Below are positions 1 through 36,094 of a stretch of DNA of 36,094 nt, in pieces. Position numbers and translations under genes: made by a program. Numbering within the stretch: position 1 is the first letter of the stretch; every line of letters begins with the position of its first letter. Location: positions 1 through 36,094 of the forward strand of contig JAEUPE010000033.1 of assembly GCA_016790435.1 (NCBI GenBank). The letters run 5' to 3'. The stretch is from Rubrivivax sp. (GTDB taxonomy: Bacteria > Pseudomonadota > Gammaproteobacteria > Burkholderiales > Burkholderiaceae_C). The notes under the pieces were generated by a model. The model made no database searches. It was not told the origin of the DNA and saw nothing but the letters and a program-made list of their open reading frames with translations.

Positions 1-46
1 GGCACTGCCGAGGCACACCGCCTCTTCGCCAGCCACGAACGGTGCA

Positions 47-153
47 GCCGAGGGAACCGGGTGGGCCCTTGCGCGGAAGTAAAGGAGGAGGACCGGCCGT
101 TCAGGCCAGGTCCGGGGGACATGGAGCGCAAGGGCCCACCCGGTTCCCTCGGC
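47..153. repeat. Long inverted repeat enclosing a nested hairpin
   Basis: A perfect 28-base inverted repeat: 47-74 is the reverse complement of 126-153. The 51-base loop holds a second stem, GGACC-GGCC at 90-98 pairing with 104-113 with one bulged A. No coding sequence is supported here. It lies beyond the 3' end of the minus-strand iorA-like gene, so it could act as a transcription terminator or mRNA 3' stabiliser, or be one member of a dispersed REPIN-like family. The sequence alone does not decide between these. It lacks a T-run, so it is not a classical intrinsic terminator. Confidence 0.6.
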
Positions 154-210
154 CTGCGCCAATCGTCGGAGTAGAAGGTCACCGGATCAATCCACACGTC
201 AATCCACACA

Positions 211-2400
211 TCACGCCGGCCGCAGCACGCACGTGACCCGCTCGCGCAGCCAGGCCGCGGCCCGCTCGTGCCAGCGCGGGTTCTGAATCACTTCGGCGCG
301 ATAGAAGCTCGGGCACAGCGTCGCCGCGTGCGCGTTCTCGCCGCACAACCCGCAGCCGACGCAGCCGTCGATGACCGTGGCCACCGGGTCCACGCGCAGC
401 GGGTCGGGGTTGTCCTTCAGCGTCAGCGTCGGGCAGCCCGAGAGGCGGATGCACGCGTGGTCGCCGGTGCACACGTCCTCGTCGACGCCGTACTTGACGC
501 GCACCACACGCTCGCCGCGCTTGAGCAGCCCGGCGATCCAGGGCTTGATGCGGCGCTGCCGCTCGAGCTGGCATTCGCCCTCGGCAACGATGACCTTGAG
601 GCCCGCGAAGGGTGTCGTCAGCGCCTCCTGTAGCGTACGGCGCATGTGGTCCACCTCATAGGTGTGCACGACACGCATCCACTGCACGCCCATGCCCTTG
701 AGCGTGTCTTCGATGGTCTGGTTCTTGTGCGCCAGGCTCTGGTGCAGGCTGCCGCTGGCGGCCGCCGCGGCCTTGGCCTCGTCGTCGGGCGTGTTGAGGA
801 TGTCCTGCGTGCCGGTGGCGCTGGTGTAGCCGTTCTTCATGATCAGCAGCACCGCGTCGTCGCCGTTGAACAGCGCCGCCTGCACACCGGTGAGCAGGCC
901 GTTGTGCCAGAAACCGCCGTCGCCCATGACGGCGATGGAGCGCCTTTGCATCATCGGCGAGACGCCGGCCCGGCTCGCCAGGCTCATGCCGTAGCCGAGG
1001 ATGCTGTGGCCGCTGCTGAAGGGCTCGAAGGTGGCAAGCGCGTGGCAGCCGATGTCGGCAGCCACGTGCACTGGCCCCACCTGCTGCTGCGCGAGCTTCA
1101 GCGCGCTGAACACCGGCCGCTCGGGGCAGCCGATGCAGAAGCCCGGCGGGCGCGCGGGCAGCGGCCCGAGCGCCTGGGCGACCTCGGCCCGGGCCGCGTC
1201 GACACCGGCGAGCCAGGCGCGCGCCGCCGCGAGCGAGTCGATGCCCGGCGCCAGCCTCTCGAAGAAGCCAATGAGGCCACGTGAGAGGGCCTCGACGGTG
1301 TACTCGCCGGTGGGCGGCAGGAAGTCCTTGCCGTGCACGGACGTCTGCACGTCCAGCCGGCGCAGCGCCTGCACCACATCCTTCTCGATGTACTCCGGGT
1401 TGCCCTCCTCCACCACCAGCACGGCGCGCTTGCCGGCGCAGAAGGCGCTCAGTTGCGCGGGCGCGAGCGGGTAGGTGACGTTCAGGCACAGCACGGGCAA
1501 CACCGGCTCGCCGAAGTCGTCGGCCAGTCCGAGTTGCTGCAGCGCGCGCGTCAGGGCCGGGAAGACCCCGCCCTGCACGATGAGCCCGAGGCCGGGCGCC
1601 GGGCCGGCCGCAGCCGCCCCGCCGGGCAGCTCACCGAACACCTCGTTGAGGCCCTGCTCGACGATGAAGTGCTGCGCCGCCGGAATGCGCTTTTCGACCT
1701 TGAGCTTCTCGTGCCGGAAGGTCACCGGCGGGTGCGCCAGGCGCATGTAGTCGAAGCCCGCCGGCTCGTCGATGAGCTGGCGCGTCGAGACCTTGGGCGC
1801 CACGTTGTCGGCGGCGGTGAAGCTGCCGCGCACGTGGCAGGCGCGGATGCGCAGCTCCATCAGCGCCGGCATGTTGCTCGCTTCGCTGAGCGCGAAGGCC
1901 TGGCCCACGAGCCGCACCATGTTGCCGAGCTCGGGCCGCGGGTCGAACAGCGCCAGCGTGCTCTTCAAGGCATAGGCGTGCGTGCGCTCCTGGATGACGC
2001 TGGCACCTTCGCCATAGTCTTCACCGACGACGATGAGCGCGCCGCCCACGACGCCGGGCGAGGCGAGGTTCGAAAGTGCGTCCGCCGCCACGTTGGTGCC
2101 GACGATGCTCTTCCAGGTGACACATCCGCGCAGCGGGTAGTGCAGGCTGGCGCCGAGCATGGCCGCGGCGCTGGCCTCGTTGCTGCACGCCTCGACGTGC
2201 ACGCCGAGCTCGTCCATCAGCGGCTTGGCCTGCACCAGCACGTCGAGCAGGTGCGACACCGGGGCGCCCTGGTAACCACCGACGTAGGCCACGCCGGCCT
2301 GCAGCAACCCCTTGGTGATGGCGAGGATGCCCTCGCCGTGGAAGGTGGCGCCGGCGCCGAGCTTCAGCTGCTCGATCTGTTCGGTGAACTGGACTTCCAC
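211..2400 (-). CDS. iorA: Indolepyruvate:ferredoxin oxidoreductase, alpha subunit-like (TPP and Fe-S)
   Basis: A 729-residue protein of the 2-oxoacid:ferredoxin oxidoreductase superfamily, most like IorA, which with IorB oxidatively decarboxylates aryl pyruvates to acyl-CoA and reduces ferredoxin. The N-terminal pyrimidine-binding region (GEGILAITKGLLQAG) comes first. A TPP-binding GDG motif (GDGGFWHNGL) with its distal N-G-Y sits near residues 490-522. A C-terminal ferredoxin-like part carries Cys644, 650, 656 and then CVGCGLC (680-686) plus Cys696, enough for iron-sulfur clusters. The start is GTG at 2400, because no upstream in-frame ATG or strong RBS is visible; the stop is TGA at 211. 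It follows the SRPBCC gene by 19 bases, so cotranscription is likely. A beta subunit (IorB) would be expected next, but bases 1-210 show none; if present it lies beyond the left edge. The exact substrate is inferred and could be another aryl or acyl 2-oxoacid. Confidence 0.85.
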   Translation of the reverse strand: MEVQFTEQIEQLKLGAGATFHGEGILAITKGLLQAGVAYVGGYQGAPVSHLLDVLVQAKPLMDELGVHVEACSNEASAAAMLGASLHYPLRGCVTWKSIVGTNVAADALSNLASPGVVGGALIVVGEDYGEGASVIQERTHAYALKSTLALFDPRPELGNMVRLVGQAFALSEASNMPALMELRIRACHVRGSFTAADNVAPKVSTRQLIDEPAGFDYMRLAHPPVTFRHEKLKVEKRIPAAQHFIVEQGLNEVFGELPGGAAAAGPAPGLGLIVQGGVFPALTRALQQLGLADDFGEPVLPVLCLNVTYPLAPAQLSAFCAGKRAVLVVEEGNPEYIEKDVVQALRRLDVQTSVHGKDFLPPTGEYTVEALSRGLIGFFERLAPGIDSLAAARAWLAGVDAARAEVAQALGPLPARPPGFCIGCPERPVFSALKLAQQQVGPVHVAADIGCHALATFEPFSSGHSILGYGMSLASRAGVSPMMQRRSIAVMGDGGFWHNGLLTGVQAALFNGDDAVLLIMKNGYTSATGTQDILNTPDDEAKAAAAASGSLHQSLAHKNQTIEDTLKGMGVQWMRVVHTYEVDHMRRTLQEALTTPFAGLKVIVAEGECQLERQRRIKPWIAGLLKRGERVVRVKYGVDEDVCTGDHACIRLSGCPTLTLKDNPDPLRVDPVATVIDGCVGCGLCGENAHAATLCPSFYRAEVIQNPRWHERAAAWLRERVTCVLRPA

Positions 2401-2419
2401 TCGATGCGGCCCGCGGCGG

Positions 2420-2896
2420 CTACTCGACCTCGCCGCCGAACTTCTTGCACAGGTTCTCGATGTATTTCTCGATCAGGCCCTCGAACTCGCTGTTCACCAC
2501 CGGCACCACGATCATCTTCATCAGGCCGGGCAGCGGCACCTCGACGGTGCCCTTCGTCTTGAGGACGATGTTGGTTCGGTCCTTGCCCTCGGTGATCTTC
2601 CAGCTGCCGCTGATCTGCGCGTTGCCCTGGGCGTCGGGGTGCGGCGTCCAGGTGACGCTGCCCTTCTTCTCGTCGCTCTTGTACTTGCAGGCGTAGATGG
2701 TCTGGATGCCGACCTGCGCCGTGCCCACCTTCTGCATCTCCCAGCGGTAGACGTTGTCGCCGAGGTCGTGCAGCTTCTTCACCTTCGGGAAGTGGCTGGC
2801 CGACTTGGGCACGTCGGCGAGCACGGCGAAGACGTCCTTGAACGGCGCCTTCACGGCAAATTCGTAGCCGAGGTCGATGTCGACACTGACGGTCAT
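2420..2896 (-). CDS. SRPBCC-family protein (CoxG/polyketide-cyclase-like)
   Basis: 158 residues with the fold signature of START/SRPBCC hydrophobic-ligand-binding proteins. The opening is MTVSVDIDLGYEFAV, then PFKDVFAVLADVP and SHFPKVKKL, a central beta-rich stretch with TWTPHPDAQGNAQISGSW, and a C-terminal helix SEFEGLIEKYIENLCKKF. There is no signal peptide, so it is probably cytosolic. The ATG at 2896 is chosen because a GGAG-containing RBS lies just upstream; a longer TTG-initiated form would add a proline-rich tail that looks non-coding. It sits between the WS/DGAT gene and the IorA-like gene on the same strand, suggesting a role in handling a hydrophobic acyl or aryl intermediate, but that is inference. 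No catalytic residues can be assigned. Confidence 0.8.
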   Translation of the reverse strand: MTVSVDIDLGYEFAVKAPFKDVFAVLADVPKSASHFPKVKKLHDLGDNVYRWEMQKVGTAQVGIQTIYACKYKSDEKKGSVTWTPHPDAQGNAQISGSWKITEGKDRTNIVLKTKGTVEVPLPGLMKMIVVPVVNSEFEGLIEKYIENLCKKFGGEVE

Positions 2897-2985
2897 CGCG
2901 GGGCTCCAGTGGGCGGGCCGGGGTGGCCCGGGCAAATCTTAAGGGCCGCGACGAACCCGCGGCACGGGGGCATGCCCGGACCTCT

Positions 2986-4419
2986 TCACCCTTCTTCGCC
3001 CGCCCAGGGCAGCATCATCGCCACCAGCAGCAGCTTCTCGAACTCGGGCTCGAAGCGGTCGATGATCTGCTGCGGGTGCGGGCACAGCTTCTCGTCGGTG
3101 ATGAGGCCGAACTGCACGCCGCCGCCGTAGCTGAGGATCGAGACACCGACGCCGATGTCGCCGGACGCCGGCACCCAGAACATCGTCTGCCGCAGCGTGC
3201 TGCCGCAGAACTTCAGCGGCGTGCCGGGGCCCGGCACGTTGGTCATGACCGCCGTCGTCTTCTTCGCGAACATGCCGAGCACCACGTCCTGCACCGGCTT
3301 GATGAACAGGCCCGACACCGACAGCACGGCGAAGGCCAGCAGCGGCTGATAGCTGCCCTTCATCTCGGCCATGCGCCGGTGCACGGCGTAGATGCGCTCG
3401 ACCGGGTTCTCGATGCCGATGGGCAGCACCAGGGGCGCCAGCCCGAAACGGTTGCCGAGCTGCCAGGCCTTCTCGATCGGGCGCAGGTTCACCGGCACCA
3501 TGGCGCGGATCTCCTTGCCCTCGGGGTCTTCGCCCTGGTCGCGCAGGTACTGGCCGATGGCGCCGGCGACGCAGCTGAGCAGCACGTCGTTGATGGTGCA
3601 GTTCAGGCCCTTGCCGACCGCCTTCACCACGTCGAGCGGAATCGGCTCGCCCCAGGCGACCACCTTGCGCCCGTTGCCCTTGCCCTTGAGCAGCGTCTTG
3701 CTGTCGTCGGCCAGCAGCGCCAGCGCGGCCACGTCCTGCACCACCTGCAAGCCGGAGCGGGCCATGTCGACGCTGCCCAGCAGCGGCTGCTGGGGATGCG
3801 CCAGCGCGTCGAGGCTCTTGGTGATGCCGCTGCCGTACATGCCGATCGCCTTCACCGTCAGGTCGGTGAGCGGCTTGAGCACGGCGTCGCTCAGCCAGTC
3901 GGTGTCGGGATCCTTCTCCTCGGCGGCGAGGTTGCGGCGGCGCTTGGGCGGATCGGTGCCGCCGTCGGTGATGCTCATCATCACCGTGATGAGCGCGATG
4001 CCGTCGCCGATGCAGTGGTGGATGCGCGCCAGGAGGGCACTGCCACCCTCGTAGTCCTCGACGAGGTGGAACTGCCACAGCGGCCGGCGCATGTCGAGCG
4101 GGGCGGCGGCGAGCTTGCCGCACAGGGCCTGCAGCGCCTCGCGCTCGCTCTGCCCCTTCTTGCGCTGCAGCGGCACCGACACGACATGCTGCGTGATATC
4201 GAAGTCCGGGTCGTCGACCCACGAGGCGCCCATCGCGTCGACGACCGCCTTCTGGCGGAAACGGTCGTACTTCAGCAGCTTGTCGGCAATGCGCTCGCGC
4301 AACGCCTCCAGCGTGATGGCCGGCGTGAGCAGCCACACGCCGACGATCATCATCAGGTTGACGTCGTTGTCCATGCGCAGCCACGCGGTATCGACGCGTG
4401 ACATGCGTTCGCTTGCCAT
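2986..4419 (-). CDS. Wax ester synthase / diacylglycerol O-acyltransferase (WS/DGAT)
   Basis: 477 residues of the bifunctional WS/DGAT family, which esterifies acyl-CoA to fatty alcohols or diacylglycerol to form storage wax esters or triacylglycerols at the membrane or lipid-body surface. The catalytic HHxxxDG motif is intact as HHCIGDG at residues 134-140. The N-terminal substrate region (SRVDTAWLRMD), the conserved NDVLLSCVAGAI block and NVPGP (394-398) in the C-terminal domain are present, and the length fits the family. The ATG at 4419 is preceded by AGGAGA at good spacing; an upstream in-frame extension to 4590 would cover the divergent promoter region and is rejected. The acyl-CoA-binding protein gene diverges 152 bases away. 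This pairing of an acyl-CoA consumer with an acyl-CoA carrier supports a storage-lipid role. Confidence 0.92.
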   Translation of the reverse strand: MASERMSRVDTAWLRMDNDVNLMMIVGVWLLTPAITLEALRERIADKLLKYDRFRQKAVVDAMGASWVDDPDFDITQHVVSVPLQRKKGQSEREALQALCGKLAAAPLDMRRPLWQFHLVEDYEGGSALLARIHHCIGDGIALITVMMSITDGGTDPPKRRRNLAAEEKDPDTDWLSDAVLKPLTDLTVKAIGMYGSGITKSLDALAHPQQPLLGSVDMARSGLQVVQDVAALALLADDSKTLLKGKGNGRKVVAWGEPIPLDVVKAVGKGLNCTINDVLLSCVAGAIGQYLRDQGEDPEGKEIRAMVPVNLRPIEKAWQLGNRFGLAPLVLPIGIENPVERIYAVHRRMAEMKGSYQPLLAFAVLSVSGLFIKPVQDVVLGMFAKKTTAVMTNVPGPGTPLKFCGSTLRQTMFWVPASGDIGVGVSILSYGGGVQFGLITDEKLCPHPQQIIDRFEPEFEKLLLVAMMLPWAGEEG

Positions 4420-4571
4420 GGGGGTTTCTCCTGGGTGGCTCATGGGCGAATGCGCGGCTCGCGGCGGCGGCGTCACTCGCGACTGCGCCGGATGCTGGGT
4501 AACATGCCGCGGCGAGTCAAGCCAGATCAACCCCAGATCCACCCACCCACACCACGCACGCGGAGGGCCCC

Positions 4572-4826
4572 ATGGCCGACCTGAAGGCAAAGTTCGAGAA
4601 GGCCGTTGCCGAGAGCAAGCAGTTGCCGGAGAAGCCCGACAACATGACGCTCCTGAAGATCTACGCCCTGTACAAGCAGGCGACCGCCGGCGACGTCGAA
4701 GGCAAGCGCCCCGGATTCACCGACATGGTGGGGCGCGCCAAGTTCGACGCCTGGGCCGAGGTGAAGGGCAAGGCCGCGCCCGAGGCGATGCAGGAATACA
4801 TCGACCTCATCGAGGGCCTCAAGTAG
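4572..4826 (+). CDS. Acyl-CoA-binding protein (ACBP)
   Basis: 84 residues, the normal size for ACBP, a four-helix cytosolic carrier that binds long-chain acyl-CoA esters. The signature runs through LKIYALYKQATAGD and then KRPGFTDMVGRAKFDAW. It retains the Tyr/Lys residues and the KFDAW tryptophan used for acyl-CoA binding. The ATG at 4572 has a GGAGG-type RBS at about 4562-4566. It is transcribed divergently from the WS/DGAT gene, so the two may share a control region (4420-4571), and functionally it can supply acyl-CoA to that enzyme. A GC-rich hairpin follows the stop codon. Confidence 0.95.
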   Translation: MADLKAKFEKAVAESKQLPEKPDNMTLLKIYALYKQATAGDVEGKRPGFTDMVGRAKFDAWAEVKGKAAPEAMQEYIDLIEGLK

Positions 4827-4856
4827 GAGCCGGCGCGCGGGGCCCATCGGCATCAT

Positions 4857-4879
4857 GGCGCCCGGCGCCCGGCGCCTTT
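4857..4879 (+). terminator. Candidate intrinsic terminator after ACBP
   Basis: GGCGCC (4857-4862) and GGCGCC (4871-4876) can form a GC-rich stem around CGGCGCCC, followed by TTTC. It lies 30 bases after the ACBP stop and just before the 3' end of the converging TetR gene. The T-run is short, so efficiency is uncertain. Confidence 0.45.
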
Positions 4880-4890
4880 CCTCTCGTGCC

Positions 4891-5712
4891 TCAAACCACC
4901 GGCCGCGCGGGCGGGACAGTCGAGCCCGGCGTGGTGAGCAGCAGGCCGCGCAACTGCTGTTCGAGCAGCGGTGCGAGCACTTCGCGCAACAGTGCCTCGC
5001 GCGCACGGCGCCCCGCCGCGGCGCCGGCGGCACTGGGCCCACCTTCCGCTGCCAGCGCGCCCTGCGCGACGTGGTCGAACTGGCCGGCCAGCGCCAGGTG
5101 TGCGAAGCCGTGCACCACCGACCAGGTGGCCAGCAGCGCATGCCAGTGGGCCGCTGACAGCGGCGCCTGCGCGGCCACGCCGAGCAGCAGGCGCGCGCCC
5201 TGCTCGAGCACGGTGAAAGCCGCGCGACCACTGCGCTCGAGCGCCTCGTCCTTGCGCACCGCGGGTGCACCGCTGCGGAACATGAGGCCGAAGCGGCCCG
5301 GGTAGCGCAGCGCAAACCCCACGTAGCCCAGCCCTTGCTCGCGCAGGCGCGCCAGGGGGTCGCTGCCGCCGCGTTCGTCGCCGGCCCTCAGGGCCGCGGT
5401 CAGACCGTCGAAGGCGAGGATGGCCACTGCCGTGAGCAGGCCCTGGGCGTCACCGAAGTGATGCGCCGGCGCGGCCGGCGACACACCCGACCGACGCGCC
5501 ACCTCGCGCAGCGAGAAACCTTCGGCGCCCCGCTCGGCCAGCAGCGCCTCTGTGGCCTCGATCAACGCCTCGCGCAAGGCGCCGTGGTGATAGGCCTCGC
5601 GGCGCGGCGCGGCGCGCGCGACCTGGCCGGCCTTTCCGGTGGCCTTCCTGGTGGGCTTCTTGGCAGCCTTCTTGCTGGCCTGGTGGCTGGACTTCTTCGC
5701 GGCGGTGGGCAT
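4891..5712 (-). CDS. TetR/AcrR-family regulator with WHG-type C-terminal domain and Lys/Ala-rich N-terminal tail
   Basis: 273 residues from the ATG at 5712. A basic low-complexity N-terminus (AAKKSSHQASKKAAKKPTRK) precedes a TetR helix-turn-helix: GALREALIEATEALLAERG, then FSLREVARRSGVSPAAPAHH, the normal TetR DNA-reading helices. The ligand domain contains WHALLATWSVVHGFAHLAL, typical of the WHG (PF13305-like) C-terminal domain. An ATG at 5781 would add 23 residues but would put the start inside the operator-like inverted repeat, so 5712 is preferred; neither has a strong RBS. It is divergent from the ABA4-like/membrane protein pair, and the inverted repeat at 5756-5797 in between is the likely binding site. 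Repression of itself and of that pair is an inference. The ligand is unknown. Confidence 0.85.
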   Translation of the reverse strand: MPTAAKKSSHQASKKAAKKPTRKATGKAGQVARAAPRREAYHHGALREALIEATEALLAERGAEGFSLREVARRSGVSPAAPAHHFGDAQGLLTAVAILAFDGLTAALRAGDERGGSDPLARLREQGLGYVGFALRYPGRFGLMFRSGAPAVRKDEALERSGRAAFTVLEQGARLLLGVAAQAPLSAAHWHALLATWSVVHGFAHLALAGQFDHVAQGALAAEGGPSAAGAAAGRRAREALLREVLAPLLEQQLRGLLLTTPGSTVPPARPVV

Positions 5713-5755
5713 GGGCGGCAGATGCAGGTTCGTGCCAGGTCGCGACCTTGACTTG

Positions 5756-5797
5756 ACAACGTTCAGATTCTGCCCCAACATATCTGAACGTTGTTCA
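5756..5797. promoter_or_regulatory. Operator-like inverted repeat between tetR and the divergent membrane genes
   Basis: A perfect 13-base inverted repeat: ACAACGTTCAGAT (5756-5768) and its complement at 5782-5794. The right half also contains its own dyad, TGAAC-GTT-GTTCA (5785-5797), and the left half is a degenerate version of the same dyad. A TTGACA at 5753-5758 could serve as a -35 box for the rightward genes. This is the form expected of a double TetR-type operator in a divergent promoter region. Confidence 0.65.
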
Positions 5798-5821
5798 CTT
5801 CATCGCTCGAACGAGGTCCGC

Positions 5822-6292
5822 ATGAGCATCCCTTCCCTGTTCACCCCCGAGGCCGTGTTCCAGGCCGGCAGCGGACTCGCCGGGCTCGGCTGGCTGGCGC
5901 TCGCGCTGTCACCGGCCGGCGCGCGCTGGACGCCGCTGGCGCGCCGTTTCGCCGGCCGCTGGGTGCCGCTCGTGCTCGCCGTCGTCTACGTCGCCCTCTT
6001 CGCGCGTCACGGCATGGGCGACGGCGGCTACGGCTCGCTGGCCGAGGTGCAACGGCTGCTGGCCGTGCCGGGTCTGCTCACCGCCGGCTGGCTGCACTAC
6101 CTCGCGTTCGACCTCTTCGTCGGCGCGTGGATCAGCGAACGCGCCGCCACGCTCGGGCTGCCGCATTGGGCGGTGTTGCCGCTGCTCGCGCTGACCTTCC
6201 TGTTCGGCCCCGCCGGCCTGCTCGCCTGGGCCGTGCTGCGCGCGGCGGTGGCCGGCTGGCGCCGGCGCCAGCCCGCCACCGCCCCCGCTTGA
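5822..6292 (+). CDS. ABA4-like (DUF4281) integral membrane protein
   Basis: 156 residues with about four hydrophobic segments. The motif GWLHYLAFDLFVGAWI (roughly residues 80-100) followed by LPLLALTFLFGPAGLLAW is the hallmark of the ABA4-like family, named from a plant protein needed for neoxanthin synthesis; bacterial members have no established reaction. The ATG at 5822 has a GAGG RBS about 7 bases upstream. It is the first gene rightward of the TetR-type operator, and the next membrane protein starts 35 bases after its stop, so the two likely form an operon. Function is not assigned beyond the family. Confidence 0.8.
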   Translation: MSIPSLFTPEAVFQAGSGLAGLGWLALALSPAGARWTPLARRFAGRWVPLVLAVVYVALFARHGMGDGGYGSLAEVQRLLAVPGLLTAGWLHYLAFDLFVGAWISERAATLGLPHWAVLPLLALTFLFGPAGLLAWAVLRAAVAGWRRRQPATAPA

Positions 6293-6327
6293 GCCAGCCC
6301 CTCCACTTCCACTCGAGGAACCTCACC

Positions 6328-7182
6328 ATGAACTCGTTCGCTCTCGGCTCTCGGGCCGACCATCCCGGCGGCACCGATTGCCGGCCCCGGCTCGTGCAAG
6401 CGTTGGGTCACGTCGCACGACAACTGTTCGCACGCGAGCGGCGCCTGACGGTCTTCGCTGCGCTGCTGCTGGCGCTGCTGGTACCGATGGCCATCGCCGC
6501 CGGCCTCGACGAGCGCGTGCTGCGTGGCGCAAACGTGTGGATCAAGCCGATGAAGTTCGCGCTCTCCATCGCGCTGCTGGCACTGACGACGGCGTGGTTC
6601 GTCGGCCACCTGCAGGTCGCGCATCGCCGCGGTCGCGCGGTGAACCGGATCGTCTGGCTGCTCATCGGCACAGGCAGCTTCGAGCTCGGCTACATCGCGC
6701 TGCAGGCCGCGCTGGGCGAGGGCTCGCACTACAACGTCGGCGATCCGCTGCACGGCATCATGTACTCGCTCATGGGCCTCGGCGCCCTCGGGCTCACCGC
6801 GACGCAGCCCCTGCTCGCCTGGCAACTGCGCCAGCACGCCGAGCCGTCGCGCGCACCGGCCTACCGGCTGGCCGTGCAAGTCGGGCTGTGGCTCACCTTC
6901 GTCTTCGGTGCCGGCGTCGGCGGTGTGCTGTCGTCGATGCAGCCGCCCGACGCCTCGTCGGCCGCGGCGGTGCCGGTCTTCGGCTGGTCGCTCGCCGGCG
7001 GCGACCTGCGGCCGGCGCACTTCATCGGCATCCATGCGCAGCAGCTGCTGCCACTCGCCGGCTGGGCCATCGCCGCCGCCGGGGCGCTGCATGCGCGCGC
7101 CTGGGTGTGGGGCGTCACAGCGCTCTACACGCTGCTCTTCGGCGCCGCCCTCGCCTGGGGCCTCGTCGGCCGGCTCGGATAG
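6328..7182 (+). CDS. Polytopic membrane protein, function unknown
   Basis: 284 residues with about seven predicted membrane segments, the first near residues 41-61 and the last near the C-terminus. Notable stretches are ANVWIKPMKFALSIALLALT and HYNVGDPLHGIMYSLMGLGA. I do not recognise a named family. The ATG at 6328 follows a GAGGAA sequence. It is probably cotranscribed with the ABA4-like gene upstream and under the same divergent TetR-type operator. The stop codon lies inside a tandem 13-base repeat. A transport or enzymatic role in the membrane is possible, but nothing in the sequence decides it. Confidence 0.75.
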   Translation: MNSFALGSRADHPGGTDCRPRLVQALGHVARQLFARERRLTVFAALLLALLVPMAIAAGLDERVLRGANVWIKPMKFALSIALLALTTAWFVGHLQVAHRRGRAVNRIVWLLIGTGSFELGYIALQAALGEGSHYNVGDPLHGIMYSLMGLGALGLTATQPLLAWQLRQHAEPSRAPAYRLAVQVGLWLTFVFGAGVGGVLSSMQPPDASSAAAVPVFGWSLAGGDLRPAHFIGIHAQQLLPLAGWAIAAAGALHARAWVWGVTALYTLLFGAALAWGLVGRLG

Positions 7183-7203
7183 GTCGCTCGGATAGGTCGC
7201 TCG
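7173..7203. repeat. Tandem 13-base repeat, 2.4 copies, over a stop codon
   Basis: The unit GCTCGGATAGGTC occurs at 7173-7185 and 7186-7198, then GCTCG (7199-7203). The TAG stop of the upstream membrane protein is in the first unit. It looks like a slippage duplication. Confidence 0.8.
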
Positions 7204-7277
7204 CCGGCCGTCCGCAGCGAAGCACGCAGGCGGCTGGCAAGGTCCGGCCGGCGGCGTCCGGGCGTACAGTGGATCGC

Positions 7278-7608
7278 ATGTCCACCGTCCTGCGCTTCGG
7301 ACACATCGAGCTTCGCCCGGTCGAACGCCAGCTGCACATCGAGGGGCGTCGTGTGCCGCTGGGGCAGCGCGGCGCGGCCGGCGCGCATGCCCGCGCCGGT
7401 CTGTCCGCATCGCCCGGCGCCAACTCGACGGCCCGCTCCGCGGCCACGAGCGCCTCGTCGAGCTGGTCGGCGAAGCTGAGCGCGGACCCGAGCGCCTGGT
7501 AGCCGAGCGGCAGGCCCGGGTCGCCTGCGGCCGTACTTCGCACGCGATGCCGAACGCCGGTTGCGGCTGCTCGGGCGGCTGCGCGAGGCGGGCGTCCCGC
7601 CGGGCTGA
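7278..7608 (+). pseudogene. Scrambled relic of a winged-helix/TPR transcriptional regulator
   Basis: Three fragments of one protein type lie together but are disordered. On the plus strand, the ATG at 7278 opens VLRFGHIELRPVERQLHIEG, the start of an OmpR/CadC-type winged-helix domain, which loses similarity after about 7380. At about 7400-7516, on the minus strand, a TPR-like stretch reads GYQALGSALSFADQLDEALV then AAERAVELAPGDA. At 7528-7608, back on the plus strand but in another frame, comes RRLRLLGRLREAGVPPG and a stop, resembling the C-terminal end of winged-helix/TPR or adenylate-cyclase-like TPR proteins. The simplest reading is a decayed regulator with an internal deletion and inversion. 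No intact product is possible. The rest of the 7183-7804 gap holds only the tandem repeat, the terminator at 7647 and presumably the promoter of the lipoprotein gene. Confidence 0.6.
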
Positions 7609-7646
7609 TCGGGCGTTCGCCCGACGACGTCCCTTGCCCGGCGGAC

Positions 7647-7674
7647 AAGGCGGCGCCGTTGACGCGCCGCCTTT
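7647..7674 (+). terminator. Strong candidate intrinsic terminator
   Basis: A perfect 10-base stem, AAGGCGGCGC (7647-7656) with GCGCCGCCTT (7664-7673), has a 7-base loop and is followed by TTTAG. It lies about 40 bases after the relic regulator's C-terminal fragment and is probably that gene's surviving terminator. It may also insulate the lipoprotein gene downstream. Confidence 0.65.
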
Positions 7675-7804
7675 AGATCGCTTTACATCGTCTTGGCTCG
7701 GCTAAAGACGCGCTCCCCCCTGCCGCCCGACAGTGGCTGCAAGCGCCAACGCTGCCTCCGGCAATCGCCGCGAAGCCGCCGGCGCGAGATCCAAGGAGCG
7801 AACC

Positions 7805-8503
7805 ATGAACCCGACCCCCTCGCCCAACACGCCGCGGCCGCGCCTGGCGCCGTCGAACCCCCTGCACCGCGGCGCCCGGGCGGGCGCCTGGGGTGCGATC
7901 AGCACCGTGCTCAGCACCGGGCTCGTCGCCACCCTCGCCGCACTGTCCGTCACCGTGCTGGGTGCGTGCGGCGGCGGCGAGGCGGGCGATGAAGGCGCCG
8001 CTGCCACGGCGCCGGCGGCACCGCCGGCCCGCAAGGCGGCGGTCGACTTCGCGCTCGAGAGCGAGTACGGCCCCGGCGAGGCCCCCGGGCCGACGACGCG
8101 CGAGCAGCGCGAGGCCGCGGTGCCGGTCGCGGCCGCAGCCCCATCGGCCACCACCGCCGCCACCACCGCCGCCACGACCACCACCATCGGCGCCGCCGAA
8201 CGCGAAGACCGCTCGGCCGCGCCCGTCGACCGCCAGGCCCACACCTGGGCCGGCCGCTACATCAGCCGCGCCGTCGCTGAACGCACCCACGCGGAAACCG
8301 GCGGCAGCGTTGTCTGGGTCGAAGCGAGCTGCTGCGCCGGGCTCGACCCCGAGCTGCCCGAGCGCATCGCCTTCGGCATGCAGGCCGTGCTCGGCGACGA
8401 GGCGCCGCTCTACGTCAGCGGCAACGACCTGCGGCAGGCGGCGCGCCTGGCCGACCGCCTGGACGCGCTCGGCGTGCGGCGCGTCTACCTGGTCACGCCA
8501 TGA
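7805..8503 (+). CDS. Predicted lipoprotein with Ala/Thr-rich linker, function unknown
   Basis: 232 residues. A long basic N-region leads into a hydrophobic core and the lipobox LGAC, with the lipidated Cys at residue 55, followed by GGGEAGDEG, so it is probably exported and anchored. A low-complexity linker (TTAATTAATTTT) encoded by a near-perfect 12-base DNA repeat at about 8147-8180 separates the anchor from a C-terminal globular region. That region includes SVVWVEASCCAGLDPELPER and DALGVRRVYLVTP, vaguely like a small alpha/beta domain, but I do not recognise a family. The ATG at 7805 has an AAGGAG RBS. Its stop overlaps the next start (ATGA at 8500-8503), so the two proteins are translationally coupled. 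Confidence 0.75.
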   Translation: MNPTPSPNTPRPRLAPSNPLHRGARAGAWGAISTVLSTGLVATLAALSVTVLGACGGGEAGDEGAAATAPAAPPARKAAVDFALESEYGPGEAPGPTTREQREAAVPVAAAAPSATTAATTAATTTTIGAAEREDRSAAPVDRQAHTWAGRYISRAVAERTHAETGGSVVWVEASCCAGLDPELPERIAFGMQAVLGDEAPLYVSGNDLRQAARLADRLDALGVRRVYLVTP

Positions 8504-8823
8504 GCCGTCCGGTCGTCATGGGCCCGAAGCGGCCGCTCGCGTCCGGGCGCGTCACCTACCTCGTGTGCCTCGCGTGGGCCTTCAACCTCTTCGCCACCGT
8601 GCGGCTGCTGACCTACCTGCCGACGATCTGGGCCATTCACGAGAGCGCGGCGTCGGACCAGCACTCGCTGCTGACCTGGCTCACCTGGTGCGGCGCCAAC
8701 CTGACGATGGGCCTGTGGCTGTACGAGCAGGCCGACCAGCGGCTCGAGCGCGCGGCCCTCGTCAACTTCGGCAACGCGGCCATGTGCCTCTTCACCGGCA
8801 TCGTCATCGTGCTCTACCGCTGA
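8500..8823 (+). CDS. Small inner-membrane protein, function unknown
   Basis: 107 residues with about three hydrophobic segments: around VTYLVCLAWAFNLFATVRLL, LLTWLTWCGANLTMGLWLY and AAMCLFTGIVIVLYR. The ATG overlaps the lipoprotein stop by four bases (ATGA), so it is expected to be translated by coupling. The topology is compatible with a membrane partner for the upstream lipoprotein. No named family is recognised. Codon use is normal for the region, and the neat overlap supports a real gene. Confidence 0.7.
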   Translation: MSRPVVMGPKRPLASGRVTYLVCLAWAFNLFATVRLLTYLPTIWAIHESAASDQHSLLTWLTWCGANLTMGLWLYEQADQRLERAALVNFGNAAMCLFTGIVIVLYR

Positions 8824-8977
8824 GCGGCCGACTTCAGCAGCGCCGGCTTCAGGAGCGCTGGGAATGGCCCGCCGCCAGCGCGCCGGGCCCACCGGCCGCG
8901 CACCGGTGGTGAGCGGCCGCAGGCGCGGCGGCGCGAACACCGCCCTGCTAGCATGCCGCGACACCCTGGTGCGCGAC

Positions 8978-11900
8978 ATGACGGCGACGCCCGCTCCCGG
9001 CCGCAGCGCCGAACGCTATCGGTTCGACCGCTTCGAGTTGCAGCCGGCCGCGCGCCGCCTGACGGCCGAAGGCGCCGACGCCCGCATCGGCGCGCGCGCC
9101 TTCGACGTGCTGCTCGCGCTGCTCGAGCGCCCCGGGCGCGTCGTCGCCAAGGACGAACTGCTCGCCACCGTGTGGCCCGGCGTCGTCGTCGAAGAGGCCA
9201 ATCTCGCGGTGCAGATCTCGGCGCTGCGCAAGGTGCTCGGCCCGCGGCTCATTGCCACTGTCGCCGGGCGTGGCTATCAGTTCACAGGCACGCTGGAGCC
9301 GCTGGCGCCGGCCGCGCAGCCCGCCACGGCCATGGCGGCCGCAGCGCGCAGCGGCGTGCCACGTCCGGCGACGCCGATGATCGGCCGCGAAGCCGAACTG
9401 GCCGCGCTCGCCGGCCTGCTCGGCACGCACCGCCTGGTGACGGTGGCCGGCGCCGGCGGCATCGGCAAGACGCGTCTGGCGATGGCCTGGTGCCAGGGGC
9501 CTGGGCTGGGCGAGACGATCGCCTGGGTGGACCTCTCGGGTCTGGAGGACGCCTCGCTCCTGCCGGCCTCGGTGCTGGCGCGGTTGCCGGCGGAGAGCAG
9601 CTCGTCCAGGGCCGGAGCCGCGCATGCGGCAGCCGATGTGGAGGCGGATGCGGATGCGGCGGCAGATGCAGCAGCAGCGGCGTCCACCGCCGGCACGGGC
9701 GCACTCGCCCAGCTGTGCCAGGCCGTGGCGCCGCTGCCCCTGACTCTCGTGCTCGACAACGCCGAGCAGGTGGCCGGCGAGGTCGCCGCCCTGGCGCAGG
9801 CACTGTTCAGCGCCGCACCTCGCCTGCGGCTGCTCGTCACGAGCCAGGTGCCACTGCGCCTGCAATCGGAGCAGGTCTTCCGCCTGGGCACGCTGCCGGT
9901 GCCCGAGGGGCGTGCCACGCCGGCGCAGGCGCTCGCCCATGCCGCGGTGGCCCTCTTCGTCGAACGCGCGCGCGCCGCCGACCCGCAGTTCGAGCTCGTG
10001 GCAGGCAACGTCACCTCGGTGGTCGAGATCTGCCGCCGGCTCGACGGCCTGCCGCTCGCGCTCGAACTCGCGGCGGCGCGCGTGGCGACGATCGGCGTCA
10101 ACGCGCTCGCGGCCGCACTGGGCACCGCGCTCGACGCCGCGCAGGCGCACGCTGCGGCCAGCACGGACGAGTCCGCTGCGTCGGCCCCATCCGCAGCGCG
10201 CCCTGGGGGGTCAGGCGCGTCCGGCGCCCTGGGCGTGCTGGGTGAAGGCCCCCGCGACGCGCCGATCCGCCAGCGCACGCTGCGCGCCGCGCTCGAGTGG
10301 AGCCATGCGCTGCTCGATGCGCCGGCGCGGCGCGTCTTTCGCCGGCTCGGTGTCTTCGCCGGCGGCTTCACGCTCGCAGCGGCGCAGGCCGTCGTGGGTG
10401 ACGAGGGCGAAGCCGCGGACGACGCCGACGCGCCAGCGCTGGACGGCTGGGCGATCACGAGCACGCTGGGCCGCCTCGTCGAACACTCGCTGGTGGCCAA
10501 GGACGGCAGCGAACCGCCTCGCTTCAGCCTGCTCGAATCGGCACGGCTCTTCGCGCTCGAGCAGCTCGAGCGAGCGCGCGAGGCGCCGGCGCGGCGCGCG
10601 CGCCACCTGGCTTGGTACCTCGCGTTCGTGCAGCGGGTCGTGGCGCCGGAGACGGCGCCGACGCGCCAGGCGGGGCGCGCCCAAAAGGCGAAGGAGGCGA
10701 AGGAGGCGGACGGGGCGAGCGGAGCACACGGCACCGCCCGGCTCGACGACGGCGTGGCCGCGCGCATCACGCTCGAGTACGCCAACCTGCGCACGGCGCT
10801 CGAACACGCACTTGCCCCCGGCAGCGCGCAACGCGAAGCGGGTGCCGCGCTGGCCGTCGCGTTGCTGCCCTACTGGCAGCACATCGACGCCACCGACGAG
10901 CAGCGGCGATGGAGCACGGCGGCGCCCGCCGCGCGGCCGATACACGTCTCGGCGCCACACGCAGCCGCCGCAGGCGCACCCGCGGCGGACGACACCGCGC
11001 TGCGACTGCTCGAACGCCTGCGCACCGACGGCGTGCTCCGCGACGGCCAGCCCGCCGGCCTCGATGCCGCCACCGTGATGGCGCTCGCGCGCCGCGTCAG
11101 CCGCGACGAGGTCCCCGGCTTCGAGCGGGCCGTCGAGGTGCTGGAACGTGCCGTGGCGCTCGCCGCCGATGTGCTGGGCCGTGGCGACACCGAAGACGCC
11201 CAGGGCCTCGGCGCCGCGGCGCTCGATGCCTACGTGAGCGGCATGCTGGACGACGCCGCCCGGCACGCGCGCACCGGTGACTACGATCGCGGGGCCGGCC
11301 TGCTCGACGAGGCGCTCGCCGAACTCGATCACCGCGAAGCGGCGCAGCGCGAGCGCTGGCGACGCTCACGCCACGCGCTGCTCTCCGCGGCCCTGCAGCA
11401 GGACCTCGGCCGTCGCGACGCGCTGGCGGCGGCGCGTCGCATCGAGGCGTTGGCGGCACTGGATCGGCCCGACCGCCCCACGGCCGCGCCGTTCTTCCGC
11501 GAGCAGGAAGCGTTGTTGCTTGCCGCCGGCCTGCAGCAACGCGACGGGCCATCGCTGGCGGTGGCCCAGCACCTGCTGCGCCGGCGACTGCAAGCCGCAC
11601 AGGCAGCCGGCGACGAAGGCTTCGACGAGTGCCGCGAAGCCGGCCTGGCGCTGGCGCGGGCACTCAACCGCCTCGGCGCCATCGACGCCCTGAGCCCCGC
11701 TCCTGCAGAAGCACAGCGCCTGTGCCGCGAAACCCTCGCGTTGGCACCTCGTGCCGCGCACGCGCTCGACTGGGCCGCGCTGCAGCACGAACTCGCCGTC
11801 GCCCTGACGCGCATCGGCGAGCGAGCCGGCGACCCCGCCGTGCTCGACGAGGCGTCGGCCTGCTGCCGCCTGGCACTTCAGGAGCGCACGCAGGCGCGGG

Positions 11901-12868
11901 CCCCGCAAGCCTGGGCCGATTCCATGACGCTGCTGGCCCAGATCGAGCGCCGCGCCGGGACCCTCACTGCCGACTCGGCGCGCCTGGAGACGGCCGTGCG
12001 AACCGCGCGCGATTGCCTGCGGGGCCTTTCGCGCGCCGAGGCCGGCCGGCAATGGGCCAACCTGCAGGGCATCGTGGCCGGCGCGCTCGGGCTGCTCGCC
12101 CGGCGCGCGGGGTCCGCGGCGCGGCGGCACGAGGCCGTGGCCGCCTACCGTGCCGCGCTGGGTGAGCTGTCCTTCGACCAGACGCCCCAGGAGTGGGGTG
12201 CGATCCAATGCAACCTCGGCATCGAACTGGCCGCCCTCGGAGAGGCCGAGCCGGGCGCCGCCGGCACGGAATGCCTGCAGGCCGCCGTCGACGCCTACCG
12301 CGCGGCGCTGCGCGTGCTGTCGCTCGAGGTTTCGCCGGCGGGTTGGGCGATCGTGCAGCACAACCTGGGTGGCGCGTTGCGGCTGCTCGGCGAGCGCGAG
12401 ACGGGTACGCAAAGCCTGCGCGAAGCGGCGCTCGCTTTCGGGGAGGCATTGAAGCACCACACGCGCGAGCGCGCGCCCGGCCACTGGGCCGCCGGCCAGA
12501 ACGACCGCGCGCTGGCGCTGCTCGCGCTGGGCCGGCGCGAGGGGCGCCGCGAGCCGCTGGCGCAGGCAGTGGCGGCACTGCGTGACGCGCTGCTGGAGCG
12601 CCGGCGCGAGACGACACCGTTGGATTGGGCGACGACGCAGATGTCCCTGGCGGAAGCGCTCGCTGCCCTTGCCGAGCTGGACGGCGACGCCACCACCATG
12701 GAGGCGGCCGCGAACGCTTCCGAGGCGGCGCTGGAAGAGCTGACGCCCGAGCGCTCGCCGCTCGAACACGCCCAGGGTGTTGCGCTCGCCACCCGTGCTC
12801 GCGCATGGCTCGCCGCGCAGGCCCGGGCCCGAGCCCAGGCGGCCAAGCCCGGAGGGACCGCCCGCTAA
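8978..12868 (+). CDS. Giant winged-helix / STAND ATPase / TPR transcriptional regulator
   Basis: 1296 residues from the ATG at 8978. Residues 12-105 are an OmpR/CadC-type winged helix (YRFDRFELQPAARRLTAEG, IGARAFDVLLALLERPGRVV, then KVLG and VAGRGYQF). Residues about 135-460 are a STAND/NB-ARC-like ATPase: IGREAEL, Walker A GAGGIGKT (158-165), Walker B LTLVLDNAEQV (255-265) and LDGLPLALELAAARV. The remainder is helical. From about residue 930 it shows 45-residue TPR-like repeats with recurring W-A-x-x-Q and L-G-E-R elements. An Ala/Asp-rich insert (about 207-240) sits between the Walker motifs, and a second charged one follows near 570. STAND regulators use nucleotide to switch on ligand or partner binding by the repeat domain; the signal here is unknown. 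An upstream extension to 8864 lacks domain support. It converges on the PHA gene with a 4-base overlap. Confidence 0.85.
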   Translation: MTATPAPGRSAERYRFDRFELQPAARRLTAEGADARIGARAFDVLLALLERPGRVVAKDELLATVWPGVVVEEANLAVQISALRKVLGPRLIATVAGRGYQFTGTLEPLAPAAQPATAMAAAARSGVPRPATPMIGREAELAALAGLLGTHRLVTVAGAGGIGKTRLAMAWCQGPGLGETIAWVDLSGLEDASLLPASVLARLPAESSSSRAGAAHAAADVEADADAAADAAAAASTAGTGALAQLCQAVAPLPLTLVLDNAEQVAGEVAALAQALFSAAPRLRLLVTSQVPLRLQSEQVFRLGTLPVPEGRATPAQALAHAAVALFVERARAADPQFELVAGNVTSVVEICRRLDGLPLALELAAARVATIGVNALAAALGTALDAAQAHAAASTDESAASAPSAARPGGSGASGALGVLGEGPRDAPIRQRTLRAALEWSHALLDAPARRVFRRLGVFAGGFTLAAAQAVVGDEGEAADDADAPALDGWAITSTLGRLVEHSLVAKDGSEPPRFSLLESARLFALEQLERAREAPARRARHLAWYLAFVQRVVAPETAPTRQAGRAQKAKEAKEADGASGAHGTARLDDGVAARITLEYANLRTALEHALAPGSAQREAGAALAVALLPYWQHIDATDEQRRWSTAAPAARPIHVSAPHAAAAGAPAADDTALRLLERLRTDGVLRDGQPAGLDAATVMALARRVSRDEVPGFERAVEVLERAVALAADVLGRGDTEDAQGLGAAALDAYVSGMLDDAARHARTGDYDRGAGLLDEALAELDHREAAQRERWRRSRHALLSAALQQDLGRRDALAAARRIEALAALDRPDRPTAAPFFREQEALLLAAGLQQRDGPSLAVAQHLLRRRLQAAQAAGDEGFDECREAGLALARALNRLGAIDALSPAPAEAQRLCRETLALAPRAAHALDWAALQHELAVALTRIGERAGDPAVLDEASACCRLALQERTQARAPQAWADSMTLLAQIERRAGTLTADSARLETAVRTARDCLRGLSRAEAGRQWANLQGIVAGALGLLARRAGSAARRHEAVAAYRAALGELSFDQTPQEWGAIQCNLGIELAALGEAEPGAAGTECLQAAVDAYRAALRVLSLEVSPAGWAIVQHNLGGALRLLGERETGTQSLREAALAFGEALKHHTRERAPGHWAAGQNDRALALLALGRREGRREPLAQAVAALRDALLERRRETTPLDWATTQMSLAEALAALAELDGDATTMEAAANASEAALEELTPERSPLEHAQGVALATRARAWLAAQARARAQAAKPGGTAR

Positions 12869-13221
12869 CGCTTCTTCGCCGCCGCCTTGGCGGGCGCCTT
12901 GGCGGCCGCCTTCTTCGCTCCACCGGCCCCGCCCTTGGCGAGCAGGTCGTCCAGCGTCTTCTCGATCTCGCCCTCGATCGTCCTGGAGAAGGCGCCGAGC
13001 AGGAAGCCGAGCTTCGCGTCGAGGTCGAAGTGGTCGGCCGCCACCACGAGGCGGCCGCTGACGCCGCTGCGCGTGAACTCCACGGTGTCGGAGTACTCGC
13101 CTTCGATCACGGTGCACTCCATGTCGAACTTCTTCTCGGCGTCTTCGGCCCACTTCCAGGCGATCTTGCGCGCCTTCTCGAGGCCGAGGTCGTGTTCACG
13201 GTGGATGCGCAGGTCGGGCAT
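12865..13221 (-). CDS. Polyhydroxyalkanoic acid system family protein
   Basis: 118 residues beginning MPDLRIHREHDLGLEKARKI and containing WAEDAEKKFDMECTVIEGEY and RLVVAADHFDLDAKLGFLLG, then FSRTIEGEIEKTLDDLLAKG. This matches the PHA_gran_rgn (PF09650) family of small proteins associated with polyhydroxyalkanoate granules or their regulation. The C-terminus is a Lys/Ala-rich tail (AKKAAAKAPAKAAAKKR), like the phasin and histone-H1-like tails that can contact nucleic acid. The ATG at 13221 matches the family N-terminus; a longer reading to 13509 is non-coding. No phaC, phaA or phaB lies in this window. The stop overlaps the end of the converging regulator gene. Confidence 0.85.
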   Translation of the reverse strand: MPDLRIHREHDLGLEKARKIAWKWAEDAEKKFDMECTVIEGEYSDTVEFTRSGVSGRLVVAADHFDLDAKLGFLLGAFSRTIEGEIEKTLDDLLAKGGAGGAKKAAAKAPAKAAAKKR

Positions 13222-13349
13222 GCTCGGCGCCTTGCAGGTGGATGCGACGCCGGCAGTGTGACATGCCTGCGCACCGGGTCGACACCAGCCGCTTCGACCC
13301 AAGGCGCCACAACGCTGCCCGTGTCGAGAGCGTGGCCGCCGCGCCGCGG

Positions 13350-14474
13350 CTAGCGCACGAAGCGCCCTTCGTGGCTCACCTGCACCAGTTCGACGAAACG
13401 CGAGCCGGTGGCATCGCCGCTCGTGAAGTCGAGCGACATGCCGGCCAGCCGCAGCTTCAGCGCGCGCATCGTGGCGTGAAAGCGCGCGCGCGTGAGATCC
13501 CGTCCGCAACGGTTCAGCGCCTCCACCAGCACGCGCCCGTTGATGTAGCCCTCGAAGCTGTAGTAGCCGACGGGCACCTTGGCGGCTTCAGCGAGCTGCC
13601 GGTACTGCGCCACCAGCGCATCGGCCTGGCCCCACGGGTAGGGCACGACTTGCGAGATCGCGAGCCCGCGCGAGCGCGGGCCGGCCACCTTGAACACCAC
13701 CTCGCCGGCGACGATCGACATGCCGTAGAAGGAGGGGTACCAGCCCAGCGCCCAGCTGGCCTTCATCAACTCGCCCGGCAGCACGCCGCCCAGGTACATC
13801 AGCACTGCCTGCGGGCGGTCTGCCGAGAGCGCCTTGGCGGCCGCGGCCGCGTTGCTCGCATCGCCCTTCACGGCCGCCACCGCGGCCGGGGCGAGCCGGT
13901 GCAGCGCCAGCGCGGCGCCGATCAGCGCCTGCGCCTCCTGCCCGCCCGGGTTGTCGAGCACGGCCACGCCGATGCGCGTAATGCCGATCGTCACCAGGTG
14001 CTCCACGAGCGCCTGCGCTTCCCGCCCCGAGGTCGCGCGCAAGAAATAGGCAGCGCCCTTGACCTTGGCACGCGCCGAGTCGGCCACGGCGTAGCCGGCC
14101 AGCGCCGGCGCGCCGCTGGTCAACAGCAGCTCGGCCGTGGCCGCCGTGGTGGCCGAGCCCACGCAGCCGAAGAAGCCGAACACGCCTTCGCGTTCGAGCA
14201 GCTGGCGCACATTGGCCACCGCCTTGGGCGGCTGCAGTTCGTCGTCGAGCGAGACGATGCGCACGCGCCGGCCGTGCACGCCACCGGCGCGCGCCGCCTC
14301 GGCGAACGCGAGCTGCGCTCCGGTGACCATGACGTTGATCTGGTGGCCGAGCGGGCCGCTCAGGATGCCCGTCTGGCCGAACACCACCTCGTCATTGCCG
14401 ACGCCGGCTTGAGCGCGCACTCTGGGCACGAAGGCCGCGCCGGCGGCCAGGGACACGATCTGTCTGCGCTTCAC
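13350..14474 (-). CDS. ABC-type periplasmic binding protein (Peripla_BP_6), orphan
   Basis: 374 residues of the branched-chain amino acid/amide binding protein type. The N-terminal signal begins MKRRQIVSLAAGAAFVP with cleavage after RAQA, and the twin arginine plus alanine-rich core makes a Tat signal possible. Mature features are VVFGQTGILSGPLG, the ligand-pocket region FGFFGCVGSATTAA, and VPYPWGQADALVAQY near the hinge. The GTG start at 14474 has a GAGGGGGAGG RBS. It lies 49 bases after the aminopeptidase gene on the same strand. No permease or ATPase gene is nearby, so it either serves a transporter encoded elsewhere or works as a sensor ligand-binder, like its paralogues at 18034 and 21899. 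The ligand cannot be read from the sequence. Confidence 0.85.
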   Translation of the reverse strand: MKRRQIVSLAAGAAFVPRVRAQAGVGNDEVVFGQTGILSGPLGHQINVMVTGAQLAFAEAARAGGVHGRRVRIVSLDDELQPPKAVANVRQLLEREGVFGFFGCVGSATTAATAELLLTSGAPALAGYAVADSARAKVKGAAYFLRATSGREAQALVEHLVTIGITRIGVAVLDNPGGQEAQALIGAALALHRLAPAAVAAVKGDASNAAAAAKALSADRPQAVLMYLGGVLPGELMKASWALGWYPSFYGMSIVAGEVVFKVAGPRSRGLAISQVVPYPWGQADALVAQYRQLAEAAKVPVGYYSFEGYINGRVLVEALNRCGRDLTRARFHATMRALKLRLAGMSLDFTSGDATGSRFVELVQVSHEGRFVR

Positions 14475-14523
14475 TGAATGCCTCCCCCTCTTGAAACGGC
14501 TTCATTCGGCCAGCTGGCCCGGC

Positions 14524-15642
14524 TCAGCGCGGCGGCGTCACCGCGACAGGGCCGGACGACAGCGCCGCGCGCCGCTCCGCCTTGGGCAGCGCGGCCAGCC
14601 GCTTCACTTCGGCGTAGAAGCGCTCGAAGTCGCGCCCCTGCCTTTCGAACAGCCGCTCGAACTGCGGCACCAACTCGTTGTAGGCCGCCTGCACGCCGAG
14701 CGAAGCATTGTTGGCGCGCGCGAACCAGCCGTCGTAACCGTTGAAGCCGCCCCAGCGCGAGGCCTTCACCTGTTCGTACTCGGCGCGCATCGCCGCCAGC
14801 AGCCCGGCCTTGCGCTCGCGCTTCTCGGCTTCGGTGATGGCACTCGCGTAGAGCGTCACGAGGCTCTCGCGCGTGCGCTGCGTGAGGGCGCGGAAGTCGG
14901 TGCGCCGCTGTGCGGCCTCGACGTCGGCCTGCCGCACCTCGGGCGTCGCGAACTTCTCCAGCCAGCGCTGGCCGCCGATGCGCTCCACGGCGACGGCGAA
15001 GCTCTCGTTGAACGTCGTGTCGTCGTCGGCGTAGGCGATCTGGTGCGAGAGCTCGTGGAAGATGAGCCTCGCCAGCTCGCCCTCGCCCCAGAAGATGAAC
15101 GTGTTGAGCAGCGGGTCGCCGCCCATCCAGTTGGTGCGTCCGAGCGTGCTGTAGGCCGGCACGCCGTAGACGTTGACGTCCAGGCCCTGCGCGCGCAACT
15201 CGGCGGCCAGCGCATCGGCGCCGGTGCGGTCGAAGTAGCCACGGTATCCGACGCAGCCCACGACCGGGAAGCACCAGGTCTTCAGCGTCAGCGAGAGCTC
15301 CGGCGTCGCCACCACGTTCCACACCACGGCACCGCGACCGAGGTCGGCATAGCGCCGGTAGCTCGCGTTCTCGGGCAGCTTCAGCTCCTGCACCGCGAAG
15401 TCGCGCATGCGCTGCGAGAGCTGCAGACGCTCGCGCAGGCGCGGCTCGGTGCCCTCGGCTTCGATCCATCCGGGCACGGCACGCGCCTTGGTGACGATCT
15501 CGAGGTGCCCACCCACGGCCTGTGCGTAGTAGCCAAGCGTGCCGCAGCCGCTCGTCAGGCACACCGTGCCCGCGGCCAGCACCACCAGCCCCACCACGCC
15601 AGCCGCCGCCATGAGTGCGATCTGCTTGCCGGTCAGGCGCAC
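14524..15642 (-). CDS. Predicted aminopeptidase lipoprotein (PF10023-type)
   Basis: 372 residues from GTG at 15642, with a membrane-like signal ending in lipobox LTSGC (Cys33) and then GTLGYYAQAVGGHLEI. The zinc-peptidase signature HELSHQ (196-201) is followed by FNESFA (211-216), giving the HExxH-like pair and downstream Glu expected for this family. NASYRRYADLGRGAVVWNVV and TWCFPVVGCVGYRGYF are family blocks. The start is ambiguous: GTG at 15684 (overlapping the preceding gene) and ATG at 15612 are alternatives. 15642 is preferred because it lies 7 bases after the preceding stop and gives a normal signal length. It follows the molybdopterin oxidoreductase and precedes the binding protein. 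Envelope-facing peptide cleavage is the family role; the substrate is unknown. Confidence 0.85.
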   Translation of the reverse strand: MRLTGKQIALMAAAGVVGLVVLAAGTVCLTSGCGTLGYYAQAVGGHLEIVTKARAVPGWIEAEGTEPRLRERLQLSQRMRDFAVQELKLPENASYRRYADLGRGAVVWNVVATPELSLTLKTWCFPVVGCVGYRGYFDRTGADALAAELRAQGLDVNVYGVPAYSTLGRTNWMGGDPLLNTFIFWGEGELARLIFHELSHQIAYADDDTTFNESFAVAVERIGGQRWLEKFATPEVRQADVEAAQRRTDFRALTQRTRESLVTLYASAITEAEKRERKAGLLAAMRAEYEQVKASRWGGFNGYDGWFARANNASLGVQAAYNELVPQFERLFERQGRDFERFYAEVKRLAALPKAERRAALSSGPVAVTPPR

Positions 15643-15649
15643 GTCGCGG

Positions 15650-17842
15650 TCAATCTGCAGCAGCCGCGACGGCCGAGCCGCCACCGGCCACGGGCACGGC
15701 GGCGGGGTCCGCGGCGCGCTCCACCTGCACGAGGCAGTCGTAGAACGAAGGCGCGCGGCCGATGTCGGTGAGGCGCTGGTGCGTCAGCTGGTTGACGTTG
15801 GTGCCGTCGCGGCCGTACTTTCGCCACCACACGCCCAGGCCGTGCACCACGCCGGGCCGCGCCCGCGCATGGCGCCCGGCGCCACCGCCCTTGCCGCCGC
15901 CACTGCCGCCGCCATCACCCACCACGGCGCGCGCCAGCGTGCGGCCGCGGTCGTTGAAGATGCTCACCAGGTCGCCGTCGGCAATGCCGCGCGCGGCAGC
16001 GTCGCCCTCGTGCATCTCGAGCACCGGTTCGCCCTCGGCGGCGCGCAGGCTCGGCACATTGACGAAGCTGGAGTTGAGGAAATTGCGCGCCGGCGGCGAG
16101 ATCATCGCCAGCGGGTAGCGCGCGGCCAGTTCCGGCGAAGACAACAGGCTCTCGTAGTTGGGCACGTAATCGGGCACGCCGAGGCCCGGCGCGTCGACGA
16201 GCGCCTTGCCGCTGGGCGTCGGGAAATCGCCGTTGGCGAAAGGCGCCTCGCCGATGGCCAGCCGGCTCCAGCCCTTGCGGCCGAGCTCGTCGAGCTTGAC
16301 GCGCGAGGGGTCGAAGGCACCGAGCGCCATCGTCTCGTCGCTGTCGTCGAAACACGGCTCGGTGAAGCCCATGCGGCGCGCCAGCTGGCGGAAGACCTCG
16401 GCGTTCGAGCGCGCCTGGCCGAGCGGCGCGATGGCCGGGCGGTTGAGCATGGCGTAGACATGCCCGTAGGCACCGTGCGCGTCCCAGTGCTCGAGCTGCG
16501 TGGTGGCCGGCAGCACGTAGTCGGCATGGTCGGCGGTGTCGGTGAGGAAGTGCTCGAGCACGACGGTGAAGAGGTCCTCGCGCGCGAAGCCTCGCGCCAC
16601 CTTGGCGCTCTCGGGCGCCACGGCCACCGGGTTGCTGTTGTAGACCACCACCGCCTCGACGCGCGGGCCGAACGCGGGCGAGCTCTCACGCAGCAGGTCG
16701 TCGCCGATGGTGCTCATGTTGATGGTGCGCGGGCGGCGGCCTTCGGCAGGCGGCCCGTAGACGGATTCCAGTAGGTCGGGCCGCTGCAGCCAGCCGTCGC
16801 GCCGCGCGCCGCGGAACCAGCCGCTCGCCGACAGCAGCATCCCGCCGGCGCGATGCCGCCAGGCGCCCACCAGGCAGGGCAGCAGCGCAATCAAGCGCAC
16901 GGCGTTGCCGCCGCCGTGCACGCGCTGCATGCCGTAGTTGAGGCGGATGGCCGCCGGCCGCGCGCTGCCGTACTCGCGCGCCAGCTCGACGATGACGCCG
17001 GCGTCGATGCCGCACACCGCCGCCGCGCGCTCGGGCGTCCAGGCGAGCGCGCGTTCGCGCAGCTTCTCGAAGCCTTCGACGTGGCGCTCGATGTAGTCGT
17101 GGTCGAGCCGGTCGTGCCGGATCAGCTCGTGCATCAGGGCCAGCGCCAGCGCGCCGTCCGCGCCCGGCAGCAGGGCGATGTGCTGGTGGCACTTCTCCGC
17201 CGTCTCGCTGCGGCGCGGGTCGATGCAGACCAGCCGAGCCCCGGCGCGCTTGGCCTGCTGCGCGTAGTTCCAGAAGTGCACGCTGCTCGTGATGGGGTTG
17301 CTGCCCCAGATGAGGATCAGCCGGCTCTCGGCGAAGTGCTCGACGTGCATGCCGACCTTGCCGCCGTAGGTGGCCGCGAGCGCCTCCCCGCCGGCGTTGG
17401 AGCAGATGGTGCGGTCGAGGAAGCTCGCTCCGAGCCGGTGCCAGAAGCGCGCCGCCATGCCCTCGCCCTGCACGAGGCCCATGGTGCCGGCGTAGCTGTA
17501 AGGCAGGATGGCCTGCGGGTCGCGCGCGGCGATGGACTTCAGCCGCGCGGCGATGTCGTCGAGGGCCTCGTCCCAACCCACCGGCTCGAAGCGCCCCAGG
17601 CCGTTGCTTCCACCTTTCGGCCCCACACGCTTCAGCGGCGTGAGCACCCGCTCCGGGTGATAGGTGCGCTCGGCATAGCGGCTGACCTTGGTGCACAGCG
17701 CGCCGTGCGTCGTCGGATGTTCGGGATCGCCGGCCACGCGCACGACGCGCCCTTCACTCACCGTGACATGCAGGGCGCAGGTGTCCGGGCAGTCGTGCGG
17801 GCACACCGCCTGCACGACACGTGACGAAGGCGAAAGGGTCAT
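15650..17842 (-). CDS. Molybdopterin-dependent oxidoreductase (DMSO reductase superfamily, 4Fe-4S)
   Basis: 730 residues. The N-terminal 4Fe-4S motif CPHDCPDTC begins near residue 14, and its fourth Cys sits about 27 residues later (GALCTKVSRY). Further blocks typical of the superfamily are WDEALDDIAARL, ILIWGSNPITSSVHFW, ARLVCIDPRRSETAEKCHQH and DYVLPATTQLEHWDAHGAYG, with a C-terminal MopB_CT barrel containing NDRGRTLARAVVG. There is no Tat signal, so it is probably cytosolic. A glycine-rich insert (DGGGSGGGKGGGAG) interrupts the C-terminal barrel. The ATG at 17842 matches the family start; an upstream extension to 18007 would cross the promoter region. The substrate (an S- or N-oxide, formate or other) cannot be assigned. 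It is the first gene of the leftward block, and the aminopeptidase follows immediately. Confidence 0.85.
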   Translation of the reverse strand: MTLSPSSRVVQAVCPHDCPDTCALHVTVSEGRVVRVAGDPEHPTTHGALCTKVSRYAERTYHPERVLTPLKRVGPKGGSNGLGRFEPVGWDEALDDIAARLKSIAARDPQAILPYSYAGTMGLVQGEGMAARFWHRLGASFLDRTICSNAGGEALAATYGGKVGMHVEHFAESRLILIWGSNPITSSVHFWNYAQQAKRAGARLVCIDPRRSETAEKCHQHIALLPGADGALALALMHELIRHDRLDHDYIERHVEGFEKLRERALAWTPERAAAVCGIDAGVIVELAREYGSARPAAIRLNYGMQRVHGGGNAVRLIALLPCLVGAWRHRAGGMLLSASGWFRGARRDGWLQRPDLLESVYGPPAEGRRPRTINMSTIGDDLLRESSPAFGPRVEAVVVYNSNPVAVAPESAKVARGFAREDLFTVVLEHFLTDTADHADYVLPATTQLEHWDAHGAYGHVYAMLNRPAIAPLGQARSNAEVFRQLARRMGFTEPCFDDSDETMALGAFDPSRVKLDELGRKGWSRLAIGEAPFANGDFPTPSGKALVDAPGLGVPDYVPNYESLLSSPELAARYPLAMISPPARNFLNSSFVNVPSLRAAEGEPVLEMHEGDAAARGIADGDLVSIFNDRGRTLARAVVGDGGGSGGGKGGGAGRHARARPGVVHGLGVWWRKYGRDGTNVNQLTHQRLTDIGRAPSFYDCLVQVERAADPAAVPVAGGGSAVAAAAD

Positions 17843-17843
17843 G

Positions 17844-17858
17844 GTGGCACTTTGCCAC
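17844..17858. promoter_or_regulatory. Dyad adjoining the molybdoenzyme start codon
   Basis: GTGGCA-CTT-TGCCAC (17844-17858) is a perfect 6-base inverted repeat with a 3-base spacer, one base from the ATG of the molybdopterin gene, where the RBS should be. It could be a repressor site or an RNA hairpin that hides the ribosome entry site. No other clear RBS is present for this gene. Confidence 0.4.
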
Positions 17859-17892
17859 AGTCGACCGCCCCGCCGGACCCGGCAAGGCGTGT

Positions 17893-17908
17893 CACGACCA
17901 AGGTCGTG
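17893..17908. promoter_or_regulatory. Palindrome in the divergent intergenic region
   Basis: CACGACC-AA-GGTCGTG is a perfect 7-base dyad, flanked by a longer imperfect pair (GGCAAGGC and GCCTGCC). It lies between the divergent molybdoenzyme and binding-protein genes, a normal place for an operator. The binding protein is unknown. Confidence 0.4.
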
Positions 17909-17921
17909 TTGCCTGCCGCAC

Positions 17922-17949
17922 TCAAGGATGGGAAATGAAGCGTCGATAA
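17922..17949 (+). promoter_or_regulatory. Sigma-28 (FliA)-like promoter for the binding protein/chemoreceptor pair
   Basis: TCAAGGAT (17922-17929), 12 bases, then GTCGATAA (17942-17949). This matches the flagellar sigma consensus TAAAGTTT-N11-GCCGATAA at 7 of 8 positions in the -10 box and 5 of 8 in the -35, with the spacer one base longer than usual. It is 84 bases upstream of the ATG at 18034. The -35 core TCAAG is shared with the element at 30037-30063. Confidence 0.5.
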
Positions 17950-18033
17950 CCCCCCACATCCCGGGATCGGGCGCGCACGGCGGCGCCCAGACTCCCGCAA
18001 CGCCCATCCACGCCGCGCCGCAGGAGACAGCCC

Positions 18034-19170
18034 ATGCGCAACCAATTCCTCGCCATCCCCGCCGCCGTCGCGCTGGCCTTCGCGCTCACCGCGCAAGCCC
18101 AGGACGGCATCTCCGCCGCAGAGATCCGGATCGGCATGGTCAACGTGCAGACCGGCCCCGCCTCGGGCCTGGGCAAGGGCATGCGCAGCGGCGCCGAGGC
18201 CGTCTTCAGCGCCGTCAACGCCAAGGGCGGTGTCAACGGCCGCAAGATCTCGCTGCTCGTCGGCGACGACGGCTACGAGCCGGACAAGGCGGTGGACGAG
18301 ACGCTCAAGATGATCGAGCAGAGCAAGGTCTTCTCGCTCTTTGGCTACGTCGGTACGCCCACGGCCAACGCCGTGCTGCCGATCGTCAAGGAAATGGACG
18401 TGCCGCTGGTCGGCGCCTTCACCGGCGCCATGAGCCTGCGCCAGCCGGTCACCAAGCAGGTGTTCAACGTGCGCGCCAGCTACGACGACGAGGCCGAGGC
18501 ACTGGTGGCGCACTTCCTCGCCAACGGCGCCAAGACCGTGGCGGTGTTCTACCAGGACGACGGCTTCGGCCTCGCGGTGCTCTCGGGCACCGAGAAGGCG
18601 CTGAAGAAGCGCAACATGCAGATCGCCGCCAAGGGCACCTTCCAGCGCAACACGCTCGCCATCAAGGGCGGCATGGCCGCCATGCTCGAGGCCAAGCCCG
18701 ACGCGGTGGTGATGGTCGGCACCTACGCGCCGCTGGCCGCCTTCATCAAGGAGGCGCGCGCCGCCGGCCTCAAGTCGCAGCTCGCCACGGTGAGCTTCGT
18801 CGGCACCGACAACCTCGTGGCGCAGGTCGGCAAGGACGGCGACGGCGTGCTCATCTCCCAGGTTGTGCCCTTCCCGGCCGACGACGACATCGCCGTCACG
18901 CGCGAGTGCCGCGAGGCCGTCAAGGCGCACAGCGGCGAGGCGCTCGGCTTCGTCAACTTCGAGGGCTGCATCACGGCCAAGGTGATGGTGGCCGCGCTCG
19001 AGCGCGCCGGCAAGGACCCGAGCCGCGAAGGGCTGGTCGGCGCGCTACGCGGCATGCAGGGCGTCGATCTCGGCGGCATGCGCGTCGGCTTCGCGGCCGA
19101 CAACCACCAGGCTTCCAACAGCGTCTTCATGACGCAGATCCGCGACGGCCGCATCGCCAAGCTGAAGTGA
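18034..19170 (+). CDS. ABC-type periplasmic binding protein (Peripla_BP_6) upstream of a chemoreceptor
   Basis: 378 residues. A clean Sec signal, [20 protein letters not shown], ends at AQA-QDG. The mature domain starts [20 protein letters not shown] and contains [34 protein letters not shown] in the ligand cleft, and [11 protein letters not shown], standard for amino acid/amide-type binding proteins. The ATG at 18034 follows AGGAGA. A methyl-accepting protein gene starts 79 bases downstream and a paralogue of this protein follows that gene; no permease or ATPase is present. A FliA-like promoter lies upstream. I infer that it presents its ligand to the neighbouring chemoreceptor; a transport role with an unlinked transporter is the alternative. 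Confidence 0.88.
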
Positions 19171-19249
19171 GCCGGGCTCACCCAGGATCGAGCCGTGCTC
19201 CTGCGCGCGCGCAGGGCGCGGCCCGGCCCGACGCCAAGGTGAAGATGCC

Positions 19250-21691
19250 ATGAAGATCTCCCATCGCCTGATCGCCCTGTCGGCCCTCTCCGGCGCCGGC
19301 CTCGCCTGCGTGGCGGCGGTGAGCTACTTCGCCGTCACGTCGATCCAGAGCGACCTGCAGGGCCTCACGACGCAGGCGGCGCCGCTGCAGGCGCGCACGC
19401 TGGAGTTGCAGGAGCGCAGCGAGCGCCTGATGGGCTCGCTGCTGCGACTGAGCCACGCGCGCACGGCCGATGAACTGCAGAAGGTGACCGAGGCGGCCTC
19501 GGCCGACCTGCAGCGCATCGCCAAGCTGCGTGACGAGATCCGCGCCCTCGACCCGAAGGCCGGCTCATCCGCCGGCGGGCCGGGCGGCGAGTTCGCCGCT
19601 GCGCACGAGCAGATCGCTGCCGCCGCGCGGCGCCGCCTCGCCGACGACGCCGCCTACCGCGGCGAGACCGAGTCGGCGCGAGCGGCGCTGGCGAAGGCCG
19701 AGCAGCAGATCGGCGCCACGCGCCAGTCGGTCAACGGCATCGGCGTCGAAGCCGGCACCTCCGCCGACAAGGCGCAGGACGCGGCGCGGCGCCTGGCCAC
19801 GCAGGCCAAGCTGGCGCTGAAGGCCCAGACACTGTTGAAGGACGTGGCGCTCGTCGTCCACGAAGTCGACGTCGCGAGCAACCGCTTCCGTCTCACGCCG
19901 CTGCGCGAGAAGATGAAGGCGCCGCTGGACAGCATCCAGCGCCTGGAGGTGGGCGGGACCGGCGCCACCGGCGCGGCGGCCACCGGCGACGACCCGCTCA
20001 AGGAGGCGCGCGCCGCCACCGGCAAGCTGTGGGAGCTGGCGACGCGCGAAGGCGACGGCCTCTTCGCGCAACGAGCGAAAGCGCTTGCCAAGGCCGAAGG
20101 GGGCGAGGCCGCCTATGTCGTGCAGCGCAAGGCCCTCGTCGCGCTCATCGACGAGCAGGTGACACGCCTGTCGGCGCTTGCTGACACGCTGGAGGTGCAA
20201 AGCGTCAAGCAGCGCCAGGTGCTCGAGGCGGCACTCAAGCTGCGCAACGAGCCCGGTGGCGTCGTCGCCACGAGCGAGGCGGTGGCGCTCGCCATCCGCG
20301 ACATGGGCGCCGGCCTGCGGCAGCTCATGCTGGCTGCCGATGCCAAGGAGCTGCAGGCCACGCACCATGGGCTGAGCAAGCGCGGCGAGGCACTGGTGCA
20401 GGAGATGAAGGCGATGCGCGCCGGCCTCGTCAAGATGGGCCGGCCCCAGCTCGCCATGCAGGTGGACGCCGCGCTGGCCGCGATGGCCGTCGTCACCGCC
20501 TCGGTCGAGAAGGTCTCGGCCAGCCGCCAGGGCCTGCTCGCCAGCGAGACGGCGATGTCGCAGTCGCTCGCGCAGCTCAAGGCCGTGGCCGCGCGCCAGG
20601 CCGAGATCGGCGAGCGCCAGATCAAGTCGGCCGGCGAGCGCCAGACCGAGGTGAGCGCCGCCGTGGACCGCCGCGTCGCCTGGTCGCTGTGGATGATCAT
20701 CGGCATCTCGGTCGCCGCCATCGGCGTCATCGGCGCGCTCAGCTGGCATACGGTGCGCGGCGTGACGCGACGCCTGAACGCGGCGGTCGAGGTGGCCGAG
20801 CAGGTGTCGCGCGGCAACCTCTATGCCATTCCAGAGGCCAACGGCAGCGACGAAACGGCGCGCCTGCTCGCCGCACTCGCCGGCATGGTCGGCACGCTCA
20901 AGGGCATCGTCGCCGACATCCAGGGCGCGGCGAACGAGATCGACGTCGGCGCGCGCGAGATCAGCCGCGGCAACCAGGACCTGAGCCAGCGCACCGAGCG
21001 CCAGGCGAGCGCGCTGCAGCAGACGGCCGCGTCGATGGAGGAGCTGGGCACCACGGTGCAGCAGAACGCCGACCACGCGCGTCAGGCCAACGAACTGGCG
21101 GCCGGTGCCTCGGGCGTGGCCGAACGCGGCGGCCAGGTGGTGAGCGCGGTGGTGCAGAAGATGCAGGGCATCAGCGCCAGCAGCGCGAAGATCGCCGAGA
21201 TCATCGGCACCATCGACGCCATCGCCTTCCAGACCAACATCCTGGCGCTCAACGCCGCCGTCGAGGCGGCGCGCGCCGGTGAGCAGGGGCGCGGCTTTGC
21301 CGTTGTCGCCGGCGAGGTCCGCGGCCTCGCACGCCGCTCGGCCGAGGCAGCGCAGGAGATCAAGGGCCTCATCGGCGCCAGCGTGGAGCAGGTGGCCGAT
21401 GGCGCGAAGCTCGTCGACCAGGCCGGCGCCACGATGCAGGAGATCGTGAGCGCCACCCAGCGCGTGACGGCCATCATGCGCGAGATCAGCGGCGCCAGCG
21501 TCGAGCAGAGCAGCGGCGTCGCGCAGGTGGGCCAGGCGGTGCAGCAGATGGACCAGGGCACGCAGCAGAACGCGGCACTCGTCGAGCAGTCGGCCGCCGC
21601 CGCGCTGAGCCTGCAGCAGCAGGCTCAGCAGCTCACCCGCGCCGTGGCCGTGTTCAAGCTCGATCGCGAAGAGTCGGCCGTCGCGGCCTGA
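19250..21691 (+). CDS. Methyl-accepting chemotaxis protein with very large helical periplasmic region
   Basis: 813 residues. TM1 is at about 6-31 and TM2 ([20 protein letters not shown]) at about 478-500, leaving a periplasmic part of roughly 440 residues that is Ala/Gln/Leu-rich and predicted helical. That is about three times a 4HB domain. HAMP follows ([20 protein letters not shown]), then the MCP signalling domain with [20 protein letters not shown] and the hairpin region [20 protein letters not shown]. The C-terminus ([12 protein letters not shown]) has no NWETF-like CheR/CheB tether. The ATG at 19250 has an AAGG-type RBS. It sits between two periplasmic binding protein paralogues, which points to indirect ligand sensing through them. 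It controls the flagellar motor via CheA/CheW encoded elsewhere. Confidence 0.92.
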
Positions 21692-21699
21692 GCGGCGCA

Positions 21700-21737
21700 C
21701 GGCCCGCAGCGGGCCGCTTGCCGTGCCCGCGGGGCAC
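21700..21737 (+). terminator. Candidate hairpins after the chemoreceptor gene
   Basis: Two adjacent GC stems follow the stop codon at 21691: CGGCCCGC next to GCGGGCCG, and GTGCCC-GCG-GGGCAC at 21723-21737. Neither is followed by a T-run, so termination or mRNA 3' protection is possible but unproven. The rest of 21692-21898 has no gene. Confidence 0.35.
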
Positions 21738-21898
21738 CGGGCAATCCCTAGAACCGCGCCCGCCGCGGGGCCCGAAGGCGGCCCCGCGAATGCGCGTCCC
21801 CCCTCTTCGCCCGTGCGCCACTTTGGCACTAGTCTCGGGATTGCAAGGCGCGCCTCCGCGCCACAGCGGCCGCGACCCGATCGGCCGCCACGAAGAAC

Positions 21899-23029
21899 AT
21901 GTCCAATCGACGCCATGCGCTCAGGCATCTGGGCGTGCTTGCCGCAGCGACGCTGGCCACGCCGGCGCTGGTCGCGCAGGAGTTGCGCGGCCGCATCGTG
22001 CTCGGCCAGTCGGCCGCGCTCACCGGGGCGGCTGCGCAACTCGGTTTGCAATTCCAGGCCGGCGCGCGCCTCTATTTCGCGCGCCTCAACACGCGTGGCG
22101 GCATCAACGGCCGCGCCGTCGAGCTGAAGAGCCTGGACGATGGCTACGAGCCCGACCGTTGCGCGCGCAACACGCGCCAGCTCATCGAGGAGGGCGCCGC
22201 GGCGCTGTTCGGCTTCATCGGCACGCCCACTTCGCTGGCCGCGCTGCCCATCGCCACCGCGGCGAGGATGCCCTTCATCGCCCCCTTCACCGGCGCACAG
22301 GCGCTGCGCGAGCCGTTCAACCGCTACGCCTTCCACGTGCGCGCCTCGTACTTCGACGAGACGGCGCGCATCGTCAACCAGCTCACCAGCGTGGGCATGA
22401 AGAACATCGCCGTCTTCCACCCGAACGACAGCTACGGCCAGGCCGGACTCGCCGGCGTCGTGCGCGCGCTCGAGCAGCAGAAGAGCAAGCCGGTCGTCAC
22501 GGCGACGGTGGAGCGCAACTCGGTGGACGTGGCGGCCGCGGTGAAGACCATCGTCGCCGCGCGCCCCGAGGCCGTGGTGCAGATCAGCGCCTACAAGAGC
22601 TGCGCCGCCTTCGTGCGCGAGGCGCGCAAAGCCGGCTTCGGCGGCCAGTTCTACAACGTCTCGTTCGTCGGCACGGCGGCGCTGGCGCAGGAACTGGGCG
22701 CGGAGGCGCGAGGTGTCGTCATCAGCCAGGTGATGCCGTTCCCGTTCTCGGGCACGACACCCATCGCCGGCGAGTTCCTCGCCGCGGCCGCGGGCTCCAA
22801 CGTCGACATCAACTACAGCAGCATGGAAGGCTTCGTCGCCGCCAAGTCGGTGGTCGAGGCGCTGCGCCGCAACGGCGGCGCCGGCGGCGAGGCGCTCGTC
22901 GCCTCGCTCGAGGGGCTGCGTGACTTCAACCTCGGCGGCTTCTACGTCGACTTCAGCCCGACCAAGCACGCAGGCTCGAACTTCGTCGAGCTCACGATCC
23001 TGGGCGCCGACGGGCGCGTGCGCCGTTGA
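21899..23029 (+). CDS. ABC-type periplasmic binding protein (Peripla_BP_6), second paralogue
   Basis: 376 residues closely related to the product at 18034. Shared blocks are GGINGRAVELKSLDDGYEPD, LFGFIGTPTSLAALP, FHVRASYFDETARIV and QVMPFPFSGTTPIAG. The N-terminus MSNRRHALRHLGVLAAATLA has twin arginines and an Ala-rich core ending ALVA-QE, so a Tat or Sec signal is possible. The ATG at 21899 has only a weak purine-rich RBS. It follows the chemoreceptor by 207 bases. Pocket differences from the first paralogue suggest a related but different ligand. No transporter genes are adjacent, so a chemotaxis or other sensing role is plausible. Confidence 0.88.
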   Translation: MSNRRHALRHLGVLAAATLATPALVAQELRGRIVLGQSAALTGAAAQLGLQFQAGARLYFARLNTRGGINGRAVELKSLDDGYEPDRCARNTRQLIEEGAAALFGFIGTPTSLAALPIATAARMPFIAPFTGAQALREPFNRYAFHVRASYFDETARIVNQLTSVGMKNIAVFHPNDSYGQAGLAGVVRALEQQKSKPVVTATVERNSVDVAAAVKTIVAARPEAVVQISAYKSCAAFVREARKAGFGGQFYNVSFVGTAALAQELGAEARGVVISQVMPFPFSGTTPIAGEFLAAAAGSNVDINYSSMEGFVAAKSVVEALRRNGGAGGEALVASLEGLRDFNLGGFYVDFSPTKHAGSNFVELTILGADGRVRR

Positions 23030-23052
23030 ACCGGCACGAGACCGGGACCGGA

Positions 23053-23091
23053 CCGGGGCTGAGCCAGCACTGAGACAGTGCCGAGCCGGGG
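23053..23091. other. Intergenic hairpin GCACTG-AGA-CAGTGC between short direct repeats
   Basis: A perfect 6-base stem at 23067-23081 with an AGA loop is flanked by two copies of CCGGGGCTG. It lies after the second binding protein and before the pseudopilin. It may mark a transcript end, but there is no T-run. Nothing else is seen in 23030-23229. Confidence 0.35.
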
Positions 23092-23229
23092 CTGCGCAGG
23101 CACCGCGCAGGCGCCGGGGCCTGCGGCCGCTGCGGCCGGCAAGCCGCCTCCCTCCCAGGGCGCGACTTCCGTCACGGGCCGTGCCCCGGCTCGCCTCGAG
23201 AACGTGCTTCGACGGCCGATGTCTCCGCC

Positions 23230-23709
23230 ATGTCCCCCTCTGCGTTGGTCGGCGCGCCCATGGCGGCGCGCCGTGGCTTCACCATCATCGAACTCGGCCT
23301 GGTGCTCGCGCTGCTGGGCGTGCTGATGGGCCTGGCCATCCCCGCCTGGAGCGGCTGGAAGGACAAGGCGCGCACGAAGCAGGCCACCGAGGACATCATC
23401 AGCATCAGCGTCGTCATCGACCAGCATCTCGCCGACACCGGCACGCTGCCCGCCGACCTCGCGGCCATCAGCCGCGGCGGGCTCAAGGACCCCTGGGGCA
23501 ATGGCTACGAGTACTTGCCGCTGATCGGCGTGAAGGGCAACGGCAAGGCGCGCAAGGATCACTCGCTCGTGCCGCTGAACAGCGACTACGACTTGTACAG
23601 CAAGGGGCCGGACGGCGCCTCGGTGGGCCCGCTCACGGCCAAGGCAAGCCGAGACGACATCCTGCGCGCCAACAACGGGCGCTTCGTCGGCCCGGCCTCG
23701 ATGTACTAG
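23230..23709 (+). CDS. Orphan GspG-like pseudopilin (prepilin-type N-terminus)
   Basis: 159 residues. The prepilin peptidase site RRG-FTIIELG is followed by the hydrophobic helix LVLALLGVLMGLAIPAW. The C-terminal part has DPWGNGYEYLPL and DLYSKGPDG, the conserved GspG elements, the latter part of its calcium loop. GspG is the major pseudopilin of type II secretion, but no other gsp or pil gene is in this window. The start is ambiguous between ATG 23230 (16-residue leader) and ATG 23260 (a 6-residue leader more usual for pilins). The stop is TAG. The GGDEF-EAL gene begins 26 bases later, so the two are likely cotranscribed. It could also be a minor pilin-like surface protein. Confidence 0.8.
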   Translation: MSPSALVGAPMAARRGFTIIELGLVLALLGVLMGLAIPAWSGWKDKARTKQATEDIISISVVIDQHLADTGTLPADLAAISRGGLKDPWGNGYEYLPLIGVKGNGKARKDHSLVPLNSDYDLYSKGPDGASVGPLTAKASRDDILRANNGRFVGPASMY

Positions 23710-23735
23710 GCCCCAGGGCAGACGAGACCCATCCG

Positions 23736-26570
23736 ATGTCGCGCCTCCAAGGCCTGCAGCGCCTGGCCGGCCTCCACTTCTTTCTCGACAGCCGCATCGC
23801 GCGGCGCATCTTCCGCGTGCTGCTCGTCGCGGCACTGCTGCCGACGGCACTCGCCGGCGGACTCATCTACAGCACCTTCGAGGCGCGCGAGGAAGCGCAG
23901 GCACGCCGCGAGGCCAAGGTGCGCCTCAAGCAGATGGGGCTGCGGCTGTTCGACCGCCTCGACGCGGCGCGCACGACCCTCGCCGTGCATGCCGCCGGCT
24001 CCGACTGGCGCGTGCCGCCGGTGCTGGAGTCACGTGGCCGCATGCACCTGATCGGCGTGCGCACGGTGGCCGCGGACGCGATGCCCACGGCGCCGCCGCC
24101 ACTCTCTTGGCAAGAGCCCGCGCCGCAGCGCACGCGCGAAGCCAGGCCTGAAGGCCTGCGCGACGCTGCACGCGCCGGCACGCGGGCCACCACGCCGACG
24201 GCCGTCGTGCAGCTGGCCGTGCGCGACCGGTCCGGCAAAGCCTGGTGGCTGGCCGAGGTGGCCCCGGAGTACCTCTGGTCCGACTTCCGCGGCGACGGCG
24301 CCGGCGCCGGCCTGTGTGTGCTCGGGCCCGGCGGGGAGCGGCTGTTCTGCCCGCTCGGCCCGCCCGACGCTGCGGCCGACGCGGCCGAGTGGCGGCTCTT
24401 CATGGGCGGTGAGTTCGAGGCCGCGGACTGGCGCATCGTCGGGCCGCGCCTCGCACCCCGTGTGGACGAGGCGGGCGAAGGCGACGGCACGCCGCTGGCG
24501 CGCCTGGTGGCGTTGACGCTCGCCGGCACGCTGATCCTCGCTGCGCTGCTCGGGCTGGCCATGGTGCGCCGCACGCTGGTGCCGCTGGAGCGGCTGACGG
24601 CGGGCACGCGCGCCCTGGCGCAAGGCGACCACGCCGCACGCGTCGACCTGCCGCCGGGCGACGAGTTCGGCGAGCTGGCCACTTCGCTCAACGGCATGGC
24701 GGCGCGCATCGAGCGCCAGATCTCGGCGCTGGAGGTGCAGGCGGCCGTGGACCGCAAGATCCTCGACGGCGCGCCGCTGGAGATCATCTTCAGGCGCGTG
24801 CTCGCACGCCTGGCGCAACTGGCGCCCGGCGCGCACGTGGCCATCATCGCGCGCGACGTGGCCAGTGGCGAGTGGCGCCTGCACGGCAACGACCCCGCGC
24901 ACGCGCCGCAAACCCTGGCCCCGCCCGATGACGCCTGGCAGACCAGCGCCGACGGCCTCGCCGGCCATTGCCTGCTCGCCGCCGACACGCCGCCCTGGCT
25001 GCAGCGCGCCTTCTTCCTGGCCAGCGGCCGCACGCCACCGGCCGGCGCCGCGTTGTGCTGGGTGCCGGCGCTCTGGCGCGACGAGCCGGTGGCGCTGCTG
25101 CTGGTGTGCGCTCCGGCACGCCTCGCGCTCGACGCTGCCGGTGCGCAAGAGGTGGAGACGCTGCGCGACCGCGTCGCCATCGCGCTCGCGGCCGCGGCGC
25201 GCGAGCACCACCTGGTCGAACGGGCCGTGCGCGACAACCTCACCGGGCTGCTCAACCGCAACGGCCTGCACGACGCCTGCGACCAGCGGCTGGCGGCGCC
25301 GGCGCCGGCCGAGCCGCCGGCCCCCTTCAACGTGCTGCTCATCGACCTCGACGGCTTCAAGGAGGTCAACGACACGCTCGGGCATCCGGTCGGCGACGCC
25401 GTGCTGCGCGCCGTGTCCGACCGCCTGGGCAGCCGGCTGCCCGCCGGCGCCACGCTGGCGCGCGTGGGCGGCGACGAGTTCGTCGTGCTGCAGCCTGCGG
25501 CCAGCGAGGCCGCCGAGTCGCTGGCCGAGACGCTGTGCAACCTCGTGGCGCAGCCGATCTCGCACCGCGAGCACGTCGTGCACCTGGGCGCAAGCGTCGG
25601 CATCGCCAGCCATCCGGCAGACGCCACCGACCGCGACGAGCTGCTGCGCCGGGCCGACGTGGCGATGTACGCCGCCAAGGCCGCCGGGCGCGGCCGCTGG
25701 CGCCGTTATGCCGACACCATGGACGCGCAGGCCACCGAGCGCGCCTGGATCACGCGCGAGCTGCGCGCCGCGCTCGAGCGTGGCACCGAGACCCCGCTCG
25801 AGCTGCACTACCAGCCACGCGTCGATCCGCGCGACGGCCACGTCAGCTCCACCGAGGCCCTCGTGCGCTGGACCCATCCCGAGCGCGGCGCCATTGCGCC
25901 CATGCGCTTCGTCCCGGTGGCCGAGGAGACCGGCCTCATCGACCGGCTGGGCGCCTTCGTCCTGCATGCCGCCCTGGCGCAGCAGCGCCGCTGGCGCGAC
26001 GCCGGGGTTGCCAGCGGCCGCGTGGCCGTGAACGTGTCGGCGCGCCAGTTGCGCGACCCCGGTTTCACCAGCGCCGTGCTGGCGGCCTTGCAGCGGCATG
26101 GCCTGCAGCCCGCCGACCTGGAGCTGGAGATCACCGAGAGCCTCTTCGCCGGCGACGCCTCCAGCGTGCAGCGCGCCCTGCAGCCGCTGCGCGAACAAGG
26201 CGTGTGGGTGGCGCTGGACGACTTCGGCACCGGCTACTCGTCGCTGTCGGCGCTGCAGAGCCTGCCCATCGACGTGCTGAAGATCGACCGCAGCTTCGTC
26301 ATCGAGCTCGGCGTGCGCGACAGCGCGCAGGCCGTCGTGCGCTCGATCATCGCGTTGGCGCGCGCGCTGGGCAAGCGCGTGGTCGCCGAGGGCGTGGAGA
26401 CGGCCGAGCAGGAGCGGCAGCTTCTGGCACTGGGCTGCGACGAGTTCCAGGGCTACCTGTATGCGCGGCCGCTGCCGCCCGCACCGTTCGAGGCCCGCGT
26501 GGCCGCGGGCTTTGCCAATGCACCTGCAGCGCCGGCCATGCACGACGGCCAGGCCCTGGTCACGGCCTGA
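23736..26570 (+). CDS. Membrane GGDEF-EAL protein (dual cyclic-di-GMP enzyme domains)
   Basis: 944 residues. TM1 is at about 24-46, a periplasmic region runs to about 255, and TM2 is at about 257-277. HAMP follows (LVPLERLTAGTRALAQGDHA, about 280-335), then a GAF-like region (about 345-485) and GGDEF, whose active motif GGDEF at 578-582 is intact. The EAL domain carries EALVRW (707-712), LEITESLF, ALDDFGTGYSS and VAEGVETAEQ. Both catalytic motifs are intact, so synthase and phosphodiesterase activities are both possible; no RxxD inhibitory site precedes GGDEF at the usual spacing. The ATG at 23736 is the first Met before the family N-terminus. It is probably in an operon with the pseudopilin. 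It likely adjusts motility or surface attachment in response to a periplasmic signal. Confidence 0.92.
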   Translation: MSRLQGLQRLAGLHFFLDSRIARRIFRVLLVAALLPTALAGGLIYSTFEAREEAQARREAKVRLKQMGLRLFDRLDAARTTLAVHAAGSDWRVPPVLESRGRMHLIGVRTVAADAMPTAPPPLSWQEPAPQRTREARPEGLRDAARAGTRATTPTAVVQLAVRDRSGKAWWLAEVAPEYLWSDFRGDGAGAGLCVLGPGGERLFCPLGPPDAAADAAEWRLFMGGEFEAADWRIVGPRLAPRVDEAGEGDGTPLARLVALTLAGTLILAALLGLAMVRRTLVPLERLTAGTRALAQGDHAARVDLPPGDEFGELATSLNGMAARIERQISALEVQAAVDRKILDGAPLEIIFRRVLARLAQLAPGAHVAIIARDVASGEWRLHGNDPAHAPQTLAPPDDAWQTSADGLAGHCLLAADTPPWLQRAFFLASGRTPPAGAALCWVPALWRDEPVALLLVCAPARLALDAAGAQEVETLRDRVAIALAAAAREHHLVERAVRDNLTGLLNRNGLHDACDQRLAAPAPAEPPAPFNVLLIDLDGFKEVNDTLGHPVGDAVLRAVSDRLGSRLPAGATLARVGGDEFVVLQPAASEAAESLAETLCNLVAQPISHREHVVHLGASVGIASHPADATDRDELLRRADVAMYAAKAAGRGRWRRYADTMDAQATERAWITRELRAALERGTETPLELHYQPRVDPRDGHVSSTEALVRWTHPERGAIAPMRFVPVAEETGLIDRLGAFVLHAALAQQRRWRDAGVASGRVAVNVSARQLRDPGFTSAVLAALQRHGLQPADLELEITESLFAGDASSVQRALQPLREQGVWVALDDFGTGYSSLSALQSLPIDVLKIDRSFVIELGVRDSAQAVVRSIIALARALGKRVVAEGVETAEQERQLLALGCDEFQGYLYARPLPPAPFEARVAAGFANAPAAPAMHDGQALVTA

Positions 26571-26626
26571 GCGCGCCTTGCAGGCCGGGCAGTAACATGC
26601 CCGCCACCTCCCCAGGAAGCGCCGCC

Positions 26627-27817
26627 ATGAACCTGATCGAGCCCATCCTCGCCGACGCCGCGACCATCGCCGCCATGCGCCGCGACATCCACGCCCATCC
26701 GGAGCTCTGCTACGAGGAGAACCGCACCGCCGACGTGGTGGCCAAGGCGCTGACCGACTGGGGCATCCCCGTGCACCGGGGCCTGGGCAAGACCGGCGTC
26801 GTCGGCATCGTCAAGAACGGCACCAGTTCGCGCGCCGTCGGCCTGCGCGCCGACATGGACGCGCTGCCGATGACCGAGCACAACACCTTCGCGCATGCCA
26901 GCAAGCACGTGGGCAAGATGCACGCCTGCGGCCACGACGGCCACACCGCGATGCTGCTCGCCGCCGCCAAGCACCTGAGCAAACACCGCAATTTCGACGG
27001 CACCGTCTATCTCGTCTTCCAGCCGGCCGAAGAGGGCGGCGCCGGCGCGCGCGAGATGATCAAGGACGGCCTCTTCGAGAAGTTCCCGATGGAGGCGATC
27101 TTCGGTGCGCACAACTGGCCCGGCTACAAGGTCGGCACCTTCGGCGTCAGCGCCGGGCCGATGATGGCCTCGGGCAGCATCTTCACCCTCACGGTGCGCG
27201 GCAAGGGCTCGCACGCGGCGCTGTCGTACCTGGGCGTCGACCCGGTGCCGGTGGCCTGCCAGATCGTCATGGCCTGGCAGACCATCGTCAGCCGCAACCT
27301 GCGCGCCATGGAAGCCGCGGTCATCTCGGCGACGATGATCAACGCCGGCGAGGCCTTCAACGTCATTCCCGACTCGGCCAGCATCAAGGGCACGGTGCGC
27401 ACGCTCAGCAACGAGGCCGTGTTGCTGATCGAGCAGCGCATGCGCGAGGTGGCCGAGGGCATCTGCGCCGCGCACGGCGCGACCTGCGAGTTCGAGTTCA
27501 ACCGCGGCTACCCGGTGACGGTGAACCACGTCGCCGAGACCGAGTTCGTCAAGCGCGTGCTCGGCGACGTCGTCGGCGCGGCCAACGTGATGCCCTTCGA
27601 GCCCGTGCTGGCGAGCGAGGACTTCAGCTTCTTCCTGCAGGCCAAGCCCGGCTGCTACTTCATGATCGGCAACGGCGACGGCGCCCACCGCGAGCACGGC
27701 CACGGCATCGGGCCGTGCACGCTGCACAACCCGAGCTACGACTTCAACGACGACCTCATCCCGCTCGGCGCCACGGCGTGGGTGCGGATTGCCGAGAGCT
27801 GGCTGCAACCGAAGTGA
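26627..27817 (+). CDS. M20-family amidohydrolase (hippurate hydrolase-like)
   Basis: 396 residues of the M20D aminoacylase/amidohydrolase family, which removes N-acyl groups from amino acids or related amides. The first metal-site region is MHACGHDGHTAML (Cys101, His103), then FQPAEEGGAGA near 131-141 with the catalytic Glu, FGAHNWPGYKVGTFG, the dimerisation domain from about 180, and late residues ASEDFSFFLQAKPG and HNPSYDFND completing the site. The ATG at 26627 has an AGGAAG RBS; an ATG at 26597 would add ten unsupported residues. There is no signal peptide, so it is cytosolic. It sits between the GGDEF-EAL gene and a converging chemoreceptor. Its product could generate the amino acids that neighbouring receptors sense, but that is speculation. 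Confidence 0.92.
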   Translation: MNLIEPILADAATIAAMRRDIHAHPELCYEENRTADVVAKALTDWGIPVHRGLGKTGVVGIVKNGTSSRAVGLRADMDALPMTEHNTFAHASKHVGKMHACGHDGHTAMLLAAAKHLSKHRNFDGTVYLVFQPAEEGGAGAREMIKDGLFEKFPMEAIFGAHNWPGYKVGTFGVSAGPMMASGSIFTLTVRGKGSHAALSYLGVDPVPVACQIVMAWQTIVSRNLRAMEAAVISATMINAGEAFNVIPDSASIKGTVRTLSNEAVLLIEQRMREVAEGICAAHGATCEFEFNRGYPVTVNHVAETEFVKRVLGDVVGAANVMPFEPVLASEDFSFFLQAKPGCYFMIGNGDGAHREHGHGIGPCTLHNPSYDFNDDLIPLGATAWVRIAESWLQPK

Positions 27818-27858
27818 TCGGGGCGTTGCCGCCCCGCGCGGGGGTTGAACTGGCGCGC

Positions 27859-27874
27859 GGCGGCTGACGCCGCC
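27859..27874. terminator. Hairpin between convergent genes
   Basis: GGCGGC-TGAC-GCCGCC lies between the M20 stop (27817) and the end of the minus-strand chemoreceptor (27891), where a bidirectional terminator would be expected. It has no T-run. Confidence 0.35.
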
Positions 27875-27890
27875 TCCGGCGTCGACCCGA

Positions 27891-29444
27891 TCAGGCCGTC
27901 TGGAACACTGACAGCGAGTTGCGCAGGCCCTGCGTCTGCGTGCTGAGCGACTGCGTCGCCGCGGCCGCCTGCTCGACGAGGGCGGCGTTCTGCTGGGTCG
28001 TCGAGTCCATGCTGGTGATGACCTCGCTCACCTGGGCCATGCCGCTGGCCTGCTCGCCGGTCTCGCGGGCGATGTCCTCCATCACGCGCGAGACGTTCTC
28101 GACCGCATTCACCACCTCGTGGATGATCTTGCCGGCGGCCTGCACCTGCTCGGCGCCGGCGTGAGCCTGTTCCACGGAGGTCTGGATGAGACCGCGGATC
28201 TCCTTGGCCGCCCCGGCGCTGCGCGCAGCCAGGGCCCGCACCTCCTGCGCCACCACCGCGAAACCGCGGCCCTGCTCGCCGGCGCGCGCGGCCTCGACGG
28301 CCGCATTCAGCGCCAGCAGGTTGGTCTGGAACGACAGGCCGTCGATGACCGCGATGATCTCGCCGATGCGCTTGGACTGCGTGTTGATGCGGTCCATGGC
28401 GGCCACCGCTTCGCCCATCACCGTGCCGCCGTCCCGGGCCTTGCCGGAGGTGGTCCTGGCCAGGTCGTTGGCGTGGAGCGCCGCCTCGTTGCTGCGGCGC
28501 ATGCGGGCGAAGAGTTCGTCCACCGTCGAGGCGGTGCGTTGCAGCGAGGCGGCGGTCTGCTCGGTGCGCGCCGAGAGGTCCATGTTGCCGGCGGCAATCT
28601 CGGCCGAGGCGCCGTCGATCTGCAGCGCCGCCTGCTGCACGCCGCCGAGCAGCGCATTGAGGCGAGCCGACAGGCCGGCCATGGCCACGAGCACCTGGCC
28701 GGTCTCGTCGGTGCGGTCGACGTCGACCATCTGGCGCAGGTCGCCCGAAGCGACCTCCTGCGCGATGCGCACGGCCTCGCGCAGGGGCTCCTTGATCATG
28801 CGCACGCACAGCCAGATGACCAGGGCACTGATGACCAGCGCGCACAGCAGGACCGTGAGCGCCAGCGTGTCGGCCCGGGCCATGGCCTGGATCGCCTCTT
28901 CGGCCTGGCCCGACGACCGCGTCACGACCAGCGCCGAGAGCTCGTCCACGGCCTTCTCGAGCTTGCCGTGCGCCGCCTCGGCCGAGGTCATCATCATCGC
29001 GGCCTGGGCAAGCCCACCCGACTTCATCTCGATCGTGTCCTTGGCGGAACGCGAGAAGTCCACAAGGACTCGCTCGATGGCCTCGAAGCGCGGCTTGAGG
29101 TCAGGCGTCGCCGCCGCCTTCAGCTGCCCGACCTGCTCGGCGAAGGCGGTGAACTCCTGCGCGATCGACTTGTCCAGCGCCTCGATGCGCTTGGCCTTCA
29201 TGCCCGCACCCTCGTAGGCGAGGCTGCGCATGACCATGGCATCGAGCTTGGCGGTGCGCGTCTTCAACTGGGCCAGTGCCGCCAGGTCCGGCAGTCCGCG
29301 CTGGCTCAGTTCGTGCAGCGCCGACCCCGCCTGCTGGTTGCCGAACCAGCCGACGCCGGCCACGATGAGCAGGCAGACGATGACGAACAGAGGTGCCATC
29401 AGCACCTTGACGGCGATGGGCAGGTTGACCAGCAGCTTCTTCAT
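27891..29444 (-). CDS. Methyl-accepting chemotaxis protein (4HB-type sensor domain)
   Basis: 517 residues, typical for a 4HB chemoreceptor. TM1 (about 12-33) begins [19 protein letters not shown], a periplasmic four-helix region spans about 34-190, and TM2 is [20 protein letters not shown] (about 193-214). HAMP and a complete MCP domain follow ([20 protein letters not shown], then [20 protein letters not shown]); the C-terminus is short (SVFQTA) without a tether pentapeptide. The ATG at 29444 has a weak RBS. It lies 63 bases downstream of a secreted Cache protein on the same strand, with a GC hairpin between, so they probably share a transcript and a ligand. It signals through CheA/CheW encoded elsewhere. 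Confidence 0.92.
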
Positions 29445-29471
29445 GGCAGGACCGGCGGGAAGCGTTGAAAG

Positions 29472-29492
29472 GGCGGCGCGCGTGGCGCCGCC
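29472..29492 (-). terminator. Hairpin between the Cache gene and its chemoreceptor
   Basis: GGCGGCG (29472-29478) pairs with CGCCGCC (29486-29492), one more C-G pair inside. Read on the minus strand it is followed by CTTTC. It may act as a partial terminator or mRNA stabiliser that makes the upstream secreted protein more abundant than the receptor. Confidence 0.4.
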
Positions 29493-29507
29493 GCTCTTCA
29501 GGGCACG

Positions 29508-29972
29508 TCAGCGATAGACGCCGACACCGACGAACATGTCGGCGCCCGGGACCCGCTGGATGAAGGCGGACTTGTCCTCGATCTTCTTCGAGACCGGGTG
29601 CGCCCACTCGTAGTCGACCCAGCCGGCGCCGGTCTTGGCCGCCAGGGCCACCATCTCCTTGCCGAACTCCTTGCCCGACGCGTCCTTCACGTCCAGCGAG
29701 TTGCGGCCCATCAGCTTGTCGCTGATGTGGAAGCGCATCACGCCGCCGAACTCCATGACGAAGGGGTACAGGTCCTTGGGCATCCAGCGCTTGCGGTCAG
29801 CGGCGAAGTCCTTCGCTGCCTGCTCGAGACCGACCTTCTTGATGTGGGCGACAGCGGCGTCGTTGAGCGCGCGGGCCTCTTCCTTCGAGCCCCGTTCCTG
29901 GGCGAAGGCGGGTTGGAGCAGGGCTGCGCCGAGCAGGGCGGCGGCGAGGAAGGAGCGGCGGACGATGGACAT
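29508..29972 (-). CDS. Secreted single-Cache-domain protein
   Basis: 154 residues with a Sec signal (SFLAAALLGAALLQPAFA, cleavage before QERG). The mature part is one small Cache-type sensor domain. Helical KEEARALNDAAVAHIKKVG comes first, then DLYPFVMEFGGVMRFH, LMGRNSLDVKDASGKEFG, GAGWVDYEWAHPVSKKIEDK and VGVGVYR at the end, as in sCache_2-type proteins. It has no membrane segment or signalling domain of its own, so it is a free periplasmic ligand binder. The ATG at 29972 has a TGGAGG RBS. It is the first gene of a minus-strand unit with the chemoreceptor, downstream of a FliA-like promoter. The likely role is ligand capture for that receptor; family ligands are often organic or amino acids, but the ligand here is unknown. 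Confidence 0.85.
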   Translation of the reverse strand: MSIVRRSFLAAALLGAALLQPAFAQERGSKEEARALNDAAVAHIKKVGLEQAAKDFAADRKRWMPKDLYPFVMEFGGVMRFHISDKLMGRNSLDVKDASGKEFGKEMVALAAKTGAGWVDYEWAHPVSKKIEDKSAFIQRVPGADMFVGVGVYR

Positions 29973-30036
29973 GGGGGCCTCCAGGAAGGATGAGGTTCAG
30001 GTTGAGAGGGGTGGAACGGGCACTTCGATTCAAGGG

Positions 30037-30063
30037 CTATCGGTCCCGAAGGCTGACACTTGA
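30037..30063 (-). promoter_or_regulatory. Sigma-28 (FliA)-like promoter for the Cache/chemoreceptor unit
   Basis: On the minus strand: TCAAGTGT (30063-30056), 11 bases, then ACCGATAG (30044-30037). This matches TAAAGTTT-N11-GCCGATAA at 6 of 8 in each box with exactly the consensus spacer. It is 64 bases upstream of the Cache ATG at 29972. A GCTGAC...GTCAGC dyad (30052-30071) overlaps the -35 region. Confidence 0.55.
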
Positions 30064-30220
30064 GCGTCAGCGATGACACCGACGGGGCCGATCACCACGA
30101 CCGGCATCATTTGTCCGGCCGCTCCACGGCAATCCATCGATATGGCCCGATGGCCGAGCCCTGTTCCGCGCAAGCACCGATCCGGTGCCCCCGGGCGAGG
30201 CCGCAAGCCACAATCGCTGC

Positions 30221-31336
30221 ATGAGCACCTCCGAATCCTTCTTCGCGCAGAGCTACGCCGAGGCGCGCACCAAGTTCACTGCCGCCGCCGAGGCGGCCGG
30301 CCTGGACGTGCACGCGCACGTCCACCCGCTCGTCGGCCGCGACGGCGAGGTGCTGGCGATGGACGTGGCACGCTTCGGCCCGGCCGATGCACGCTCGCTA
30401 CTGGTCATCTCCAGCGCCTGCCATGGCGCCGAGGGCTTCTGCGGCTCGGGCGTGCAGAACGCGTTGCTCGCCGACGCCGGCTTCCACGCCGCCGCACAGG
30501 CCGCTGGCGTGGCCGTGCTGTACGTGCACGCGCTCAACCCCTACGGTTTCTCGTGGATCCGGCGCACGACGCAGGAAAACGTCGACCTCAACCGCAACTG
30601 GCAGGACTTCGACCATCGCAATGGGGGGCCGCCGCCGCTGCCCGCCAACCCGGGCTACGACGAGATCGCGCGCTTCGTGGTACCCGCCACCTGGCCGCCG
30701 CCGCCCGAGAACGAAGCCGGCCTGGCCGACTTCTCCCGGCGCCACGGCGAGCGCGCGCTGCAGGCCGCGCTGAGCCAGGGCCAGTACACGCACCCCGAGG
30801 GCCTGTTCTTCGGCGGCCACCGGCCCACCTGGAGCCGGCAGACGCTGGCGCACGTGCTCGAGGAGCAGGGCCAGCGCTGCGCGCGGCTGGGCTGGATCGA
30901 CATCCACACCGGCCTCGGCCCGAGCGGCCACGGCGAGCGCATCTTCGCCGACCGCAACGACCCCGTGTCGCTGGCGCGCGCCCGCGCCTGGTGGGGCGTC
31001 GGCGGCGCGACGGTGACTTCCATGTACGACGGCTCCTCGGCGTCGGCCGAGCTGACCGGGCTGCTGTTCAATGCCGCCTACCTGCACTGCCCGCAGGCCG
31101 AGTACACCGGCCTGGCGCTGGAGTACGGCACGCTGCCGATGAACGAGGTGATGACCGCTTTGCGTGGCGACCAGTGGCTCTACAACCACCCGGAGGCAGG
31201 CGCCGAGCAGCGCACCGCCCTCAAGCGGCAGATGCGCGACGCGTTCTACGTCGACACGCCGCTGTGGAAGCGGCAGGTCGTCGAGCAGGGCCTCGAGGTG
31301 GCGCAGCAGGCCGTGGCCGGGTTGGCGGGCCGGTAA
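30221..31336 (+). CDS. DUF2817-family, M14-like metallopeptidase
   Basis: 371 residues of the DUF2817 family, related to M14 zinc carboxypeptidases. Visible blocks are SACHGAEGFCGSGVQ near 77-91 (containing the H..E zinc pair), VLYVHALNPYGFSWIRRTTQ, ENVDLNRNWQDFD (substrate-binding Asn-Arg), GWIDIHTGLG (third zinc His) and YTGLALEYGTLP with the catalytic-type Glu. There is no signal peptide. The ATG at 30221 matches the family N-terminus; an in-frame extension to 30185 is unsupported. It converges on rsuA with 9 bases between stops, and its upstream region is shared with the divergent Cache gene. The substrate is unknown. Confidence 0.85.
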   Translation: MSTSESFFAQSYAEARTKFTAAAEAAGLDVHAHVHPLVGRDGEVLAMDVARFGPADARSLLVISSACHGAEGFCGSGVQNALLADAGFHAAAQAAGVAVLYVHALNPYGFSWIRRTTQENVDLNRNWQDFDHRNGGPPPLPANPGYDEIARFVVPATWPPPPENEAGLADFSRRHGERALQAALSQGQYTHPEGLFFGGHRPTWSRQTLAHVLEEQGQRCARLGWIDIHTGLGPSGHGERIFADRNDPVSLARARAWWGVGGATVTSMYDGSSASAELTGLLFNAAYLHCPQAEYTGLALEYGTLPMNEVMTALRGDQWLYNHPEAGAEQRTALKRQMRDAFYVDTPLWKRQVVEQGLEVAQQAVAGLAGR

Positions 31337-31345
31337 GGCGGCCCC

Positions 31346-32032
31346 TCAGCACACCGCCTGGTCCACCCACCGCCACGCTCCCGCCGGCAGGTCGGTCGGT
31401 AGGCGGAGCGCGCCGAAGTCGCTTCGGTGCAGGGCCTCGCAGCGGTTGCCGACGGCCGCGAGCATGCGCTTGACCTGGTGGTAGCGGCCCTCGGCGAGCG
31501 TGAGCGCCAAGGTCCACACGCCGGTGCGCTCGGCGGCCAGCGCGGCCACGAGGGCGGGGTCGTCATCGAGCACGACACCGTCGCGCAGGCGTTGCAGCTG
31601 TTCGTCGCTCACGGGGTGCTTCGCCGTCACCTGGTAGACCTTGGGCACGTGGTGCTTCGGGCTCGTCAGGCGGTGGATGAGCTGGCCGTCGTCGGTGAAG
31701 AGCAGCAACCCCGTGGTGTCTTCGTCGAGCCGACCGATGGGTTGCACGCCACGCTGGCGCAGCGGCGCCGGCAGCAGGCTCATCACGCTCGGATGGTGCC
31801 GGGGCTTCTGCGAGCACTCGTAGCCCGCCGGCTTGTGCAGCATCACCACCGCCGGCACGTGGAACGCCCAGGCCACGCCGTCGACCTCGAACACCAGGCC
31901 CTCGGTGGCGAATTCCTCGCCCGGGTCGTCGACGACACGGCCGCCGATGCGCACGGCGCCGGCCGCCACCAGGCCCGCGCACACGCGGCGCGCGCCGAAG
32001 CCCTGTGTGAAGAGAACCTGTGCCAGCCTCAT
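31346..32032 (-). CDS. rsuA: 16S rRNA pseudouridine(516) synthase
   Basis: 228 residues of the RsuA/RluB/E/F family, which isomerises a uridine of 16S rRNA to pseudouridine. An S4-like N-terminus (RLAQVLFTQGFGARRVCAGL, AGAVRIGGRVV) precedes HKPAGYECSQKPRHHPSVM and the catalytic motif IGRLDEDTTGLLLFTDDG, with the catalytic Asp at 103. Then come KVYQVTAKHPV and EGRYHQVKRMLAAVGNRCEA, all standard. The ATG at 32032 fits the family. It lies 20 bases after the class III alcohol dehydrogenase gene on the same strand, so cotranscription is likely though functionally unrelated. Confidence 0.93.
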   Translation of the reverse strand: MRLAQVLFTQGFGARRVCAGLVAAGAVRIGGRVVDDPGEEFATEGLVFEVDGVAWAFHVPAVVMLHKPAGYECSQKPRHHPSVMSLLPAPLRQRGVQPIGRLDEDTTGLLLFTDDGQLIHRLTSPKHHVPKVYQVTAKHPVSDEQLQRLRDGVVLDDDPALVAALAAERTGVWTLALTLAEGRYHQVKRMLAAVGNRCEALHRSDFGALRLPTDLPAGAWRWVDQAVC

Positions 32033-32052
32033 CGGCCGCGACCGGGCGGCGC

Positions 32053-33159
32053 TCAGTACACCACCACCGAGCGGATCGACTCGCCGCGCTTCATGAGCGC
32101 GAAGCCCTCGTTGATGTCTTCCAGCTTCAACCGGTGCGTGATGAGCTCGTCGATGCGGATGCGGCCGTTCATGTACCAGTCGACGATCTTGGGCACGTCG
32201 GTGCGGCCACGCGCGCCGCCGAAGGCTGAGCCCTCCCACTTGCGCCCGGTGACGAGCTGGAAGGGCCGCGTGCTGATCTCCGCGCCCGCCTCGGCGACGC
32301 CGATGATGATGCTGCGGCCCCAGCCCTTGTGGCAGCACTCCAGCGCCTGGCGCATGGTGTTGGTGTTGCCGATGCATTCGAAGCTGTAGTCGGCGCCGCC
32401 GTCGGTGAGCTGCACGATGGCGTCCACCACGTGGGGCACCTCTTTCGGGTTGACGAAATGCGTCATGCCGAAGCTGCGCGCCATGGCCTCGCGCGCCGGG
32501 TTGACGTCGACGCCGATGATCTTGTCGGCACCCACCAGCTTGGCGCCCTGGATGACATTGAGCCCGATGCCGCCGAGACCGAACACCACGACGTTGGCAC
32601 CCGCCTCCACGCCCGCGGTGAAGATGACGGCGCCCACGCCCGTGGTGACGCCGCAGCCGATGTAGCAGACGATGTCGAATGGTGCGTCCTCGCGGATCTT
32701 CGCCAGCGCGATCTCGGGCACGACGACGTGGTTGGCGAAGGTGCTCGTGCCCATGTAGTGCAGCAGCGGCTTGCCGTCGAGGCTGAAGCGCGAGGTGCCG
32801 TCCGGCATCAGCCCCTTGCCCTGCGTGGCGCGGATCTTCTGGCAGAGGTTGGTCTTGCGCGAGAGGCAGAACTTGCACTGCCGGCACTCGGGCGTGTAGA
32901 GCGGGATGACGTGGTCGCCGGGCTTGAGCGTCGTCACGCCGGCGCCCACGTCCATCACCACGCCCGCGCCCTCGTGGCCGAGGATGGCCGGGAACAGGCC
33001 CTCGGGGTCGGCGCCGGAGAGCGTGTACCAGTCGGTGTGGCAGATGCCGGTGGCCTTGACCTCCACCAGCACCTCGCCGGCACGCGGGCCTTCGAGGTCG
33101 ACGGTCTCGATCGTCAACGGGGAGCCGGCCTTCCAGGCGACGGCGGCGCGGGTCTTCAT
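32053..33159 (-). CDS. frmA: S-(hydroxymethyl)glutathione dehydrogenase / class III alcohol dehydrogenase
   Basis: 368 residues, full length for the glutathione-dependent formaldehyde dehydrogenase, which oxidises S-hydroxymethylglutathione with NAD+ and detoxifies formaldehyde in the cytosol; it can also reduce S-nitrosoglutathione. The catalytic zinc ligands are Cys40 (GICHTDWY) and His62 (GHEGAG), with Cys169 probably the third. The structural zinc ligands are Cys92, 95, 98 and 106 (ECRQCKFC, NLC). The NAD fold has VFGLGGIGLNVIQGAKLVGA, and FGGARGRTDVPKIVDWYM is a class III block. The ATG at 33159 has an AGGAGT RBS. No S-formylglutathione hydrolase gene is adjacent; rsuA follows. Upstream lies the large repeat region. 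Confidence 0.95.
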   Translation of the reverse strand: MKTRAAVAWKAGSPLTIETVDLEGPRAGEVLVEVKATGICHTDWYTLSGADPEGLFPAILGHEGAGVVMDVGAGVTTLKPGDHVIPLYTPECRQCKFCLSRKTNLCQKIRATQGKGLMPDGTSRFSLDGKPLLHYMGTSTFANHVVVPEIALAKIREDAPFDIVCYIGCGVTTGVGAVIFTAGVEAGANVVVFGLGGIGLNVIQGAKLVGADKIIGVDVNPAREAMARSFGMTHFVNPKEVPHVVDAIVQLTDGGADYSFECIGNTNTMRQALECCHKGWGRSIIIGVAEAGAEISTRPFQLVTGRKWEGSAFGGARGRTDVPKIVDWYMNGRIRIDELITHRLKLEDINEGFALMKRGESIRSVVVY

Positions 33160-33305
33160 CGGGGGACTCCTGCTTCTGCGAAGGGCGAACCATAACCTGC
33201 GGCGATGCGGGCTCGCGGGCCGTCTCGGGCGGGCACCTCTTGCGGTGGTTGCCTTCGGTGAGATCGGCGGACTCGATGCGTGCCGGGTCTCGCCCCGGCG
33301 GGCGA

Positions 33306-33339
33306 GTCACCTTCATTTGCTGGCCCAAATGAAAGTGAC
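33306..33339. repeat. Left hairpin core of the repeat
   Basis: A 14-base stem around the loop CTGGCC with one C-A mismatch (33311/33334), homologous to the core at 33663-33698 in reverse orientation. Confidence 0.65.
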
Positions 33340-33662
33340 CAAAGCAAAGGGCCTGATGTCCTGCACTGATGGATTGCTTACTGAGGCGGGCCTCAATTTG
33401 GCCGGCGCGCTTCGGCACGAAGAACGGCTGCGTCTACCCTTTGCGCCGCTGCGGCTTGAACCGACAACTCGCCTTCGAGCACGGCTCGCTGTCTTTGAGC
33501 CAAGGGCGATGCGAAGCGAGCCCGCAACGAGGCTGGGCGGAACGATCGAGCTGCCCCCGACAAACAGTAAGTCGCATGAATCTTCTGTCCGGAGCGAGAC
33601 GGCAAAACTGAGGCCCGCATCCGTAGCAAGAAGTCTTGTCAGGACATCAGGCCCTTTGCTTT

Positions 33663-33698
33663 GGTCACTTTCATTTGGGCCAGCAAATGAAAGTGACC
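33663..33698. repeat. Right hairpin core of the repeat
   Basis: A perfect 15-base stem, GGTCACTTTCATTTG and its complement, around the loop GGCCAG. It is the better preserved of the two copies. Confidence 0.75.
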
Positions 33699-33795
33699 CG
33701 CCCGCCGGGGCGGGACCCGGCCGACATCGAGTCAGCCGTCGCCACCGAAGCGAGCCATCCGCCCGGTGTCGGCGCAAAGACGAGGCGCGCAACGC

Positions 33796-35364
33796 TCAGC
33801 ACACCCCCACCGCGTGCATCGGCACATCCCCGATCTCCGCCATCTTCTCGTCCAGCCGGCGAGTCATCCGCGCCACTTCACTCGCATAGGCGGGGTCGCC
33901 GAAGCAGTTGATCAACTCCAGCGGATCCCGCTCGCAATCGAAGAACTCCCACTCCGCCGCCTCGCCCCCGGGCAGCGTGCCCGCCAGCCCGAGGCCCTGG
34001 TTGTACCAATGGATCAGCTTGTAGCGCGCGTCGCGGATGCCGTAGTGCGCGTAGGCGTTGTGGAACTCGTCCCGGTGCATCCAGTAGCGGTGATAGGCGA
34101 TGTCGGGCCAGTCGGCCGGCCGCTCGCCACGCAGCAGCGGCACGATGCTGTGGCCCTGCATGTAGCTCGGGATGCGCTGGCCGGCGAGTTCCAGGAACGT
34201 CGGCGCGAAGTCGACGTTGCTCACCATCGCGTCGCACACGGAGCCCGCGCGCACCGCCGCCGGGTGGCGCAGCACGAAGGGCATCTGGAAGCTCTGCTCG
34301 TACATGAAGCGCTTGTCGTACCAGCCGTGCTCGCCGAGGAAGAAGCCCTGGTCGCTGGTGTAGATGACGACCGTGTTCTCCGCCAGGCCCTGCGCATCGA
34401 GCTCGTCGAGCAGCCGACCAACGCCCTCGTCGATGGCGGCGATGGTGCGCAGGTAGCGCTGCATGTAGCGCTGGAACTTGAAGCGGTCGTACTGCTCCTT
34501 CGTTTCGAAGCGGAAGACCTCGCCGGTGCGGATGCAGGTGAAGCGCAGGGCTTGCACATCGCGCACGTCGGCCACCACCGGCAGCTTGCGCACGCAGCTG
34601 CCGGGGAGCAGCGGCTCGCCAACCTCGCGGCCGCCCTCGGGCTGCACGAGGCCGAGGTCGAGGTAGGTCATGTCCACCGCGACGCGCATGCGCGCCGCGG
34701 CCGCAGCGGCGGCGCGGTGCCGGTAGTCGTCGTCGAAGGTCTCCGGGATACGGATCTCCTCGGTATACAGGCCGTCGTGCCGCGGGTGGTTCTCCCAGCT
34801 GCGGTGCGGCGCCTTGTGGTGGCACATCAGGAAGAAGGGACGGTCGCGGTCGCGCTGGCGCAGCCACTCGATGCTGAGGTCCGTGACGATGTCGGTCACG
34901 TAGCCGGGCCGCTGTACCACGCCGCCCGGCTCGTGAAAGACGGGGTCGAAGTACAGGCCCTGCCCCGGCACCACCGACCACGCATCGAACCCCGTGGGCT
35001 GGTGCGTCGGACCCTCGCCGAGGTGCCACTTGCCGAAGAGCGCCGTCTGCCAGCCGGCGGCGCGCAGGTGCTTGGCGACGTGCGGCAGGCGGTTGTCGAA
35101 GTGGTCGGCGAGCGTCATGACGCCGTTCACGTGGTTGTAGGTGCCGGTGAGGATGCTGGCGCGGCTGGGCGTGCAGATCGAGTTGGAGACGTAGCAGCGG
35201 TCCAGCCGCAGGCCCTCGTTGGCGATGCGGTCGATGTGCGGCGTGCGGTTGAGCCCGTGCCCGTAGCAGCCGATGGCCTTGGCCGCGTGGTCGTCGGCCA
35301 TGATGAAGAGAATGTTGGGCGAGGGCATGCGCGGGTCCGTGTGTTCTGCGACGTGGGAAGACAT
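33796..35364 (-). CDS. Sulfatase (type I, formylglycine-dependent)
   Basis: 522 residues of the alkaline-phosphatase-like sulfatase family, which hydrolyses sulfate esters. The metal-binding start is NILFIMADDHAAKAIGCYG (Asp24/Asp25). The formylglycine motif CTPSR is at 64-68 within SNSICTPSRASILTGTYNHV. TALFGKWHLG supplies the Lys and His residues, and TSDQGFFLGEHGWYDKRFMY holds the distal Asp and His. MRVAVDMTYLDLGLVQPEGG begins a longer insert. There is no clear signal peptide. The start is ATG 35364 (MSSHVAEHTDPRM) or 35328; neither has a strong RBS. It diverges from an ABC permease resembling sulfonate/taurine importers, suggesting sulfur scavenging, but the substrate is unknown. It needs a formylglycine-generating or anaerobic maturase encoded elsewhere. 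Confidence 0.88.
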   Translation of the reverse strand: MSSHVAEHTDPRMPSPNILFIMADDHAAKAIGCYGHGLNRTPHIDRIANEGLRLDRCYVSNSICTPSRASILTGTYNHVNGVMTLADHFDNRLPHVAKHLRAAGWQTALFGKWHLGEGPTHQPTGFDAWSVVPGQGLYFDPVFHEPGGVVQRPGYVTDIVTDLSIEWLRQRDRDRPFFLMCHHKAPHRSWENHPRHDGLYTEEIRIPETFDDDYRHRAAAAAAARMRVAVDMTYLDLGLVQPEGGREVGEPLLPGSCVRKLPVVADVRDVQALRFTCIRTGEVFRFETKEQYDRFKFQRYMQRYLRTIAAIDEGVGRLLDELDAQGLAENTVVIYTSDQGFFLGEHGWYDKRFMYEQSFQMPFVLRHPAAVRAGSVCDAMVSNVDFAPTFLELAGQRIPSYMQGHSIVPLLRGERPADWPDIAYHRYWMHRDEFHNAYAHYGIRDARYKLIHWYNQGLGLAGTLPGGEAAEWEFFDCERDPLELINCFGDPAYASEVARMTRRLDEKMAEIGDVPMHAVGVC

Positions 35365-35518
35365 GCATGCTAGCCACTCGCTGCTCGGTGAAATCCCCGG
35401 CACGGAAGGGCTTGCGGGCCGCGCAACATCGGCCTCGCTGCGGTAGGCCGGGCGCTGCCGCCTCCCGCGACCCGGCGCCGCCTCTGCAGCAACGTCCCAC
35501 CCGCCCCGCCTCCCATTC

Positions 35519-36094
35519 GTGAGCGATTCCTCCGCGCAGGCCCTGCAACAACAACGGCAACGCCGCCGCATGCGCCGGTTCAACGTGCTGGCGGTGTTGC
35601 TGGGGCTGGGCCTGTGGGGCCTGCTCGGCTGGGCCAAGCTGGCCGGGCTGCCCGGTCCGCAGGAGGTGCTGGTGCGCGCCTGGCAGATGCTGGGCGACGG
35701 CTCGCTGGCGCGCGACGCGCTCGCCTCCGTGCGGCGCGTGCTGCTCGGCTTTGCCATCGGCACGGCGCTCGCCATCCCGGTCGGCTTTCTGATGGGCTGG
35801 TATGTCTGGGCGCGCGGCCTCTTCGAGCCCTACGTGCAGTTCTTCCGCACCATCCCGCCGCTGGCGATGATCCCGCTGGCCATCGTCTTCCTCGGCATCG
35901 GCGAGGTGCCCAAGGTCTTCGTCATCACGCTCGCCGCCTTCCTGGTGTGCGTCATCGCCACCTTCCAGGGCGTCATCAACGTCGACCGCGTGCTCATCAA
36001 CGCCGCCCGCGTGCTCGGCGCCGGCGACGCGCAGGTCTTCCGCCGCGTCGTCATCCCGGCCTCGATGCCCTACATCCTCGTCGGCATGCGCACG
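35519..36094 (+). CDS. ABC transporter permease (SsuC/TauC/NrtB-like), truncated by window end
   Basis: The first 192 codons of a binding-protein-dependent permease (PF00528), open to the last base. A short Gln/Arg-rich N-terminus ([15 protein letters not shown]) leads into the first membrane segment, [57 protein letters not shown] and [20 protein letters not shown] follow, then [20 protein letters not shown], the EAA-like loop that contacts the ATPase (the exact EAA motif is relaxed). GTG at 35519 is the likely start; ATG at 35570 is an alternative. Family members import sulfonates, taurine, nitrate, cyanate or thiamine precursors. The ATPase and binding protein genes should lie to the right. 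The divergent sulfatase hints at organosulfur compounds. Confidence 0.88.

Follow-up and report, generated by a model that had tools for sequence, protein, structure and literature searches.

The window, a stretch of 36,094 nucleotides, comes from a Rubrivivax MAG (host genome G000; 5.39 Mb in 302 contigs, 81% complete). Its central part contains, all on the plus strand, a binding-protein gene (SBP1), a chemoreceptor gene (MCP) and a second binding-protein gene (SBP2). The relevant features are the following.

13350..14474, minus strand: SBP3, Peripla_BP_6 (Pfam, 145 bits), between PHA-granule and aminopeptidase genes
15650..17842, minus strand: molybdopterin oxidoreductase (Pfam); left flank of the usual SBP2 locus, here of SBP1-MCP
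18034..19170, plus strand: SBP1, Peripla_BP_6 (Pfam PF13458, 223.7 bits), with a Sec-type signal peptide
18907..18969, plus strand: Cys292-Cys312 codons of SBP1 (from residue counts among homologues)
19250..21691, plus strand: chemoreceptor (MCP), 813 aa, with TM1, periplasmic ligand-binding domain (LBD), TM2, HAMP and MCP signalling domain (Pfam, hydropathy)
19346..20674, plus strand: LBD, predicted all-helical, about 440 aa, MCP residues 33-475 (Pfam, alignments, structure model)
21092..21556, plus strand: MCP signalling domain, the output module, replaced in relatives (Pfam)
21899..23029, plus strand: SBP2, Peripla_BP_6 of a separate clade (Pfam, 177.1 bits)
23230..23709, plus strand: T2SSG-like pilin, between SBP2 and M20 (Pfam/NCBIfam)
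23736..26570, plus strand: HAMP-GGDEF-EAL protein, between SBP2 and M20 (Pfam/NCBIfam)
26627..27817, plus strand: M20 amidohydrolase, right flank of the usual SBP2 locus (Pfam)

The gene order is thus molybdopterin oxidoreductase, SBP1, MCP, SBP2, pilin, GGDEF-EAL protein, M20. The SBP1, MCP and SBP2 open reading frames and their assignment as Peripla_BP_6 proteins and an MCP agreed with an earlier note on this DNA, and the third Peripla_BP_6 member that it had listed was recovered as SBP3. The latter is 28% identical to SBP1 and 31% to SBP2, and has no link to the receptor. The signal peptide of SBP1 was read from the sequence by eye. The receptor is a methyl-accepting chemotaxis protein: hydropathy showed two TM segments, and the signalling domain (residues 615-769, 169.4 bits) follows them and a HAMP domain (residues 502-551), whose Pfam score of 22.9 bits lies slightly under the cut-off of 25.

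The host genome contains 25 Peripla_BP_6, 18 MCPsignal and three CheW-domain matches. Because of the first of these numbers, three Peripla_BP_6 genes in one window are weak evidence when taken alone. To judge from the sequence comparisons described below, it is the conserved pairing of SBP1 with the LBD that stands above chance, rather than the three Peripla_BP_6 genes lying together.

The window also encodes a stand-alone Cache protein of 154 aa (sCache_2/dCache_2, 29508-29972, minus strand) just upstream of a 4HB-type MCP (27891-29444, minus strand). All three such Cache matches of the host genome have an MCP signalling domain within about 1.1 kb, as measured by coordinates. Matches were present in 20 of 100 family genomes; with one locus taken from each of these, an MCP signalling domain was located at most 1.5 kb from the Cache domain in 17 of the 20 loci, some of these being Cache domains fused to the MCP. 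The 154-aa protein may represent a second kind of detached sensor.

Occurrence and outputs of the SBP1-LBD gene pair

Among 399 family genomes the LBD was found in four, the host included, in searches that scored at most four or five candidates per genome and could therefore have missed some; a search of the order with the LBD profile detected the host genome only, of 399. All three of the other family genomes (L053, L054 and L055) have an SBP1 orthologue, 72-81% identical, directly upstream of the LBD gene. A wider sample was obtained by scanning named genomes with two peptide patterns from the SBP1 alignment; 80 of the 93 confirmed loci were kept, and these include the same three genomes (as L078, L082 and L080, respectively). 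A homologous LBD was encoded directly downstream of the SBP in 42 of the 80 loci, 41 of which were called by tblastn and one (L114, Planctomycetota) by the LBD profile (E 4.8e-14). The L114 reading frame stops at the contig end and is without a recognised output domain. Presence of the LBD followed the identity of the SBP to SBP1: it was found in 42 of the 44 loci at 52% or more and in none of the 36 below 50%. The two exceptions, L095 and L097, have the SBP without the LBD, and no LBD was found in their genomes. The distance between the SBP and receptor genes had a median of 46 nt and ranged from -4 to 123 (41 loci plus the window; gene borders in the relatives are approximate, since a simple gene-calling script was used). 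SBP1 and its receptor are therefore spaced as in an operon.

Most LBD-linked loci belong to Burkholderiales; the others are from Gammaproteobacteria, Nitrospirota, Geobacteraceae, Sericytochromatia and Planctomycetota. Outside Burkholderiales all members except Pinirhizobacter soli (L093) are MAGs, so each of these MAG members might be mis-binned. One copy, L085 8663-14569 (Nitrospirae GWB2_47_37), consists of SBP1-MCP placed between a second MCP, which lies upstream and lacks an LBD match, and a downstream CheB-type protein; this copy therefore lies among chemotaxis genes. The SBP gene is conserved beside the receptor gene, as would be expected of an SBP-activated transmembrane receptor. Gene adjacency can mislead, as a passage in PMC11113362 points out.

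The LBD-linked SBPs share a pair of cysteines. Cys292 was present in all 42 sequences (window plus 41 loci) and Cys312 in 41 of them, and the pair did not occur in any of 26 SBP2-type proteins (more than 55% identical to SBP2) or of 29 other SBP1 homologues (42% or more); SBP2 itself has no such pair. Twenty of the 120 alignment rows were left out of these counts, and three near rows were shown. The two residues possibly form a disulfide. LBD-linked L114 has neither cysteine, and L095 and L097, which are not LBD-linked, carry both. L114 was identified as LBD-linked after the SBP tree had been built and is not counted among the 42 linked sequences in the tree, the distance correlation and the cysteine counts.

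Downstream of the LBD the receptors differ. Hybrid histidine kinases accounted for 24 of them, MCPs for 17 (window included) and a GGDEF-EAL protein for one. The receptors of L092 and L098 contain HAMP, HisKA, HATPase, REC and Hpt domains (Pfam), and the L092 kinase gene is followed by a gene for a PAS-GGDEF-EAL protein with two REC domains. In L082 (L054, genome G223) the SBP1 gene overlaps by 4 nt with a gene coding for LBD-HAMP-GGDEF-EAL. The L086 receptor, an MCP, is split into two reading frames, and the LBD tree was built without it.

In the SBP tree the 42 linked SBPs (window plus 41 loci) were found on one side of a single branch with a support of 90, and those of Nitrospirota, Geobacteraceae and Sericytochromatia were inside it. 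This clustering is partly built in, because the loci were found through SBP1. The tree requires at least three changes of output; counting L114 adds one change, since it falls outside the branch and is separated from it by L095 and L097. The tree distances of SBP and LBD were correlated, with r = 0.92 for 41 pairs and 0.44 when MCP forms were compared with kinase forms; a high correlation is also expected from common descent alone. The sensing pair stays constant, and the output varies.

Transporter genes were looked for next to the pair. As the earlier note had maintained, the window is free of them: 23 window proteins were scanned against Pfam without a match to a permease or an ABC ATPase, and LivF/G/H/M references did not match the window. 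The three Peripla_BP_6 genes of the window leave 22 in the host genome, four of them on short contigs; the other 18 lie in the 17 stretches that were compared, 13 of which gave Liv-type permease or ATPase matches (two of the 13 being the sources of the references). Complete ABC operons around close homologues had been named as counter-evidence in that note; there was no LivH or LivM match within 5 kb in the 41 LBD-linked loci, some of whose contigs end closer than 5 kb, and weak ABC ATPase matches were seen in four of the 41.

These data bear on the possibility that SBP1 is an ordinary transport SBP with its permease encoded elsewhere, and that the receptor shares SBP1 or is merely co-regulated with it. 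In E. coli transport and taxis use common binding proteins, and the many Peripla_BP_6 genes of the host, with Liv-type matches in 13 of the 17 stretches around others, would suit such an arrangement. We nevertheless consider it unlikely, because the constant partner in the 41 loci is the LBD receptor and not LivH or LivM, and because the pair persists in several phyla although its output is exchanged.

Similarity searches were also made against plasmids. The window LBD matched none, and a Burkholderia LBD matched one record, in which the SBP is annotated as an ABC transporter substrate-binding protein, the LBD-bearing protein as a response regulator and the neighbour as an EAL protein. Because genes are named in this way in that one annotated record, such cassettes may be under-recognised.

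The ligand-binding domain

No Pfam model scored over its cut-off with the LBD. In comparisons of predicted structures the sensor domain of TorS was the best match, ranking first for both LBD models (3i9y, 3o1h/i/j), and the LBD is accordingly modelled as a sensor domain of the TorS fold. For the second model McpZ came within 2 Z of TorS, and it superposed poorly (rmsd 8.3 over 344 residues and 10.3 over 353). By sequence, membership in TorS or TorT was rejected. Searching the PDB with the N-terminal 477 residues of the receptor (phmmer) gave a ferritin as best match (E 0.18), and the LBD profile gave a trimeric autotransporter fragment (E 0.025) and no TorS. TorT was not among the 40 PDB sequences that matched SBP1, a Peripla_BP_6 protein, at E 0.001. 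The NCBIfam TorS model was not among the seven matches of the window MCP; with four kinase forms it scored 455-499 bits, under its cut-off of 676.5, the best stretch lying in the kinase part.

Since TorS docks a binding protein, TorT, the predicted fold is relevant to another explanation, namely direct binding of a small ligand by the LBD, as in the helical bimodular domain of McpS, with SBP1 only buffering or scavenging the ligand and not docking. The first place of TorS for both models, with McpZ close behind in the second, and the close pairing of the SBP1 and LBD genes make this explanation unlikely.

An MCP of genome G1078 (L205 4133-10130) was found to carry a domain distantly related to the LBD (20% identical, profile E 2e-40). 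The gene of this MCP lies directly before a DctP-DctQ-DctM TRAP operon, and SBP1 is absent. Searched for in its own family, this receptor was found in one of four genomes, its own. G1078 breaks the strict pairing of SBP1 and LBD, yet it again sets an SBP beside the LBD. As this distant member adjoins a TRAP binding protein, docking of binding proteins may be a wider property of the LBD family.

SBP2 and its usual locus

The earlier note had described SBP2 as a close paralogue of SBP1. This was too strong: the two proteins are 38% identical and fall into separate clades of the tree, for which reason a recent duplication of SBP1 was also rejected as the origin of SBP2. SBP2 orthologues were detected in 178 of the 399 family genomes (E 1e-85 or better) versus four for the LBD, the two counts having been obtained with different E-value limits. 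Twenty SBP2 loci, hand-picked from the orthologue listing and mostly top matches, were inspected. In 14 of them the gene stands between those of the molybdopterin oxidoreductase (left) and the M20 hydrolase (right). None of the 20 contains the LBD, and the only MCP match, in L192, lies beyond M20. Three of the loci (L184, L187 and L188) have further SBP2-type copies beside SBP2, between the molybdopterin oxidoreductase and M20, with no transporter matches beside them.

Close relatives of the window separate the genes further. L073, whose SBP1 is 96% identical, has the order molybdopterin oxidoreductase, SBP1, MCP, M20, and thus no SBP2 at the locus. Genome G394 carries SBP1-MCP on contig C308, apart from SBP2, which occupies its usual locus on contig C284. 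SBP2 and the MCP therefore do not require each other. As to the SBP-MCP-SBP order, whose conservation the earlier note had proposed as one test, it is not unique to the window, but besides it was seen only in two Rubrivivax MAGs. One of them, L074, has the same whole order as the window; in the other, L075, two minus-strand reading frames lie between SBP2 and the pilin gene, and the stretch ends before M20.

The genes for the pilin and the HAMP-GGDEF-EAL protein are also present in L074 and L075, and are absent from the 20 SBP2 loci compared and from the L073 locus, which has SBP3 and lacks SBP2. The sensor part of the GGDEF-EAL protein, for which SBP2 or SBP3 was considered as a possible partner, matched neither Pfam nor the LBD. 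The SBP3 relative in L073 is 86% identical; in L075 there were only 29-31% matches to SBP3, at its own SBP1 and SBP2 genes, and the SBP3 position is hardly reached by the L074 contig.

The window locus is best read as an old SBP2 locus to which SBP1-MCP and the pilin-GGDEF-EAL genes have been added. SBP1, MCP and SBP2 are probably not one system, and a three-gene system was rejected on the order in L073, the distribution and loci of SBP2, and the separate clades. That a single MCP reads two ligands through SBP1 and SBP2 as interchangeable binders, which the earlier note had inferred and which the common protein family and the order shared by the window, L074 and L075 would favour, is very improbable in view of the clade and far wider occurrence of SBP2, its LBD-free loci, its lack of the cysteine pair, and the arrangements in L073 and G394. 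The accompanying suggestion that the binding proteins are dedicated to chemotaxis is supported for SBP1 in the sense of a binding protein serving a receptor rather than a transporter, with an LBD downstream in 42 of 80 loci and no Liv permease match within 5 kb in the 41 compared. SBP2, with its separate clade and its usual locus between molybdopterin oxidoreductase and M20, is judged to be a neighbour of the sensing pair.

Working model and related systems

Taken together, we think it likely that SBP1 and the MCP constitute a two-gene, binding-protein-dependent chemoreceptor, a portable cassette for which SBP2 is not needed. SBP1 would be exported and would bind a small ligand in the periplasm. 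According to PMC9602780, the predicted ligands of Peripla_BP_6 proteins are mostly branched-chain amino acids, and for this reason the ligand is most likely an amino acid or a similar small molecule. Loaded SBP1 would then dock on the long helical LBD, from which the signal would travel via TM2, HAMP and the MCP tip to CheA. Relatives carry SBP1 and the LBD with other output modules, either a hybrid histidine kinase whose gene is followed by one for GGDEF-EAL, or GGDEF-EAL itself. SBP2 would sit at the locus independently of SBP1-MCP.

A broader proposal, for which we see about equal weight on either side, is that SBP1 plus LBD is a portable sensing cassette whose SBP, once a transport protein, now serves signalling only. 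It would extend over about six phylum- or class-level lineages and at least three outputs (chemotaxis, phosphorelay with c-di-GMP, and direct c-di-GMP turnover), with the cysteine pair as the mark of most members and the LBD perhaps as a more general SBP dock. If SBP1 does serve signalling only, the family shows a transport protein becoming a dedicated periplasmic receptor subunit. With a ready receptor-SBP pair, SBP2 as a natural negative control and the exchanges of output, it can be tested directly how specific SBPs are for a single helical LBD. Most transmembrane receptors are without a known signal, and SBP-dependent activation is one of the reasons named in a passage of PMC11113362.

It is established in general that binding proteins can activate chemoreceptors, kinases and c-di-GMP enzymes (PMC9602780, PMC11113362). 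The general kind is therefore known, and SBP1-LBD is a variant of it for which no description, of the pair or of the family, was found in searches of open-licence papers. Two helical chemoreceptor LBDs may be compared with that of the window: McpZ of S. meliloti, with the poor superposition given above, and McpS of P. putida, which was crystallised with malate (2yfa). We know of no SBP pairing for either. Tar-MalE and similar cases are chemoreceptors that depend on binding proteins. Stimulation of an MCP through a periplasmic binding protein is common to them and to the model proposed here, but in the window the SBP gene is adjacent to the receptor gene and without a transporter.

Pairs of the NspS-MbaA type combine an SBP with a GGDEF-EAL receptor, as does L082; they are not known to share their SBP and LBD families with SBP1-LBD, and the output in the window is an MCP. 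This receptor class is mentioned in PMC11113362 and PMC9602780. The closest parallel in working mode would be TorT-TorS, the TMAO sensor made up of an SBP and a hybrid histidine kinase. Both systems join an SBP to a helical sensor domain, with matching predicted fold, and hybrid-kinase versions occur in the SBP1-LBD family; in the window, by contrast, the output is an MCP, and the LBD is about 440 aa long as compared with about 270 residues in the TorS crystals.
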